DNA of 64,000 nucleotides from Flexistipes sinusarabici DSM 4947. Lineage in GTDB: Bacteria > Chrysiogenota > Deferribacteres > Deferribacterales > Flexistipitaceae. Numbering within the stretch: position 1 is the stretch's first letter; each line of letters begins with the position of its first letter. Position numbers and translations under genes: made by a program. The stretch is taken from positions 1,178,001 through 1,242,000 of the forward strand of contig NC_015672.1 in NCBI RefSeq assembly GCF_000218625.1, in the 5' to 3' direction. Positions 1-64,000 of the stretch are shown in pieces. The notes under the pieces are model-generated. The model saw only the letters and a list, made by a program, of their open reading frames with translations. It searched no databases and was not told the origin of the DNA.

Positions 1-1
1 C

Positions 2-334
2 GAGAAGGCTGTATTTGCCAGGATGGTATCAGAGAGGGAAAGAATTGCAAAAAGATACAGATCCGAGGGTAAAGAGGAAGCTAAAAAAATTCGTGCTAAT
101 GCTGACAAAGAAAAACGTATAATCCTCGCTGAAGCATACAGAAAAGTTCAAAATATTAAAGGTGAGACGGATTCCAAAACAATTAAAATATATGCCGATG
201 CATATAGTGCCAATGAATCTTTTTATGCATTTAACAAAAAACTTGAGATTTTTGATTCATTGAGTGAAAACAACAAATATTTTCTGACAACTCAATCGGA
301 TATTTTTGAATTATTAGAAAAGGGAGTGAAGTAA
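2..334 (+). CDS. hflC: HflC C-terminal part (5' end outside window)
   Basis: The frame is open from base 2, so the gene starts before the window; about 110 C-terminal residues are visible. They begin EKAVFARMVSERERIAKRYR and continue into the alanine/lysine/glutamate-rich helical stretch (SEGKEEAKKIRANADKE) typical of the prohibitin/SPFH family protein HflC. HflC normally pairs with HflK in the membrane to modulate the FtsH protease, with most of the protein on the periplasmic side. The usual HflC tail (YADAYSANESFYAFNKKLE) is present, and a TAA ends the gene. HflK and the N-terminal membrane anchor should lie upstream, outside view. A related SPFH protein is possible but less likely. Confidence 0.8.
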   Translation, partial: EKAVFARMVSERERIAKRYRSEGKEEAKKIRANADKEKRIILAEAYRKVQNIKGETDSKTIKIYADAYSANESFYAFNKKLEIFDSLSENNKYFLTTQSDIFELLEKGVK

Positions 335-351
335 TCAAACAAATTAAAATT

Positions 352-541
352 CAAGTTTCGCACTTACACTGTTTTCACGTCTTTGTTCACCCTGTTAAAT
401 ATCAGCTTCGCTGATTGCCTGTGGCATTTAACAGGGCAGGGAGTGAGAACGACGAAGCAATCTCTTTATTTTCTTGTTTTGAGATTGCCACAACCCTGTT
501 TCCACAGGGTTTCGCAATGACAAAACGAAGTGCGAAACTTG
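352..541. repeat. MITE-like element with 14-bp perfect terminal inverted repeats and nested hairpins
   Basis: CAAGTTTCGCACTT at 352-365 is the exact reverse complement of AAGTGCGAAACTTG at 528-541. Nested inside are CCCTGTTAAAT/ATTTAACAGGG (390-400/426-436) enclosing ATCAG/CTGAT, then GCAATCTC/GAGATTGC (457-464/481-488), then ACCCTGT-TTCC-ACAGGGT (493-510). There is no reading frame. It fills the 318-base gap between hflC and hom and looks like a non-autonomous repeat or REP-type cluster. It could also act as an end-of-operon structure for hflC. Confidence 0.7.
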
Positions 542-593
542 ATTTAAAATAATAAAAAATCTTGTTTGACAGCTTAGTTTAAAAGTTAACCGC

Positions 594-622
594 TTGACTT
601 TAAACAGGCGAAATAGTAGTAT
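594..622 (+). promoter_or_regulatory. Sigma-70-type promoter for the hom operon
   Basis: TTGACT (594-599), a 17-base spacer, then TAGTAT (617-622). A short leader carries AGGAGGT at 639-645 before the GTG start at 653. It lies just outside the repeat element. Confidence 0.6.
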
Positions 623-652
623 CCCAAGCTATATTTTCAGGAGGTTTTTTAA

Positions 653-1966
653 GTGAAAAAGAGCATTAATGTTGGAATTATCGGTTACGGCACAGTGGGC
701 AGAGGTACACTGGAAGTGCTTTTGGATAACAAAGACGTTATTAAGGACAAAACCGGCTTTACCCTTAATGTTAAAACTGTGGCCGATTTAAAGATCGAGG
801 AAATTGAAGATGATTACCTGGAAAACGTTACCAATAAAACCACCGATGCTTACGACGTTATAAACGATAAAGAGATAGATATCGTTATAGAGCTGATCGG
901 GGGCTACAGCCCTGCAAAGACCTTTATTATGGACTCTATTGCCAATAAAAAGCATGTTGTAACAGCAAACAAAGCTCTGCTTGCAGTGGACGGACAGGAT
1001 ATTTTTCAGGCTGCAGAAGAGAATAATGTTTGTCTCGGTTTTGAAGGGAGTGTCGGCGGCGGGATTCCCGTTATCAGAGTTCTAAAAGAAGATCTGGCTG
1101 CCAATAACGTTAAAGAGATTTACGGTATTATTAATGGAACAGCAAATTATATTCTTACCAAAATGGAGGAAGAGGAAAAGGAATTTGCCGATGTGCTGAT
1201 AGATGCCCAGAGTCTTGGGTATGCTGAAGCTGACCCCACTTTTGATGTGGAAGGGACTGATACTGCACATAAAATTTCCATCCTTTCATCAATAGCATTC
1301 AATACTGTAGTGCCTTTTGAAAATGTTTTTGTGGAAGGTATCTCTAATATCAAATGTGTGGATGTTGAGTTTGCCAAAAAACTGGGTTGTAAGATAAAAC
1401 TGCTGGCCATTGCAAAAAAGAATGATAACGATATTGAAGTTCGGGTACACCCGACTATAATTCCCCACAACTATATTTTATCCAAAGTTCAGGATGTTTT
1501 TAATGCAGTTTATTTTGTATCCGATAAACTTGACAGAACAATACATTACGGGCGCGGGGCAGGCAGTCTTCCCACCGGCAGTGCAGTTGTTTCCGATATT
1601 ATAACAATTGCCAGGGATATGAAATGTAAATGCCCGTCACGGGTTCCTGTTCTCGGTTTTACAAAAGAGTATAAGTCATATTTTCCTGTAAAGGATATAA
1701 ATGATATCGAGTCTGCATTTTATCTGCGTTTCAGTGCTGAAGATAAGCCCGGGGTTTTGTCAAAAATAGCCGGAGTACTTGGGAAATATAATATCAGTAT
1801 CAATTCAGCTATACAACCGTCCCAAACTTCGCCTGGTGAGATTGTTCCTCTTGTTTTTATGACTTATGAAACAATTGGAAGAAATGTAAAAAATGCTGTG
1901 GATGAGCTTGATAATTCCGATTTCGTGAGAGACAAAACTGTTGTTATCAGAGTGGAAGGCATATAA
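653..1966 (+). CDS. hom: Homoserine dehydrogenase
   Basis: Reduces aspartate semialdehyde to homoserine, the branch point to threonine and methionine; cytoplasmic. The 437 residues show an N-terminal Rossmann motif GIIGYGTVGRG (8-18), the VTANKALLA strand (103-111), the catalytic NGTANYILTKM segment (161-171) and the signature GYAEADPTFDVEGTDTAHK (189-207). A C-terminal ACT domain begins near RFSAEDKPGVLSKIAG and is a likely threonine sensor. The start is GTG, chosen for the AGGAGGT eight bases upstream. It is first in an operon with a mutase-like gene, lysC and cimA, spaced by 18 bases or less or overlapping. Length and domains are standard. Confidence 0.95.
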   Translation: MKKSINVGIIGYGTVGRGTLEVLLDNKDVIKDKTGFTLNVKTVADLKIEEIEDDYLENVTNKTTDAYDVINDKEIDIVIELIGGYSPAKTFIMDSIANKKHVVTANKALLAVDGQDIFQAAEENNVCLGFEGSVGGGIPVIRVLKEDLAANNVKEIYGIINGTANYILTKMEEEEKEFADVLIDAQSLGYAEADPTFDVEGTDTAHKISILSSIAFNTVVPFENVFVEGISNIKCVDVEFAKKLGCKIKLLAIAKKNDNDIEVRVHPTIIPHNYILSKVQDVFNAVYFVSDKLDRTIHYGRGAGSLPTGSAVVSDIITIARDMKCKCPSRVPVLGFTKEYKSYFPVKDINDIESAFYLRFSAEDKPGVLSKIAGVLGKYNISINSAIQPSQTSPGEIVPLVFMTYETIGRNVKNAVDELDNSDFVRDKTVVIRVEGI

Positions 1967-1984
1967 TATTTACAAGGTGTTTAA

Positions 1985-3151
1985 ATGAAATATTTTGTTT
2001 TACTTTGTGATGGAATGGCTGATTACAGAATACCTCAGCTGGATGACCGTACAATAATTGAATATGCAAATATACCTAATATGGATTATCTGGCCAAAAA
2101 CGGGTCCTGCGGCAAAATACATACTGTTCCCGAAGGCATGTATCCCGGCAGTGATATCTGCAATCTCAGTGTATTTGGTTACGATCCCCGCAAATATTAC
2201 ACCGGCAGAAGCCCTCTGGAAGCTGCCAGTAAAGGGATAGATCTGGATGATAACGATATGTCCTTTCGTTGTAATATTGTAACTTATTCTGAAAATTATT
2301 CCAAAATGGATGACTTCAGCGGGGAACATGTTTCCCAGGAAACAGCAGAAAAAATCATCAGGGTGCTTAATAAAGAATTTAAAAATGAAGGCTTTGAATT
2401 TTACAGCGGTGTCGGTTACAGAAATCTCATGATTGTTAGAAACTGCGACTATAACTTAACATCCACACCGCCTCATGATATAATGGGTAAATATATTAGC
2501 GACTATCTGCCAGTCGGCAGAGGTGCAGAAAAATTAAAGGCTGTTATGAAAAGGGCTAATGAGATTATAGCAAACATGGAGTCAGAAAATGCAAACGGCA
2601 TATGGCTTTGGGGGGAAGGCAGAAAACCGCTCTTGGATTCGTTTCAAAAATTATATGGAGTGAGTGGTTCTGTAGTGGCGGCTGTGGACTTGATAAAGGG
2701 AATAGGCAAATTTGCAGGACTTGATGTTATTGATGTACCCGGAGCAACCGGTTTTATCGATACAAACTTTGAAGGCAAAGCAAAATATGCTGTAAACTCA
2801 CTTAAAAATAAGGATTATGTTTTTGTCCATGTTGAAGCGCCGGATGAAGCCGGGCATATGGGAAGTGTCGAAGAGAAAATTAATGCTGTTGAGAATATAG
2901 ACAAGATTATGCTGCCTGTTATAATGGACGGACTCAGCAATTTTGATGATTTCAGAATTCTCCTTACTCCTGATCACCCCACACCCATTTCATTAAAAAC
3001 ACATGTTGCCGATCCTGTACCGGCAATAATTTACGGCAGTAATGTGAAAAAGGATGAAAATGTATATTTTTCTGAATTTATAAAACCTTCTTTTGACATC
3101 AATGATGGTTATAAGATAGCTGATTATTTTATTAATAAATCGATAATTTAA
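1985..3151 (+). CDS. Cofactor-independent phosphoglycerate mutase-like protein, putative homoserine kinase
   Basis: 388 residues of the alkaline-phosphatase superfamily ApgM branch. The metal/active-site motifs are LLCDGMAD (6-13), PGSDICNLS (54-62) with the presumed phospho-acceptor serine, HVEAPDEAGH in the second half and LTPDHPTP near the C-terminus. Relatives in hom/lysC operons of organisms without ThrB have been proposed as homoserine kinases, because a mutase active site can move phosphate from a donor such as PEP. Here the gene sits exactly between hom and lysC, 18 and 15 bases away, and no GHMP-type thrB is visible in the window. The family is clear; the substrate is inferred from context. 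Plain glycolytic phosphoglycerate mutase remains the alternative. Confidence 0.8.
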   Translation: MKYFVLLCDGMADYRIPQLDDRTIIEYANIPNMDYLAKNGSCGKIHTVPEGMYPGSDICNLSVFGYDPRKYYTGRSPLEAASKGIDLDDNDMSFRCNIVTYSENYSKMDDFSGEHVSQETAEKIIRVLNKEFKNEGFEFYSGVGYRNLMIVRNCDYNLTSTPPHDIMGKYISDYLPVGRGAEKLKAVMKRANEIIANMESENANGIWLWGEGRKPLLDSFQKLYGVSGSVVAAVDLIKGIGKFAGLDVIDVPGATGFIDTNFEGKAKYAVNSLKNKDYVFVHVEAPDEAGHMGSVEEKINAVENIDKIMLPVIMDGLSNFDDFRILLTPDHPTPISLKTHVADPVPAIIYGSNVKKDENVYFSEFIKPSFDINDGYKIADYFINKSII

Positions 3152-3166
3152 CCCAGGAGGTATACG

Positions 3167-4396
3167 ATGAGCTTGGTGGTCATGAAATTCGGTGGAACCA
3201 GCGTCGGCTCAGTAGAGCGGATTAAAAATGTTGCAAAAAGAATAGCCAAACGCAAAGAGGAAGGGCACGACGTTGTGGTCACCTGCTCTGCAATGGGCGG
3301 GGAAACCGACAGACTTATAAATTTGCTAACAGAAATAAGCCCCAAATATGATCCAAGAGAATACGATATGCTTGTTTCAACCGGAGAACAGGCGAGTATC
3401 GCCCTTGTTACCCAGGCGCTGAAAGAGATGGGTTATGATGCGATATCCTTTACCGGTCCTCAAATAGGGATGGTTACCGATGGCGCACATTCAAAGGCCA
3501 GAATAAAGGAAATCAGTGCTGAGCGCTTGAAAGAGGCGATAAGTAAAGGCAAAATCTGTGTTGTTGCAGGTTTTCAGGGTATTTTCCCGGAGACCGGAGA
3601 TATAACAACACTCGGCAGAGGTGGTTCAGATACTACGGCTGTGGCAATAGCTGCTGCTATAAATGCGGACGTCTGCGAAATATATACGGATGTTGATGGT
3701 ATTTATACGGCTGATCCCCGCATTGTCAGAGGAGCAAGAAAACTTGATAAAGTATCATATGAGGAAATGCTTGAACTCTCATCGCTGGGGGCAAAAGTCC
3801 TTCAATCGAGAAGCGTTGAATTCGGCATGAAATATGGTGTTGATATAATGGTACTGTCATCTATGGAAGAAAAACCCGGTACATTAGTTACAAAGGAGGA
3901 TATAGAGATGGAAAAAGTTATTGTTTCAGGTGTAACAGCAGATAAAAATCAGGCAAAAATTACTATTAGGGGTGTTCCGGACAGGCCCGGAATTGCAGCG
4001 GAAATTTTTGGCAGACTGGCCGAAAATCATATAAATGTTGATATGATTATCCAGAACGTAAGTGTTGAACTAAAAACAGACCTTTCTTTCACTGTGGCTA
4101 AAACAGATCTTTTAAGAGCTATGGATGTGTGTGAAAAGGTTGCCAAAGATATAGAAGCTCAGGATGTTATCAGCGATGAAAAGATTGCCAAAATATCTGT
4201 TGTGGGTGTTGGTATGAAAAGTCATGCCGGTGTTGCAGCTGATATGTTCAAAACATTACAGGAAAATAATATCAATATACAGATGATTTCCACCAGTGAA
4301 ATAAAAATATCAGCTGTAATTGAAGAGAAATATTCTGAATTAGCTGTCAGGGTATTACATGAAAAATTATTGCCGGAGGGAGAAGATGCCTCATGA
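3167..4396 (+). CDS. lysC: Aspartate kinase
   Basis: Phosphorylates aspartate, the first step to lysine, threonine, methionine and diaminopimelate. The 409 residues have the N-terminal kinase motif [10 protein letters not shown], the conserved loop [13 protein letters not shown] in the middle and [13 protein letters not shown]. Two C-terminal ACT units follow, starting near [20 protein letters not shown] and [19 protein letters not shown], and should bind the feedback amino acid. The start ATG has AGGAGG nine bases upstream. The 3' end overlaps cimA by 11 bases. Inside the gene a strong ribosome site precedes an in-frame ATG at 3908, so a separate regulatory subunit is probably made (see that entry). 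Confidence 0.95.
3892..4396 (+). CDS. Internal in-frame start: aspartokinase beta subunit (ACT domains only)
   Basis: Within lysC, AAAGGAGG at 3892-3899 is followed eight bases later by an in-frame ATG at 3908 ([13 protein letters not shown]). Translation from there gives a 162-residue polypeptide holding both ACT units and nothing of the kinase domain. The same arrangement is established for Bacillus subtilis LysC and corynebacterial aspartokinases, which are alpha2-beta2 enzymes with beta made from an internal start. The ribosome site and frame are seen directly; that it is used is inferred. The coding part is 3908-4396. Confidence 0.6.
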
Positions 4397-5972
4397 AGAT
4401 AAAACCTTAGTGCTTTATGATACTTTGCTCAGAGACGGGACACAGTCGGAAGATGTCAATTTTACCGTGCAGGATAAGGTACGGATAGCAGAAGAGCTTG
4501 ACGATTTCGGAATAGATTTTATCGAGGGAGGATGGCCGGGTTCTAATCCCAGAGATATAGAATTTTTTAATGAAGTTAAAAAATCCAAAGTAAATCCGGC
4601 AAAAATATGCGCATTCGGCAGCACAAGAAGGGCGAAAAAAAGCTGTGAGAATGACGAAAGCATCCAGGCACTTTTGCAAAGCGGAGCGGCCAATATAACA
4701 ATCTTCGGCAAAACGTGGGATTTGCATGTTACCGAAGCTTTAAAAATATCTCTGGAAAATAATCTGGAACTTATCAATGATACAATTTCATATTTGAAAA
4801 AGAAGGTCAGCAACGTATTTTACGATGCAGAGCACTTTTTTGATGGTTACAAGGCCAATCCTGAATATGCGCTAAAAACGCTTAAGGCTGCTATGGATGC
4901 AAAAGCCGACTGCCTTGTTTTATGTGACACAAACGGCGGGACTATGCCCGATGAATTGGTTGATATAATCAAAAAAGTAAGAGAAGTTACCGGAGAGTAT
5001 CCTCTGGGTATTCATTGTCATAACGACAGTGAGTGTGCAGTTGCCAATTCTGTTTTGGCTGTACGTAATGGTATTACACATATTCAGGGGACGATAAACG
5101 GATATGGAGAAAGATGCGGTAATGCAAACCTCTGCTCAGTTATACCGAACCTTCAGTTGAAGTATGGTTACGACTGTGTGGAAGATGAAAACCTGAAAAA
5201 ATTGTGGTCCCTCTCCAGACTTGTCAACGAACTTGGTAATCTCAAGCACAATATCCATCAGCCGTATGTGGGCAGAGCAGCTTTTGCTCATAAAGGCGGG
5301 GTTCACGTAAGTGCCATTCTGAAAAACGCCAGAACTTATGAACATATAAAACCGGAACTTGTCGGCAATACACAGCGGGTACTTGTTTCCGATCTTTCAG
5401 GTAAAAGTAATCTCATGTACAAAGCTAAGGATTTTGGTCTTGAGCTCGACAGTAATGATCCAAAAATGAACAGCCTTTTGGAAAAGCTGAAAGAACTCGA
5501 AAACAAAGGGTTTCAATATGAAGGTGCTGAGGCATCTTTTGAACTTCTGGTTCGTAAAGCTATAGGTAACTTTACAAAGTTTTTTGACCTTTTGAGTTTC
5601 CGCGTTATAGACGAAAAAAGAAGTGCCATAGAACCTCCTTTTGCAGAGGCTACCGTTATGCTGAGAGTTGGAGGAGATATTGAGCATACAGCAGCAATAG
5701 GCAACGGCCCGGTTAATGCTCTTGATAATTCTCTGAGAAAGGCTCTGGAAAAATTCTACCCCAGCTTAAAGACTATGGATCTTGTGGATTATAAAGTGCG
5801 GATTCTTACCGGTAAAGACGGCACAAAAGCTATAACAAGGGTTTTGATAGAATCCAAAGATGAGACGGACACATGGGGCACCGTGGGGGTAGCACACAAC
5901 ATCATTGATGCAAGTTATCAGGCAATGGTGGATTCTATTGAATACAAGCTGTTTAAGGATACGTATAAATAG
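4386..5972 (+). CDS. cimA: (R)-citramalate synthase
   Basis: Condenses acetyl-CoA with pyruvate to citramalate, giving 2-oxobutyrate for isoleucine without threonine deaminase. From ATG 4386 the protein is 528 residues. GGAGGG at 4375-4380 supports this start over an in-frame ATG at 4359 lying inside lysC. The DRE-TIM metallolyase barrel opens with [11 protein letters not shown] and has the metal-binding [15 protein letters not shown] and [13 protein letters not shown] LeuA-type allosteric domain occupies about the last 130 residues ([21 protein letters not shown]). The long CimA-type N-terminus and size separate it from isopropylmalate and homocitrate synthases. Last gene of the operon, overlapping lysC by 11 bases. 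Confidence 0.9.
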
Positions 5973-6060
5973 AGGTTGTTTGATGTAGTTAGATGTAGTT
6001 AGATGTTGTTGAAGGTAGTAAGGGTTGTAGGGGTAGTTTAGTTTGGAAATTTGAACGTTG
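5973..6060. repeat. Low-complexity tract with 10-bp tandem units (GATGTAGTTA)
   Basis: GATGTAGTTA occurs at 5982-5991 and 5992-6001 and a third decayed copy follows; then comes a G/T-rich AGGTAG-like tract and GTTTGGAAATTTGAACGTTGAACC. Its vocabulary (TTGAACGTTGAAC, AGGTAG/CTACCT) recurs in other gaps in the window. It separates cimA from murI. Confidence 0.6.
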
Positions 6061-6078
6061 AACCAAACAGGAGCGACA

Positions 6079-6849
6079 GTGACAATAGGTATTTTTGATT
6101 CCGGAGTAGGGGGGCTAACAGTTTTTAAAAGTATTGCCGAAAATTTTCCAGAAATGGATTTATTCTATCTGGGAGATACGGCAAGGGTTCCGTACGGCAA
6201 CAAATCTCCTTCCACTGTAAAACGATACAGTGAAGAGTGTGCTTCTTTTCTCATTGCAAATTTTAATGTGGATGCCCTTGTGATTGCCTGCAATACAGCA
6301 TCATCCTATGCAATTGATTTTCTTCGGGAAAAATTTGGCATCCCTGTAGTAGGTGTTGTTGCACCCGGTTCTTATCAGGCAGTTAAAACAAGTATTAACA
6401 AAAAAATCGGCATCATAGGAACAAATGGGACGGTGAAAAGCCGCTCCTACTATAATGCAATAAAAAGAATAAACGGAGACATTGATGTGTATCAAAAAGC
6501 CTGCCCGCTTTTCGTCCCCCTCGTGGAAGAAGGAAGAATCCATCACGAAATAACGGATATGGTAATAAAAGAATATGTCGGAATACTTCACAGCAAAGGA
6601 ATAGATACGCTGATATTGGGGTGCACACATTACCCGTTGTTAAAAAAACGTATAAAATCCCTTTTCCCGTCTTTGAACATTGTTGATTCAGCTGAAGCAA
6701 TATTAAAAGACATAGAAAACCTGAATATTCCATTTAAAGAAAATGGTAAAAGAGAAATATTTGTAACTGACGACGCGTGCTCATTTGAAAAGTTTGCACA
6801 ACAAATACTCGGAGAAACGAAAATTTCAGAAGTTAATATCGAAAAATAA
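6079..6849 (+). CDS. murI: Glutamate racemase
   Basis: Interconverts L- and D-glutamate to supply D-Glu for peptidoglycan. The start is taken as GTG 6079 because AGGAG lies at 6069-6073; the in-frame TTG at 6058 sits in repeat sequence and has no ribosome site. That gives 256 residues, normal for the family. Motifs: IGIFDSGVGGLTVF at the N-terminus, LGDTARVPYGNKS, the catalytic cysteine in IACNTASS and the second catalytic cysteine in LGCTHYPLL. It is transcribed alone, separated from cimA by the repeat tract, and faces nrdJ across a shared hairpin terminator. Confidence 0.93.
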   Translation: MTIGIFDSGVGGLTVFKSIAENFPEMDLFYLGDTARVPYGNKSPSTVKRYSEECASFLIANFNVDALVIACNTASSYAIDFLREKFGIPVVGVVAPGSYQAVKTSINKKIGIIGTNGTVKSRSYYNAIKRINGDIDVYQKACPLFVPLVEEGRIHHEITDMVIKEYVGILHSKGIDTLILGCTHYPLLKKRIKSLFPSLNIVDSAEAILKDIENLNIPFKENGKREIFVTDDACSFEKFAQQILGETKISEVNIEK

Positions 6850-6850
6850 G

Positions 6851-6891
6851 GACAGCTTCAGACTGAGATACAAACTGAAGCTGCCCTGTCC
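6851..6891. terminator. Hairpin between convergent murI and nrdJ
   Basis: CAGCTTCAG (6853-6861) pairs with CTGAAGCTG (6875-6883), with outer GGACAG/CTGTCC extensions. Read on the minus strand the stem is followed by CCTTATTTTT, so it best terminates nrdJ. The plus-strand side lacks a good T-run. Confidence 0.6.
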
Positions 6892-6909
6892 TGTTTCAAA
6901 AATTATCTT

Positions 6910-9294
6910 TTAAGAGCAGTGTGAGTAGCCGCAGGAGTAGCATACATCACAACCTTCCACATGCTGAATCGGGCCGCCGCACTCAGGACAGGCACCGTTT
7001 TTTACTGTAGGAGTGTCTGTGCTCTCTTCAACTTTTTTTTCTCCCTTTTCGGCTTCTTCAAGAAGTTTATCCACCGTTACTTTTTCCTGATTAATCACGC
7101 TTATTTCTATAGGGTTACTTACTGCTTTTTCAATCGCTTTGCCCACTGCATCAGCACAACTTAAAACCTGATTAGGCCCGAAACCGTACCTCATATGACA
7201 GGAAATTCCTTTCAACTGTTTAATAATGGTTTCCGGTTCTCCACCGCTTCTTAATGCAAGTGAAATAAGTCTGCCCATTGCCTCACACTGACTTTGGGCA
7301 CAGCCGCCTGCTTTACCCATGCTTGTGAAAACCTCAAAAGGTTCTCCTTCTTCATCGTAATTGATAGTTACATATAGTTTGCCGCAACCAGTCATCATTT
7401 CGATAGTTCTACCCATAAGCATTTTCGGCCTGGGTTTGGGGCTGAAAGTACCTTTTACTTCAAGGAATTTTTCATCTTCCTTACCCCCTTCTTTATCTTT
7501 AGATGTACCTACATTTAAAACCTGGCCGGTTCTGGATCCGTCCCTGTATATTGTAATACCTTTACAACCTTCTTTATATGCCAGTTCATATACCTCTCTT
7601 ACATCATCAGGAGTGGCTTCATTGGCAAAATTTACAGTTTTACTCACAGCATTGTCGGTAAATTTCTGGAATGCCGACTGCATTCTGACGTGCCACTTTG
7701 GAGATATTTCATGAGCAGTGACAAAAATTTTCTTGTATTTTTCCGGTACCACTGTGCTCTCTTTTACCGTACCTTTTTCTGCAATGTATTCAAAAAGCTC
7801 CGAGCTGAAAAACCCTTCCTTTTTAGATATTTCACGGAAAGTAGGGCAGACTTCCACAAGCTTGTCGTTGTCCATCACATTTCTGTAAAAAGCTATTGCA
7901 AAGTAAGGCTCCACTCCGCTGGAACTTCCGCCTATTATAGATATAGTTCCGGTGGGAGCAATCGTGGTTATAGTGGCATTTCTCATGTATTCAAAACCAA
8001 GTCCCGGATAAATACTTCCTTCAAAATTTGGGAAATTGCCTCTTATTTTTGCAATCTCTGATGATGCTTCTCTGCCTTTGTCCCTGATAAATTTCATAAG
8101 GTCTTCAGCCAGCTTTAAAGCCTCCTCGGAGTTATAAGGAATGTCCAGCTTTGCAAGCATGTCTGCCCATCCCATTATGCCGAGTCCGATTTTTCTGTTT
8201 CTTTTTGTCATATCCTCTATCTGTTTTATAGGGTATTTGTTCATGTCGATAACATTGTCCAGAAAGTGTGTAGCCGTTTTTACTGTATTTTGTAGCTCTT
8301 CCCACATAATATTACCGTTATCAACAAACCTGCTCACATTAATTGAGCCGAGATTACAGGATTCATATGGCAGCAGCGGCTGCTCTCCGCAGGGGTTTGT
8401 ACTCTCAATTTCACCGACTTGCGGGGTGGGGTTGTCTCTGTTGATTCTGTCAAGGAAAATTATTCCGGGATCACCGCCTTCCCAGGCTAAGGTTACCATT
8501 TCATTGAAAACTTCTCTGGCATTCAACTTTTTTAATACTTTGTTATTTTTTGGATTGATAAGGTCGTATTCACGGTTTTCATCAACTGCTTTCATGAACT
8601 CTTCTGTTAATCCTACAGAAAGGTTAAAATTGGTAAGACGGGATTTATCCCTTTTTGCATAAATAAAATCCATTATATCCGGATGGTCGACGCGCAAGAT
8701 ACCCATATTGGCACCGCGCCTTGTGCCTCCCTGCTTTATAGTTTCAGTTGCAGAATCAAAAACACTCATAAAGGAAACGGGGCCGCTGGAGACACCCTTT
8801 GTAGTTTTTACCACGTCATCTTTGGGACGCAGCCTTGAAAAAGAGAAACCTGTGCCGCCTCCTGATTTGTGTATAAGAGCGGTATGCTTAACAGATTCAA
8901 AAATTTCTTCCAGTGAGTCGTTTACCGGCAGCACAAAGCATGCAGAAAGCTGCTGAAGCTCTTTACCGGCATTCATAAGTGTGGGTGAATTTGGCAAAAA
9001 CCTAAGAGATACCATTTCATTGTAAAAAGATTCTGCTGTTTTGCTTATGTCGCAGTCTTTATTATATAACAGCTCAGCCTGAGCTATATTAATGGCAACA
9101 CGCTGAAACATTTCCATTGGAGACTCAATGACATTGCCTTCTTCATCTTTCTTAAGGTAACGCCTTCTGAGGACCGTTACCGCATTAGCAGAAAGCTGAG
9201 GTTCTTCATTTAACCGTTTCTTTATTTCCTGGTAATTGATCTTTAGGTTATTTTTCTTTTTGTTGTCTTTGTTTTCCCTTTTATTGTCCTCCAT
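6910..9294 (-). CDS. nrdJ: Adenosylcobalamin-dependent (class II) ribonucleotide reductase
   Basis: Reduces ribonucleotides to deoxyribonucleotides with coenzyme B12; oxygen-independent. The start is ATG 9294 (MEDNKRENKDNKKKNN), with AGGAGG ten bases upstream at 9305-9310; an ATG 90 bases further upstream has no such site. The protein has 794 residues. Visible are the allosteric/activity region (NSPTLMNAGKELQQLSACFVLP), the active-site cysteine loop STNPCGEQPLLPYESCNLG, NATITTIAPTGTISIIGG and a C-terminal zinc ribbon CPECGG...CDVCYSCGYSHCS. It carries the usual TSCPD-like segment MMTGCGKLYVTINYDE. No B12 riboswitch is evident in the leader. Single-gene unit. Confidence 0.95.
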   Translation of the reverse strand: MEDNKRENKDNKKKNNLKINYQEIKKRLNEEPQLSANAVTVLRRRYLKKDEEGNVIESPMEMFQRVAINIAQAELLYNKDCDISKTAESFYNEMVSLRFLPNSPTLMNAGKELQQLSACFVLPVNDSLEEIFESVKHTALIHKSGGGTGFSFSRLRPKDDVVKTTKGVSSGPVSFMSVFDSATETIKQGGTRRGANMGILRVDHPDIMDFIYAKRDKSRLTNFNLSVGLTEEFMKAVDENREYDLINPKNNKVLKKLNAREVFNEMVTLAWEGGDPGIIFLDRINRDNPTPQVGEIESTNPCGEQPLLPYESCNLGSINVSRFVDNGNIMWEELQNTVKTATHFLDNVIDMNKYPIKQIEDMTKRNRKIGLGIMGWADMLAKLDIPYNSEEALKLAEDLMKFIRDKGREASSEIAKIRGNFPNFEGSIYPGLGFEYMRNATITTIAPTGTISIIGGSSSGVEPYFAIAFYRNVMDNDKLVEVCPTFREISKKEGFFSSELFEYIAEKGTVKESTVVPEKYKKIFVTAHEISPKWHVRMQSAFQKFTDNAVSKTVNFANEATPDDVREVYELAYKEGCKGITIYRDGSRTGQVLNVGTSKDKEGGKEDEKFLEVKGTFSPKPRPKMLMGRTIEMMTGCGKLYVTINYDEEGEPFEVFTSMGKAGGCAQSQCEAMGRLISLALRSGGEPETIIKQLKGISCHMRYGFGPNQVLSCADAVGKAIEKAVSNPIEISVINQEKVTVDKLLEEAEKGEKKVEESTDTPTVKNGACPECGGPIQHVEGCDVCYSCGYSHCS

Positions 9295-9337
9295 TGAAGC
9301 ACAACCTCCTTTATAATAAGCATTAAAACGTAAAATC

Positions 9338-9349
9338 TTTGTTAACAAA
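9338..9349. promoter_or_regulatory. 12-bp palindrome in the nrdJ leader
   Basis: TTTGTTAACAAA is a perfect palindrome just downstream of the predicted nrdJ transcription start. It could be a repressor operator. It does not match the NrdR box consensus as I know it. In such A/T-rich DNA it may be chance. Confidence 0.25.
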
Positions 9350-9363
9350 AGATAATTAAAAAA

Positions 9364-9392
9364 ATAATAAGTGGTAATTTTCAAATAATCAA
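9364..9392 (-). promoter_or_regulatory. Sigma-70-type promoter for nrdJ
   Basis: On the minus strand TTGATT (9392-9387), 17 bases, then TATTAT (9369-9364). The predicted leader to the ATG is about 60 bases and holds the palindrome at 9338-9349. Confidence 0.5.
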
Positions 9393-9500
9393 GTATAGAT
9401 TTTTAATATCGTTCTAAGTAATTAGCAGCATTAGAATAAAAAAATCACTGCTTAAAAAGTTCCATAATATCAGTTAGTTGGTTAGTGTTGCCGTTTGGTT

Positions 9501-9533
9501 AACAGAGCGGATAAGTATATATTCCGCTCTGTT
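9501..9533. terminator. Strong hairpin after the bd-like oxidase genes
   Basis: AACAGAGCGGA (9501-9511) pairs perfectly with TCCGCTCTGTT (9523-9533). It lies 39 bases beyond the stop of the oxidase second subunit. Neither strand has a clean T-run, so termination strength is uncertain; it may mainly stabilise the transcript end. Confidence 0.45.
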
Positions 9534-9571
9534 AATAATTCATTGGCTGTTTTTGCCGGAAACAGGAAAAA

Positions 9572-10669
9572 TTATTTGTTCTCCGGCTTTAACTCTCTGT
9601 TAATTTTGAAAAGTGTAAAACCTAATATCCCCAAAACTGCAACCAGCAGAACAAGGAATATTACAAAAATTCCCCATTGGGGGTTGGTTTCCATATTATA
9701 GATATTTACATATTTGCTGAAATAACCGTTTTCTATGGTTCTTCGGATAAGCACCATGAAAATTGTTATCACAACCCCCAAGCCTGCGAGAAAATAGAGA
9801 TTGTCTTTCTTTAGCAATACCACAGCAAGAGCAGCCGCTGCAGCGATTAAGGCAATAATAAAAGAAACTGTTCCCAAAAGACTTTCTCCCATTAAAAGCA
9901 TCATTATTCCCTTTTCATGGGAAAGCAAAAGCCAGATTCCAACCGGTATTTGAGCCAGGGTTATGATAAAAAAAGTTTTTTTCCCGAAATTGTACATTTT
10001 TTCTTTCAGTTCCTTAGAAAATGATTTTCTCATCCTGGAGTAGACCATGAGAAACAGTCCGGCAAAAGCAGTAGCTGCAAACACAAAATGTATATATCTG
10101 GGCAAAAGTGCGGGAAGGTCAAAGAAAGCCCTTTTGTTCAGATATATCTCTTCCCAGGCTTCGGGATGCATTGAAAGAACAGTGGTGCTTACAAGCATAA
10201 ACGCCACATAGAGGAAGAGCAGTGCGGCAATAACGATAAAAACAATCCCTTTGCCACCGGAATATCTTATATACAGAGGTTTCATTTTGTACAGGTAATA
10301 GAAATAATAAGCAAAAATAACCGCAGCCAGCACAAAAAGCCATTTAAATGACAGCAGAACGGAAGAAGTGTAAAAGAAATTGCCGTAAATTGTCTGCACG
10401 AACAGTAAAGGAGCAACACCTGTTGTGACAGTCAGTGATATATTAAAAGTGTTTAAATATCCTAACTCTTCGGCAATCATATTATAGTTGTTATCACCGT
10501 AAATTTTTGAAATATATTTGGATGTTAGCAGTAAAAGGCTTCCGCCCAGAGTGAGATTAACAAAAATTATATGCAGAAAAAACGTGAAAGTCAGGAAAAA
10601 CACAAACAGTGCAGGAGGGGATGATATTCCTATTGGGAGAAAAGAGGGAATTAAATTTAAGCTTTCCAT
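9572..10669 (-). CDS. Membrane subunit of a cytochrome bd-like oxidase, CydA-like four-helix core
   Basis: A 365-residue multi-pass membrane protein with about nine hydrophobic segments. The N-terminus (FFLHIIFVNLTLGG near 28-41, then NISLTVTTGVAPLLF near 75-89) resembles the first helices of CydA, including a helix-1 histidine like the haem ligand of subunit I, more than it resembles CydB. It abuts the 425-residue subunit with cytochrome c: its start overlaps that gene's stop. I infer it is the partner subunit of a non-canonical bd-family oxidase. A true CydB, or a quinol-binding anchor unrelated to oxygen reduction, are alternatives. The function is not established from sequence alone. Confidence 0.55.
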   Translation of the reverse strand: MESLNLIPSFLPIGISSPPALFVFFLTFTFFLHIIFVNLTLGGSLLLLTSKYISKIYGDNNYNMIAEELGYLNTFNISLTVTTGVAPLLFVQTIYGNFFYTSSVLLSFKWLFVLAAVIFAYYFYYLYKMKPLYIRYSGGKGIVFIVIAALLFLYVAFMLVSTTVLSMHPEAWEEIYLNKRAFFDLPALLPRYIHFVFAATAFAGLFLMVYSRMRKSFSKELKEKMYNFGKKTFFIITLAQIPVGIWLLLSHEKGIMMLLMGESLLGTVSFIIALIAAAAALAVVLLKKDNLYFLAGLGVVITIFMVLIRRTIENGYFSKYVNIYNMETNPQWGIFVIFLVLLVAVLGILGFTLFKINRELKPENK

Positions 10670-11946
10670 TATGAACCTCCGTTAACTTCTTTGTTTATAT
10701 ACGCTGCCAGCGCCTTTCTTTCCGTTTCCGTTCCCACAAAAGGCGGCATCAGGGGGTTGGAATCAAGCATTGTGAGAAAAAAAGCTATGTCCTGTTCGCC
10801 CATACCCTGCACTTTTGGTTTCAGGGCATTATAACCTTCGATTTCATGGCAGCTCACACATTCTGCTTCGAAGACTGCCCTTCCTTTTGCGATTTTTGTA
10901 TCCGGTTTGCCCAGCAGAGTCCAGTCGGTTTCTGAAAGGATACCTTCTTTGTTTAGTCTGCTGACCTCACTTTTCAATATTCCGTTGGCATACATATAGT
11001 CCATGATAATGAAAGGTTTTCTGGCACGTTCTCTGGCAAATTCATAATATCCGAAACTATAAAGTCCTGTTACCATCAAAATCACAGCCACTACAATGTT
11101 TATTTTCTTAGGAATTACAAAGGTGAAGAAAAGGGAAACAATTGCAAGACCGAGTGCAGTGAAAGATGCGTACCTGAAAAAGTTGGTAAGTATGGCATTG
11201 CCGCCGGATAGGAGTCCCTGTATATTTTGGGGCAGTGAGATTTCCCACCAGTAAAATCCACCAAATGTCAGAATGAACCCTGCAGCAGCAAATATCCCGG
11301 AAAAGTGTCCGGCAGTTTTTTTAACCCTTTCATTTTTTGTGAATGAGAGCACAAGTGTGGAATAAACGGCTGCCAGAATCAAGCTGATTCCAAATCTTCC
11401 CACAACCTGAGGCAGATAGCTGGCATTGAAGAATGCACTCCAAAATGTCCTGTCCGTATTCCATGTTCCGGGAGTAAGCTGAAAGGCTATTATCCCTGCG
11501 ATTATAACAAGACTGAAAAATGCTCCGATGAAATACAGCCAGCCTATAAAGATATGTGTTTTATGGCTGATTTTGTCCCATGTATAGTAATACATAAGCA
11601 GAGCGGATATCTCCAGAACAAAAAATACCCATTCGCTGGCCCATCCCCATACAAAAATGGAAATTAAAGAGCCAGTTCCTGCAGGTGAAACCAGTGCAAT
11701 ACTGAACCATATCCCTACACCTGTCAGTGCGCCTAAAATAGCTGAAATAAAAAGTATTAAAGAGCTGTTTGTTTTTACAAATTTCAGCAGTTCCCAGTCT
11801 TCATTTTTCACAGCTTTCTGTTCTGCCAGCACCACATACAGCCCCATTCCAACTGCAAAGTGAGAAATGAAAACATGCAGTATTGCTATTGATGCAATGA
11901 GCTGACCTCCTGAGATATAAGGATGAATCCAAAAAGGAAAATCCAT
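10669..11946 (-). CDS. Cytochrome bd-like oxidase large subunit with C-terminal cytochrome c domain
   Basis: 425 residues: about eight to nine membrane helices, then a soluble C-terminal domain. CydA-like features are the helix-1 segment ILHVFISHFAVGMGLYVV with a candidate haem histidine and EWVFFVLEISALLMYYYTWDK, which aligns with the E107 helix of CydA. The canonical quinol-loop GRQPW motif is absent. About 80 C-terminal residues form a monohaem cytochrome c: AKGRAVFEAECVSCHE with CxxCH and a likely axial methionine in PLMPPF. This fits a member of the bd superfamily that takes electrons from, or through, haem c rather than directly from quinol. AAGGAGG precedes the ATG. It is first gene of a two-gene unit. 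Confidence 0.7.
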   Translation of the reverse strand: MDFPFWIHPYISGGQLIASIAILHVFISHFAVGMGLYVVLAEQKAVKNEDWELLKFVKTNSSLILFISAILGALTGVGIWFSIALVSPAGTGSLISIFVWGWASEWVFFVLEISALLMYYYTWDKISHKTHIFIGWLYFIGAFFSLVIIAGIIAFQLTPGTWNTDRTFWSAFFNASYLPQVVGRFGISLILAAVYSTLVLSFTKNERVKKTAGHFSGIFAAAGFILTFGGFYWWEISLPQNIQGLLSGGNAILTNFFRYASFTALGLAIVSLFFTFVIPKKINIVVAVILMVTGLYSFGYYEFARERARKPFIIMDYMYANGILKSEVSRLNKEGILSETDWTLLGKPDTKIAKGRAVFEAECVSCHEIEGYNALKPKVQGMGEQDIAFFLTMLDSNPLMPPFVGTETERKALAAYINKEVNGGS

Positions 11947-12355
11947 TGCTGCCTCCTTGCCAATAAATTTTTAACACTTCAAAAACAACTAACACCACAT
12001 CAGCTTTTTTGATAAAATATAACAACAAAAACCTGTTGGCAGTTTTCTTGCTTATATTTTGTGTTTTAATTATATCTTATCAGAGGGTTGATGCACAAGA
12101 ATTAATTGTGTAAAAAATGTAAAGAAAGGTATCATTCATAATGAACTGGTGAGGTAGTGAAATAGAGGGTAAAGTGAGGCTGAAACAGTTGATTTGGCTG
12201 AAATCGTTTAGAATGTTGAGTGAACATATAATATTGAAATCAGTTTCCTGTTAGCTAAGTATATTTAAAACACTATTTTTATATAATTTTTGGGGTGATG
12301 CCAAAAAGAAAACTTATTGTTGATTTTTAGTGAGTTTTGAATATTATTGAAGCTT
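11947..12355. other. 409-base intergenic region between divergent genes
   Basis: It should hold the promoters for the oxidase pair (minus) and the PHP gene run (plus). TATAAT occurs at 12282-12287 on the plus strand without a convincing -35. At 12147-12180 there is a G-rich GAGGTAGTGAAATAGAGGG-like stretch that shares words with other low-complexity gaps (compare 62527-62540). I see no tRNA, ORF or terminator. Confidence 0.4.
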
Positions 12356-13018
12356 ATGTTTGAATACGATTTACATACACATACAATATTTAGTGACGGC
12401 GGATTAGTTCCTGCAGAGGCGGCCAGGAGGGCCGAGGCTTTCGGTTATAAAGGGATTGCTTTAACTGACCATGCAGATTTGACTAATTTCAGATTTATAC
12501 TCGAAAATCAGCTCAGACTAAAAACAAAAATAAACTCAAGTAATCCCAATTTCAACATACTTGTGGGTGTTGAATTCACACATGTACAACCGGATGAAAT
12601 TTACGAACTGAAGAATATGGCAAAGGAAAATGGAGCCGATATAATAATTGTGCATGGCGAAACAATTGTTGAGCCTGTAAAAACCGGCACCAACAGAGCC
12701 GCTATTGAAGCCGGCGTGGATATCCTTGCTCATCCGGGACTGATTAGTGAGGAAGATGCTTCAATGGCTGCCAAAAATAATGTTTATCTTGAAATAACAA
12801 CAAGGAAGGGGCACAGCCTTACCAACGGTCACGTAGCTAAAACTGCACTTAAAACAGGAGCAAATCTTGTTATCAATAATGATTTTCATGAGCCGGGAGA
12901 TGCCGTAACCTCTGATATGGCAGTTAATATTTTAAGAGGATGCGGACTGAGGGATGAAGAAATAAGAAAAACTTTTGCAAACAATAAATTTATTTTCAAT
13001 TCCAAACTGGAGGTTTAA
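12356..13018 (+). CDS. PHP-domain phosphoesterase, histidinol-phosphatase-like
   Basis: 220 residues from ATG 12356 (an in-frame TTG nine bases upstream is less likely; neither has a clear ribosome site). PHP-domain metal motifs: YDLHTHTIFSDGG at the N-terminus, LTDHAD near 37-42, the glutamate in VGVEFTH, VHGET, LAHPG and the C-terminal INNDFHEPGD. These place it in the trinuclear metal-dependent phosphoesterase family next to histidinol-phosphate phosphatases, but the substrate cannot be read from sequence. Its stop abuts the ATG of the next gene and it heads a tightly packed plus-strand run reaching tRNA-Thr. Confidence 0.75.
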   Translation: MFEYDLHTHTIFSDGGLVPAEAARRAEAFGYKGIALTDHADLTNFRFILENQLRLKTKINSSNPNFNILVGVEFTHVQPDEIYELKNMAKENGADIIIVHGETIVEPVKTGTNRAAIEAGVDILAHPGLISEEDASMAAKNNVYLEITTRKGHSLTNGHVAKTALKTGANLVINNDFHEPGDAVTSDMAVNILRGCGLRDEEIRKTFANNKFIFNSKLEV

Positions 13019-13582
13019 ATGGCCAAAAAGAAGACGCATAAGAGTGAAGAGGTACCTGTCGATAAGGTAGAGGCCTTTCTTGAAAAAAACTTTAAAAAGA
13101 TAATGATATCCATTGGTGGAATAATACTTGCCATCATAGTTGTTTACGGTGTTTTTACTGTGATACAAAGTAATAAACAACAGAAAATCAGTAGATTAGG
13201 CCAATACGAACAAATGTTTCAAACGGATAATCTCACCAGCCGGCAAGTTCAAAATTTTCTTGAAATAGGAACGGAAGTGGATGAGGTGGCATCCTATACC
13301 AGATACAGAGCTGCAAACCTCTATCTGAATGCCGGAAATCTTGAAAAAGCAAAAGAGGTTCTCAATAAAACCGGAGGCTCATATAAAGAATTGGCTGATA
13401 GCCTCCTTTATGATCTTGGGGAAAACATAAATTTGTCTCAATATACACAAGGTTCTTATTTGGAAAGATTATGGGACTACAGAGAACTTTTAAAATCAGG
13501 TTATACACAAAAAAAGCTGGATCAATTTGCTAAAAACTATCCTGACAGCAGATTGCTGGAACTGTTAAAAAACTGGGAGTAG
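13019..13582 (+). CDS. Single-pass membrane protein with TPR-like tail
   Basis: 187 residues: a charged N-terminus (MAKKKTHKSEE), one membrane helix at about 29-48 (MISIGGIILAIIVVYGVFTV), then a soluble helical domain with repeats such as RYRAANLYLNAGNLEKAKEVL that read like a tetratricopeptide unit. The topology resembles YfgM-type or TPR-21 ancillary proteins with the soluble part outside the cytoplasm. The ribosome site GGAGG lies in the last codons of the upstream PHP gene, so the two are translationally coupled. The function is unknown. Confidence 0.7.
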   Translation: MAKKKTHKSEEVPVDKVEAFLEKNFKKIMISIGGIILAIIVVYGVFTVIQSNKQQKISRLGQYEQMFQTDNLTSRQVQNFLEIGTEVDEVASYTRYRAANLYLNAGNLEKAKEVLNKTGGSYKELADSLLYDLGENINLSQYTQGSYLERLWDYRELLKSGYTQKKLDQFAKNYPDSRLLELLKNWE

Positions 13583-13588
13583 AAATTG

Positions 13589-15355
13589 ATGACAAAACGT
13601 GTGCTAAGCGGCAATGCTGCAATAGCCAGAGGTGCTTATGAGGCAGGAATCGGCGTTGTAAGTTCTTACCCGGGAACACCAAGCAGCGAAATTACCGACA
13701 ATATAAAATATTATGATGAAATATATTCCGAATGGGCTACAAATGAAAAAGTGGCCATGGAAGTTACCATCGGCTCAAGTCTGGCAGGAACACGGTCAAT
13801 GACATGTATGAAGCATGTCGGGCTGAATGTGGCATCAGATCCTTTAATGACTTTAAGCTATACCGGGGTAAATGCAGGATTGGTTGTAGTTGTTGCAGAT
13901 GATCCCAATATGTTCAGCTCTCAGAACGAGCAGGACAGCCGTCATTATGCAAGGTTTGCAAAAATACCTATGCTGGAGCCGGCTGACAGCAGCGAGGCCA
14001 AGTATTTTGTTCAAAAAGCGGTGGAAATATCTGAAAAATACTCCACTCCTGTTTTACTCAGATCGGTTACAAGACTTTCCCACAGCATGTCTGTTGTTGA
14101 ACTCGGCACCAGAAAGGAAACTGAACGGAAAGAACTGGAAGTCAATATTCCGAAATGGGTCATGGTGCCGGCCAATGCGCGTAAAAGACATTATTGGGTG
14201 GAGGAGAGGCTTAAAAAAATTCAGAATGACCTGAATTCCGGTTTAAATGATTTGATACATGAGGAAATAAACAGTACTGATATTGGAATAGTATCCTCCG
14301 GAATTGCCTATCAATATGTTAAAGAGGCTTTACCGGAAGCTTCCGTTCTTAAGCTTGATATGGTTTATCCTCTTGCTTTAGATGAGATAAAGAAGTTTGC
14401 CGGGAAAGTGAAAAAACTTTTTGTGGTTGAAGAACTTGATCCATTTATAGAAAATGAGCTGAAGGCACACGGTATTAATGTGGAAAACTTGGATAGATCG
14501 CTTATGGGGGAGCTTTCGGTTGAACGGTTAAATGATATATTTTCTGAAAAAAGATATGTCAGCAGAAACTACAAACCGCTCTACAAAGATATCAATGACA
14601 AGCTTCCTCAACGTCCGCCGAATATGTGCCCCGGTTGTTCCCACCGGGGTATTTTTCATGCCATAAATAAACTGAAACTGTTTGCCGCCGGAGATATAGG
14701 GTGTTATACACTCGGTCTTCTGCCTCCATTGTCTGCTATGCACTCTACAATCTGTATGGGTGCCAGTGTATCGATGGCACACGGCATAGACAAAGGCTCC
14801 AATGGCGAATATGCCAGAAAATCTGTTGCGGTAATCGGCGATTCAACTTTTTTACATACAGGTATTAACGGACTTATAAATTCTTTTTACAATTCCGGCA
14901 CGTCAACAGTAATTATTCTTGATAACAGAATAACAGGGATGACAGGACATCAGCCAAATCCTGCCACAGGTATTTCTATAAAAGGTTCTCCCGCTCCTCA
15001 GGTTAACATAGAGGTGTTGTGCAGAGGAATGGGAATCAGTCACGTGAAAGTGGTGGATCCTTTTAATGTTGAAGAATGCCTGAATATTCTTAAGGAAGAA
15101 ACAGCCAGAGAGGAATTGAGTGTAATAATTACTAACAGACCGTGTATATTTGCAGATAAAAGTGTTATTTCAAGTCCTTACTACGTTCTTGAAGATAAGT
15201 GTACAGGATGCAAAGCATGTGTGAGACTGGGTTGTCCGGCTATTCTATGGGACAGCGAAAAAAGGCTTGCCTTCATAGATGAAACGCTGTGTACAGGATG
15301 CGGACTTTGTCCGAAAGTTTGCAAATTTGAAGCTATAAAAAAACGAGGCGAATAA
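13589..15355 (+). CDS. iorA: Indolepyruvate ferredoxin oxidoreductase, alpha subunit
   Basis: Oxidatively decarboxylates aryl 2-oxo acids (from Phe, Tyr, Trp) to aryl-CoA, reducing ferredoxin; it uses thiamine diphosphate. 588 residues from ATG 13589 (a TTG lies one codon upstream). N-terminal pyrimidine-binding domain with SSYPGTPSSEI; a TPP domain in the second half with CPGCSHRG, GDIGCYTLG and GDSTFLHTGINGL; a C-terminal 2x[4Fe-4S] ferredoxin domain CTGCKACVRLGCP...CTGCGLCPKVCKFEA. The first cluster motif is slightly expanded, as usual for IorA. iorB follows 26 bases downstream. Confidence 0.93.
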   Translation: MTKRVLSGNAAIARGAYEAGIGVVSSYPGTPSSEITDNIKYYDEIYSEWATNEKVAMEVTIGSSLAGTRSMTCMKHVGLNVASDPLMTLSYTGVNAGLVVVVADDPNMFSSQNEQDSRHYARFAKIPMLEPADSSEAKYFVQKAVEISEKYSTPVLLRSVTRLSHSMSVVELGTRKETERKELEVNIPKWVMVPANARKRHYWVEERLKKIQNDLNSGLNDLIHEEINSTDIGIVSSGIAYQYVKEALPEASVLKLDMVYPLALDEIKKFAGKVKKLFVVEELDPFIENELKAHGINVENLDRSLMGELSVERLNDIFSEKRYVSRNYKPLYKDINDKLPQRPPNMCPGCSHRGIFHAINKLKLFAAGDIGCYTLGLLPPLSAMHSTICMGASVSMAHGIDKGSNGEYARKSVAVIGDSTFLHTGINGLINSFYNSGTSTVIILDNRITGMTGHQPNPATGISIKGSPAPQVNIEVLCRGMGISHVKVVDPFNVEECLNILKEETAREELSVIITNRPCIFADKSVISSPYYVLEDKCTGCKACVRLGCPAILWDSEKRLAFIDETLCTGCGLCPKVCKFEAIKKRGE

Positions 15356-15381
15356 ACAGCAACAGAATTCAAGGAGTTTTC

Positions 15382-15951
15382 ATGAAATTTGATATATTAA
15401 TGGTTGGTGTCGGTGGTCAGGGAACAGTTTTAGCCAGCGATATCGTTTGTGATGTGGCTTTATCTGCAGGCTATGATGTAAAAAAAAGTGAAATACACGG
15501 AATGGCACAGAGGGGTGGGAGTGTTGTAAGCCATGTTAGAATTGGTGAAAAAATAGCTTCTCCTGTTATTCCGGTGGGCAGTGTGGATATACTGGTATCT
15601 TTTGAAAGAATGGAATTTCTGAGATATCTCGAATATATAAATAAAAACACCAGTTTGGTACTAAACACCGGTATGATTCATCCGCCTGGTACTGCAGGCG
15701 GAGAGGAAGAATACCCGGAAGATTATGTGGAAGATAATATAAAGAAATTTAACAACAGTTATATGATAGATGCCTTTGAACTGGCTGAGCAGGCACTTAA
15801 CAGAAAAGTGACAAGTACTGTGGTTCTGGGGAAACTGGCAACCCTGCTCCCCTTTAGAAAAAAAGCTTGGGAGGAGGTTATCAGTGATAAAGTTCCTCCA
15901 AAAACCGTTGAGTACAACTTAAAGGCTTTCGATCTGGGGTTTAATGCCTGA
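15382..15951 (+). CDS. iorB: Indolepyruvate ferredoxin oxidoreductase, beta subunit
   Basis: 189 residues of the 2-oxoacid oxidoreductase gamma-type fold: VGVGGQGTVLASDI at the N-terminus, KKSEIHGMAQRGGSVVSHVR, and VDILVSFERMEFLRYL. It forms the IorAB complex with the preceding gene. AAGGAG lies six bases before the ATG. The following PHP gene starts only three bases after its stop. Confidence 0.92.
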   Translation: MKFDILMVGVGGQGTVLASDIVCDVALSAGYDVKKSEIHGMAQRGGSVVSHVRIGEKIASPVIPVGSVDILVSFERMEFLRYLEYINKNTSLVLNTGMIHPPGTAGGEEEYPEDYVEDNIKKFNNSYMIDAFELAEQALNRKVTSTVVLGKLATLLPFRKKAWEEVISDKVPPKTVEYNLKAFDLGFNA

Positions 15952-15954
15952 TAT

Positions 15955-16839
15955 ATGATAATTGATCTGCACATCCATTCTAACCATTCTTCCGACGGTG
16001 AATATGCGCCTGAAGAAATACTTCAATATGTCAAACGGAAAAATATAAAATATTTTGCAATAGCAGACCATAATACCGTCAGCGGATACTGTAAGCTAAA
16101 AAATTACAACCAGGGTATTAGTACAGTCATGATACCTGCGTCTGAATTTTCAACCTTTTTTGGTGAGCATGAGGTGCATGTTTTAGCTTATGGAATACAC
16201 TACGAAGATCAGGCGCTTATAAGCGTATTTGAAACTATTAATAAAAACAAACTGAAACAGGCTCATGCAAGGGTAAAAGCACTTAGGAATCTGGGGTTTA
16301 AGATAAATTTTGATGATTTGATGGAGCATGCTGTTGGCAATGTCCCTTCCGGAGTAACATTTCTCAATACGCTGCTGAAAAATGAAGATAATAAAACTTT
16401 GCTTTCAGAATATATTGAAGGGGAAAAATCATATTCGCCCTATACAAGTTTCTATTTTGATTTTTTCGCAAAAGGTGGTTTAGCTCACGTTCACGTGCCC
16501 CTGATTGATATCGGTGAATTTTTTGACAAAATGAACGGCAGGGCTGTTTTTTCAATGGCACATCCAATACTTAATCCCGGCAATATAATGCCCGATTTGT
16601 TTGATTTTCCTTTTGACGCTGTTGAGGTGTTTTCCAGTTATCACAATTCCGAGGAAGTAAGACTCTTTCGTTCAGTTGCTGATGAAAATAAATGTTTTTA
16701 TACCGCAGGCAGTGATTATCACGGTCCCAATGTTAAACCCAATATTTTTATGGGGGTGGACTGCAGTTTAAATCCGGCTATAATGGAAAAATTACTCGAA
16801 GCAATAGACCGGAGGAATCTTTATCTCTATAATCTATAA
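15955..16839 (+). CDS. PHP-domain phosphoesterase
   Basis: 294 residues: IDLHIHSNHSSDGEYAPEE at the N-terminus, IADHNTVSG, the glutamate in ASEFSTFFGEHEVHVLAYG, a central helical insertion, FSMAHPILNP and a C-terminal AGSDYHGPN. This layout matches the RNase AM / nucleoside 3',5'-bisphosphate phosphatase (YciV/TrpH) branch of the PHP family. The exact substrate is not determinable. It sits within the packed run between iorB and mobA; the role is unlikely to be tied to either. It is not a duplicate of the PHP gene at 12356, which is shorter and diverged. Confidence 0.75.
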   Translation: MIIDLHIHSNHSSDGEYAPEEILQYVKRKNIKYFAIADHNTVSGYCKLKNYNQGISTVMIPASEFSTFFGEHEVHVLAYGIHYEDQALISVFETINKNKLKQAHARVKALRNLGFKINFDDLMEHAVGNVPSGVTFLNTLLKNEDNKTLLSEYIEGEKSYSPYTSFYFDFFAKGGLAHVHVPLIDIGEFFDKMNGRAVFSMAHPILNPGNIMPDLFDFPFDAVEVFSSYHNSEEVRLFRSVADENKCFYTAGSDYHGPNVKPNIFMGVDCSLNPAIMEKLLEAIDRRNLYLYNL

Positions 16840-16853
16840 AGGACAGGCAGATT

Positions 16854-17465
16854 ATGGAAGCAGGATGTAAATTCTCTGTTGCAATACTTGCCGGCGGTCA
16901 GAGCAGACGTTTTGGACAGGATAAAACCCTGGCGGCTATAAACGGCAGAAGTCTGACTTCAATTCTAGCTGACGGCCTTTCAGGTTTATCTGATGATACA
17001 ATGGTTATATGCAAAAATCCAGGCAAATTCAGCGATTTAAACAATGTAAGATTACTTGCTGATGTTTATGACAAACAGTGTCCGTTGGTTGGGATTATTA
17101 CTGCATTATTAAATTCCAAATACGAAAAGGTTTTTGTTGTCTCGGCTGATACTCCTTTTGTTCAAAGGAAGCTTGTGGAATATATGTCCTTAAAAGACGG
17201 GGATGCCGTTCTTCCGAAAACTAATAATAAGATACATACATTGACGGGGTTTTACAGTAAATGCCTATTGACTAATTTGAAAAAGCAATATTTTAAAGGT
17301 AATTACCGCATTATTGATATGATGGATGAGATTGACGTCAGTTACGTTGATGAAGAAGAGTGCAGACAGCTTGATGAGAATATGCTGAGTTTTATCAATA
17401 TAAATACAAAGAAGGATTACAAAGATGCAGTGGAAATTCTCAAAAAGATTGGTTACACGCTGTAA
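16854..17465 (+). CDS. mobA: Molybdenum cofactor guanylyltransferase
   Basis: Attaches GMP to molybdopterin for bis-MGD enzymes such as formate dehydrogenase and nitrate reductase. 203 residues with the nucleotide-binding loop ILAGGQSRRFGQDK (11-24), LLADVYDKQCPLVGI and the metal/GTP segment FVVSADTPFV. Its last 41 bases overlap fdhD, whose product works on the same enzyme class, which supports the assignment. Confidence 0.88.
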   Translation: MEAGCKFSVAILAGGQSRRFGQDKTLAAINGRSLTSILADGLSGLSDDTMVICKNPGKFSDLNNVRLLADVYDKQCPLVGIITALLNSKYEKVFVVSADTPFVQRKLVEYMSLKDGDAVLPKTNNKIHTLTGFYSKCLLTNLKKQYFKGNYRIIDMMDEIDVSYVDEEECRQLDENMLSFININTKKDYKDAVEILKKIGYTL

Positions 17466-18201
17466 GACGATCAGGTATGACGGCACATTCGCTGAAGAAG
17501 AATCCCTTATTATCAAAGAAATAAGGCACAATATTCATGTAAACGGAGAGTTTTTTGCATCTGTTATGCTTATTCCTGAACAGCAAAAGGAATTTACGTA
17601 TGGGTTCCTTTTTACTTCCGGGATAATAAACAGTTCGGATGATGTGGTTAATTACAGGATGTGTGAAAATTATAACATATATGTTTATCTAAAAGATCCG
17701 AGACCGTTGGCCGGCAACTCCACGTGGACCATTACATCCGGCTGCGGCGGCGGCAAGGTGCTGGATAAAACATATGATGACATAAAAACAATTGATTCAG
17801 CATTTAAAATCAGTGCCGCCGATATTTTGAATCATTTCAAGGTTATGGAAAAAGAATCCGATTTGCACAGTGCAACCAGGTGTGTCCATAAGGCTTATTT
17901 TGCCGGTTCTGATGGTGACTGTTTTGCATCTGATGATATAGGCAGACACAATACTATAGATAAAGTTATAGGCGGTATTGTTTTAAAAGGCTTGTCAAGT
18001 GACGGTATCTTGATTTCGACGGGCAGATTAACTTCTGAAATGATACTGAAATGCAGCCGTGCAGAGATTCCGGTCATTGTTTCACGCACTGCGCCGTCCA
18101 AACTGGGGATTGATTTGGCAGAAAAGTCCAATATGACACTGGCCGGACTGACTGGTAAAAAAAGCTTCACTGTATTTAATGATCCGGGAAGGATTGAATG
18201 A
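17425..18201 (+). CDS. fdhD: Formate dehydrogenase accessory sulfurtransferase FdhD
   Basis: Moves sulfur from a cysteine desulfurase to the molybdenum cofactor, activating formate dehydrogenase. The 258-residue frame starts inside mobA; a start near TTG 17449 is also possible. Family motifs: [37 protein letters not shown] with the sulfur-carrying cysteine, [29 protein letters not shown] and [13 protein letters not shown]. The usual CxxC of the sulfur loop is CGGG here, so the second cysteine is missing. It overlaps uvrB by four bases. Confidence 0.87.
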
Positions 18202-20174
18202 CTTTTGATTTGGTATCGGATTACCAGCCCACCGGTGATCAGCCGGAGGCAATCTCGCAGCTTGTCCAAAATTATCGTAATGGGAAAAAAAGAGAAGTGC
18301 TTTTGGGTGTTACAGGCTCCGGCAAAACATTCACCATGGCAAACGTTATACAACAGCTTGAAGTTCCGACACTGATTATTGCTCACAATAAAACACTGGC
18401 TGCCCAGCTTTATGGAGAATTCAAAAGATTTTTCCCTGATAATGCAGTGGAATATTTTGTAAGTTATTATGATTATTACCAGCCGGAGGCTTATGTCCCC
18501 CAGTCTGATACATACATAGAAAAGGATTCTTCCATTAATGACAACATAGATAAAATGCGCCATTCAGCCACAAGAAGTTTACTCGAGCGCAGAGATGTTA
18601 TAATTGTTGCAAGCGTATCATGTATTTATGGATTAGGTTCTCCGGAAGCCTATTACGGAATGCTGGTCACCCTTGAAACCGGTGATGACCGGAGTATGGA
18701 AGAGGTGTTGCAGAAACTGGTGGATATACAATATGACAGGAATGATTATGATTTTCACAGAGGTGTATTTCGCGTTAAAGGTGACACTATTGAAGTTTTT
18801 CCGTCGCATGAGGACAGTTTAGCTTACAGGATAGAATTTTTCGGTGATGAGGTGGAAAGGCTTTCTGAATTTGATCCTATAACCGGAAAAACAATAAAGG
18901 AAAGACCGAAAATTGCCGTTTATCCCAATACACACTACGTGACATCTGCTGTAAGTGTGGATAAAATTATAAAGCAAATCAAGTCTGATCTTTTGGAGCG
19001 GACAGCTATCCTCGAAAAGGAAAACAAACTTGTTGAAGCCCAGAGGCTTACTCAGAGAACAATGTACGACATAGAGATGATTGAGGAAACGGGGTACTGC
19101 AACGGTATCGAAAATTATTCGAGATACTTCGACGGGCGCAATCCTGGAGATACTCCGCCGACACTGCTTAGTTATCTGCCCGAGGATTCACTTGTGATTG
19201 TAGACGAGTCACATATTACGATTCCTCAGGTCAGGGGGATGTTCAAGGGTGACAGATCCAGGAAGTCAACACTTGTGGAATTTGGTTTCAGACTGCCTTC
19301 AGCTCTTGACAACAGGCCGCTTAGATTTGATGAGTTTAATAAAAGGCTGGATAAGGTTTTATATGTCAGTGCAACACCCGCTGACTTTGAAATTACTGAT
19401 TCCGGCAATACTGTTGTTGAACAAATCATCAGACCCACCGGACTTATGGACCCGGCAATCGAAGTCAGGCCGGCAAAAAACCAGGTGGACAACTTATTCA
19501 GCGAGATTAACAGTATTGTTGAAAAAGGCGAAAGAATTCTTGTGACAACTCTTACAAAACGAATGGCTGAAGATTTGACAAGATATTATAAAGAAATGGG
19601 TTTAAGGGTTGAGTATTTGCATTCGGAAATTGATACTCTGGAGCGGATAAAGATAATCAGAGAGCTGAGGCTTGGAAAGTTTGATGTGCTGGTGGGGATA
19701 AATTTGCTGAGGGAAGGGCTTGATATTCCTGAAGTAAGCCTTGTTGCGATACTTGATGCTGACAAAGAAGGTTTCCTGCGTTCTGACAGATCCCTTATAC
19801 AGACAATAGGCCGCGCAGCACGTAATGTAAACGGCAAAGCTATCTTTTATGCAGATAAAATGACGAAATCTATGAAATTCGCTATTGATGAAACAAACAG
19901 AAGAAGAAAAAAACAGCAGTTATACAACGAAAAACACGGAATAACACCGGAAACGATAAAAAGTGAGATAACAAATATTCTGGACAGTATTTATGAGAAA
20001 GACTACGTAACAGTTGAGATTGAAGATGACGCCGTTGAGAGACTGCTGACCGGTGACAGGAAAAAAGACATTGAAGTTATGGAAAAAGAAATGTATAAAG
20101 CCTCAGAGGAACTTGACTATGAAAAAGCAGCGAAAATCAGAGATATGCTTTTTGAATATAAGGCAAAAAAATAA
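18198..20174 (+). CDS. uvrB: Excinuclease ABC subunit B
   Basis: DNA damage-verifying helicase of nucleotide excision repair; works with UvrA and UvrC. 658 residues: Walker [16 protein letters not shown] near 36-50, the beta-hairpin [23 protein letters not shown] box VIVDESH, helicase motif VI region [14 protein letters not shown], and the C-terminal UVR domain ([23 protein letters not shown]) that contacts UvrC. ATGA overlap with fdhD. uvrA and uvrC are not in the window. Confidence 0.96.
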
Positions 20175-20179
20175 ATAAA

Positions 20180-22432
20180 ATGAAAAAAATTCTTTTATAT
20201 ACCGGCATACTGCTTGTCGTCTTGACTTTATCGGTAACCATAGGGCTTGGTGCTTATTTCTTTAAGCTGAACAGCGAACTGCCATCCATCAAACAACTGA
20301 AAGATTTCAAATATAAACAGCCCACCATTTTATATGGTCAGGACAATAAAACCATTGCAGAGCTTGGCAGCAAAAGAAGATATCCGGTTAGTCTTGAGAA
20401 AATTCCTGATAAACTTGAAAAGGCTTTGATTGCAGTTGAAGACAGCCGTTTTTATGAGCACGACGGGATAGATTTAAAGGGAATTGTCAGGGCGTTTTTT
20501 GTAAATCTTAAAGCAGGACGCATTGTGGAGGGAGGAAGTACATTAACTCAGCAGCTTGTTAAAGTTATATACTTAACTCCGGAAAGAAAACTTAAGCGGA
20601 AGGTAAAAGAGGCTATTCTGGCCTACAAAATAGATAATTATTTAACCAAAGACAAAATTCTGGAGCTGTATCTGAATCAGGTATATTTCGGCAGAGGCGC
20701 ATATGGAGTGGAAGCTGCAGCACGTTTTTATTTCGGCAAACATGTGTCCGATCTTACCTTAGCAGAATGTGCAATGATAGCAGGACTTCCGAAGGCTCCC
20801 GGATACTACGCTCCGCATATTAATCCGGATGAAGCCAAAGAAAGAAGAAATCATGTGTTATACAGGATGTACGAAGAGGGCTTTATAACCGAAGATGAAT
20901 ACAACCAGGCCTCACAAACAGAAATAAATATTATTGATGAAGCTCCCAACATGAGAAGAACAGCCAGTTACTTTGTGGACTATGTGATAAGCAACCTTGA
21001 AAAAGAGTTAAATATAAATGACTTGGAAAGCAGAGGCTTCAAGGTTTATACTACTTTGAATATGAAATTTCAAAAATTAGCTGAAAAGGCTGTGAAAAAG
21101 AATTTGGCCGACGTGACAAACAGACAAGGGTATTTCGGCCCTATAGGAAATGAAAGCGACAATGATATTGATAAAAAACTCGAAGATATCTCATATATAA
21201 CAGAAGAAAAGAACTACATTATTGCCAAAGTGTCCGAAGTGGGCAGATATAAGGCTGAAATAAAAATTGATAACAAAACAGCAAGCATTTTTCTGAGAGA
21301 CAGCAGATGGGCCCACCCCTATAAAGGGGACAGCAACAGGCTGGGTGACTTGAGAACAATTATAAAAGAGGGAGATTACATCCTGGTAAAAAACACAGGT
21401 ACTGATGATGAGCCTTATTATGAACTTACCCAGGAACCTCAGGTTGAAGGCTCCTTTATGGTAATAAACCCTAAAACAGGTGCAATTCTGACTATGGTAG
21501 GCGGTTATGATTACGGAAAATCCATGTTCAACAGGGCGGTGGATGCAAGGAGACAGGTGGGAAGCCTATTCAAACCCGTGGTCTATTCCGCAGCGATGGA
21601 GAATGGGTATAACCCTATGTCTCTGGTATTTGACGCACCTATTATAAAAACCATGGAAAATAAGAACGAATTCTGGCGGCCTGAGAATTTTGAAAAGGAA
21701 TTTTATGGTTTTACAACTTTGAAGAAGGCACTTACCAAGTCCAGAAACGTTGTTACAATTAAACTGGCTGATCAGATCGGTGTTTCCACAATAAAAAATT
21801 ATGCTGAAAAATTTGGAATAACCTCAGATCTTGCAAACAATCTTTCGATAAGCATTGGTTCAGGTGCAATTTCGCTGAAAGAGATGGTTTATGCTTATTC
21901 GGTCTTTCCCAATATGGGAGAAAGAATGAAACCTTTTTATGTAACCAAAGTGGTTAACAGAAGCGGCGAGATAATCTATGAACAAAAGCCGGTAGTTGCA
22001 GAAAGGACATTGAAACCTGAGACTGCCCAGATTATGACGGATATGCTAATAAATGTCATAGAAAACGGAACCGGACGCAGGGCCAGTCATATTCACCGTG
22101 TAATGGGAGGTAAAACAGGTACGACAGATGACTACATCGATGCATGGTTTGTCGGATTTACCCCTAATTTAACTATCGGCAGCTGGACGGGATTTGATGA
22201 TTATAAAACTATCGGCAATCTGGAAACCGGTGCGAGAGCTGCACTGCCGGCATGGATTGATTTTACCGAAGATGCCGTTAAATACAGGGATTATGAAGTA
22301 ATGCCTTCAACGGATAACGTTTATTATTATAAAGTGGACAAAGAAACCCACAAGATTACGGACAGTTACTCCGAGCAGTATTCCTTTGAACCGTTTTACA
22401 AGAACCCGGAAGAGCAAAAAGTTGTTAAATAA
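20180..22432 (+). CDS. mrcA: Class A penicillin-binding protein (PBP1A type)
   Basis: Bifunctional peptidoglycan glycosyltransferase and DD-transpeptidase, anchored in the inner membrane with the catalytic part in the periplasm. 750 residues: short cytoplasmic tail and one N-terminal helix (4-26), GT51 domain with AVEDSRFYEHDGIDLKGI, GGSTLTQQLVK and RKVKEAILA, then the transpeptidase with catalytic serine in GSLFKPVVY, SRNV (SxN box) and MGGKTGTTDDYIDAWF (KTG box). There is no good ribosome site before the ATG, five bases after uvrB, suggesting coupled translation. Confidence 0.93.
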   Translation: MKKILLYTGILLVVLTLSVTIGLGAYFFKLNSELPSIKQLKDFKYKQPTILYGQDNKTIAELGSKRRYPVSLEKIPDKLEKALIAVEDSRFYEHDGIDLKGIVRAFFVNLKAGRIVEGGSTLTQQLVKVIYLTPERKLKRKVKEAILAYKIDNYLTKDKILELYLNQVYFGRGAYGVEAAARFYFGKHVSDLTLAECAMIAGLPKAPGYYAPHINPDEAKERRNHVLYRMYEEGFITEDEYNQASQTEINIIDEAPNMRRTASYFVDYVISNLEKELNINDLESRGFKVYTTLNMKFQKLAEKAVKKNLADVTNRQGYFGPIGNESDNDIDKKLEDISYITEEKNYIIAKVSEVGRYKAEIKIDNKTASIFLRDSRWAHPYKGDSNRLGDLRTIIKEGDYILVKNTGTDDEPYYELTQEPQVEGSFMVINPKTGAILTMVGGYDYGKSMFNRAVDARRQVGSLFKPVVYSAAMENGYNPMSLVFDAPIIKTMENKNEFWRPENFEKEFYGFTTLKKALTKSRNVVTIKLADQIGVSTIKNYAEKFGITSDLANNLSISIGSGAISLKEMVYAYSVFPNMGERMKPFYVTKVVNRSGEIIYEQKPVVAERTLKPETAQIMTDMLINVIENGTGRRASHIHRVMGGKTGTTDDYIDAWFVGFTPNLTIGSWTGFDDYKTIGNLETGARAALPAWIDFTEDAVKYRDYEVMPSTDNVYYYKVDKETHKITDSYSEQYSFEPFYKNPEEQKVVK

Positions 22433-22435
22433 TTT

Positions 22436-23389
22436 ATGAATGATATAAATAATGACCTGTTTGACCATTTTGATCTTTTGGGAATGCCTCTGATTGCAAT
22501 TGAGCATAATAAAATTGCCCAATATAACAGCAGCGCTGAAAACCTTTTCCCTAAATTCATCAAGTCAGATATTCATGATATTTCCTATTTTCTCAGCAGT
22601 AAATTGGCGGGAACTGAAAAACTTATCCACATAAATCAGGAAAAATTTTTCATTAAGTCCACTGAGCATGAAAACACGGTTTATGTCATTTTGTTTCCAA
22701 TGGATGAAATTTTTGCTGAATACAGCAGTTTTTTTGATATAAGCTCTTTTTTGCATGAAATAAAAAACCCTTTGACTGTGATAAATGGAACGGTTCAGCT
22801 TCTGAAAAATAAAAGTAAAGATAGTTACACGCTTAAATGTACTGAGATAATAGATAACGAATGCAGCCGGCTGGAAAATTTTGTGGATGAATTCGGTTTC
22901 ATTCTGGATATAAATCTTAACTACAGGGAATTTTATATTTTGGAATTTTTTGAAGAAATGCTCGCCTCGCTCAAGGTTTTATTTAAAAATGTCAGTTTTT
23001 CTACAGAGATTTCAACCGATTTAAAAAAAATGAACGGCGACAGGGACAAGTTGTACAGGGCATTTTATAATATTATAAAAAATGCCTGTGAGGCAAATCC
23101 GGACGGCAATATTAAAATATTTTATACGATAGACACCACAATCAAATACAGAGATTCAAATAAAAAACGATTGTCATCGATGGCAAAATTTACTATTATC
23201 GATGAAGCTGGAGGGATTCCTGAAAATATCCGTAACAAAATTTTTACTCCATTTTTTACGACAAAAAGCAAGGGAAGGGGATTGGGACTTATTATAGCCA
23301 GGGAAATTATTGAAAAGCACAAAGGCAGATTGAGTTTTGATTCCCAAAATAATATAGGAACAGTTTTTACAGTGTTATTGCCGATATGA
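22436..23389 (+). CDS. NtrB-like sensor histidine kinase
   Basis: 317 residues, soluble: a PAS-like N-terminal sensor (about 1-100), then an H-box with phospho-accepting histidine FLHEIKNPLTVINGTVQLL, N-box FYNIIKNACEANPDG, G1 IIDEAGGIP and F/G2 boxes FTPFFTTKSKGRGLGLIIA. All kinase motifs are intact. Lack of membrane helices and the order kinase-regulator mark it as an NtrB-type cytoplasmic kinase. It overlaps its partner regulator by four bases. The signal is unknown; neighbours (PBP1A, RNase R) do not define it. Confidence 0.85.
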   Translation: MNDINNDLFDHFDLLGMPLIAIEHNKIAQYNSSAENLFPKFIKSDIHDISYFLSSKLAGTEKLIHINQEKFFIKSTEHENTVYVILFPMDEIFAEYSSFFDISSFLHEIKNPLTVINGTVQLLKNKSKDSYTLKCTEIIDNECSRLENFVDEFGFILDINLNYREFYILEFFEEMLASLKVLFKNVSFSTEISTDLKKMNGDRDKLYRAFYNIIKNACEANPDGNIKIFYTIDTTIKYRDSNKKRLSSMAKFTIIDEAGGIPENIRNKIFTPFFTTKSKGRGLGLIIAREIIEKHKGRLSFDSQNNIGTVFTVLLPI

Positions 23390-24783
23390 ATGAATTTTTA
23401 AAAGTACTGGTAATCGATGATGAAGAAAATATTTTGTGGTTACTTAAAGAGGGGCTGGAAAATGATTTTATTGAAGTCCTGACAACCACAAATATTGAAC
23501 AGGCAGCAAATATCCTTGAACGTGAACACATAGATGTCTGTCTTGTGGATATATTTCTGGATAATGCAAACGGTATTGAGTTGGTTGACAGATGGAAAAA
23601 GACTTATGCCGGAGTAAATTTTATTATTATGACTGCACAGAATACCAGCTCCAATGTTATCAACTCAATAAATGCCGGGGCACTGGATTTTTTCCCGAAA
23701 CCTTTTGATCTGGAAAAACTTCGGAATAAAATACTTGAGATATGCAAAAAAACAGAATCTGAATCTACTGTGGGCAAAGAATTTGTCTATGATTTTCAAA
23801 CTTCAAGCCAGAAAATGCTGGATATTTATAAGTTAATTGGACGAATTGCCAAAACAAACATAAATGTTTTGATACAAGGGGAAACAGGCACTGGTAAAGA
23901 AGTACTGGCAAGAATGATTTATGAGAAAAGTAACAGAAGTGACAAGCCTTTTGTGGCTATAAATATGCCTGCAATTCCGGATGAATTGATGGAAAGTGAG
24001 CTGTTTGGTCACGTTAAAGGCTCTTTTACAGGATCTGTAAGTGATAAAACAGGGAAGTTCGAACAGGCGAACGGAGGAACAATATTTCTGGATGAGATTT
24101 CCGAACTCAATTACTCTTTACAGTCTAAACTGCTGAGAATACTGCAAGAGCGGGAACTTAACAGGCTCGGGTCAAATAAAACCATTAAACTGGATCTTAG
24201 AATTATTGCCGCAACTAATAAAAACCTTGAGAATCTTATCAAACAAGAGAAATTTCGCGAAGACCTTTATTATAGACTTAATGTCGTATCCATGGATATC
24301 CCACCGTTAAGAGAGCGCAAAGAGGACATCCCTTTTCTTGTCAATCATTTTCTTAAAAAATACAGAGACTTGAAAGGTGAAGTGCTGTCTATCGGCGAAG
24401 ATGCCATGGAAAAAATTAAAAAATACACCTGGCCGGGCAATATCAGAGAATTGGAAAATGCCATACAAAGTTCAATAATACAATCATCAGGAAGCGTCAT
24501 TACAGCTGATGATCTACCACAGAAAATTTCCAAAAACAATGTACTGAACGGCTACAGTGATTCTCTGTTCTCCCAGCTTTACAAACTGGCACAGGATATT
24601 ATAGATGCAGAAAATCTTTCCCAAAAGAATATGGCATTTGACGAGTTCTGCCGTATAACGTTAAAGCCTCTTTTTGAGGCAACATTGATGGAAACAGATG
24701 GAAACAAGTCCCTTGCAGCGAAAATTCTGGGTATTAACAGAAATACACTGAGAAAAAAAATAAAAGAGTTGAACATTGAGTAA
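23386..24783 (+). CDS. Sigma-54-dependent response regulator (NtrC family)
   Basis: 465 residues: receiver domain with VLVIDDEENI, phospho-acceptor aspartate in CLVDIFLDN and the switch lysine in FPKPFD; AAA+ domain with Walker A IQGETGTGKEVLARMIY and Walker B GGTIFLDEI; C-terminal Fis-type helix-turn-helix LAAKILGINRNTLRKKI. The sigma-54 contact loop, normally GAFTGA, reads GSFTGS. The catalytic and receiver residues are otherwise intact, so it should activate sigma-54 promoters together with the upstream kinase. The targets are unknown. Confidence 0.88.
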   Translation: MNEFLKVLVIDDEENILWLLKEGLENDFIEVLTTTNIEQAANILEREHIDVCLVDIFLDNANGIELVDRWKKTYAGVNFIIMTAQNTSSNVINSINAGALDFFPKPFDLEKLRNKILEICKKTESESTVGKEFVYDFQTSSQKMLDIYKLIGRIAKTNINVLIQGETGTGKEVLARMIYEKSNRSDKPFVAINMPAIPDELMESELFGHVKGSFTGSVSDKTGKFEQANGGTIFLDEISELNYSLQSKLLRILQERELNRLGSNKTIKLDLRIIAATNKNLENLIKQEKFREDLYYRLNVVSMDIPPLRERKEDIPFLVNHFLKKYRDLKGEVLSIGEDAMEKIKKYTWPGNIRELENAIQSSIIQSSGSVITADDLPQKISKNNVLNGYSDSLFSQLYKLAQDIIDAENLSQKNMAFDEFCRITLKPLFEATLMETDGNKSLAAKILGINRNTLRKKIKELNIE

Positions 24784-26848
24784 AACTAAAAAAAAGATTA
24801 TAGAGAAACTTAGAAACCTGGGCAGACCTCTTAATTTAGACGAACTGCAACAGGCATTATCAATCGAAAAGAAAAATCTCCGTAAAGTCTTAAGATCCAT
24901 GATCATTTCCGGAGATATAGTCAAGCTGAAATCCGGCAAATATGCAGTAACAGATGATCTAAATTTGCATACGGGTTATGTAGACGGGCATCCCGACGGG
25001 TATGCCTTCTTTGTGCCTGAAAAAGAAGACATGCAGGATTTGTTCATTCCTCCCAAAAGATTAAACGGTGCCGTTCATAAGGACAGAGTGGCAATTAAAA
25101 TTGAGAAGTTTAAAGGGAAAGAAGAAGCGCATGTGGTGAAAATTCTTGAGCGTGGTTTCAAAAGGATTGTCGGGAGAGTGGAAAAATCCAGGTATTTTGC
25201 TTATGTTGTTCCTTTTGTGAAGAAATTTTATGGAGATATTTATATCCCCAACAGATTTTCTAAAAAATTAAAAACAGATGATGTTGTGGTTGCCGATATT
25301 ATTCAATACCCGGAGAAGGGAAAGAACGCAGAAGGGAAGATAGCTAAAAAACTTGGATCCCTTTCTGATAAGGGTATTGAGAATAAGATTGTAATGGAAA
25401 AATATGAATATAAAAGGAAGTTCCCTAAAGATGTCACTAAAGAGCTTCATGAAAAATCAAAGGCACTGTTTGAAAATCCCGGCGAAAGAAAAGATTTAAC
25501 CGGATTATTCACCGTAACGATTGACGGTGAAAGTGCCAGGGATTTTGATGATGCTGTTTCCATACAAAGATACGATAATGGCGGATATAAGCTTTACATT
25601 CATATCGCCGATGTGGCTCATTATGTTCAACCGGATTCCAACCTGGATAAAGAGGCTTATAACAGAGCTACAAGTGTATATTTCCCGGAATTTGCCATAC
25701 CAATGCTGCCTGAAAAACTTTCAAACGATCTCTGCAGTCTGAAGCCGAGAGTTAAAAGACTAACTCTCACAGCGGAAATCGATTATGATTCTTACGGGAA
25801 CAGAATTTCTTCTAATATATACCAGTCGGTTATCAGAAGTAATTACAGGCTTACTTATGATATTGCTTATAAATATATAATAAAAGAAGAGATTCCTAAA
25901 AACAAGAAACTGTCAAAATTGCTTGATGATTCTGCCGCTTTGGCTGAGTTGTTAATAAAAAGAAGAAGAAAACAGGGAACAATAGACTTTGATCTGCCGG
26001 AGGTTGAGTTTTTATTTGATGATAATGGTGATTTGTATGATCTGAAACCGCTGGAAAGGAATATTGCCCACAGGCTCATTGAGCATTTCATGATAGAGGC
26101 GAATGAGGCTGTTTCCGAGTTTCTTGAGAAAAAAATTGACACTTCTATATTCAGGATTCATGACAGTCCCGATCCGGCAAAAATTGATGAATTTGTCCAG
26201 ACTTGTAAAAGATTTGGGGTTGACGTCAAGACCCCGGATGAGATAACCCCGAAAAATATCCAGAGGATATCAAGTTTGATTGAAAACTCACAATTCAGCT
26301 ACATTCTCAGTTCACTTCTAGTCCGGACGATGCAAAAGGCAGTTTATTCCACAGAAAACATAGGTCATTTTGGCCTTTCATCGGAGTCATATACACACTT
26401 TACCAGTCCCATCAGACGGTATCCGGACTTAATCGTTCACAGACTTTTAAAAAAACTGTTGTATAATTATGATTTTAAACCGACCAAAAAATTTATGAAT
26501 GAGGCAGCAGAACACAGCTCAGTAATGGAAAAACAGGAAGAAGAAGCCGAAAGGGAAATTCGTCAGTATAAAAAATTGCGCTTTCTTGAAGCCCATATTG
26601 ATGATGTTTTTGATTGTCATATAAACAGAGTGGCATCCTCCGGCATTTTTGTATTTCTGCCTAAAATGCTTCTTACAGGATTCCTATCAATATCAAATAT
26701 TGATGATGATTATTATGTTTTTGATCCCGAAAATGAATACCTTGTTGGTAAAAATTCAAAAAAAATGTATAGAATAGGGGATGTTCTGAAGGTTTCGGTT
26801 GACAGAATAAACTATGATTATTTAGAAGTAGATTTCAAGCTGGCATAG
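24776..26848 (+). CDS. rnr: Ribonuclease R
   Basis: Processive 3'-5' exoribonuclease of the RNB family that degrades structured RNA. 690 residues: N-terminal winged-helix (EKLRNLGRPLNLDELQQAL), cold-shock domains, the RNB catalytic core DGESARDFDDAVSIQR with the metal aspartates, HIADVAHYVQPDS and HFTSPIRRYPDLIVHRLL, and a C-terminal S1 domain (VFDCHINRVASSGIFVFLP). The start is TTG 24776, overlapping the regulator by eight bases. Its last three codons and TAG stop are also the first ten bases of tRNA-Thr, so mature tRNA and full-length rnr mRNA cannot come from the same transcript. Confidence 0.94.
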   Translation: MSKTKKKIIEKLRNLGRPLNLDELQQALSIEKKNLRKVLRSMIISGDIVKLKSGKYAVTDDLNLHTGYVDGHPDGYAFFVPEKEDMQDLFIPPKRLNGAVHKDRVAIKIEKFKGKEEAHVVKILERGFKRIVGRVEKSRYFAYVVPFVKKFYGDIYIPNRFSKKLKTDDVVVADIIQYPEKGKNAEGKIAKKLGSLSDKGIENKIVMEKYEYKRKFPKDVTKELHEKSKALFENPGERKDLTGLFTVTIDGESARDFDDAVSIQRYDNGGYKLYIHIADVAHYVQPDSNLDKEAYNRATSVYFPEFAIPMLPEKLSNDLCSLKPRVKRLTLTAEIDYDSYGNRISSNIYQSVIRSNYRLTYDIAYKYIIKEEIPKNKKLSKLLDDSAALAELLIKRRRKQGTIDFDLPEVEFLFDDNGDLYDLKPLERNIAHRLIEHFMIEANEAVSEFLEKKIDTSIFRIHDSPDPAKIDEFVQTCKRFGVDVKTPDEITPKNIQRISSLIENSQFSYILSSLLVRTMQKAVYSTENIGHFGLSSESYTHFTSPIRRYPDLIVHRLLKKLLYNYDFKPTKKFMNEAAEHSSVMEKQEEEAEREIRQYKKLRFLEAHIDDVFDCHINRVASSGIFVFLPKMLLTGFLSISNIDDDYYVFDPENEYLVGKNSKKMYRIGDVLKVSVDRINYDYLEVDFKLA

Positions 26849-26911
26849 CTCAGTCGGTAGAGCGATGAACTCGTAATTCATAGGTCGCCGGTTCAATTCC
26901 GGCTGCCAGCT
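26839..26911 (+). tRNA. tRNA-Thr, anticodon CGT
   Basis: Full cloverleaf by eye: acceptor GCTGGCA/TGCCAGC (7 perfect pairs), D-arm GCTC-AGTCGGTA-GAGC, anticodon arm ATGAA-CTCGTAA-TTCAT with anticodon CGT reading ACG, T-arm GCCGG-TTCAATT-CCGGC, discriminator T. CCA is not encoded. The 5' ten bases overlap the end of rnr. No clear promoter lies in between, so it may be processed from the upstream operon transcript. Confidence 0.95.
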
Positions 26912-27255
26912 TTTATATGAACAAACACAAATAACTCAAACAATAGAACATATGTATAAAATCAAAAAAAAACATTCAGAAGGTATTAATCAAACCAGTA
27001 TGCGCTGCTCTTGTCAGGCTGCTGATATGATTTAACCGGGCACATCTTCTTATGTAGTTCAGCGCATTCAGTTCTGTGGCACAATGTCCGGTTTGGAATT
27101 CTTCTTTTCAAGAATACATAGAAGCACGTTGAGCAAAAAAATCCAAAGCTCCCTTAGATTTGATGCTCAAATATAGACAGAATAATTTCTCCCTGATTAA
27201 TTTATCGTATAAAAAATAGTGTTGCATTATTGTAAAACAATATTATATTATATAA
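26912..27255. other. 344-base gap after tRNA-Thr, possible decayed gene on the minus strand
   Basis: Frame 27153-26986 on the minus strand is open for 55 codons ending in TAA and reads as protein-like sequence with four regularly placed cysteines (TLCHRTECAELHKKMCPV...YWFD), but it has no usable start codon and a stop directly upstream. It could be the tail of a lost gene. A/T-rich sequence with TATATTATATAA lies just before 27256. I see no terminator after the tRNA. Confidence 0.35.
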
Positions 27256-27813
27256 ATGGCCTTGATTAAAATTCCTCTTAAAAAAATCGTATACTTTCTT
27301 CCCTTGGGGTATTTGAAGCTAAGGTTGATTGCCAATTACAGGTGGCCTTTTCTCGAAAAGGAGCGCAGAGAAAAGATTGTTGATATAGTGATTTTAAGAG
27401 AGATTAATAAGTTCAACCTGACTTCTGTAATTCTGCTGGAACACCCTAAAAATAGAACAGAAAAAATATTCACTGTTCCAACTATCAATGTAATCGAAAA
27501 TATCATCATAGAATACGGCAGGCAGGAGAATTTATTTGAGAATATCAGTTCTCATCTTGCTATCTTCAAAATGACAGGGTTGGGCATTTTGCAGGGGGAT
27601 CTTATGGAAACACTCAGATCACTGTATTTAAAAAGGGATAAGATATTAAAAAATGGATTTTTTGGTGATACGTGTGAAAAGAATTTACCCTGTCTTTTCT
27701 ATGAAGCTAACAGAGCACTCAGGGAAGTTGAAAAATCACTTTATGAGCATTATAAAAGTCACCATACAGAATCTGAATGTTCACCTATCGATTTTCAGGA
27801 ATTTATATTATAA
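27256..27813 (+). CDS. Hypothetical protein, 185 residues
   Basis: I do not recognise this protein. It is basic at the N-terminus (MALIKIPLKKIVYFLPLGYLK), mixed alpha/beta afterwards, with no signal peptide, membrane helix or metal motif and a few scattered cysteines. The ATG has no ribosome site; TATATTATATAA directly before it looks like a -10 box, so it may be leaderless or start further in. It stands alone between tRNA-Thr and an XRE-cupin regulator. The coding quality looks real but support is modest. Confidence 0.5.
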   Translation: MALIKIPLKKIVYFLPLGYLKLRLIANYRWPFLEKERREKIVDIVILREINKFNLTSVILLEHPKNRTEKIFTVPTINVIENIIIEYGRQENLFENISSHLAIFKMTGLGILQGDLMETLRSLYLKRDKILKNGFFGDTCEKNLPCLFYEANRALREVEKSLYEHYKSHHTESECSPIDFQEFIL

Positions 27814-27852
27814 AACCATTATAATTCTCCAGCGGCAGTGTTTATATTGATG

Positions 27853-27881
27853 TTGACAAACTTCAGATTTTAAGCAATACT
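27853..27881 (+). promoter_or_regulatory. Promoter for the XRE-cupin gene
   Basis: TTGACA (27853-27858), 17 bases, AATACT (27876-27881), 33 bases before the ATG at 27915. The -35 is perfect and the -10 weak. Confidence 0.45.
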
Positions 27882-27914
27882 AAACAAAGATTAATATCTT
27901 CAAACAGGTGCGAA

Positions 27915-28514
27915 ATGGATGATCTAGATATCAATATCGGCGGAAGAGTAAAAAAACTAAGAAATGACAGAAATCTTACCCTTCAGGATGTTGCAAATTT
28001 CACCGGCTTTTCTAAAGCATTAATTTCTCAGATAGAAAACAATGTGGTAATGCCTCCGATAAGTACACTATCCAAAATTGCAAAAGTGCTCAATGTGAAA
28101 ATGACATATTTTTTTGAAGAAGAAATCGATTACAGTGACTATTATATTGTTCGAAAGAATGAGCGTAAATTTGTTTTTAAGGAAGGGGCGAAACACGGTT
28201 ACTTATACGAAGAGCTGGCTCATATAAAAAATAACGATATATTTGAAACCTTTATTGTAACTATAAAGCCAGGTACGAGTGAAAAGAAGTTGTTCAGCCA
28301 TGAGGGCTATGAGTTTATGTTTCTTTCTGAGGGTACTATAAGTCTTTATTTAAATAATGAAAAAATTATCCTTAAAGAAGGGGATTCCATAGCTTTTAAC
28401 TCAAAAATACCCCACTATGCAGAAAGTATTTCAGGAGATTCCTCGAAAATTTTAAGTGTACGAATGAAGGGGCAGGATATTAAAGAAGTCATAAGAAATG
28501 CAGCTAAAGCTTAG
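27915..28514 (+). CDS. XRE-family regulator with C-terminal cupin domain
   Basis: 199 residues: N-terminal helix-turn-helix (RVKKLRNDRNLTLQDVANFTGFSKALISQIENN, about 11-43) followed by a beta-barrel cupin (EGYEFMFLSEGTISLYLNNEKIILKEGDSIAFNSKIPHYAES, about 133-175). Such proteins (PuuR/MtR-type) bind DNA through the HTH and a small ligand or metal in the cupin. A paralogue of the same plan is at 30156. No metabolic gene is adjacent that would name the ligand. Confidence 0.85.
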   Translation: MDDLDINIGGRVKKLRNDRNLTLQDVANFTGFSKALISQIENNVVMPPISTLSKIAKVLNVKMTYFFEEEIDYSDYYIVRKNERKFVFKEGAKHGYLYEELAHIKNNDIFETFIVTIKPGTSEKKLFSHEGYEFMFLSEGTISLYLNNEKIILKEGDSIAFNSKIPHYAESISGDSSKILSVRMKGQDIKEVIRNAAKA

Positions 28515-28542
28515 GTGTCTGCTTGTCTTACAGCAGCGTTTT

Positions 28543-29067
28543 TCAGGTATTTTCAAGGTTTAAATAAATTTCTTTATATTGTGTGTATCTTATTGCATTT
28601 GCTTTTATGTCGGAAATTTCTTTTTCACTAAGCTCTCTTGCAACCTTTGCCGGACTTCCTTTTATAAGGGTATTTTTTGGATATTTTTTCCCGGGGGGCA
28701 GCAGAGAGCCGGCTGCAACCAGGTTGTTACCCTCAAGAACAACTCCGTCGAGAATTATTGCACCTATTCCCAATAGAACGTTATCTCCTATTGTACAACC
28801 GTGTAATGTTGCATTATGACCTACTGAAACATAATTTCCCAAATTTGTTGCATGCTTATCTTTTGTTACATGGATTACTGTACCGTCCTGAATATTGCAA
28901 CATTCCCCAATGGTTATGCTTTCCACATCCGCTCTGATAACAACATTATACCAAATGCTTGTATGTTCACCGATTTTTAAATCACCAAGTAAAACAGAAT
29001 TGTCTGCAGTAAAAACCGTCTCCGGTAGAGTCAAACTTTTTTTCAGTCTTTTATAAACATTTTTCAT
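28543..29067 (-). CDS. Gamma-class carbonic anhydrase-like hexapeptide-repeat protein
   Basis: 174 residues of left-handed beta-helix: repeats run from SVLLGDLKIGEHTSIWYNVVIRADVE to VSVGHNATLHGCTIGDNVLLGIG. Candidate zinc histidines are in IHVTKDKH, GHNATLHG. The RADVESITIGECCNIQDGTVIH segment is the family hallmark (YrdA/PaaY/CaiE group). Many of these are zinc-bound but their hydratase activity varies. It lies four bases downstream of the degenerate histidine kinase gene and is probably cotranscribed with it. Confidence 0.85.
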   Translation of the reverse strand: MKNVYKRLKKSLTLPETVFTADNSVLLGDLKIGEHTSIWYNVVIRADVESITIGECCNIQDGTVIHVTKDKHATNLGNYVSVGHNATLHGCTIGDNVLLGIGAIILDGVVLEGNNLVAAGSLLPPGKKYPKNTLIKGSPAKVARELSEKEISDIKANAIRYTQYKEIYLNLENT

Positions 29068-29071
29068 TATT

Positions 29072-30109
29072 TTATCCTTTTATTTTTAGTTTTATTGCCA
29101 AAGCTGCCTGATCGCCGCTGTAAGTATCAGTGGAAATTAATGCGTCCATTTTGCTTAAACTGTACTTTATGAATTCAATTTTTGTTAAACCACTTGCTTC
29201 TGCTGATGAAAGTTTATTTTTTTCTCTCTCTGCAGCTTCTTCGTCAATAAAAGGAAGGAGAGCATCTTTTAATCTTTCTGAGACAGAATTGCTGCCGACT
29301 TGAATGCTCAGATAGTTTTTTTCAACAACGGTTTTCAGCACAATTTCCCCGTTTACGGAATAATAAACAAAGTGTTCAATAATATCTGAAAGTACTTTGC
29401 CTAAAACGCTCTCATCGGCGTAAACTTCCGGGAGGTTATCATTGATATCTCCTTTGAATGAAATATTCTCACCTTTCTTCGTTAATCCTTTGGCTATAGA
29501 TGAAACTGCCTGTAATACATGAGAGATATCACAATAATCAGAAGATAGGGACGTTGAAGTGTATTTATCTGTGCTAATGTGAATTATATTGTCAATCAGA
29601 CATAGCAGTTTCCTGCTGGAATTGTGTATGATACAAATTATCTCTTTTAATTCGTTTTCATCAATTTTGTATTCTTCGTTCAGCATAATTGAGGAGAAAC
29701 CTATCATTGAGTTTAGGGGATTTCTGAGTTCATGAGCCATAATTGAAAAAAGATTCTCTTGCTCCATTGTTAAACTATTCTGTCTGTGGTTGAGCCTGGA
29801 TGATTGTTCCTTCCCTTTTTTTAAAATTTCATTTTCCTTTTGGAGTTCATAAATATACCGTTCATCTTCACTTATTCTTTTGTGATAGTTAGATAAACAC
29901 TTTTGGGTTTCTGTTTTCATGTAGTGTAGTTTTTTTGCACAAACAGCTGTTGTAAAAAAAAAAAAAAACTGGGCGGTGAGAAATGCCAGATACAAGGGAA
30001 AAAATTGATTATTGATTAAAAGAAATAGGATTAAAACTTCAAAAACCACTACGAATAAAAAGAACTTTGAGTTGATAAAAGTTAACTTATTTCCTTGACT
30101 TTTTTCCAT
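29072..30109 (-). CDS. Membrane histidine kinase with degenerate ATPase domain
   Basis: 345 residues from ATG 30109 (an upstream ATG at 30136 is possible). Two hydrophobic segments (about 18-60), a coiled coil, then an intact H-box FSIMAHELRNPLNSMIGFSS. The following ATPase region keeps the length but not the motifs: the N-box position reads VLSDIIEHFVYYSVNG, and no DxGxG or GxGLGL glycine box is found. So it can probably be phosphorylated or act in a dimer, but not bind ATP normally. It is divergent from the XRE-cupin gene at 30156, with 46 bases between. Confidence 0.7.
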   Translation of the reverse strand: MEKSQGNKLTFINSKFFLFVVVFEVLILFLLINNQFFPLYLAFLTAQFFFFFTTAVCAKKLHYMKTETQKCLSNYHKRISEDERYIYELQKENEILKKGKEQSSRLNHRQNSLTMEQENLFSIMAHELRNPLNSMIGFSSIMLNEEYKIDENELKEIICIIHNSSRKLLCLIDNIIHISTDKYTSTSLSSDYCDISHVLQAVSSIAKGLTKKGENISFKGDINDNLPEVYADESVLGKVLSDIIEHFVYYSVNGEIVLKTVVEKNYLSIQVGSNSVSERLKDALLPFIDEEAAEREKNKLSSAEASGLTKIEFIKYSLSKMDALISTDTYSGDQAALAIKLKIKG

Positions 30110-30125
30110 ATTTTTAATATATAAT
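30095..30125 (+). promoter_or_regulatory. Promoter of the second XRE-cupin gene
   Basis: TTGACT (30095-30100) with TATATA at 30118 (17-base spacer) or TATAAT at 30120-30125 (19-base spacer). The -35 lies inside the 5' end of the divergent kinase gene, so the two genes share a very compact control region. Confidence 0.45.
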
Positions 30126-30155
30126 TTAAACAACAAATGTTTGCAAGGAGATAAA

Positions 30156-30692
30156 ATGAGTTATGGGGCAAAATTAAGGGAAATGCGAAAGAAACTGGGG
30201 ATGACACTGGAGGATATTTCACAGAAAACCGGTTTTACCAAAAGTTTTATAAGCCAGATCGAAAACGGCAAGAACTCACCTTCAATATCCTCTCTGAAGA
30301 AGATCTGCTATGCTTTGGGAACCACTATAAGTGAGCTTTTTGAAGATGAGAGAAATATTGTTCACACCTTTGATAAAAAGGATTATAAAGTTCTCAAAAA
30401 TAAAACCATGAGTATCACCTTCTTTGCAAATAAAATGGTTAACAGAAAGATGGAACCTTTGTTAATCGAGATTGATCCCTATTCGGAAACAGGAACGGAT
30501 TTTTACCGGCATACCGGTGAAGAATTCGGCTATGTTTTTGAGGGGACTTTAACTGTCGTTATCGGAAATGAGGAGCATGTTTTGTCAGAAGGAGATGCCA
30601 TATATTTCAGCTCCAACCTTCCTCATAAATTAAAAAACAAAACAGATCATATGACAAGAGCCTTCTGGGTGGGAACTCCCCCAAGTTTCTGA
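30156..30692 (+). CDS. XRE-family regulator with C-terminal cupin domain (second copy)
   Basis: 178 residues from ATG 30156, preceded by AAGGAG (a TTG 15 bases upstream lies before this site). HTH: KLREMRKKLGMTLEDISQKTGFTKSFISQIENGKNSPS (about 5-42); cupin: RHTGEEFGYVFEGTLTVVIGNEEHVLSEGDAIYFSSNLPHKLKN (about 118-161). It is clearly a paralogue of the 27915 gene with the same organisation. It is divergent from the degenerate histidine kinase. Ligand unknown. Confidence 0.87.
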   Translation: MSYGAKLREMRKKLGMTLEDISQKTGFTKSFISQIENGKNSPSISSLKKICYALGTTISELFEDERNIVHTFDKKDYKVLKNKTMSITFFANKMVNRKMEPLLIEIDPYSETGTDFYRHTGEEFGYVFEGTLTVVIGNEEHVLSEGDAIYFSSNLPHKLKNKTDHMTRAFWVGTPPSF

Positions 30693-30827
30693 TTTATTAG
30701 CTAAACTGCAGGCCCATACAATGCAATGTGTGATTTAATTGGTGGTAGTTAAATTTTATTTCGCCGCTTAATCTTTTATTAAGGGTGGAGTGCTAACCGC
30801 TTTCACGAAAATAAATACACCCCCCAA

Positions 30828-30895
30828 CATTTACCTTTGCCTCTACCTCTACCTCTACCTCTACTTCTACTTCACTCTTTCCCCAATAAACAACC
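30828..30895 (+). repeat. CCTCTA hexamer repeat, C-rich and G-poor tract
   Basis: Four tandem CCTCTA units plus CTTCTA variants at 30840-30870, within a tract running from the C-run at 30828. On the sense strand, downstream of the XRE-cupin gene, it has almost no G. It has the composition of a Rho utilisation site. Confidence 0.6.
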
Positions 30896-30937
30896 ACGGC
30901 TTTTTTTAAAACAATTGGTTGGAAAATAAATAGGAAC

Positions 30938-30966
30938 TTGACATTTTTATTGTATGTGTATATTTA
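30938..30966 (+). promoter_or_regulatory. Sigma-70 promoter of the panBCD operon
   Basis: TTGACA (30938-30943), exactly 17 bases, TATTTA (30961-30966). It places the start about 30973, so a leader of roughly 130 bases precedes panB. Confidence 0.65.
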
Positions 30967-30985
30967 AATGTGGATATTTAAAATA

Positions 30986-31012
30986 CGCTTGGATCCCGGC
31001 GGGACCGAGACG
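30986..31012 (+). ncRNA. pan-motif-like leader RNA upstream of panB
   Basis: The leader folds into one stem: C86-G12, G87-C11, C88-G09, U89-A08, U90-G07, G91-C06, G92-C05, U94-A04, C95-G03, C96-G02, C97-G01 (numbers are the last two digits of 309xx/310xx), with a GGC loop. Exactly two bases are left unpaired, A30993 on the 5' side and A31010 on the 3' side. The published pan motif is a stem interrupted by two conserved bulged adenosines, found in 5' leaders of pantothenate genes. Structure and location both fit. No ligand is known to me. Confidence 0.7.
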
Positions 31013-31055
31013 GCTTGATAAAAGATAATATGTATTCTGGATATATATAGATACT

Positions 31056-31090
31056 GAGCCTTTCGGTTGTGCCGGAAGGCTCTTTTTTTT
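31056..31090 (+). terminator. Intrinsic terminator/attenuator in the panB leader
   Basis: GAGCCTTTCGG (31056-31066) pairs with CCGGAAGGCTC (31072-31082), followed by eight T. It sits between the leader RNA and the panB ribosome site GGAGGT at 31091-31096, so full transcription of panBCD requires read-through. That makes it an attenuator rather than an end-of-gene terminator. Confidence 0.8.
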
Positions 31091-31100
31091 GGAGGTATGT

Positions 31101-31922
31101 GTGAGCAAATATTCTGAGGTTAAAAAAATTACCGTTTCCCATTTTAAGAAAATGAAAGCTGAAGGAGAAAAAATCTCCTGTTTGACCGGGTATGACTATA
31201 CATCTGCAAAGATTCTTGATGAAGCAGGCATCGATCTGGTCCTTGTGGGTGACTCCCTCGGGATGGTTATGAACGGGTATGAAAATACGCTGCCAGTAAC
31301 AGCCGATGAAATCATATATCATACAAAAGCCGTTAAAAGAGGATTGAAAAGAGCTTTTTTGGTGGCGGACATGCCTTTCGGTACCTATCATTCAAATATT
31401 GATGATGCTGTTAAAAACTGTGTGAATGTTATAAAAACTTCCGGTGCAGAAGCTGTAAAATTGGAAGGAGGAAGGGAGATAATCCCTATAATCGAAAAAC
31501 TTACATCTTCCGGAATAAACGTAATGGGTCATCTGGGCCTTATGCCTCAGCATGTCCATACAATGGGTGGTTTTAAGGTGCAGGGGAAAAACGGATATGA
31601 TAGTATCCTTCAGGATGCCGTTGCACTACAAAAAGCGGGTGTGTTTTCCATTGTACTGGAAGGTATTATCGATGCAGCGGCTGAGGAAATCACAAAAAAT
31701 GTGGATGTACCGACAATCGGAATTGGCGCAGGCAAATACTGCGACGGCCAGATACTCGTTTATCATGATGTTTTTGGAATGTTTGATGATTTTGTGCCCA
31801 AGTTTGTGAAAAAATATGCAGATACCAAATCTGTTTTACTTGATGCGGCTAAGCAATATATAAACGAAGTGAAAAGTTCTGTTTTCCCCGATGACGAACA
31901 TTCTTTTAAGGCTAAAAAATGA
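31101..31922 (+). CDS. panB: 3-methyl-2-oxobutanoate hydroxymethyltransferase
   Basis: Transfers a hydroxymethyl group from 5,10-methylene-THF to 2-oxoisovalerate, giving ketopantoate: first step of pantothenate synthesis. GTG 31101 is preferred because GGAGGT lies just upstream; this gives 273 residues. Motifs: ISCLTGYDYTSAKILDEAGID, LVGDSLGMV, VADMPFGTYH, AVKLEGG, MGHLGLMPQ and IGIGAGKYCDGQILV. It overlaps panC by four bases. It is controlled by the leader RNA and attenuator directly upstream. Confidence 0.95.
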   Translation: MSKYSEVKKITVSHFKKMKAEGEKISCLTGYDYTSAKILDEAGIDLVLVGDSLGMVMNGYENTLPVTADEIIYHTKAVKRGLKRAFLVADMPFGTYHSNIDDAVKNCVNVIKTSGAEAVKLEGGREIIPIIEKLTSSGINVMGHLGLMPQHVHTMGGFKVQGKNGYDSILQDAVALQKAGVFSIVLEGIIDAAAEEITKNVDVPTIGIGAGKYCDGQILVYHDVFGMFDDFVPKFVKKYADTKSVLLDAAKQYINEVKSSVFPDDEHSFKAKK

Positions 31923-32758
31923 AAATACTGCATAAAATAAAAGATGTCAGAAATTTCGTGAAAGAGGAGAAAGGAAAAAATAAATCAATAGGACTGGTTC
32001 CAACTATGGGATTTTTGCATCAGGGACATCTTGAGTTGGTTAATAAATCTTTGGCTGATAATGATATTACAGTTGTTAGTATTTTTGTTAATCCGGCACA
32101 GTTTGGTCCCAATGAGGATTTTGAAAGTTATCCCAGAGATTTTAACCGGGATATTTCTCTGCTTAAGGAAAAAGGTGTGGATTGTGTCTTTGCTCCGCCC
32201 GTTGATGAAATGTATCCGGAAAATTTTGCCACCAAGGTCGTTGTTAGAGGGCTCACGGAGACTCTTTGTGGCAACAAACGCCCGGGACATTTTGAAGGTG
32301 TGGCCACAGTTGTCACCAAACTTCTGAATATTACCGATGCTGACAGAGCATATTTCGGCAAGAAAGATTATCAGCAGTTGAAAGTAATTGAGCGGTTTGT
32401 AAAAGATTTAAACATAAACACAAAAATCAAAGGTATCCCCATTGTCAGAGAAAAAGACGGTCTGGCGGTAAGTTCAAGAAACATTTATCTGTCCGACGAT
32501 GAAAGAAAGTCGGCACTGTCCCTCGTAAAATCTTTTGATGTTGTGCAGAACCTCCTTGATGAAGGGGAAAGAGATGCTGATGTTATCAGAGAAAGGGTGA
32601 TTGATTTTATCTCAGGTTTTAAAAATACGAATATTGACTATGTTTCCATTGTGGATCCTGAAACACTTGAATATAAAGGATTGATAGAAGATAAGTTTTT
32701 GCTGGCATTGGCTGTTTATGTAGGAAAAGCAAGACTAATAGATAATAAAATATTTTGA
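31919..32758 (+). CDS. panC: Pantothenate synthetase
   Basis: ATP-dependent condensation of pantoate and beta-alanine. 279 residues with the nucleotidyl-transferase motifs [16 protein letters not shown] (HxGH-type), [29 protein letters not shown] and the KMSKS-like [10 protein letters not shown]. It overlaps panB by four bases and panD's leader follows directly. Confidence 0.96.
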
Positions 32759-32766
32759 GGTGTAAT

Positions 32767-33135
32767 ATGCTGAGAGAAATGTTTAAGTCAAAGATTCACA
32801 GAGCAACAGTTACAGATGCAGACCTTAACTATGAGGGCAGTATAACCATCGATAAAGATTTGATGGATGCAGCCGGCATCTATACTTATGAAAAGGTCGA
32901 AATTTACAATATCAATAACGGAGTAAGGTTTGCCACTTATACTATTGACGGTGAAAGAGGAAGTGGTGAAATATGTCTCAACGGTGCCGCTGCCAGACAT
33001 GTTCAGAAGGGCGACCTCGTTATAATTGCTTCTTATGCAATGTATAATGAAGAAGAACTTGAAAATTATGAGCCTGTTGTCATTCAGGTTGATGAGTTTA
33101 ATACGCCGAAAAATATCCAGGCTGCTTCTGTCTAA
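32767..33135 (+). CDS. panD: Aspartate 1-decarboxylase proenzyme
   Basis: Makes beta-alanine from aspartate. ATG 32767 gives 122 residues, beginning [16 protein letters not shown]; the frame is open a few codons further but GAGG at 32757-32760 fits this start. The self-cleavage site Gly-Ser in [10 protein letters not shown] generates the pyruvoyl cofactor. Other hallmarks: [18 protein letters not shown] and [19 protein letters not shown]. It completes panBCD; panE/ketopantoate reductase is not here. Confidence 0.95.
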
Positions 33136-33137
33136 AT

Positions 33138-33166
33138 AAAGAACAGGGGATTCCCTGTTCTTTGTT
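33138..33166 (+). terminator. Intrinsic terminator of panBCD
   Basis: AAAGAACAGGG (33138-33148) pairs with CCCTGTTCTTT (33153-33163), five-base loop, followed by GTTTG. Strong stem, short T-run. It lies directly behind the panD stop. Confidence 0.75.
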
Positions 33167-33256
33167 TGAATATTATCTGAAGGTTTTCAATAACACGGGA
33201 ATCACGGCTTTAACCGTGCCAAAGTAGTTTTGCAAAATTATCATTGCAGTCATGGC

Positions 33257-33270
33257 GGCGCTGAAGCGCC
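33257..33270. repeat. REP-like hairpin GGCGC-TGAA-GCGCC
   Basis: GC-rich five-base-pair hairpin with tetraloop in otherwise A/T-rich DNA, flanked by ATGGCG/CCACTT. This sits in the 508-base gap between panD and recG, which has no gene and is mostly repeat sequence. Confidence 0.45.
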
Positions 33271-33344
33271 ACTTCCAAAAGATAAGTATTCCCTTTTGGA
33301 TTTATTACTTTTTTGATTGCAAATTGGTATAAGGCGGAGGATAG

Positions 33345-33515
33345 ACACATTTAGATACTTGTCACCTCGACCGAAGCGGAGAGGCCTCATTGTCAAACAA
33401 CGCTATAGATCTCTCGACTCCACTCCGTTCCGCTCGAGATATCATGATTTGGGCATTTAACGTTGAACATTGAACTCATTACGTTATGTAAAATAACCAG
33501 TATCTAAAGTTGTGT
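33345..33515. repeat. Second MITE-like element with imperfect terminal inverted repeats
   Basis: ACACATTTAGATACT (33345-33359) matches the reverse complement of AGTATCTAAAGTTGTGT (33499-33515) apart from a two-base gap. Inside are CCTCGACCGAAGCGGAGAGG and TCTCGA/TCGAGA (33412-33417/33434-33439), words common in bacterial intergenic repeats, and the GTTGAACATTGAAC stretch shared with other gaps. Size (171 bp) and plan resemble the element at 352-541 but the sequence differs. Confidence 0.5.
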
Positions 33516-33519
33516 GCGC

Positions 33520-33566
33520 GGTTGCCATCTCTAATACCCCTACTATCCATACTACCCATACCACCA
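33520..33566 (+). repeat. C-rich ACCCCTAC/ACTACCC tract before recG
   Basis: CTAATACCCCTACTATCCATACTACCCATACCACCAC: C-rich, virtually no G on the plus strand, related in vocabulary to 30840, 52770 and 62680. It is downstream of panBCD and just upstream of the recG promoter. Confidence 0.45.
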
Positions 33567-33576
33567 CACAGAATAA

Positions 33577-33605
33577 TTGAATTTTTTCACCGAATACTAT
33601 AGACT
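33577..33605 (+). promoter_or_regulatory. Promoter of recG
   Basis: TTGAAT (33577-33582), 17 bases, TAGACT (33600-33605), 38 bases before the ATG at 33644. Confidence 0.4.
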
Positions 33606-33643
33606 TATAGTGAGATTACAATTTATCGGTAAAAGCGGAGCAT

Positions 33644-35941
33644 ATGCAATCTTTATCCAATATTAAAAAAATTCTCAAAACTCTGGATTTAAGCAATCAG
33701 GATTTGATAAATAATCCGAAAAAATATTTTACTCATTTGGTTGAGGAATTAAAAAAGGTTTCACCTCTTTTGGCCGGTAGATTAAATGATATTCTTAATA
33801 ATGAAAATCCCGATATTTTGTCTCTTGAAAAAATCATTCAGGAAGTAAATATCTTGGTTTCCAGTAACAAGTCCATAAGAGACAGTTTTCAAAAACTGAC
33901 AATAAGTATAGAAAATATAGACGGAGTAGGCCCTAAAACCGCATCTTCTCTGAAAAAAAACGGTATAGAAACACTGCAGGATGTTATCCTTCATTTTCCA
34001 TACAAATATGAGCTCGTTGATACCGATTTGAAATCAGAAAAGCTTTTCATTACAGGTGTATTATCTTCCAAAAGTGTTATAAAAACAAAATATGGAAAAA
34101 GAATATTTCAGGCTGTATTCAAATGTGACGACGGGTATTATTACGGCATATGGTTTAACTTTTCCAGAAAATATCCGGATCCTGTACTTTCAATCGGAAA
34201 AGAATATTCTCTTTATGGTAAATATACAAATTTTAACGGTAAGCCCTCTGTTATTCATCCTGCTTTTATGGATAAAAGTGACCGGGGGCAGGTGAAAACA
34301 TATTACAGTTTACCGGGGAATGTTAAGAATCAATCGTTCGTAAAGATTGTACGCAGAGCATTTACTTACACGGGGAGCGATATTGTTGAGACACTCCCTG
34401 AGAAAATTATAGCAAAATATGATTTTCCGGATATAAAGAATGCACTTTACACAATTCATTTTCCTGAAAAGGCAAAAGATATAACTCTGTTAAATGAAAA
34501 CCGTCATCCGGCATTTATACGGTTTGTGTATGAGGAGTTGTTTTACCTTCAACTGGGGCTCCTTATAAAAAAATCCAATTATAACAAAGTATACGGAATA
34601 AAATATGATGTAAAACAGGAGTATCTTGATGACATAAAAAAATATATTCCGTTCAAGCTGACTACAGCCCAGAGGCGGGTTTTGGCAGATATATTTAATG
34701 ACATGAAATCAGAGCACCAGATGAACAGGCTGCTGCAGGGTGATGTTGGAAGCGGGAAAACTATTGTGGCTTTTATAGCCGCTCTTGTTGCTGTGAAAAA
34801 CGGTTACCAGGTTGCTATTATTGCACCCACGGAAGTTCTTGCTGAGCAGCATTTTATAAACCTTGTCCATTTTTTGAAGAATGATTACGCAGTATCACTG
34901 TTAACAGGCTCAACTCCGAAAAATGAAAAACAGAATGATATGGTAAATATCAAAGATGGGAATGTTGATTTTGTTGTGGGAACCCACGCCGTCATCCGGG
35001 ATGACGTGGAATTCAAAAATCTGGGGTTTGCAATAATTGACGAGCAGCACAGGTTTGGTGTGTTACAAAGGAAAAACCTTGTGGATAAAGGGTATAACCC
35101 CGATATACTTCTCATGACGGCTACACCTATACCCCGAACACTTGCGCTGACGTTTTACGGAGATCTCAATGTCTCCATTATTGATGAAATGCCTCCCGGC
35201 CGTTCCCCTGTTAAAACAAAAAGTTTTTCCGCAAATAATTTTGATAAAGTCCTTGAACTAACTGAGAAAGAGCTGGAGAAAGGCAACAGAGCATACTTTA
35301 TATATCCCTTAATCGATGAGAGTGAAAAAATTGATTTAAAAGATGCAACCAAAAATTTTGAATACATTAGTTTGCGTTTCAGCGGTTACAATGTTGCACT
35401 TTTGCACGGAAGGATGAAAGCTTCTGAAAAAAACAGTCTTATGACTGCATTTAAAAACGGAAATATCGATGTACTCGTCTCAACCACAGTGGTGGAAGTT
35501 GGAGTGGATATACCGGATGCAACTGTCATGGTTATAGAAAATGCAGAACGTTTTGGTCTTTCCCAGTTACATCAATTGAGGGGCAGGGTGGGCAGAAGCA
35601 ATAAAGAGTCATACTGTTATCTTGTTTATTCGGATAAAATTTCAGATGACGGCAAAACACGTCTTAATTCCATGGTATCCACTAATGACGGGTTTAAACT
35701 TTCGGAAGTGGATTTGGAAATACGGGGCCCGGGAGATTTTTTTGGTACCCGTCAGTCGGGGCTGCCTGAGTTCAGATTTTCGAATATTGTCAGAGATGTC
35801 CCGATACTGAACAAAGCGCGGAACGATGCGGATAATATTCTGAAACATGACCCGTTTCTGGAAAAGCCGGAGCATATTATTTTGAAAGAAATTTTACATT
35901 TCAGATGGAAGCAGGCTTTGGATTTAACGAACATTGGCTGA
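33644..35941 (+). CDS. recG: ATP-dependent DNA helicase RecG
   Basis: Branch-migrating helicase that regresses stalled forks and processes Holliday junctions. 765 residues: an N-terminal extension, a helix-hairpin-like DGVGPKTASSLKKNGIETLQDV and wedge/OB domain, then helicase motifs MNRLLQGDVGSGKTIVAF (Walker A), IIDEQHRFGVLQR (DEQH box), LLMTATPIPRTLAL (motif III), VVEVGVDIPDATVMV and LHQLRGRVGRS (motif VI). The C-terminus carries the RecG wedge/TRG segment DLEIRGPGDFFGTRQSGLPEF. Single gene with its own promoter. Confidence 0.96.
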   Translation: MQSLSNIKKILKTLDLSNQDLINNPKKYFTHLVEELKKVSPLLAGRLNDILNNENPDILSLEKIIQEVNILVSSNKSIRDSFQKLTISIENIDGVGPKTASSLKKNGIETLQDVILHFPYKYELVDTDLKSEKLFITGVLSSKSVIKTKYGKRIFQAVFKCDDGYYYGIWFNFSRKYPDPVLSIGKEYSLYGKYTNFNGKPSVIHPAFMDKSDRGQVKTYYSLPGNVKNQSFVKIVRRAFTYTGSDIVETLPEKIIAKYDFPDIKNALYTIHFPEKAKDITLLNENRHPAFIRFVYEELFYLQLGLLIKKSNYNKVYGIKYDVKQEYLDDIKKYIPFKLTTAQRRVLADIFNDMKSEHQMNRLLQGDVGSGKTIVAFIAALVAVKNGYQVAIIAPTEVLAEQHFINLVHFLKNDYAVSLLTGSTPKNEKQNDMVNIKDGNVDFVVGTHAVIRDDVEFKNLGFAIIDEQHRFGVLQRKNLVDKGYNPDILLMTATPIPRTLALTFYGDLNVSIIDEMPPGRSPVKTKSFSANNFDKVLELTEKELEKGNRAYFIYPLIDESEKIDLKDATKNFEYISLRFSGYNVALLHGRMKASEKNSLMTAFKNGNIDVLVSTTVVEVGVDIPDATVMVIENAERFGLSQLHQLRGRVGRSNKESYCYLVYSDKISDDGKTRLNSMVSTNDGFKLSEVDLEIRGPGDFFGTRQSGLPEFRFSNIVRDVPILNKARNDADNILKHDPFLEKPEHIILKEILHFRWKQALDLTNIG

Positions 35942-36105
35942 ATTCATGTGGTTGAGTAGTGTATTGGTGTGTAGGCATATTGTTTGATTGGGCATTTGAC
36001 TTTGAACTTTGAACGATGAGCCGACTTATCACACATTACGTGTCACGTTTTTACGCATTACGGCTTTTTAAATACAAAAATTTTGCGGGGCTGCCAGTTA
36101 AATGT
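35942..36105. repeat. Low-complexity tract with TTTGAAC and ACGTATTACG-like words
   Basis: GATTGGGCATTTGACTTTGAACTTTGAACG near 35985-36015, followed by CACACATTACGTGTCACG and TACGCATTACGG. The GGGCATTT-GACTTTGAAC phrase is a diverged copy of the 33451-33475 and 62605-62625 phrases. No gene. Confidence 0.45.
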
Positions 36106-36106
36106 G

Positions 36107-36135
36107 TTGATTAAGCATTCATGATATTATATAAT
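36107..36135 (+). promoter_or_regulatory. Sigma-70 promoter of the SWIM gene
   Basis: TTGATT (36107-36112), 17 bases, perfect TATAAT (36130-36135). AGGAGGT follows at 36151-36157 before the ATG at 36162, making a short leader. Confidence 0.7.
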
Positions 36136-36161
36136 TTAATAAAACATTCAGGAGGTCGCCG

Positions 36162-36707
36162 ATGCAGCTTTTAAAATTAACGGAAGAGCAACTGAAGAAC
36201 ATTTCCAGCGGAATCACTCTGCAGAGGGCAGAAAATTATGTGGGTAAATTTTACGAATGTGAAATTGAGGGAAACAGGCTGAGAGGAAAAATAAAAGGGA
36301 ACCATGGAGTATATAATGTTGAACTGATAATTGATTCAGACCCACTTGATTTTAAATGCGACTGTTCATCATCAAAGGAAATGTTTTGTAAACACGCTGC
36401 TGCATTGGGCTTAACATATATTTATACACCCTGGGTTTTCACTACTGAAGAAGAACTCGATAGAAATAAAATATCCACTACCGGAGAACTTCAATTTTAT
36501 TTGAAATCGGTAAAGCTGAAGGATCTTGTGGATGAGTTAAAAAGATGCTGCATTGGAGTATCAGCACTGGCTGATTTGACGGGAATTTCACTTCAGCAGC
36601 TGTCCATGATTATCAAAGATGACCAGAACGGCAAAAACCATACATTGACTATTCCCCTTAAACTTTCCTGCCTTTATCTTATTGAAAGGGGTGTGGAGGC
36701 TGAATAA
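36162..36707 (+). CDS. SWIM zinc-finger protein
   Basis: 181 residues. The SWIM signature CxCx(n)CxH is seen as KCDCSSSKEMFCKHAAALGL at about 66-85, within a domain beginning LQRAENYVGKFYECEIEGNRLRGKIKGN. The C-terminal half is helical (LVDELKRCCIGVSALADLTGISLQQLSMI) and contains an HTH-like stretch. SWIM domains bind DNA or protein partners. Its stop lies 12 bases from the end of the convergent helicase-exonuclease gene; in other bacteria stand-alone SWIM proteins accompany helicases, but a functional link here is speculation. Confidence 0.8.
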   Translation: MQLLKLTEEQLKNISSGITLQRAENYVGKFYECEIEGNRLRGKIKGNHGVYNVELIIDSDPLDFKCDCSSSKEMFCKHAAALGLTYIYTPWVFTTEEELDRNKISTTGELQFYLKSVKLKDLVDELKRCCIGVSALADLTGISLQQLSMIIKDDQNGKNHTLTIPLKLSCLYLIERGVEAE

Positions 36708-36718
36708 TAATATTGTTT

Positions 36719-39601
36719 TTATCTGGTTGTATGCTGAGATAAATATAATCTGTGATAATGCTTCCAGTTTACAGGAATTTGGACAATAAGTTCATTTACC
36801 GCAGCATATATTTTATTGTGGTTTATGCCGTACAGGAAAAGATCACGGGTAACATCGACATCGATTTTACAGTAATCGATTATTTTTTTTATCTGGCCTT
36901 CTTTATACCATTTCAATGCCTGCAGCCCGTCAGCCGATTTTTGGGCATTAATTGTTGCCTGGGCAAGATTGTCCAGAGAAAACCGGCGTCCGGTGATGTT
37001 TCGTATGTCCTGAAGCAGATCAATCTTTATTACAGTTTTTAGAATTCTGTTGAAATCTTCAGGTGTATCTTTTGCATAGCCTGAAATTACTTTGAAATCA
37101 AAATTGATAATATTAAAACCGATAACCGCTTTTGCTGCGGCCAGCTTTTTAATAAAGTCTCCTATATCATTTTCTTCATAAATATAGTATTTTTCATGAA
37201 CCATGGAATATGCCACGAGTGCTGAAATTCCCATTTTATCAGCGTTTTTCCAACCTCCCACCTCGTCGGCCGAATATTTTGTTTCCACATCGAATACAAA
37301 TACATCATCGTCTTTTTCAGAGATTCTTTTTGCATTGGCTGGAATTTCCCTAATTTTTCCTTTGCGACTGTTTAAGGAATTCTCTTGCAGTAAATGCTCA
37401 ATAAGGAATTCTGCACCTTTTTTATCCAGAGGATAATTTCCTGACCCGCATTTAGGCGAATAAATACAAGACGGGCAGCCTTCTTCACAATCGCAGGATT
37501 TTATCATTTTCAATGTTCTTTCAAGAAGAGGTCTTATTATTTCAAAAACCCTGCTGCATATTCCTGCCCCACCTGCATACGAATCATAAATAAAAACAGC
37601 CGAAGACTCCAGCTGAGGGTGTAACGGGTATGAAATACCGGCAATGTCGGAGCGGTCACACAGTACAAAAGAAGGCGCCATAGCAATAAGCGAGTGCTCC
37701 AGTGCATGAATACTACCCATGAAATTAAAATTGTTTTCCTCTACCTTTTCTCTGGCTTTCTCTGTCACAATAAGATAAAAACCTTTTGTTTCAAACTGCA
37801 CCGGTTCTTTTTCCAAATCAATTGTCTGGAGTTTTTCACCGGTTTTACCCGAAATCTTATCATATCCTGTCAGCTGTTCGGAAACCTGAAGATTACAAAA
37901 TCCGGCATGTATATTTTTATCATCAGAATCCATCTCTTTGGATAAAATCATGGTTTCTTTGTTTATTTTGGGCATTGTATAATAATTTCCCCTGAAAGGA
38001 TCCAAATAAATTTCTTTTTTATTGTGATCAACACGTTTAACGATAAAGTAATCTCCCCGATGAAGATAAACAGCATTTTCAAAGTGCTCTGTGTACAGCC
38101 TTCTACCTGAGTTGGTACCTATTACAATGCCGTTGCATACAAGTGTATATGTATCTCCGGCCATCCTGAAATCAACATTTTTATGAGGATATCTTTCCAG
38201 GGATACATATTTGAGTCCGTCCTTATCTGTGAAAAGTCTGCCTTCCGAAGCAAGTTTTTCTATATCGTTTTTCATGATATCATAATACCGCTCATTCTTT
38301 CCAACTGGCTTTTCATTAGCTGCACAGAGTATGTGTTTGCTGTTGATATTCGTGTTTTCCCTGTCGATAGTCACCACTTCGTATTTATCGGTGAAAAGCT
38401 CCTCAGGATTTTTTGCGTAATATTGGTCCAAAGCATCTTTAGAAGTTATCAGGCAGATAAGTGAATCTTTACTGCTTCGTCCTGAACGTCCGGCTCTCTG
38501 CCAGAGACTCATTAATGATCCCGGGTATCCCACCAGTATTGTTGAATCCACACCGCCGACATCTATCCCCATTTCGATAGCGGAAGTTGCCACAACAGCT
38601 TTTAATGTATCCTTATGAAAAGCCTGCTCGATTTTACGTCTTTCTTCGGGAAGAAAGCCAGCTCTGTATGAGGAAACAACATTTTTCCGGGAGGGATCAC
38701 CTGCTACAAGCTTGGCATAAATTTTTTCTGTCTGCTTTCTGGATTTTGTGAAACAGATGGTCTTGACTCCGGAATCAAGATTAATTTTCAGAAGGTATTG
38801 GGCAAGCGCAGATTCAGGAATATCCGGATTAAAAATTAAGACATTTTTTTTCCCTCTCTCGGCACCATTTTTATTTATATGATAAAATTTACGTCCAGTA
38901 AAATTTTCAACCAAATCCACCGGGTTACCAATAGTAGCAGATGCACATACAAACTGCACATTGGGCACTAAGCGAAGAAACCTTTGAAGCAGGTTGTATG
39001 CCTGTGTGCCGAAGATGCCTTTATAAGTGTGGATTTCATCGATTACAACATATTTGAGATTATCAAGGAAATTCCGCCATTCGGATATTCCGGGAAGCAT
39101 ACTGTAATGGATAATATCCAGATTTGAGATAATAACGTTGGGCGGGGTTTTTAAAATTTTCCGTCTGTTTTGTTTCCCTGTGTCCCCGTCTACAATCTCT
39201 GCTGTAAGTTTCTCTCCCAGAGGTATCTGCTCAGCAAGAGTTTCGAATGCTTTTTTCTGATCGTAACCGAGTGCTTTTATTGGAAAAAGATAAAGGGCTT
39301 TTACAGACGGATTGTTTATCATATCTTCCATAATGGGAAGGTTGTAACACAATGTTTTCCCTGAAGCTGCCGGAGTCGTTATTAATGTGTCACGGCCTGA
39401 TTTAATGGCCTGATAAGCATCTGCCTGGTGGGAGTATAAGGACTTTATCCCGAATTTTTCCAGAGCTGAATGAAGAAGCAGAGATTCAACATTCTCTTTG
39501 TAGTCAACCAGAGCAGGGGGCTTGGGTGGAATTTCCCGCTCAAAAACAAGATTCGAAGAAAATTTACCGTTTTTAATATATCTTATTACATTATCAATCA
39601 T
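36719..39601 (-). CDS. MrfA-type DEAD/DEAH helicase fused to MrfB-type 3'-5' exonuclease
   Basis: 960 residues. Residues about 1-750 form an MrfA/YprA helicase: Walker A TTPAASGKTLCY (near 76), VVIDEIHTYKGIFG, motif VI LWQRAGRSGRSSKDS and a C-terminal four-cysteine zinc site CDCEEGCPSCIYSPKCG. From about 767 a DEDD exonuclease follows: FVFDVETK, IGFNIINFDFKVI, IDLLQDIRN, RFSLDNLAQ and IIDYCKIDVDVTRDLF. In Bacillus subtilis the same activities are two adjacent genes, mrfA and mrfB, acting together in repair of mitomycin-type lesions. Here both are one polypeptide with no stop or frame change in the linker. The exonuclease residues look intact. Single gene, convergent with the SWIM gene. Confidence 0.87.
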   Translation of the reverse strand: MIDNVIRYIKNGKFSSNLVFEREIPPKPPALVDYKENVESLLLHSALEKFGIKSLYSHQADAYQAIKSGRDTLITTPAASGKTLCYNLPIMEDMINNPSVKALYLFPIKALGYDQKKAFETLAEQIPLGEKLTAEIVDGDTGKQNRRKILKTPPNVIISNLDIIHYSMLPGISEWRNFLDNLKYVVIDEIHTYKGIFGTQAYNLLQRFLRLVPNVQFVCASATIGNPVDLVENFTGRKFYHINKNGAERGKKNVLIFNPDIPESALAQYLLKINLDSGVKTICFTKSRKQTEKIYAKLVAGDPSRKNVVSSYRAGFLPEERRKIEQAFHKDTLKAVVATSAIEMGIDVGGVDSTILVGYPGSLMSLWQRAGRSGRSSKDSLICLITSKDALDQYYAKNPEELFTDKYEVVTIDRENTNINSKHILCAANEKPVGKNERYYDIMKNDIEKLASEGRLFTDKDGLKYVSLERYPHKNVDFRMAGDTYTLVCNGIVIGTNSGRRLYTEHFENAVYLHRGDYFIVKRVDHNKKEIYLDPFRGNYYTMPKINKETMILSKEMDSDDKNIHAGFCNLQVSEQLTGYDKISGKTGEKLQTIDLEKEPVQFETKGFYLIVTEKAREKVEENNFNFMGSIHALEHSLIAMAPSFVLCDRSDIAGISYPLHPQLESSAVFIYDSYAGGAGICSRVFEIIRPLLERTLKMIKSCDCEEGCPSCIYSPKCGSGNYPLDKKGAEFLIEHLLQENSLNSRKGKIREIPANAKRISEKDDDVFVFDVETKYSADEVGGWKNADKMGISALVAYSMVHEKYYIYEENDIGDFIKKLAAAKAVIGFNIINFDFKVISGYAKDTPEDFNRILKTVIKIDLLQDIRNITGRRFSLDNLAQATINAQKSADGLQALKWYKEGQIKKIIDYCKIDVDVTRDLFLYGINHNKIYAAVNELIVQIPVNWKHYHRLYLSQHTTR

Positions 39602-39650
39602 AGAGTTTCATTTGTGTATAGTCTGCAGATTCGTGACCGGCGCGGACGGA

Positions 39651-40601
39651 TCAGTTTAAATAGTCCGACAGCTTTCTTTTCATAGCTTTTTTTCTCAGTT
39701 TGGCGAGAGCTCTTGATTCCACCTGCCTGACTCTTTCTCTGCTTATTTGAAGCATCTCACCAACCTCTTCAAGGGTTTTGGGAGCTTCTCCCTCCATTCC
39801 GAATCTCCACTTTATTATTTTGGCTTCACGCTCGGAAAGTTCATCTACAATTTCACTGAGAGCCTCTGTAAGTGTTCCGTGGATGATTTCCTGCTCAACG
39901 CTGCCTGTTTCGGATTCAAGCAGATCGATGAAGCTCTTGTCTTCACCCTCTTTTATGGGGACTTCAAGGGAAAGATAATTTCTGGACACTCTTAATATGT
40001 TTTCAATATCCTCTGTGTCCATATCAAGATACTGTGATAGTTCATATGGAGTGGGCTCCTTGCCGTTTTCCTTTGTGAGTTTTTCCACTGCTTCATTTAT
40101 CTTATAAAGTATACTTGCCTGTTTGATAGGAAGTTTAACCGTTCCGGACTGCTCGGCCAAAGCCTGAATAATGGCTTGCCTTATCCACCATACTGCATAC
40201 GAGATGAATTTGACACCTCTTTCAGGATCAAAACGTTTTGCCGCTTCCACCAAACCAACATTACCCTGATTAATCAAATCGGTCATGCTTATTCCTGAGT
40301 TTTTATACCTGTTAGCAATTGAAACTACAAACTTAAGGTTGCTCAGGATAAGTTTATTCAATGCTTCCTCATCACCATCCTGAATCCGCTTCCCAAGTTC
40401 ATACTCCTCTTCACGGGAGAGGGGGGAAAACTGAGAAATTTTATTGAGATAACTTTTGAGCATGTCGTCAGAAACAGGGGCAAGAGCAGAGGGATCTTCT
40501 TCAAGTTTCTTTTCCAACTCTTTCGAGTCTTCCTCCACATCGTTCTCTAAAAGTTCGTCCTCTTCCTCTGCAATTTCTTCTTTCAGATTTTTTTCCGACA
40601 T
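39651..40601 (-). CDS. Sigma-70 family factor, group 2 type
   Basis: 316 residues: an acidic N-terminal extension (EEDELLENDVEEDSKELEKKLEED), region 1.2 DDMLKSYLNKISQFSPLSREEEYELG, region 2 NLKFVVSIANRYKNSGISMTDLINQGNVGLVEAAKRFDPERG and FISYAVWWIRQAI, region 3 and region 4 with the helix-turn-helix TLEEVGEMLQISRERVRQVESRALAKLRK. The strongly RpoD-like regions 2.4 and 4.2 but missing long region 1.1/NCR suggest a non-essential, RpoS/RpoD-like alternative factor. It stands behind clpB, separated by a terminator. RpoH-like use is possible but the HspR circuit makes it unnecessary. Confidence 0.85.
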   Translation of the reverse strand: MSEKNLKEEIAEEEDELLENDVEEDSKELEKKLEEDPSALAPVSDDMLKSYLNKISQFSPLSREEEYELGKRIQDGDEEALNKLILSNLKFVVSIANRYKNSGISMTDLINQGNVGLVEAAKRFDPERGVKFISYAVWWIRQAIIQALAEQSGTVKLPIKQASILYKINEAVEKLTKENGKEPTPYELSQYLDMDTEDIENILRVSRNYLSLEVPIKEGEDKSFIDLLESETGSVEQEIIHGTLTEALSEIVDELSEREAKIIKWRFGMEGEAPKTLEEVGEMLQISRERVRQVESRALAKLRKKAMKRKLSDYLN

Positions 40602-40666
40602 AATCTCTCCGAAAATATTTATCTTTAATGATAGTTACTATATGATTTTGTTCATAATTATAGCAC

Positions 40667-40698
40667 AAAAAAAAGTAAAGGGGAAATATTTCCCCTTT
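40667..40698 (-). terminator. Intrinsic terminator of the heat-shock operon
   Basis: Minus-strand stem AAAGGGGAAA/TTTCCCCTTT (40698-40677) followed by AC and eight T (40674-40667). It lies four bases beyond the clpB stop, so it closes hsp20-dnaJ-hspR-clpB and separates it from the sigma gene. Confidence 0.85.
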
Positions 40699-40701
40699 AT
40701 C

Positions 40702-43299
40702 TTATTCCAGAACAAGTGAATTGTCTTTTATGGAGGCTTTCACTTCCTGGTTATTTGTGATATTGCCTTTGATAATTTCATCGGCTATCTTGTTTTCTAT
40801 CAGCTTTTGTATAGCTCTTTTCATCGGTCTTGCACCAAATTTAGGATCGTATCCGGCTTTTACCACTTTTTCCACAACGGAATCATCATAATTGAAGTTT
40901 ATCATATTTTCACTTAATCGTTTGGCAAAGTCATCCAGCAGAAGCTTTGCTATCTCTTTCAGATGTTCATTGCTCAGCGGATGGAATACAATAATATCAT
41001 CCACCCGGTTAATAAATTCCGGTTTGAAGTGTTTGGAAAGCTGATTGAAAACCAGAGCATTTATTCTGCTGTATTCGTCTTCCCAGTCCAAATCGCCCGT
41101 AAATTCTTCCTGTATCAAGTCACTTGCGATATTTGAAGTCATTATAACGACAGTGTTTCTGAAACTGACAGTTCTTCCCTTGGAATCTGTCAATCTGCCG
41201 TCATCAAGAATCTGCAGCAGGATGTTGAATACGTCCTGATGCGCTTTTTCTATTTCATCTAAAAGTAATACGCTGTAAGGTCGCCTCCTGATTTTTTCTG
41301 TAAGCTGTCCGCCTTCTTCATATCCGACATAACCGGGAGGTGAGCCTATCAATTTAGCCACAGAGTGCTTTTCCATAAATTCGCTCATATCAAGTCGTAT
41401 CATTGCATCTTCCGTATCAAAGAGAAACTCTGCAACAGATTTTGCCAACTCTGTTTTACCAACACCTGTGGGACCTAAAAATATAAACGAGCCTATAGGC
41501 TTTTTCGGATTGCTGAGCCCGGCTCTGCTTCTCCTGATAGCCTCTGAAACTGCAGCAACAGCCTTATCCTGCCCAATTACCCTTTGATGGATAAAATCTT
41601 CCATATGAATGAGCTTATCGGCTTCTTCCTCGAGCAGTTTTGTAACAGGAATGCCGGTCCATTTGGATATAATCGATGCTATATCCTCTTCATCAACCTC
41701 TTCCTTCAGCATTTTTTTGTCTGCCTGAATATTTTTCAGCTTTTCATTTGTCTCTCTGAGTTTTGACTCAAGTTCCACCAATTTTCCGTATTTTATCTGG
41801 GATGCCTCTTCGAGATTGCCCTCTCTTTCAGCATTCTGCATCCTTATTTTGGCTTCCTCTATTTCCTTTTTTATTTCCCTCGACTCCTGTATCTGCGCCT
41901 TTTCATTCTGCCAGTGAGTTTTCAGTCTTGAAATTTTTTCAGTAAGATTACTGATTTCATTCTCAATTTTTTCCAGTCTTATTTTACCGGCCTCATTTTT
42001 CTCTTTTTTCATGGCCTGCTTTTCAATCTCAAGCTGTCTTAATTTACGCTCAAGCTCATCCAGTTCAGTTGGAAGGCTGTCTATTTCCATTCTGAGCTTT
42101 GCCGTTGCCTCATCTATTAAATCAATGGCCTTATCCGGCATAAATCTGTCTGAGATATATTTATCAGCAAGATGAGCAGCAGCCACAATGGCTGAGTCGG
42201 TTATTTTTACACCGTGGTGTACTTCGTACTTTTCCTTCAAACCTCTTAATATGGAAACGGTGTCCTCTACGGAAGGCTCTTTTATGTAAATCGGCTGAAA
42301 ACGCCTTTCAAGAGCTGCATCCTTTTCGATATGTTTTTTATATTCATCCAGAGTTGTTGCTCCGATGCAATGCAGCTCACCTCTTGCCAGAGCTGGTTTT
42401 AAAAGATTTGCTGCATCCATAGCACCTTCCGCTGCACCAGCTCCTATCAGTGTATGCATTTCATCGATAAACAGAACAATCTCTCCCTCCCGATCTTTAA
42501 TTTCTTTCAAAACAGCTTTCAGTCTGTCCTCAAATTCTCCTCTGTATTTTGTCCCGGCAATTAGGGAGCCTAAATCGAGGACCAGAACTCTTTTATCCTT
42601 TAGTGTCTCAGGCACATCACCGTTAACAACACGCTGTGCAAGCCCTTCTGCAATTGCTGTTTTACCGACACCCGGCTCGCCTATAAGAACCGGATTGTTT
42701 TTCGTTCTTCTTGAAAGTACATGCATAACCCGCCTTATTTCCTCATCTCTTCCAATAACGGGATCGAGTTTTCCTGTTGAGGCGTTTTCAGTCAGATCAA
42801 TGGTATATTTTTCCAGGGCTTCCATTTTTTCTTCCGGACTTTGATCCGTAACAGTGGTGCTGCCTCTTATATCTTTAATCGCTTTTTTTAAATCCTTTTT
42901 ATCTATACCGTGTTTTAGCAGGGTTTGCCTGAGTGAATATCCGGCATTTTCCACAATTCCAAGCAGAAGATGCTCTGTGGAAACATATTCATCGGAGAAT
43001 TCCTTTATGACTTTGAAAGCATAATCAAGTGCTTTCTTAGTATCATTTGAAATATATACCTGCTCCGATCCACTGACTGCCGGCAGGCTTGCTATTTCGT
43101 TGTTAATATCATCTTTTAAGGATGGGATATTAACACCCAGTTTCTGAAGCAAAGGTTTAATAAAGCCTTCTTCCTGGTTTACCAAGGCAAGGAGCAGGTG
43201 TGCAGGCTCAACCTGTTGATTATTTTTATTTTCTGCCAACTCAACTGCACTTTGCACAGCTTCACTGGCTTTTATGGTCATCTTATTCCAGTTTATCAC
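40702..43299 (-). CDS. clpB: ClpB disaggregase
   Basis: AAA+ hexamer that extracts proteins from aggregates with DnaK/DnaJ. 865 residues: N-domain repeats ([26 protein letters not shown]), first ATPase with [16 protein letters not shown], a long coiled-coil middle domain (about 400-530, the ClpB/Hsp104 hallmark), second ATPase with [14 protein letters not shown] and LLDEIEKAH. The GTG start at 43299 has AGGAGG eight bases upstream; an ATG six codons in is possible. It ends the operon. DnaK is not in the window. Confidence 0.96.
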
Positions 43300-43312
43300 T
43301 TATAGTTCCTCC

Positions 43313-43696
43313 TTACTCGTCTTCATTTTCTATTTCTATTTTTATTATATCTCTGTTCCTCAAAGGGACCAAACCTTTATCACCTTGTTCCATATCGAAG
43401 CTGTCAGCATGTTTTCTTATAAAATCCCTCAATAAGTCCAGTTGTTTCTGTGTTTCTTCAAGTTGCCGTTTCATATTTAAAACCACTTCAACACCCGCCA
43501 GGTTAACTCCCAGATCTTTGGTAAGTGTCAGTATAAATTTAATTTGCTCTATATCCTCCTCGGAATAGAGTCTGGTGTTACCTATTGTTCTGGAGGGTTT
43601 TATTAAGCCCAGACGCTCATATTGACGTAGTGTCTGCGGGTGAATACCGAGTATCTCAGCAACGACGCTTATCATATACAGTGGTCTGTTTTTCAT
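43313..43696 (-). CDS. hspR: HspR-type MerR-family heat-shock repressor
   Basis: 127 residues. The winged helix reads YMISVVAEILGIHPQTLRQYERLGLIKPSR, then RLYSEEDIEQIKFILTLTKDLGVNLAGVEVVL, then a coiled coil. IHPQTLRQYERLGL and the GVNLAGV turn are the diagnostic HspR sequences known from Streptomyces and Helicobacter, where HspR represses chaperone genes at HAIR sites with DnaK or CbpA as co-repressor. It sits between dnaJ and clpB, 14 bases from clpB. The promoter upstream of hsp20 has a HAIR-like site, so autoregulation is likely. Confidence 0.92.
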   Translation of the reverse strand: MKNRPLYMISVVAEILGIHPQTLRQYERLGLIKPSRTIGNTRLYSEEDIEQIKFILTLTKDLGVNLAGVEVVLNMKRQLEETQKQLDLLRDFIRKHADSFDMEQGDKGLVPLRNRDIIKIEIENEDE

Positions 43697-43706
43697 TTTT
43701 TACCCC

Positions 43707-44819
43707 TTACAGTTTTCCTTTTTGCATAATTTTTTGTCTGTTAACGATATCATAATGATTTTTCATCTCTTTCAGCGCCGCCCTGTCATTTTCAACAGCA
43801 ACCTGAGGAATTTTAACTTTTATTACAACATACAAATCACCGTGACCGCCGCCTTTAAGTTTGGGCATCCCTTTATTTCTGAGGCGGAACTTCTGATCAG
43901 GCTGAGTTCCAGCAGGGATATTAATATTAACAGCCCCATATGGGGTTGGAACTGATATTTTTTCTCCCAGTGCAGCTTCAAACATGTCCACATCCACATT
44001 TACATACAGATTGTTTCCTTTTCTCTCATACAACTCATGAGGGATTATTTTGGTAACGATATAAAGATCACCTGCAGGTGCATTATTTCTGCCTTCATGT
44101 CCTTTTCCGGTAATCCTGACTTTCGAACCGTTATCAACACCGGCCGGTATTTTTATCTTTATTTTTTCCGTTTTCTGTACAAAGCCATTTCCTTTGCAGC
44201 TGGTACATACATTGGTCAGAATTTTTCCCTGACCTCCGCATTTGGGGCAGGGTCTGCCGAATCCGAAGATTGAGTCGCGTCCTTCTGAACTGACTCCCTT
44301 ACCGCCGCAGGCAGGGCAGGTGACAACATCTCCGCCGGAGCCTCCGCAGGATTTGCAGTTGACATGACGACTCAGGTTTATTTCGTAATAATTCCCTTTA
44401 ACAGCATCTGCGAAAGGTATCTGGACAGAATAGTATATATCTTCTCCCTTGCTGGGTCTATCTGTGCGGCGGCTTCTGCCGCCCCGCCCGCCAAAAAGAT
44501 CACTGAAAATATCATCAAATATATCAAAACCTTCAAAATTAAAATTTCTGAAGTCCTCGAAATTAACATTTGAATAATCATATCCTTTGCCACTCTGTGT
44601 GAAAGCATCATGTCCCATTTGGTCATACTGCTTTCTTTTTTCAGGGTCAGACAAAACGGCGTAAGCTTCGGAAATTTCCTTAAATTTGTTTTCTGCTTCT
44701 TTATTGTTAGGATTAATATCAGGATGATATTTCCTTGCAAGTTTCCTGTAAGCTTTTTTTATCTCATCTTTAGTAGCGTTTTTGTCAATTCCGAGAATTT
44801 CATAATAGTTTTTAGCCAT
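43707..44819 (-). CDS. dnaJ: Chaperone DnaJ
   Basis: Type I J-protein that stimulates DnaK. 370 residues: J domain [37 protein letters not shown] with the HPD triad, a G/F-rich linker ([10 protein letters not shown]), the zinc region with four CxxCxGxG-like units ([33 protein letters not shown]), and the C-terminal peptide-binding domains. Eleven bases from hsp20 upstream, ten from hspR downstream. It could be the CbpA-like partner of the operon because the classical dnaK-grpE-dnaJ order is absent. Confidence 0.95.
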
Positions 44820-44830
44820 AAGACTCCCTT

Positions 44831-45271
44831 TTAATCACCTTTGTCCACTTTGATTGTTACAGGTTTTGATTCATTCTTTTTGGTTATTTTGATTGCCAAT
44901 ATGCCGTCTTTTAGTTTAGCTTTTATCCCTTCCAGATCGGCATTATTCGGCAGGCTGAAAGATCGTGTGAATTTACCGTAAGGTCTTTCCAGCCTGTAAA
45001 AATTATTGTCATTCTTGCTGTAAGGAACTTTCTTTTCACCTTTAACAACAAGCAGTCCTTCATTTACCTGGATATCCACATCCTCTTCTTTTGTCCCGGG
45101 CAGCTCCAAGGTCAGAATAATATCACTGTCAGTTTCATATATATCCACAGGAGGGGTCCATTCACCCTGACGTATATTAGCTTCGTTGCTGACAGTTTCA
45201 TCAAATATCTTATTGATTCTCTCCTGCACTGATAATAAATCCTTAAAAGGATCCCATCTTACAATAGCCAT
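44831..45271 (-). CDS. Small heat-shock protein (Hsp20/alpha-crystallin)
   Basis: 146 residues: N-terminal [20 protein letters not shown], an alpha-crystallin domain ([22 protein letters not shown] to [20 protein letters not shown]) with the conserved A-x-x-x-n-G-L-like end [16 protein letters not shown]-independent holdase. First gene of the heat-shock operon; GGAGG lies before the ATG and the promoter/operator is directly upstream. Confidence 0.94.
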
Positions 45272-45302
45272 AATTACCTCCAGATTATATTAGTTAATAA
45301 AA

Positions 45303-45332
45303 AATATAATATCTGAGTCGGTTTATGTCAAG
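45303..45332 (-). promoter_or_regulatory. Heat-shock promoter with HAIR-like HspR operator
   Basis: Minus strand: TTGACA (45331-45326), 17 bases, TATATT (45308-45303). Overlapping the -35, CTTGACA-N7-ACTCAGA (45332-45312) resembles the HAIR consensus CTTGAGT-N7-ACTCAAG: 5 of 7 bases in the left arm and 5 of 7 in the right arm with exact 7-base spacing. With hspR in the operon this is a likely autoregulatory site. Confidence 0.65.
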
Positions 45333-45467
45333 ATATATTAAGTTAGTTGTTAAGATTGTATGTGCTGAACTAATTAATTTTTGAACAATCGGTGATTTTG
45401 TATTATTATATTATTCGAAATAATAAAAGTGTATTTTCACAGAAAGGACTATAAGGTATGATTGTTT

Positions 45468-46313
45468 ATGAAAAATTATAAGTTTCTTATTGCTTTGATA
45501 ATATCGATACTACTTCATTCCTTCTTATTGAAATATTTGAAAATAGATACCGATAATATTAGTAAAGATAAACCTATGATTGTCGATATAATTAAACCGC
45601 CAAAAAAAGAAACTCCTGAAAAACCAGAGAAAAAGCCGGATATTCTCAGCGACAAAAATCTTAATCTGAAAAAGAAAACGGACAGCAAAAAAGAGGAGCC
45701 AGTAATCCCGGATCGCAAACCCCAGCATAAGCCTAAGCTTAAGCCTCAACCTCAACCTCAACCTAAGACTGAACCTAAGCCCGAGACCGCTGTAAACAAA
45801 AAGGGATCGGCAATAACTTCAAAAGATGCTGAAGCTCAACCTCAACATGATATGCAAGAGAAACGTCAAGCAGAAAAAAGTGATAAGACAAAACTTTCCA
45901 AAAAACAGATGGAAAATATTTTTAACCCATCAGAGATAATTCAGGATTACGCTGAAGGGGAGAAGAAACAGAAGAAGGGGGAGGATTCTGTTAATTTTAA
46001 TTCCATGGAAAACAAATATGCGTCATACTTTTATAAATTCAGGAGAAGTCTCTATCAGGTATGGACTTATCCCAGAAACTCCATTATGAATAATGAGCAG
46101 GGCAGAGTAAGAATACAATTCAGCATTCAAAAAGATGGCAGTATTACAAATATCAGGGTTGTTAGCAGCAGCGGATACCCCGACCTTGACAGGGCAGCTG
46201 TTGACGCGTTGAAGAATATGGGAAAAGTACCTTTTGAAAATTCATTTGACATTAATGTACTTCATGTGGACGGTTATTTTTATTACCGCTTAGGAGGCAG
46301 GTTCATTAACTGA
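45468..46313 (+). CDS. TonB-like energy-transducing protein
   Basis: 281 residues from ATG 45468. An N-terminal membrane helix (about 5-23), a long charged region with Pro-Lys/Pro-Gln repeats (KPKLKPQPQPQPKTEPKPE) spanning the periplasm, and a C-terminal TonB domain (about 195-281): YQVWTYPRNSIMNNEQGRVRI, KDGSITNIRVVSSSGYPDLDRAAVDALK. Transmits proton-motive force to outer membrane receptors. No ExbB/ExbD is adjacent, so it must use ones encoded elsewhere. The hexameric CCTCAA-type coding repeat that makes the Pro-rich region is at about 45745-45770. ATG overlap with the archease gene. Confidence 0.85.
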   Translation: MKNYKFLIALIISILLHSFLLKYLKIDTDNISKDKPMIVDIIKPPKKETPEKPEKKPDILSDKNLNLKKKTDSKKEEPVIPDRKPQHKPKLKPQPQPQPKTEPKPETAVNKKGSAITSKDAEAQPQHDMQEKRQAEKSDKTKLSKKQMENIFNPSEIIQDYAEGEKKQKKGEDSVNFNSMENKYASYFYKFRRSLYQVWTYPRNSIMNNEQGRVRIQFSIQKDGSITNIRVVSSSGYPDLDRAAVDALKNMGKVPFENSFDINVLHVDGYFYYRLGGRFIN

Positions 46314-46714
46314 TGAATGATTATGAAATAATTGATACCACAGCAGACACTGGCGTCAATGCCAAAGGCTCGGATTTAACCGATTTGTGCAGAAACCTGT
46401 TGAGAGGTTTTTACTGCATAGCTTTTGATAAAAAAGCGTATGTGTTTAATCAAGTCGAGTACAGCAACTTGAAGACACTTACTTTTGAAAATCCGGAAGA
46501 TTTGATATTTTCACTTTTGAATGAGGCTGTTTATCTGCTTTACACCAAGAATTCATTAATATACCCCGTCAGTATATCCGGAAATGAAGTAAAATATTCA
46601 ATATTTAAAAATACAGAATATATAGAAACTGAGATAAAAGCTGCAACAAAACATAAACTGAGCGTTAAAAAAACCGGTGAAAATTTTGAAGCCGTCGTGA
46701 TACTCGACTTATAA
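46313..46714 (+). CDS. Archease-family protein
   Basis: 133 residues. Archease features: DTTADTGVNAKGSDLTDLCRNLLRGFYCIAFD at the N-terminus (the DHTAD motif reads DTTAD), a middle LIFSLLNEAVYLLYTKNS helix and the C-terminal TEIKAATKHKLSVKKTGENFEAVVILDL. Archease helps the RNA ligase RtcB turn over; it binds a metal through the conserved acidic residues. No rtcB lies nearby. It overlaps the TonB gene by one base. Confidence 0.8.
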   Translation: MNDYEIIDTTADTGVNAKGSDLTDLCRNLLRGFYCIAFDKKAYVFNQVEYSNLKTLTFENPEDLIFSLLNEAVYLLYTKNSLIYPVSISGNEVKYSIFKNTEYIETEIKAATKHKLSVKKTGENFEAVVILDL

Positions 46715-46727
46715 GGAGGATGTTCGG

Positions 46728-47234
46728 ATGGAAAAAAGAGAAGTGGTTATTCAGGAATTTCGTGAATTCTGCAAAAGTAACAGCAAAAAAAATTACAGAG
46801 GCGGGAGTTTCAGACCTTTCAAATATTATAAACATAAGGATGGGGCAAATGAGCCGGTCTATTTTATCGGAGGTCCTGGGTTGTCTGTAGCTTTCTTTAC
46901 AACGCTCGTCGTAGCGCTTGCATTCGTACTGCTGTCTGGTTCGTTTAGTTTTTGGTACTGGCTGCTTTTTTTTATTATTGTGATTCCGGGGCTAAGAATT
47001 GCAATGAAAATAGACAAAGCAAATCAGATAAGGAGCATGGTTGCCTCACTTGGAGAACATGCTATAACCCTTATTGAACAATCCGAAAACTCAGAAACAA
47101 AAGAAGAAGAACTGAAGATGCTTGAAAAAAGCAGGGAGTTTCTGCAGGAAGCTCTAAAGTGGGTACATGAGCCTATGTTTGAAAAACAGTTGGAAAATCT
47201 GGAGGTTTATATAAAAGAAAAAGCCCCTGAATAG
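46728..47234 (+). CDS. Small membrane protein, unknown function
   Basis: 168 residues with two adjacent membrane helices at about 49-65 and 69-85 (VAFFTTLVVALAFVLL and YWLLFFIIVIPGLRIA), a basic N-terminus and a helical cytoplasmic tail rich in Glu/Lys. I do not recognise a family. AAGGAGG precedes the ATG and the stop codon is inside the downstream terminator, marking the end of the tonB-archease unit. Confidence 0.6.
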   Translation: MEKREVVIQEFREFCKSNSKKNYRGGSFRPFKYYKHKDGANEPVYFIGGPGLSVAFFTTLVVALAFVLLSGSFSFWYWLLFFIIVIPGLRIAMKIDKANQIRSMVASLGEHAITLIEQSENSETKEEELKMLEKSREFLQEALKWVHEPMFEKQLENLEVYIKEKAPE

Positions 47235-47242
47235 GGGCTTTT
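47219..47242 (+). terminator. Intrinsic terminator after the small membrane protein
   Basis: AAAAGCCCCT (47219-47228), GAAT loop, AGGGGCTTTT (47233-47242). The TAG stop (47232-47234) lies in the loop. It also works in the opposite direction for the cytochrome gene, because the stem is symmetric with A/T-rich sides. Confidence 0.8.
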
Positions 47243-47257
47243 ATGTTCATTTTTTAA

Positions 47258-47605
47258 TTATTTGTGACATTTGTTGCAGGATTTGCCCTGAGGCACGTTT
47301 TCCTCTGTGTGGCATGCCCAGCAGAAATTTTTATGTACAGGGTTCATAATACCGCTTACCTTTCCAACTTCAAGTTTTTCACCTGTTTTTATGTTTTTCA
47401 AAGCCATACCACCGTCGGGACTCATATGGCATTCAGTACACTCATTTTTTGTCTGGTGAAAAGCATGGGGAAATTCAACAACCTTTTTTGTTGGGTTTGG
47501 CACATTAAAAACTTCCGTCATTTTGATTGTCTCTGGTCCTTTTTGAGCTGCATAAGCTATAACAGCAAAAATCATGATTGACATTATCACAAAAAGCTTC
47601 TTCAT
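47258..47605 (-). CDS. Periplasmic triheme cytochrome c (c7-like)
   Basis: 115 residues: signal peptide (MKKLFVIMSIMIFAVIAYA) and three CxxCH motifs (CTECH, CWACH, CNKCH) plus extra histidines such as HAFHQ and HKNF for bis-His coordination. This matches class III c7 cytochromes like PpcA, which carry electrons in the periplasm of iron- and sulfur-reducing bacteria. Mature length about 96 is slightly longer than PpcA. The promoter overlaps a Fur-box-like sequence and an insertion sequence lies 14 bases beyond its -35. Confidence 0.88.
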   Translation of the reverse strand: MKKLFVIMSIMIFAVIAYAAQKGPETIKMTEVFNVPNPTKKVVEFPHAFHQTKNECTECHMSPDGGMALKNIKTGEKLEVGKVSGIMNPVHKNFCWACHTEENVPQGKSCNKCHK

Positions 47606-47631
47606 TAATTCCTCCTTGTAAATTTTATGAG

Positions 47632-47660
47632 AATTTAATAAAAATAATTATCAATGTCAA
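47632..47660 (-). promoter_or_regulatory. Promoter of the triheme cytochrome with Fur-box-like site
   Basis: TTGACA (47660-47655), 17 bases, TAAATT (47637-47632) on the minus strand. TGATAATTATTTTTA (47653-47639) matches the Fur 7-1-7 consensus TGATAATnATTATCA at all but two positions and lies in the spacer. Iron control is plausible; A/T bias weakens the case. Confidence 0.5.
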
Positions 47661-47668
47661 GCTGGAAA

Positions 47669-49297
47669 TTTGACTTTAATTTTGCATTAGAAAATAACAA
47701 ACTCCGATTTTGATATTTTTCCTGTTGTTTTTAAAATACAAGAAAAGATTTTCCAAATATTACTTCATTCATACTTTACTAAAGCATAAATTTTCTCCAT
47801 TTACACCGTTTTTAGACACAGCAATACTGCCTATTGCCTGAATTGTCCACAAAGTTAACATAAGTAAAGAAAAAAGGTCACAACGTTAAACATTCTGTCC
47901 TCCACTGTTCCATTTTTTTGAACATATCCACACTGCAGCACAACTTCAGTTTATTACCGCCGTGGGACACAAGTTTCCCCGCTATAGATATGACCTGATA
48001 ACGTATACTACCCATCTCTTTATTTTTATAGACACCTCCCATTATGATTCGTTTGAGGTACATAATCAGATTATATGCCAGTATTCCTGTCTTAAACCAT
48101 AAGCCGTTACCCGCAAGATTACCCGAAGGAAAGCTTTTTAAATTAAAACCATACTTTGCTTCTTTTATATTGTATTCACAAACACCGCGCAAATTATAAA
48201 AATGTACCACCTTTTCTGCATCCAGTTTTGAATTAGTTGCAATAACACGATATTCATATTTATCACCAAGAAGCTCCGGAACTGTGGGGTTGTCTGACTC
48301 AATTTTCTTACGAACAACTATTATACGGAAACTCTCCTTAGTGTTTTCCATACAGTGAATAAACTCTGCTATTTCCTCATTATCGCTTTCATCTCCATAC
48401 CTATTTCTATATCTTTTCCATGAATCAGATGGTATATGATTTATTCCTTTACGAACTGAACTATCAAGGTCACCTCCTATAAAAAACGTTAAATCGTTAT
48501 CAAAACAGTAATTCAATACTTTAGATTGGTAACCGGCAGAATCATTACGAACATTGGATACTTCTATACCACAAGATTCAAGATATTTATGGACTCTCTG
48601 AAGCTGTTCAAGTATGCCAACCTGGGCACTTACATTGCCTTCCCGAAATTCCTCGTCTATACAATAACCGCTCTCTCCTATAAAACACGTCATAGAACTG
48701 TATGCTTTAAATTTCTTATAACAATACTTGGCATCCCTTTTATACACCTTTGCATAAGTGGCGTCCTGATCCAGAGTAACTGAAAATAAATTTTCTCTTT
48801 TTAAAGCATCTTTCACTATTTTATAGTTGAGACTGCCCAGTTTGCTGATTGTTTTATTAACTGCTACTTCATCCAACATGCTTTCTGTTTTTGAAAAATA
48901 CCTACTGATGCTGGAACTATCCGGGATATCTTCAATACCGCTGATATAGCTTAAAACCTTATCAAAAGAAAGTTTGTCGATATCACTGAAACTCCTGCCA
49001 CCGCATATCATCGATAGAATAACAGGAATTATTTTAGAAGATGGCGGTTTGCCTCTGTTAGAGCCTGGATGATCAAGTTCTTTATCAAGGAAATCTCGGA
49101 TGCCCATCTTATCTAACAGTGGGATTAACAAAGATATTCCACCAAATGGGGTAATTTTATCATTGCTTCTTTCTAATTTGTAGTTTAGTTTGCTCATTGT
49201 AAGTCACCTTTTTGGTTGTGGTTTTTGTTTTCTTAAAACCTTAATCTACAACATCTTAAAGGTGGCTTGCAACTCCTAATGCAATCTTAAAGTTTGA
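47669..49297. mobile_element. IS1380-type insertion sequence with TTTGA target duplication
   Basis: The 1619-bp element spans 47674-49292. Ends: CTTTAATTTTGCATTAG at 47674-47690 against CTTTAAGATTGCATTAG (reverse complement of 49276-49292), 15 of 17 identical. TTTGA flanks it on both sides (47669-47673 and 49293-49297), a 5-bp target duplication. The single internal gene is a full-length transposase, so the copy may be active. Confidence 0.85.
47878..49197 (-). CDS. IS1380-type DDE transposase
   Basis: 439 residues with the family pattern: VTLDQDATYAKVYKRDAKYCYKKFKAY for the first acidic residue, EFREGNVSAQ, RNDSAGYQSKVL with another catalytic aspartate, IGGDLDSS and the C-terminal NLRGVCEYNIKEAKYGFNL with the glutamate. 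An intact gene at normal length, sitting centrally within the terminal repeats. No sign of frameshift. Confidence 0.85.
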   Translation of the reverse strand: MSKLNYKLERSNDKITPFGGISLLIPLLDKMGIRDFLDKELDHPGSNRGKPPSSKIIPVILSMICGGRSFSDIDKLSFDKVLSYISGIEDIPDSSSISRYFSKTESMLDEVAVNKTISKLGSLNYKIVKDALKRENLFSVTLDQDATYAKVYKRDAKYCYKKFKAYSSMTCFIGESGYCIDEEFREGNVSAQVGILEQLQRVHKYLESCGIEVSNVRNDSAGYQSKVLNYCFDNDLTFFIGGDLDSSVRKGINHIPSDSWKRYRNRYGDESDNEEIAEFIHCMENTKESFRIIVVRKKIESDNPTVPELLGDKYEYRVIATNSKLDAEKVVHFYNLRGVCEYNIKEAKYGFNLKSFPSGNLAGNGLWFKTGILAYNLIMYLKRIIMGGVYKNKEMGSIRYQVISIAGKLVSHGGNKLKLCCSVDMFKKMEQWRTECLTL

Positions 49298-49310
49298 TAA
49301 AGCAACAATT

Positions 49311-50625
49311 TTTCTGTAAATTCATGTAGCACCGGCCGAAGGCCGGTAAATATGTGGAACACATTATTTCTCCAAATTAATATAGACCCTATTTGTTTCC
49401 CATTCATCACTAATCTCAGCGACAATAGCTGTAACAAGCCTCAGTAAAGATTCTGTATTTGGAAAAATGGTAGCTGTCCTTGTTCTTCTTTTTATTTCAC
49501 GGTTTAACCTCTCTACTCCGTTTGTTGTCCTAAGACGCCTTCTGTGAGAAACAGGAAAATTAAAAACCGTTAATCCCTCAGGAATATTTTCCTCAGCCCA
49601 ATTACATAGTTTGGAAGCTGAATTTTTGTATTTTGCAACCAAACTGTTTAATTTTTCCCTGGCTTCTTCGCCGTCCTCTGCATTGAATATGCTGCGGATA
49701 TCCCTGGCCGCTTCCTCTCTCATTCCTATTCTAGGTACATATGCCTGTGCATTACGCTGTAAATGACACTGGCATCTCTGCCACGGTATACTTGGCATTT
49801 GAGCCTTCCTGGCAGCATTTAACCCAGCATGGTCGTCACTGATAATTAATTTAACTCCATGCAAACCTCTCTTTTGCAAAGATTTAAGAAATTCACGCCA
49901 GTGTACTTCTGCTTCTGATAAAGATACGCTGGTACCCAGTACTGTCCTTTTACCGTCAGAACGTACACCCATGGCTATAAAAACAGCTACATCTATAACA
50001 GAACCTGAATACCTCACTTTCTCATAACGGGCATCAAGATACAAATATGGAATCTCTCCAATAGAACGGTTACGCCAAGACTCCAGTTCCTCGTCCAATA
50101 ACTTGGCTGCTCGGGAAACCTCTGTACTGGTTACTTCGCAACCGCATAATTGTTCCGTTATATTGGCTACCTTACGTGTCGATACTCCTTTTACATACAT
50201 CTCGGCAACTGCAAGCTTCAAAGCTCGCTCACTGCGAAGGCCTTTTTCCAATGCACTTGGATAAAAGCTTTCTCCCTCAGGTAAATTACGCACCTGCGGA
50301 ACATGAAGGGACAATTCGCCCAAACGAGTCCTTACGCGTTTGTCCTTATAGCCGTTAGAATAACCCACACGATCTGTTTGTTGTCCGTTCGAATGGTTCT
50401 GCATTCAAATATTTGGAACGCTCAATTCGCATCGCTTCATTAAGAAGTATTTCGATTACTTGTCCCATACCTTCAAATCCATTGGAATTTAACTCTTCCA
50501 ATACCTCAGAAATTATTTTACTATCTTTCTCATAGTGGGGCATATGCTCTTCCTCCTTATTTGATAGCCGAATCAATTTGGAGAAATCATATGCCCTGCT
50601 TGCATAAAATGCAAATTTACAGAAA
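49311..50625. mobile_element. IS256-type insertion sequence, frameshifted
   Basis: TTTCTGTAAATT (49311-49322) is the inverse of AATTTACAGAAA (50614-50625), a 12-bp terminal match. Each end continues into a small hairpin: ACCGGCC-GAA-GGCCGGT at 49331-49347 and TTGCAT-TTT-ATGCAA-type on the right. Size 1315 bp is typical. I see no target duplication. It lies 13 bases beyond the IS1380 duplication, upstream of priA. Confidence 0.65.
49364..50543 (-). pseudogene. IS256/mutator-type transposase, split by a one-base insertion
   Basis: Two frames join. The first part starts at ATG 50543 (MPHYEKDSKIISEVLEELN; AGGAGG upstream) and ends shortly after ERSKYLNAEPFERTTNRSC. The second resumes as DRVGYSNGYKDKRVRTRLGELSLHVPQVRN and runs to 49364 with catalytic DARYEKVR, DDHAGLNAAR and the C-terminal NGVERLNREIKRRTR. 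One extra A in ACAACAAACAG (about 50375-50383) shifts the frame; removing it gives an ordinary transposase of about 390 residues. IS256 elements do not normally need frameshifting, so I call it disrupted; slippage or a sequencing error is possible. Confidence 0.75.
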
Positions 50626-50684
50626 GAATGGTACACTATTGGAAATTTTAGAACACTATTTTTATTTATAAGGATAAAAAAAGT

Positions 50685-52646
50685 ATGTCTCTCAACTATT
50701 ACGATTTAATACTGCCTGTAGTTCCAAAAGGCACCTTTACTTACACCTCTGAACATGACATCCCTGTCGGTTCAAGGGTAAAGGTTTTCTTCGGCAGCCG
50801 CATTGAACATGGCATTGTAAAGGGGAAAGCCGACAAAATTCATCCGGATATCAGCTACAAAAATATCAACGAAGTCCTGGATGATAAGCCGGTATTTCCC
50901 GAAAAATATCTGACAATGTTCAACAAGATGTCAAATTATTATCAAACGCCGTTAGGAATTGCCATGAGGGGTGTTTTAGCAAAATCCATTCTCAGTTCAG
51001 AGAGACTGGATGTGGACTGTGATATTTCCGATAAGAGTATACTGCTGAGCCTTAGCAATGATCAGCACTCTGTTTATGCTTCCCTTACCAAAATAATTGA
51101 TAGCGGTTTTTCGGCTAATCTGTTGCATGGAATAACAGGCAGCGGTAAAACAGAAATATACATAGAGCTTGTTAAAGAGTGTATTAAAAAAGGGAAACAG
51201 GTTATATATATTGTTCCCGAAATTTCACTCACGCCGCAAATTGTCCAACGCTTATCGGAAAGACTGGGTTTTTCAGTGCCCGTTTATCACTCAAAATTAT
51301 CACCCAAACGAAAACAAAAGGTTTTCTGGGGATTTAATTCCGGCTGTTATCCGCTTGTCATCGGTGCCAGGAGCGCACTTTTCATACCTTCTGACAACAT
51401 CGGCCTTATTATAGTGGATGAAGAACATGAAAGCAGTTTCAAGCAGGAGGAATCACCTTCTTACCAACTAAGGGATATGGCTGTAATGTACGCGGATATA
51501 CTCAATGTCCCGGTTGTACTGGGAAGTGCAACCCCAAGTGTGGAGTCTTATTTCAATGCATTAAACGGTAAATACAGATATCTTGAACTCAACAAACGGT
51601 TCAATGAAAAACAATTACCGGAGATCAAAATTATTGATTTAAAAACCAGCGACATCATCGACAATTTGTTATCGGTAAAACTTTATGATAAAATTTTTGA
51701 AAAAATTAAACAGAATGAACAGGTTCTGCTTCTTCTCAACAAAAAGGGTTACTCAAAACATTTGATATGCAAAAAATGCGGGACAACCCTTCAGTGTCTG
51801 AACTGCTCTATAGCGCTGACGTATTACAAAAAAGGTGATTATGCAAAATGCTCTTATTGCGGGGAAATATATAAATTTTTCAAATGCAGTGAGTGCGGAG
51901 AAAATGATTTTCTTGATTTTGGACATGGTACGGAAAAGGCCGTTGAAATACTGAGAGAACTGTTTGGCGACACTGTAATAAAACTCGATACGGATAGTGT
52001 GACATCTCACAAGAAAATGCAAAGTATTCTGAATGATTTTTACTCCGGCAAATATAATATTATGGTTGGTACACAGCTGATTGCCAAAGGTTTTAATTTT
52101 CCGGAAGTAACTCTTGTCGGCGTTCTGAACATTGACAACCTTTTGTCTCTGCCTGATTTCAGAGCCAATGAAAGAGCATACCAGCTGCTAATGCAGGTGG
52201 CCGGCAGGGCAGGGCGTTTTATTAAGAAAGGGGAAGTGTTTATTCAAACCTATAATCCTGAAATGCCTGTTTTTCAGCTGTTAAACAGCGATTCGGAAAA
52301 ATTTTATATGGAAGAGCTTAGCAGACGCAAAGAACATGATTACCCCCCTTTCATGCGAATGGTACGTATAATTATATCCGACACAAAAGAAGACAGAGCT
52401 AAGAAAACGATGGAAACTATTTCTGAGAAAATTAATGAAGCAAAATCTTCAGAAACTAAAACACTGGGGCCGTCTCCGGCTCCAATATTTAAAATAAAAA
52501 ACAGATACAGATATTCTTTTATTATTAAAACGCCGAACGTGTCAAGAATTCAGGTCTTAGGTAGAATTGCCCGGGAAAATTTTGAAGTGCTGAAGAAAGG
52601 AAATATGCAGCTTAAACTCGATGTCGATCCATATTTTTTTATGTAA
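50685..52646 (+). CDS. priA: Primosomal protein N' (PriA helicase)
   Basis: Restarts replication at collapsed forks. 653 residues, a little shorter than Escherichia coli PriA: N-terminal DNA-binding part (YDLILPVVPKGTFTYTSEHDIPVGSRVKVFFG), Walker A HGITGSGKTEIYIELV, IIVDEEHESSFKQEESPSY, zinc region CKKCGTTLQCLNCS...CSYCGEIYKFFKCSECG, and motifs MVGTQLIAKGFNFPEVTLV and QVAGRAGRF. The upstream DNA is IS-derived, so its promoter may have been replaced by IS insertion. Confidence 0.95.
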   Translation: MSLNYYDLILPVVPKGTFTYTSEHDIPVGSRVKVFFGSRIEHGIVKGKADKIHPDISYKNINEVLDDKPVFPEKYLTMFNKMSNYYQTPLGIAMRGVLAKSILSSERLDVDCDISDKSILLSLSNDQHSVYASLTKIIDSGFSANLLHGITGSGKTEIYIELVKECIKKGKQVIYIVPEISLTPQIVQRLSERLGFSVPVYHSKLSPKRKQKVFWGFNSGCYPLVIGARSALFIPSDNIGLIIVDEEHESSFKQEESPSYQLRDMAVMYADILNVPVVLGSATPSVESYFNALNGKYRYLELNKRFNEKQLPEIKIIDLKTSDIIDNLLSVKLYDKIFEKIKQNEQVLLLLNKKGYSKHLICKKCGTTLQCLNCSIALTYYKKGDYAKCSYCGEIYKFFKCSECGENDFLDFGHGTEKAVEILRELFGDTVIKLDTDSVTSHKKMQSILNDFYSGKYNIMVGTQLIAKGFNFPEVTLVGVLNIDNLLSLPDFRANERAYQLLMQVAGRAGRFIKKGEVFIQTYNPEMPVFQLLNSDSEKFYMEELSRRKEHDYPPFMRMVRIIISDTKEDRAKKTMETISEKINEAKSSETKTLGPSPAPIFKIKNRYRYSFIIKTPNVSRIQVLGRIARENFEVLKKGNMQLKLDVDPYFFM

Positions 52647-52724
52647 TTCAATTTTCAAAACGACTGTGCACTTAACGCTTTAAGCGCTCAATCTTTGATT
52701 AAACAACGAGGAATAAAAACATTT

Positions 52725-52825
52725 AACGACCTCTAACAACCTCAAGTACATCCAAATACTTTTACCTTTACCTCTACCTATAATTTCTCCACCTCTCCAC
52801 TTTACAATCTCCCTGTCTTACCGAC
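52725..52825 (+). repeat. C-rich, G-poor tract with ACCTTTACCTCTACC words
   Basis: ACCTCTAACAACCTC, then ACCTTTACCTCTACC, then CTCCACCTCTCCAC, ending near CCCTGTCTTACC; almost no G on the plus strand for about 90 bases. It lies downstream of priA, which has no hairpin terminator, in a 348-base gap. The rest of the gap is A/T-rich and holds TTGACA at about 52834 without a good -10. Confidence 0.5.
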
Positions 52826-52994
52826 AATGAAAGTTGACAAATAAATTATATTGAAAAAACGTCTTTTTAATAGTAAAAAACAGGAAATTTGAAAAACATG
52901 TTTGTTTTGCCTTTATTTACTGATATTTTTAAGTTAAAAGATACATTATATTGTTTCATTTTCATATTTCAGATTAAATAAGCGGGGTAACTTT

Positions 52995-54014
52995 ATGGAA
53001 AACAACAGATTAATTTTGGATGTTTTGGAAGGAAAAGATGTGGAAAGAACACCTGTATGGCTCATGCGGCAGGCCGGAAGATATATGAGTGAATACAGAA
53101 AAATAAGAGAAAAAGTATCCTTTCTGGAGCTCTGTAAAACTCCTGAACTGGCATGTGAAGTTACGCTGCAGCCTTTGAAAGCTTTCAAACTTGATGCAGC
53201 AATCCTTTTTTCTGACATCCTTGTGCCGATTGAACCGATGGGTGTTGACCTTGAGTTTACACCGGCTCCGGTAATAGCTAATCCTGTAAGAAATCCTCAG
53301 GATGTTCAGCGTTTAAAACCCGTTGACCCGGAGGAAGAACTGCCGTTTGTCCTTGAAGCGGTGAGACTTATTAAGGATAATATAGAAGTGCCGCTTATAG
53401 GTTTTGCAGGGGCACCTTTTACTCTTGCATGTTATATGGTGGAAGGCAGCGGATCAAAGAACTTTCTGGAAATAAAAACACTCATGCACAAAAATCCCGA
53501 TGCCTTTTTTGAGCTTATGGAGAAAGTCACAGAAAGTACTTACAGGTATTTACAGGCACAGATTAATAACGGATGCAGCATAGTACAGGTTTTTGATACA
53601 TGGGCGGGAATTCTTTCTCCGTCAGACTATAAAACATTTGTCTATCCTTTTGTTGAGAAACTTGTAAATAAGCTGGAAAATGCTCATATTATTTATTTTG
53701 CAAAAGACAGTACTACATTTTATAAAGATATTAAGAAGCTTAATTGTGCAGGACTTGGAGTGGACTGGAAAATAGCTCTCAACGATGCGGCAGATCTTCT
53801 TGATAACAAATTTGTGCTGCAGGGAAATCTCGATCCGGCAGTTCTTTTTGCAGATCAGAAAACAATTGCAGATGAGATTGACAGAATTATCTCGGAGGCT
53901 AAAGATATAAAAGGACATATTTTTAATTTAGGCCACGGCATTCTGCCTAAAACCCCTGTTGAAAATGTCAAATTTATGGTGGATTACGTAAAGGAAAAGA
54001 CTGCCGATGCATGA
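52995..54014 (+). CDS. hemE: Uroporphyrinogen decarboxylase
   Basis: Decarboxylates uroporphyrinogen III to coproporphyrinogen III in haem synthesis. 339 residues with the signature TPVWLMRQAGRYMSEYRKIR (about 20-39), FSDILVPIEPMGVDL, GFAGAPFTLACYMVEG and FNLGHGILPKTPVENV. The catalytic aspartate is in FSDILV. It overlaps hemH by eight bases and starts a seven-gene run. Confidence 0.95.
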   Translation: MENNRLILDVLEGKDVERTPVWLMRQAGRYMSEYRKIREKVSFLELCKTPELACEVTLQPLKAFKLDAAILFSDILVPIEPMGVDLEFTPAPVIANPVRNPQDVQRLKPVDPEEELPFVLEAVRLIKDNIEVPLIGFAGAPFTLACYMVEGSGSKNFLEIKTLMHKNPDAFFELMEKVTESTYRYLQAQINNGCSIVQVFDTWAGILSPSDYKTFVYPFVEKLVNKLENAHIIYFAKDSTTFYKDIKKLNCAGLGVDWKIALNDAADLLDNKFVLQGNLDPAVLFADQKTIADEIDRIISEAKDIKGHIFNLGHGILPKTPVENVKFMVDYVKEKTADA

Positions 54015-54960
54015 TCTTCTGTTTGCTATGTACATGGGAGGCCCTGACAGTATACAGTCTATACAGCCGTTCCTGTATAATCTTTTTACAGACAGAGATA
54101 TAATTAATTTTAAGATTGGCAGGATACCTCAGCAGTGGCTTGCAAAAATAATATCAACAAAAAGAAGCAGAAAAATTGCTCCTGAATACGAAAAAATGGG
54201 AGGGGGATCCCCTCAGCTGAAGTATATGCAATCGCTGCTGGAAAAGACTGAGTTTATATATCATGAAAAATACGGCAGAAGCCTGGATACAAAGATAGGG
54301 ATGTGTTATTACCATCCTTACATTCAGGACACGCTTAAAAGCATCGATCCTGAAGAATATGACAACATTTACGTTATCAGTATGTATCCCCATTACTCAT
54401 ATACAACAAGCGGTGCCTGTTTTAAGCGTTTTTATGCGTATATGAACATGAGACCTTTTGAAAGGTTCAAAGCAATTACCCACTGGCATTTGAATGAATC
54501 CTATAACAATTGTCTTTTGAAAAGAATAAAAAGTGCTGCTGAAAGATTAGAAGTGGACATTAATGATGCTTATATTCTCTTTTCCGCCCATTCTCTGCCT
54601 GAATATACACTCAGGGAAGGTGACTATTATGCCCGCCACATTGATGAACAGATAAAGCTTTTAACAGACAGACTTTCACATTCCAACTATTCTCTGGCCT
54701 ATCAAAGCAGAACGGGGCCAATGAAATGGCTGGGGCCGGAAACCCGGGACGTCTTAAAAAATTTGGTGGCTAAAGGTGTTGATAACATAATAGTTGTGCC
54801 CATTTCCTTTGTCTCGGATCATATAGAAACTCTGATTGAACTGGACGATCAGTATATAAAGGAAGCTAAAGCAAGCGGAGCAAGTATAATCCGCTCAGAT
54901 AGCTTAAATGATAGTGATGATTTTGCGGAAGCTGTAATTGACATAATTTTGGACGAATAA
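54007..54960 (+). CDS. hemH: Ferrochelatase
   Basis: Inserts iron into porphyrin (or coproporphyrin). 317 residues: MYMGGPDSIQSIQPFLYNLFTD, GGGSP, MYPHYSYTTSGACF, ILFSAHSLPE with the active-site histidine, and PISFVSDHIETLIELD with the second histidine/glutamate. It lacks any visible 2Fe-2S cysteine tail. Eight-base overlap with hemE and one-base overlap with the following UbiA gene. Confidence 0.94.
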   Translation: MHDLLFAMYMGGPDSIQSIQPFLYNLFTDRDIINFKIGRIPQQWLAKIISTKRSRKIAPEYEKMGGGSPQLKYMQSLLEKTEFIYHEKYGRSLDTKIGMCYYHPYIQDTLKSIDPEEYDNIYVISMYPHYSYTTSGACFKRFYAYMNMRPFERFKAITHWHLNESYNNCLLKRIKSAAERLEVDINDAYILFSAHSLPEYTLREGDYYARHIDEQIKLLTDRLSHSNYSLAYQSRTGPMKWLGPETRDVLKNLVAKGVDNIIVVPISFVSDHIETLIELDDQYIKEAKASGASIIRSDSLNDSDDFAEAVIDIILDE

Positions 54961-55820
54961 TGGAAAAAGTTAAAACATTTTTCAGGATGATAAAAATTGA
55001 GCACTCTCTTTTTGCTCTCCCTTTTGCATTTACCGGAGCACTCCTGGCTGCCCGCGGGATTCCGTCGCTCTGGAAAATATTCTGGATTTTTGTTGCCATG
55101 GTAAATGCCAGAACTATAGCAATGGGACTGAACAGGGTTGTAGATGCAGAGATAGATTCAAAAAATCCGAGAACAGCCGACCGTGAAATTCCTGCCGGTA
55201 AAATTTCCAAAAAGAAGGCATTACTGTATATCGTGCTTTCATTATTCATCTATGAAGTTGCCACCTATCAATTGAATATGCTGTGCTTTATTTTATCCCC
55301 TGTTCCACTTATAGTTTTTGTCGTATATTCTTACTCAAAAAGATTTACTTCACTTTGCCATATTATACTGGGTGTTGCTCTTGGTCTGGCGCCCATTGGG
55401 GCGTGGGTTGCAATAAACGGAACAGTAAACCTGGGTATAGTACTACTTGGTATTGCCGTGCTGCTATGGGTGGCAGGATTTGATATCATATACGCTCTGC
55501 AGGATCTTGACTTTGACAAAAGTTACGGATTATTTTCAGTTCCTGCTAAATTAGGGATAAAAAACTCCATTCTTATATCCAGACTTTTTCATTTGACAGC
55601 ATTTATTATATTTGCCTATTTAAAAGTCTACTTTGGCCTTGGCATTCTTTACATAGCCGGTGTTATTCTTTGCGGACTTTTTATGCTGTATGAGCATTCA
55701 TTGATCAAATCTGATGATCTCAGCAGGGTAAATATGGCTTTTTTTAATATGAATGCATATATTAGCATTACGATATTTGTATTTGTCTTTCTGGACTTTC
55801 TTATGAGAGGTATGGTTTGA
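54960..55820 (+). CDS. UbiA-family prenyltransferase (MqnP/UbiA-like)
   Basis: 286 residues, about eight membrane helices, with the prenyl-diphosphate binding motif NRVVDAEIDSKNPRTADR (Asp-rich) near 59-76 and the second YALQDLDFDKSYGLFSVP. Prenylates an aromatic acid. It is followed by a UbiX-like gene, whose product makes prenylated FMN for a UbiD-type decarboxylase. In organisms using the futalosine route this pair serves menaquinone (MqnP, MqnL). That fits a menaquinone-dependent anaerobe but the ubiquinone alternative cannot be excluded. Four-base overlap with the ubiX-like gene. Confidence 0.83.
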   Translation: MEKVKTFFRMIKIEHSLFALPFAFTGALLAARGIPSLWKIFWIFVAMVNARTIAMGLNRVVDAEIDSKNPRTADREIPAGKISKKKALLYIVLSLFIYEVATYQLNMLCFILSPVPLIVFVVYSYSKRFTSLCHIILGVALGLAPIGAWVAINGTVNLGIVLLGIAVLLWVAGFDIIYALQDLDFDKSYGLFSVPAKLGIKNSILISRLFHLTAFIIFAYLKVYFGLGILYIAGVILCGLFMLYEHSLIKSDDLSRVNMAFFNMNAYISITIFVFVFLDFLMRGMV

Positions 55821-56392
55821 AAAAAATTTTTGTAGGTATTACCGGCGCAAGCGGGGCTTTATATGGATTAAAAACACTGCAGGAGTTGAGCAGGCGGGAT
55901 TTTGAAGTGAATCTCTGTATTACCCCTGATGGACTTATTAATTTGAATCTTGAACTCGGCAAAGATTTCGGGTCAATTGATGAATTTATTACAAATTTTA
56001 AGCTTTCGAATATTATTACACACGATTATAAAAATTTTGCTGCACCTGTAAGCAGCGGCTCAAACCCGATGGATTACTACATTGTTGTCCCTGCCTCAAT
56101 GGGTAGTGTAGGCAGAATAGCATCAGGAGTCAGTTCAAACCTGATTGAGCGCTGTGCCGATGTTGCCATGAAAGAATCCAAAAAATTAATACTTGTTGTA
56201 AGAGAAACTCCTTTTAACACTATCCATCTGCGAAACATGCTCTCGCTGTCACAGGCGGGAGTTACTGTGTTGCCGGCTGCTCCGGGTTTTTATCATAAAC
56301 CAAAAGATATTGATGATATAATAAGCTTTATTGTTGGAAAGATTTTTGATATAATGAATATATCTCATAATTTGTTTGAAAGATGGGATTAA
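55817..56392 (+). CDS. ubiX: Flavin prenyltransferase (UbiX family)
   Basis: 191 residues: IFVGITGASGALYGLKTLQEL FMN-binding N-terminus, PVSSGSNPMDYYIVVPASMGSVGRIASGVSSNLIERCADVAMKE and LVVRETPFNTIHLRNMLSLSQAGVTVLPAAPGFYHKP. Makes prenyl-FMN for UbiD-type decarboxylases. Four-base overlap with the UbiA gene confirms a shared quinone function. Confidence 0.92.
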   Translation: MKKIFVGITGASGALYGLKTLQELSRRDFEVNLCITPDGLINLNLELGKDFGSIDEFITNFKLSNIITHDYKNFAAPVSSGSNPMDYYIVVPASMGSVGRIASGVSSNLIERCADVAMKESKKLILVVRETPFNTIHLRNMLSLSQAGVTVLPAAPGFYHKPKDIDDIISFIVGKIFDIMNISHNLFERWD

Positions 56393-56404
56393 GAAGGGGG
56401 CAGT

Positions 56405-56818
56405 ATGAAAGTAATTTGTACCAATTGCGGAACAGATTTCGATTCAGGCAATAAAAATAAATTTGAATGTCCTCACTGTGGGCAGTTTTATAATCTGAAA
56501 GAAAAACCCGATACATATGACGTTAAGATGCTTAACGGAGTCCTCGTTGAAAAAATATCCTTTAATGAATTAAAAAACGGCTTAAAAACTGGCAAATATC
56601 TTAAATACGATTATATTTCCGGAGGCAGTTTGCCATGGATAAAGATTATAAACTCGGATTTTGAGGATTTTGTCCCTGATTCCGCCGCTGTAAAAGGGGG
56701 CAATGGTGCATCAAAATCCTGGATTGTACTTTTTGTTTTTTCTTTTATAGTAAATATAGTTCTTTTGTTTTTTCTGTATCTTCAAAAAGTCAAGATTGAT
56801 GATTTAATAAGCGGATAA
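56405..56818 (+). CDS. Zinc-ribbon membrane protein
   Basis: 137 residues: an N-terminal zinc ribbon ICTNCGTDFDSGNKNKFECPHCGQF (two CxxC pairs), a middle GYF-like segment (GKYLKYDYISGGSLPWIKI), and one membrane helix near the C-terminus (SWIVLFVFSFIVNIVLLFFLY, about 106-125). It belongs to no family I can name. It follows ubiX by 12 bases and is probably cotranscribed with the next two small genes. Confidence 0.65.
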   Translation: MKVICTNCGTDFDSGNKNKFECPHCGQFYNLKEKPDTYDVKMLNGVLVEKISFNELKNGLKTGKYLKYDYISGGSLPWIKIINSDFEDFVPDSAAVKGGNGASKSWIVLFVFSFIVNIVLLFFLYLQKVKIDDLISG

Positions 56819-56827
56819 GGAGGTAGC

Positions 56828-57265
56828 ATGGATATTGAAAATAAAGAATGGTTTAAGAATACTTTTGAAAAAAGTAAGGAAGGAGTTGTTAAGTTTACCA
56901 GAATAAGCAGACTTCGCATTGAAATCGCAAGTATAAAAAAGAAAGCTGACGAGCGCTTCGAATCTCTCGGCAAAAAAACTTTTCAGCTGATGAAAGATAA
57001 TGAGATTGAACATGATTTTCTATCTGATGACTACAAATCCCTGGAAAAACTTGATAGTAAACTTGCCGAACTTGAAAATCAGATAGAAGAGTTGAAAAAA
57101 AGAGAGGAAGAAGAATTCACCAGCAGTTTTTCAGGTAGTAGTGAGTTTGTAAAAACAGATGCCAACAGAGATTTTGCAGATGAAGACACTGCAAAAGATA
57201 CAGATGTTTCGAAGAGTCAAACAGAAGACGATGATGATAAAAAGGATAAATCAGATACAAAGTAA
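56828..57265 (+). CDS. Coiled-coil protein, unknown function
   Basis: 145 residues: helical from about 25 to 100 with a heptad-rich Lys/Glu stretch (LDSKLAELENQIEELKKREEEE), then an acidic disordered tail (EDTAKDTDVSKSQTEDDDDKKDKSD). No signal peptide or membrane helix. The ribosome site GGAGGTA is strong. Gene family not recognised. Confidence 0.6.
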   Translation: MDIENKEWFKNTFEKSKEGVVKFTRISRLRIEIASIKKKADERFESLGKKTFQLMKDNEIEHDFLSDDYKSLEKLDSKLAELENQIEELKKREEEEFTSSFSGSSEFVKTDANRDFADEDTAKDTDVSKSQTEDDDDKKDKSDTK

Positions 57266-57301
57266 AGTCCGGTTTATAAAAATAAGGAGTTATATCAGTT
57301 T

Positions 57302-57754
57302 ATGAGGACAAAATTTGCAGCAAAATTTATATTGATTGTTCTAATGGGTGTCATGCTGTCTGCCTGCCATTTCAGCTTTGGATTCAAAACAGATTTGTCA
57401 CTCAGAAAAAAATACGAATATTCTCACAAAACCGACAATCTGAAATTTTTCTATAATGTAGAAACGATTGGAAATGAAAAAAAGATAGAGATGGCGGTTA
57501 AGAATGCATCGAATATGTATATTGCCAATATGGCCTTGAATATTAATACACAAAACACTCAGCAATACTTTTATATTGGTAACATAAAAAATCTGAGCCG
57601 AAAAACCCTCGAATTTACCGTCCCTTCAAAGAATGATAAACTGCAGTTAAGTTATCATTATAATCTTACTTCCGAGGACGTTTTTTTAAATCCTACAACT
57701 CAGTTTCAGGAAACTAATTTAGTCGAAAACCAAACCATACTATTTCTGGAATAA
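57302..57754 (+). CDS. Lipoprotein, unknown function
   Basis: 150 residues with a lipobox: MRTKFAAKFILIVLMGVMLSACHF, cysteine at 22, so it should be lipidated and sit in the inner or outer membrane. The mature part is beta-rich (LKFFYNVETIGNEKKIEMAVKNAS) with repeated asparagine-rich loops; it looks like a small Ig-like fold. Function unknown. It ends the hemE run and meets the convergent secreted gene at a hairpin. Confidence 0.65.
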   Translation: MRTKFAAKFILIVLMGVMLSACHFSFGFKTDLSLRKKYEYSHKTDNLKFFYNVETIGNEKKIEMAVKNASNMYIANMALNINTQNTQQYFYIGNIKNLSRKTLEFTVPSKNDKLQLSYHYNLTSEDVFLNPTTQFQETNLVENQTILFLE

Positions 57755-57759
57755 TAAAA

Positions 57760-57782
57760 GGGGAGTTGAACATCAACTCCCG
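57760..57782. terminator. Bidirectional hairpin between lipoprotein and CX3CH protein genes
   Basis: GGGGAGTTGA (57760-57769) pairs with TCAACTCCCG (57773-57782). On the minus strand it is followed by CTTTTATT. It contains the stop codon of the minus-strand gene (57773-57775). Confidence 0.65.
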
Positions 57783-58117
57783 CATGTTTCCGGTCTTGAT
57801 GAATCCAAAGCATGTTTCCTGACATATGCTTTGATATTTTCCAGGCTTCTTTCGGATATGTCCACCTTTTTCAGTTCTCCATTAGGATGCTGTCTTTTCA
57901 GCTGGCTCATATTGTTTTGAAAATAATAACTCCACTGCATTTTGGTATAACTTGCTGCTGTTAAAACTTTTGTTTTGCCGTTACCTTCATAATGGCACTG
58001 TTTGTAGCAGTAGTACCTGAATTCTCTTCTGCCCATTCTTGTATTTGCAGACATGACAGAAGTAACAAATACTGCAAGTAAGAAAATTAAGGTTAGGTAA
58101 ACTACAGGTTTTTTCAT
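57773..58117 (-). CDS. Secreted small protein with CX3CH haem-binding-like motif
   Basis: 114 residues with a signal peptide (about 1-24). The mature part begins MGRREFRYYCYKQCHYEGNGKT: a CYKQCH stretch, which is CxxxCH rather than CxxCH, followed by a helical body (SYTKMQWSYYFQNNMSQLKRQHPNG) and a C-terminal cysteine (ETCGS). Noncanonical CX3CH haem sites are known from split-Soret cytochromes. It could be a monohaem cytochrome or a disulfide-bonded periplasmic protein. Function unknown. Confidence 0.6.
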   Translation of the reverse strand: MKKPVVYLTLIFLLAVFVTSVMSANTRMGRREFRYYCYKQCHYEGNGKTKVLTAASYTKMQWSYYFQNNMSQLKRQHPNGELKKVDISERSLENIKAYVRKHALDSSRPETCGS

Positions 58118-58141
58118 GTTACACCTCCAATCAATACTAAC

Positions 58142-58170
58142 ATCATAATAGTATTAGCAGTAAATATCAA
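58142..58170 (-). promoter_or_regulatory. Promoter of the CX3CH protein gene
   Basis: TTGATA (58170-58165), 17 bases, TATGAT (58147-58142) on the minus strand, GGAGGT before the ATG. Confidence 0.45.
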
Positions 58171-58199
58171 TATTATTTATTTTTTTGGCACCCTCCCAT

Positions 58200-58275
58200 T
58201 TTTATAAGCAGGTATGTGGAGAGGTAGAATAAAGATAGAGGTAGAGGTAGAGGCAGAGGTTGAGAGAGTTGTTTG
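58200..58275 (-). repeat. AGAGGT/ACCTCT hexamer repeat (minus-strand C-rich)
   Basis: Plus strand reads GATAGAGGTAGAGGTAGAGGCAGAGGTTGAGAG; on the minus strand, which is the transcript strand downstream of mnmD, it is ACCTCTACCTCTAT, C-rich and G-poor. The hexamer is the same CCTCTA unit as at 30840-30870. Confidence 0.6.
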
Positions 58276-58310
58276 GTTTTGGATGATATGTAGTAAGTAA
58301 AACGCAGGAA

Positions 58311-59006
58311 TTATTGTAAATATACAAATTTTTTCATTAAAGTACCTTTTTGAAAACCGGTTGGAAGGTTTCTGGTGTCGTAAGAAAGGAATCCGGCCTT
58401 GTAAAATTTTTTTCTGACAGATGCACTGCACGCATATGTTACAATGCAGCCGTCATTTTTTAAAAGACTATATAATTTTTTAAAAACGTTTATATCCCAC
58501 ATTTCAGGATTTTTGCTTTTACTAAACGGGTCAAAAAAGATAACATCAAAAGGAAATGTTAAATACTCAAAAACAGCCGTAGCATCATCAATAATAATAT
58601 TTAAATCTATATTGTTAACAGGATTCCCTTCCAAAAGCTTTCGCAAAATACTGTATGAATGAACAGGCCAAAACAGATAATTATTTTCCAGCAGCGACAG
58701 CACAGAGGGATCTTTTTCCACACTCAAAATGTTCAGTTTGTGTAGGCCTTGTTTTTTCAAATATTCATTTATCAGTACAGCCAGATTATATCCCAGTCCG
58801 AAACATATATCCAGCAGCCAAACTTCTTTATATCGCAGTTTCTCAAGTATTCCCGATGCAAAAACAAATTTATGGAGGCTCTCTGTATAAGCTCCTATGG
58901 ACTTGGCATGGTATGCTTCATTATAAGTGAGATTATAATACGAAAAAGAACCGTCGGCGGTTACAAAAGGTTTTTTATTATCTGTTAATGGGACTAAATT
59001 TGCCAT
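58311..59006 (-). CDS. mnmD: tRNA 2-thiouridine methyltransferase domain protein (MnmD)
   Basis: 231 residues with the Methyltransf_30 pattern of the MnmC methyltransferase half: TADGSFSYYNLTYNEAYHAKSIGAYTES, LLDICFGLGYNLAVLI (SAM site), VIFFDPFSKSKNPEMWD and YACSASVRKKFYKAGFLSYDTRNLPTGFQKGTLMK. The FAD-oxidase half of MnmC is absent, as in Gram-positive MnmD. Methylates nm5s2U34 in tRNA. Its start overlaps nadB by 29 bases. Confidence 0.85.
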   Translation of the reverse strand: MANLVPLTDNKKPFVTADGSFSYYNLTYNEAYHAKSIGAYTESLHKFVFASGILEKLRYKEVWLLDICFGLGYNLAVLINEYLKKQGLHKLNILSVEKDPSVLSLLENNYLFWPVHSYSILRKLLEGNPVNNIDLNIIIDDATAVFEYLTFPFDVIFFDPFSKSKNPEMWDINVFKKLYSLLKNDGCIVTYACSASVRKKFYKAGFLSYDTRNLPTGFQKGTLMKKFVYLQ

Positions 59007-60540
59007 CTTTGAAAATTATATGAAAATCCTCTTTAGATTTTTCAGGAAAATCCTCTCTAAAATGGGCACCGCGGCTTCCCTCCCTGCTGGCGGCTGCAAG
59101 AGCCATAAGCTTTCCGACATAAAACATGTTGATTATTTCTCCTGTTTTTTGATTGGCTGGTTTTTTATCACTTATCATTTCCAGTTTTTCGTTAAAATAG
59201 CTGACAGCTTTTGCTAAGCCGTCAAAGTTTCTTACAACACCGACATTTTCCCACATCGTTTCCTGAATTTCCTGAAGATAGACTTCGTATTTATCCGATA
59301 AATCTATTTCATCTTTATAATCAACATTATTTTTTTGAAGAGTCTTATGTTTGGAATCAACAATTGCAGCTTTTGCACTTCTACCGCCGAAAACAACCCC
59401 TTCAAGAAGTGAATTACTGGCAAGCCTGTTAGCTCCATGAACACCTGTACATGCGGTTTCACCGGCAGCATATAGCCCCTCTATACTTGTGCGCCCCCAC
59501 AAATCCGTTTCCACTCCGCCCATATAATAATGAGCAGCCGGACTTACGGGAATATATTCCTTTGTTATATCAAGACCGAAATCCAGGCAGGTATTGTATA
59601 TTTTAGGGAATCTGTTTTTAACAAAATCCTTTTCGAGACCTGTCAAATCTAGGTATACAAACTCAGAATCAGTTTTTTGCATTTCTGAAAAAATCGCTCG
59701 GCTGACAACATCTCTCGGAGCAAGTTCTGCCAATTTATGATAATTATGGCAGAACCTTTTGCCGTGTATATTTTTCAACACGCCGCCTTCCCCTCTCATG
59801 GATTCACTCAGAAGAAAAGCGGGAGTATTCTTCATGGTAAGTGCAGTTGGATGGAACTGATAAAATTCAAGATCCTTTTGGCAGGCACCTGCTCTGAAAG
59901 AAATTGCAATACCATCACCGGTTGCAACCGGCGGATTGGTTGTACGCTTGAACATTTGACCGGCACCTCCGGTTGCAAGAATAACAGCTTTGGCACTAAA
60001 AACCACTTTTTCCTGGCTGCTTTCTTCTATAGCGAAAATGCCGCTTACCATTCCATTTTCTTGAATAATATCAACAGCAAATACATTTTCAAATCTTTTT
60101 ATGGACTCTTTTTTAGAAACGGAATTTTTTAAAGATCTGACAATTTCGTGGCCTGTGGCATCACCTTTTGCATGAATTATTCTGTTGACACTGTGGGCAG
60201 CTTCTCTGGTAAAATCCAGAGTACCTTCATGCATATCAAAATTAGCCCCCTGAGCAATAAGCTCATTAATGTATCTGGGCCCCTCGTCCACAAGGGTGAA
60301 AACAGCATTTTTGTCACACAAGCCGTCGCCAGCTTTAATGGTATCCTCGTAATGCAGATATATATCGTCATCGTCGGACATTACCACTGCAACTCCGCCC
60401 TGGGCATACTCTGAACTGCTTTCGCCTATGGCTGCTTTGGTTATTATTGCAGTTTGACCGTAATCAGCCAGTTCTGCAGCAGCTCTTAATCCGGCTACTC
60501 CGCTTCCCAGAACGATAAAATCAAACGCGAATGTTTTCAT
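58978..60540 (-). CDS. nadB: L-aspartate oxidase
   Basis: FAD enzyme producing iminoaspartate for NAD. 520 residues: VLGSGVAGLRAAAELADYG FAD site, SSSEYAQGGVAVVMSDDDD, DPTALT-like FHPTALTMKNTPAFLLSESMRGEGG, and HGANRLASNSLLEGVVFGGR. Succinate dehydrogenase-type fold but with the NadB substrate residues. It overlaps mnmD by 29 bases and abuts the outer membrane protein gene. nadA and nadC are not here. Confidence 0.93.
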   Translation of the reverse strand: MKTFAFDFIVLGSGVAGLRAAAELADYGQTAIITKAAIGESSSEYAQGGVAVVMSDDDDIYLHYEDTIKAGDGLCDKNAVFTLVDEGPRYINELIAQGANFDMHEGTLDFTREAAHSVNRIIHAKGDATGHEIVRSLKNSVSKKESIKRFENVFAVDIIQENGMVSGIFAIEESSQEKVVFSAKAVILATGGAGQMFKRTTNPPVATGDGIAISFRAGACQKDLEFYQFHPTALTMKNTPAFLLSESMRGEGGVLKNIHGKRFCHNYHKLAELAPRDVVSRAIFSEMQKTDSEFVYLDLTGLEKDFVKNRFPKIYNTCLDFGLDITKEYIPVSPAAHYYMGGVETDLWGRTSIEGLYAAGETACTGVHGANRLASNSLLEGVVFGGRSAKAAIVDSKHKTLQKNNVDYKDEIDLSDKYEVYLQEIQETMWENVGVVRNFDGLAKAVSYFNEKLEMISDKKPANQKTGEIINMFYVGKLMALAAASREGSRGAHFREDFPEKSKEDFHIIFKDGKFSPINR

Positions 60541-61266
60541 TCAGAATCTTATCCCTGCTTTAACGCCGTATTGATTTACTTCACCTATGCTGGCCTCAAG
60601 GTTAATGACGAAAAGAGGTAATGGTGAGAACTGCAAACCCGCCAGTCCTCTGTATATAACCTCGTGTACATCCTCGAAGTTAACAAGATCTGAATTTTCG
60701 CTCCCGTTGATTCTTAAAGCACTCAAGCCCGCATAAGGTGTCAACATCATAAAACCTTTGCTTATAAGGATGTCACCTGACTGAGTGGTTATGTCAAGCT
60801 CATCCACGCCCTCCAGCTTACTGAAGCTGCCTCTTATACTCAAAGCGGGTGTGGCTGCTGTTCCTTCCAGAAGAGCATATTTCAACTCAACTCCCCAAAG
60901 CTTAATGTTGCTGTTTGGGACAGCGGTGTACATGGCACCTATATCTATGTTAAAGGGCAGACCTTTCTGAACGTGCAGTCTGGGAACGGGTAGATAGGAG
61001 CTGGGATCGTTATCATCAACAAGGGTTTCCCAGTATTTTTTATTATCACTAATATCTGTAACCACTAATTCAGCTCCGATATCGAAGCCCGTTACACCAA
61101 GGGTTTCCGCCGGAGACATAGGATTGAAAGAAAGGGCAACGCCAAGCTCTTTAGTGAAGCTTTCAAACTCTCCCTGAGTGAGTGTGGAGTCCGTGAATTC
61201 AATATCTTCTGCAAAAACAGAAGAAACCAGGAAAATAAATAACACAACAAAAAAAGCTCTTTTCAT
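60541..61266 (-). CDS. Outer membrane beta-barrel-like protein, unknown function
   Basis: 241 residues: signal peptide MKRAFFVVLFIFLVSSVFA, then repeated amphipathic beta strands (FDIGAELVVTDISDN, LHVQKGLPFNIDIGAMYTAV, KLWGVELKYALLEG) and a C-terminal phenylalanine (GVKAGIRF) as recognised by the BAM machinery. It sits one base before nadB and overlaps the radical-SAM-like gene by one base. The family is not identified; a porin-like or DUF-type outer membrane protein is likely. Confidence 0.7.
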   Translation of the reverse strand: MKRAFFVVLFIFLVSSVFAEDIEFTDSTLTQGEFESFTKELGVALSFNPMSPAETLGVTGFDIGAELVVTDISDNKKYWETLVDDNDPSSYLPVPRLHVQKGLPFNIDIGAMYTAVPNSNIKLWGVELKYALLEGTAATPALSIRGSFSKLEGVDELDITTQSGDILISKGFMMLTPYAGLSALRINGSENSDLVNFEDVHEVIYRGLAGLQFSPLPLFVINLEASIGEVNQYGVKAGIRF

Positions 61267-62447
61267 TATTTCCTCCTTTTAAAATCCGGCATACCATATT
61301 CTATTAGAAACTGCTCTTTATGTCTATTAAAATAACCGATTTTGAGGTTTTTCATTTTCTTTTTTATCAATTTTATCACATTTTTTAACCCTTTAATATC
61401 TTCGGTTTTCAGATTTTCAGAAAAAAATATCCGGTCAGGATCGCCCTTAAGGTTTCTTAGCAGCAATAGATTGATGTCAAAGGTTGACAGAAAATCCCTT
61501 AATGATTCCGTTTCACTTTCCCTGTCGGTTAAGCCGGGCATTGTGTAGAGTGTCAGACTTTTGAATATATTTTGTTTATGCAGAGCCTGTAATGATTTGT
61601 AAACATTATCCGTATTGTTTTCTTTATTGAAAATTCTGTTGGTTTCGGTATTGGTAGAAATCATTTTAACATTAACGCAGTCCACACCGGCATCCGTGAA
61701 CATTTTCAATGTTTCAATATTCTGCAGATATGAAGAAAATGTAATGCTGAGCTTTTCATTGTTCTTTTTTAGATATTTTATACCCTCTAACAGCTGTGTA
61801 AAATCGATTTCTCCGTTGGACATACTAAAATCATCATAGTCGATATTAAAAACAGGCTTATCGGCAACTTCTGAATAGTGTGACAGTATCTCGGTTAATT
61901 CCCGGGAATCTGCTTGAATGCTGTCTTTATCGACCGGCAGTATTATTTCCTCGTTTTTTGTATGGTATAAATCCGAATTGCTGAGCAGGTATTTCACAAA
62001 AGCATTTTTCTTTTTGAAAGATTTTAAAAAGCCATGAAATTTATTACCGGTGGCTTCGCTGTTTTTGTCGGGTATTTTATCAACATTGATTATTGGGGAG
62101 ACAAAAGTTTCATTCATCCAGCCGATCGGAGTATATTCCCTGTCTTCAAACATTATTTCCTTTCTTTTTTTATAAGCCGGCAAATACAGCCGCAAATAAC
62201 CTTCAGGAGGCTCTATATAAACAGCATGGCCTGACTTGAAAACCTCCATCCCGGCCTTTTCCGGATTATAAGCCAAAGGCAGTGTGTCTTCGAGAAAATT
62301 AAGTTTTGTTTTTGAAGGTACGGCTTCCATTTCAAGTTCGTAAGGGACAGTCTCTAGATTTTCACTCCTGACCGTCATTTTAAGAGAAGGATGGTCGTAA
62401 ATAACTCCCTTGTCATCGGCAAACAACAGTTTTGGTATATCATACAT
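61266..62447 (-). CDS. Radical-SAM-family relative lacking the cluster cysteines
   Basis: 393 residues. The N-terminus (LFADDKGVIYDHPSLKMTVRS, PLAYNPEKAG, AYKKRKEIMFEDREYTPIGW) and the C-terminus (LKMFTDAGVDCVNVKMISTNTE, LYTMPGLTDRESETESLRDFL, LLLLRNLKGDPDRI) match a radical SAM family I know from Geobacter-type genomes. There the segment before the barrel carries CxxxCxxC for the 4Fe-4S cluster. Here that region (NEEIILPVDKDSIQADSRELTEI) has no cysteine, and the only cysteine in the protein is in GVDCVNV. So the fold is kept but the chemistry should be lost. Gene starts 363 bases from eno. Confidence 0.65.
   Translation of the reverse strand: MYDIPKLLFADDKGVIYDHPSLKMTVRSENLETVPYELEMEAVPSKTKLNFLEDTLPLAYNPEKAGMEVFKSGHAVYIEPPEGYLRLYLPAYKKRKEIMFEDREYTPIGWMNETFVSPIINVDKIPDKNSEATGNKFHGFLKSFKKKNAFVKYLLSNSDLYHTKNEEIILPVDKDSIQADSRELTEILSHYSEVADKPVFNIDYDDFSMSNGEIDFTQLLEGIKYLKKNNEKLSITFSSYLQNIETLKMFTDAGVDCVNVKMISTNTETNRIFNKENNTDNVYKSLQALHKQNIFKSLTLYTMPGLTDRESETESLRDFLSTFDINLLLLRNLKGDPDRIFFSENLKTEDIKGLKNVIKLIKKKMKNLKIGYFNRHKEQFLIEYGMPDFKRRK

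Positions 62448-64000
<1,553 letters not shown>

Follow-up and report, generated by a model that had tools for sequence, protein, structure and literature searches.

A single-chain MrfA-type helicase and predicted DEDDy exonuclease in Flexistipes sinusarabici and other bacterial phyla

Introduction

The best-known analogue of the protein described here is WRN, in which a DEDDy-type exonuclease and a 3'-5' SF2 helicase are found in one chain. WRN has a RecQ helicase, an N-terminal exonuclease and no MZB domain, whereas the chain studied here has an MrfA-type helicase and carries its exonuclease at the C-terminus. In bacteria, DinG of S. aureus likewise joins a helicase to a 3'-5' exonuclease in a single chain, but its helicase is XPD-like and moves 5'-3', the opposite of the polarity that we infer for our protein, and its exonuclease is an N-terminal DEDDh domain rather than a DEDDy one (PMC12345164).

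Closer in sequence is the MrfAB system of Bacillus subtilis, which acts on mitomycin adducts and in which MrfA (YprA) and MrfB (YprB) are encoded by separate genes. Whether and how the two proteins interact was stated to be unknown by the authors of the MrfB structure (PMC11194089). One sentence in the main text of a 2025 preprint (PMC12458937) mentions fusions of YprA helicases with MrfB/YprB homologs; our protein very probably belongs to this same kind, with the nuclease called MrfB/YprB there. Here we analyse such a gene from F. sinusarabici DSM 4947, which the original prediction had read as a natural fusion of MrfA and MrfB.

Results

The window is a stretch of 64,000 nucleotides of the F. 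sinusarabici chromosome (NC_015672.1, positions 1,178,001 to 1,242,000), and its relevant features are collected in Table 1. The frame of the fusion gene contains no internal stop, its coordinates contain exactly one gene, and the gene is single copy in the genome. The same one-frame protein is found in 19 genomes of the order, F. sinusarabici included, distributed over four families (f1, f4, f5 and f8) and absent from four others (f2, f3, f6 and f7). Because the orthologues, at 96, 68 and about 52-56% identity to the F. sinusarabici protein, are uninterrupted from end to end, a frameshift, a sequencing error or a missed stop near residue 760 can be excluded, and the single unbroken chain that had been proposed holds, as 18 further genomes of the order keep the frame. 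The F. sinusarabici genome also contains a second, weak MZB match (G000:C1:1736338-1736541, minus strand, 36.9 bits) in an open frame of 189 aa, which may be a YprA-family gene that has split or decayed.

Table 1. Features of the fusion gene and its surroundings (positions in the window)
Feature	Residues	Position	Strand	Remarks
Helicase-exonuclease fusion gene		36719..39601	-	intact ORF, 960 codons/aa, ATG start
DEAD/RecA1 domain	57-228	38918..39433	-	Pfam PF00270, E 4.6e-29
Helicase_C/RecA2 domain	269-376	38474..38797	-	Pfam PF00271, E 2.2e-16
HRQ1-type winged helix	412-479	38165..38368	-	Pfam PF22982, 29.4 bits, cutoff 27
MrfA zinc-binding domain (MZB/DUF1998)	634-713	37463..37702	-	Pfam PF09369, E 1.5e-23
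Cysteine cluster C703-C705-C709-C712 and C718	703-718	37448..37495	-	invariant in 17 fused proteins
Flexible linker (predicted)	740-763	37313..37384	-	pLDDT below 50 in AlphaFold2 model
DEDDy 3'-5' exonuclease domain (predicted)	766-946	36764..37306	-	alignment, AlphaFold2 model, fold matches
Catalytic D771 and E773, Exo I (FDVETK)	771, 773	37283..37291	-	100/100 family members
Catalytic D835, Exo II (NFDF)	835	37097..37099	-	100/100 family members
Catalytic Y910 and D914, Exo III (YCKID)	910, 914	36860..36874	-	100/100 family members
Heat-shock cluster upstream of the fusion (hsp20-like, dnaJ-like, hspR, clpB, sigma-70 family factor)		39651-45271	-	
181-aa protein with SWIM-like motif (CDCSSSKEMFCKHA)		36162-36707	+	no Pfam/NCBIfam match
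Neighbouring pair of transposase-like genes, unlike in type		47878-49197 and 49364-50404	-	by eye

As judged from alignment and model, the helicase half is an SF2 helicase of the MrfA/YprA/Hrq1 type, in agreement with the original prediction. In phmmer, residues 9-714 align with those of B. subtilis MrfA (6ZNP) at an E value of 1.4e-117, sharing helicase core, winged helix and MZB domain over this length, and 6ZNP is also the best PDB match of the whole-chain AlphaFold2 model (pLDDT 83.8, pTM 0.79; Foldseek E 1.3e-66). The ATPase motifs are present: I (TPAASGKT), II (DEIH) and III (SAT) in the first RecA domain and VI (QRAGRSGR) in the second, with S80, G81, K82, D188, E189, H191, S221 and T223, and likewise Q368, R369, G371, R372, G374 and R375, invariant in 17 fused proteins. 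The zinc site had been described as one of four cysteines; all four are there, but the set was incomplete, as C718 is a fifth invariant one. MrfA itself has no nuclease domain. Here, the zinc site is followed at a spacing that varies from 32 to 116 residues among 38 ORFs by the exonuclease, and residues 740-763 or thereabouts are predicted to form a disordered, flexible tether between the two halves.

The chain ends about 14 residues past the exonuclease domain. The motifs on which a DEDD exonuclease had been proposed (FVFDVETK, NIINFDF and YCKIDVDVTRD) are all found in the same chain as the helicase, and the four acidic residues of the set, D771, E773, D835 and D914, stand as proposed; the fifth, however, is a tyrosine and not the histidine of MrfB. 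It is this residue, Y910, within a YCxxD motif kept in 100/100 relatives, that makes the domain DEDDy. The AlphaFold2 model of the isolated domain (pLDDT 88.1) matches by fold the proofreading domains of RB69, Tgo, T7 and Pol epsilon, and also viral exonucleases. Pfam RNase_H_2 (PF13482, cutoff 22) matches residues 809-920 weakly, with 28.2 bits in the whole protein and 31.7 in the isolated domain, which passes PF10108 too (26.0 bits, cutoff 24). In the library search PHROG 403, 'DNA polymerase exonuclease subunit', reaches 46.4 bits with the domain, against 31.7 for PF13482. This search is free of any comparison set chosen by similarity, and it agrees with a profile-profile comparison in which the domain scores 91.9% with MrfB and 99.3% with phage polymerase exonucleases, the latter value being inflated by a phage set chosen by similarity to one family member. 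The nearest relatives outside the domain's own family are these phage exonucleases (PHROG 403; for example Bdellovibrio phage phi1422 gp06), which share about 26-32% identity with it and are stand-alone or lie within phage polymerases, with no helicase in the chain. Residue set, PolA/PolB exonuclease fold and closest profiles all place the domain, by sequence and model, in the polymerase proofreading (DEDDy) type, closest to the exonucleases of phage DNA polymerases. No polymerase part or partner was seen in the chain or among the neighbouring genes: the domain is fused to a helicase, and the neighbours are not polymerases.

A literal MrfA-MrfB fusion would consist of an MrfA and a shortened, diverged MrfB, acting on mitomycin adducts like the B. 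subtilis pair. The helicase is clearly of the MrfA type, the exonuclease lies above the PF13482 cutoff, as does B. subtilis MrfB (8UN9), with which it shares the DEDD superfamily, and the main text of PMC12458937 groups fused proteins as YprA plus MrfB/YprB homologues. Given this weak PF13482 pass, a very distant kinship to MrfB is real. The founding name of this Pfam family is YprB, and its viral members are named 'YprB ribonuclease H-like'; it is probably because the domain reaches PF13482 that such proteins are labelled YprA-YprB fusions.

Several lines of evidence nonetheless separate the domain from MrfB. The fifth catalytic residue is Tyr in 100/100 family members and His in 19/19 MrfB proteins, that of B. 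subtilis being published as DEDDh with H258/D262 (PMC11194089), although catalytic type alone is a weak test because Tyr is likewise found at this position in two other PF13482 groups. Fold alone is indecisive too, because MrfB itself resembles PolB exonucleases (PMC11194089). A C-terminal TPR domain, present in MrfB, was not found by Pfam in the fusion protein, and instead of a separate gene beside mrfA we find a single reading frame. A 16-sequence profile of the domain left the MrfB chain 8UN9 unmatched in the PDB even at E 10, whereas the control, a true MrfB encoded directly behind its MrfA (L052 in G056), finds 8UN9 at 4e-26. An HMM of the exonuclease family gives 260 bits to the F. sinusarabici domain, 28-65 to phage exonucleases and at most 14 to MrfB, and with an HMM built on the MrfB core the domain reaches 13.8 bits, its family 2.7-19.1 and MrfB proteins 197-246, own-group scores being high by construction since each group built its own HMM. 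In the profile-profile comparison MrfB clusters with other strong PF13482 groups (99.0-99.3%), apart from the domain. The alignment thus puts the C-terminal domain outside the MrfB family; we reject its identity as MrfB, and the 'MrfB-type exonuclease' of the original prediction is not borne out. Since the helicase also falls in a separate clade and two genomes carry MrfAB-type genes besides the fusion (see below), we regard a literal MrfA-MrfB fusion as unlikely. Two strong RNase_H_2 proteins of about 500-550 aa, with the domain at the C-terminus, occur in genomes that also have the fusion (G145 and G283; L226:1410-2912, minus strand, and L227:424-2079, plus strand); considered as MrfB candidates, they were unmatched by the MrfB profile and were not counted.

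The fusion represents a protein type that is old and widespread, found across several phyla, and not a local oddity. In a sample of 290 genomes, from the phylum of F. sinusarabici and other bacteria, the exonuclease lies beside an MZB motif in 44, with the same open-frame length for both in 43 of them (G133 differs). A search for further fused proteins had been suggested with the original prediction, and the fusion is one kept over long stretches of evolution. Fused members occur in Deferribacterota, Thermodesulfobacteriota, Acidobacteriota, Gemmatimonadota, Latescibacterota, Tectimicrobiota (Entotheonella) and KSB1. A contig database holds at least 557 relatives, the best 80 comprising 47 fused, one split or adjacent and 32 alone, of which two or more sit at contig edges. 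In the helicase tree, which is unrooted, comes from a short search and includes many fused members gathered by similarity, a branch with SH-aLRT 99 separates the fused proteins from B. subtilis MrfA and all unfused helicases. Since the fused helicases form a single clade, their sequences are consistent with one old fusion event. The exonuclease tree, built on a short and diverged domain, has weak deep branches and needs five label changes, and does not order the stand-alone and fused forms in time. Among the unfused MZB helicases, 24/58 lie within 4 kb of a strong RNase_H_2 gene.

The exonuclease also exists alone, in 16/290 genomes and mainly in Nitrospinota and SAR324; among the MZB helicases typed, which comprise proteins of up to about 1,500 aa, none comes from these 16 genomes. 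The domain can therefore work by itself, and it might be fused yet independent, for instance as a general proofreader of 3' ends with no mechanical coupling to the helicase, a view to which the long and variable linker lends itself. We find this very improbable: the fused state is kept in one helicase clade across phyla, and neither the 290 genomes nor the best 80 loci contain an unfused neighbour pair of exonuclease and helicase, apart from apparent frame breaks. The stand-alone copies in Nitrospinota and SAR324, from genomes with no MZB helicase, are 195-255 aa long (G055/L027:1423-2064, L083, L087, L112, L121 and similar). Their neighbours in these two phyla (fliD, moxR, dnaJ, OMP decarboxylase) gave no functional clue.

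The neighbours of the fusion gene are recG, the sigma factor, clpB, hspR and the dnaJ/hsp20-like genes. HspR passes its NCBIfam equivalog, and the sigma-70 factor scores below the RpoD, RpoS and RpoH cutoffs. The fusion gene follows the sigma-factor gene by 49 bp on the same strand, an arrangement found in the genus. An operon running from hsp20 through dnaJ, hspR, clpB and the sigma factor to the fusion was considered as a clue to function and dropped, being absent at loci beyond the genus; also, a terminator-like site after clpB, by consensus match only, separates the cluster from the fusion. Among the loci compared we found no conserved gene neighbourhood pointing to repair. On the other side, the gene for the 181-aa protein is convergent with the fusion gene, with 11 bases between the stop codons, and has the same place in a member of the genus (L004).

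The sigma-factor neighbour could be taken, together with the inclusion of the exoribonucleases RNase D and NrnC among DEDDy families (PMC11194089), to indicate an enzyme directed at RNA or RNA-DNA hybrids, in which the helicase would unwind hybrids and the DEDDy domain would trim RNA 3' ends like RNase D or NrnC. This seems improbable to us, as it is DNA-polymerase exonucleases that come closest in both sequence and fold, MrfA acts on DNA, and that neighbour is unconserved outside the genus. Less plausible still is an anti-phage defence helicase with the exonuclease as effector, comparable to the relatives of YprA that belong to DISARM, Dpd, Druantia and ARMADA. The YprA family does have many defence helicases, several with C-terminal nucleases (PMC12458937, main text), and the helicase region weakly matches PADLOC models; these matches, however, are confined to the generic helicase core, the highest being 165 bits to BrxH, and by Pfam the OB-CON region is without the extra zinc modules of the defence branch. 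Further, the neighbours are housekeeping genes, with no methyltransferase, BrxHII-like helicase or PLD nuclease partner genes, and the gene, present in one copy, has been retained across four families of the order.

Discussion

Two complete sets of catalytic residues have long been conserved in one chain, and we consider this protein to be probably a single-chain helicase-nuclease, most likely of DNA repair, in which an MrfA/YprA helicase is tethered to a DEDDy proofreading-type exonuclease as a fusion of its own and not as a joined MrfAB. By analogy with MrfA (PMC11194089 and the main text of PMC12458937), the helicase would have 3'-5' polarity, and the exonuclease would digest 3'-5' as is usual in the DEDD superfamily. 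With both polarities 3'-5', motor and nuclease would share one tracking strand, along which the motor would advance toward the 5' end and the nuclease would trim back the 3' tail. In such a scheme, the helicase would load on a 3' single-stranded tail or gap and move 3'-5' on single-stranded DNA, opening the duplex, and the tethered exonuclease behind it would digest the same strand from its 3' end; a damaged or displaced strand would thereby be removed in one direction ahead of resynthesis. DNA as the substrate and the coupling of the two activities are both presumed in this scheme. The design is WRN-like and the role perhaps MrfAB-like. We give about even chances to the broader proposal that these proteins form an anciently fused, separate repair enzyme of WRN-like design, running parallel to MrfAB in several phyla and with no characterised member.

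The relation to MrfAB is illuminated by two draft MAGs. In one of them (G197) the fusion and an unfused MrfA-type helicase lie on different contigs, the helicase with MrfB immediately behind it; in the other (G269) a true MrfB and a second, unfused helicase accompany the fusion. Both drafts have up to 3% estimated contamination. Since these MAGs seem to carry the fusion and MrfAB-type genes together, the fusion is not simply MrfAB in one gene. If the coexistence is right, the fusion works beside MrfAB and not instead of it. A role against mitomycin would be a transfer from MrfAB, and so a reasonable first test rather than a conclusion. Set against the main text of PMC12458937, what appears to be new here is the DEDDy nuclease family, the separate clade of fused helicases, and the apparent presence of both systems in some genomes.

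Matches to the 'YprB domain' of PF13482 should accordingly not be read as MrfB. Also, for the question of how MrfA and MrfB cooperate, a natural single chain offers a stable object in which helicase-nuclease coupling can be measured. That a different DEDD partner was apparently joined once to this helicase, and has been kept across phyla, suggests that what benefits this type of helicase is a 3'-5' exonuclease and not specifically MrfB.
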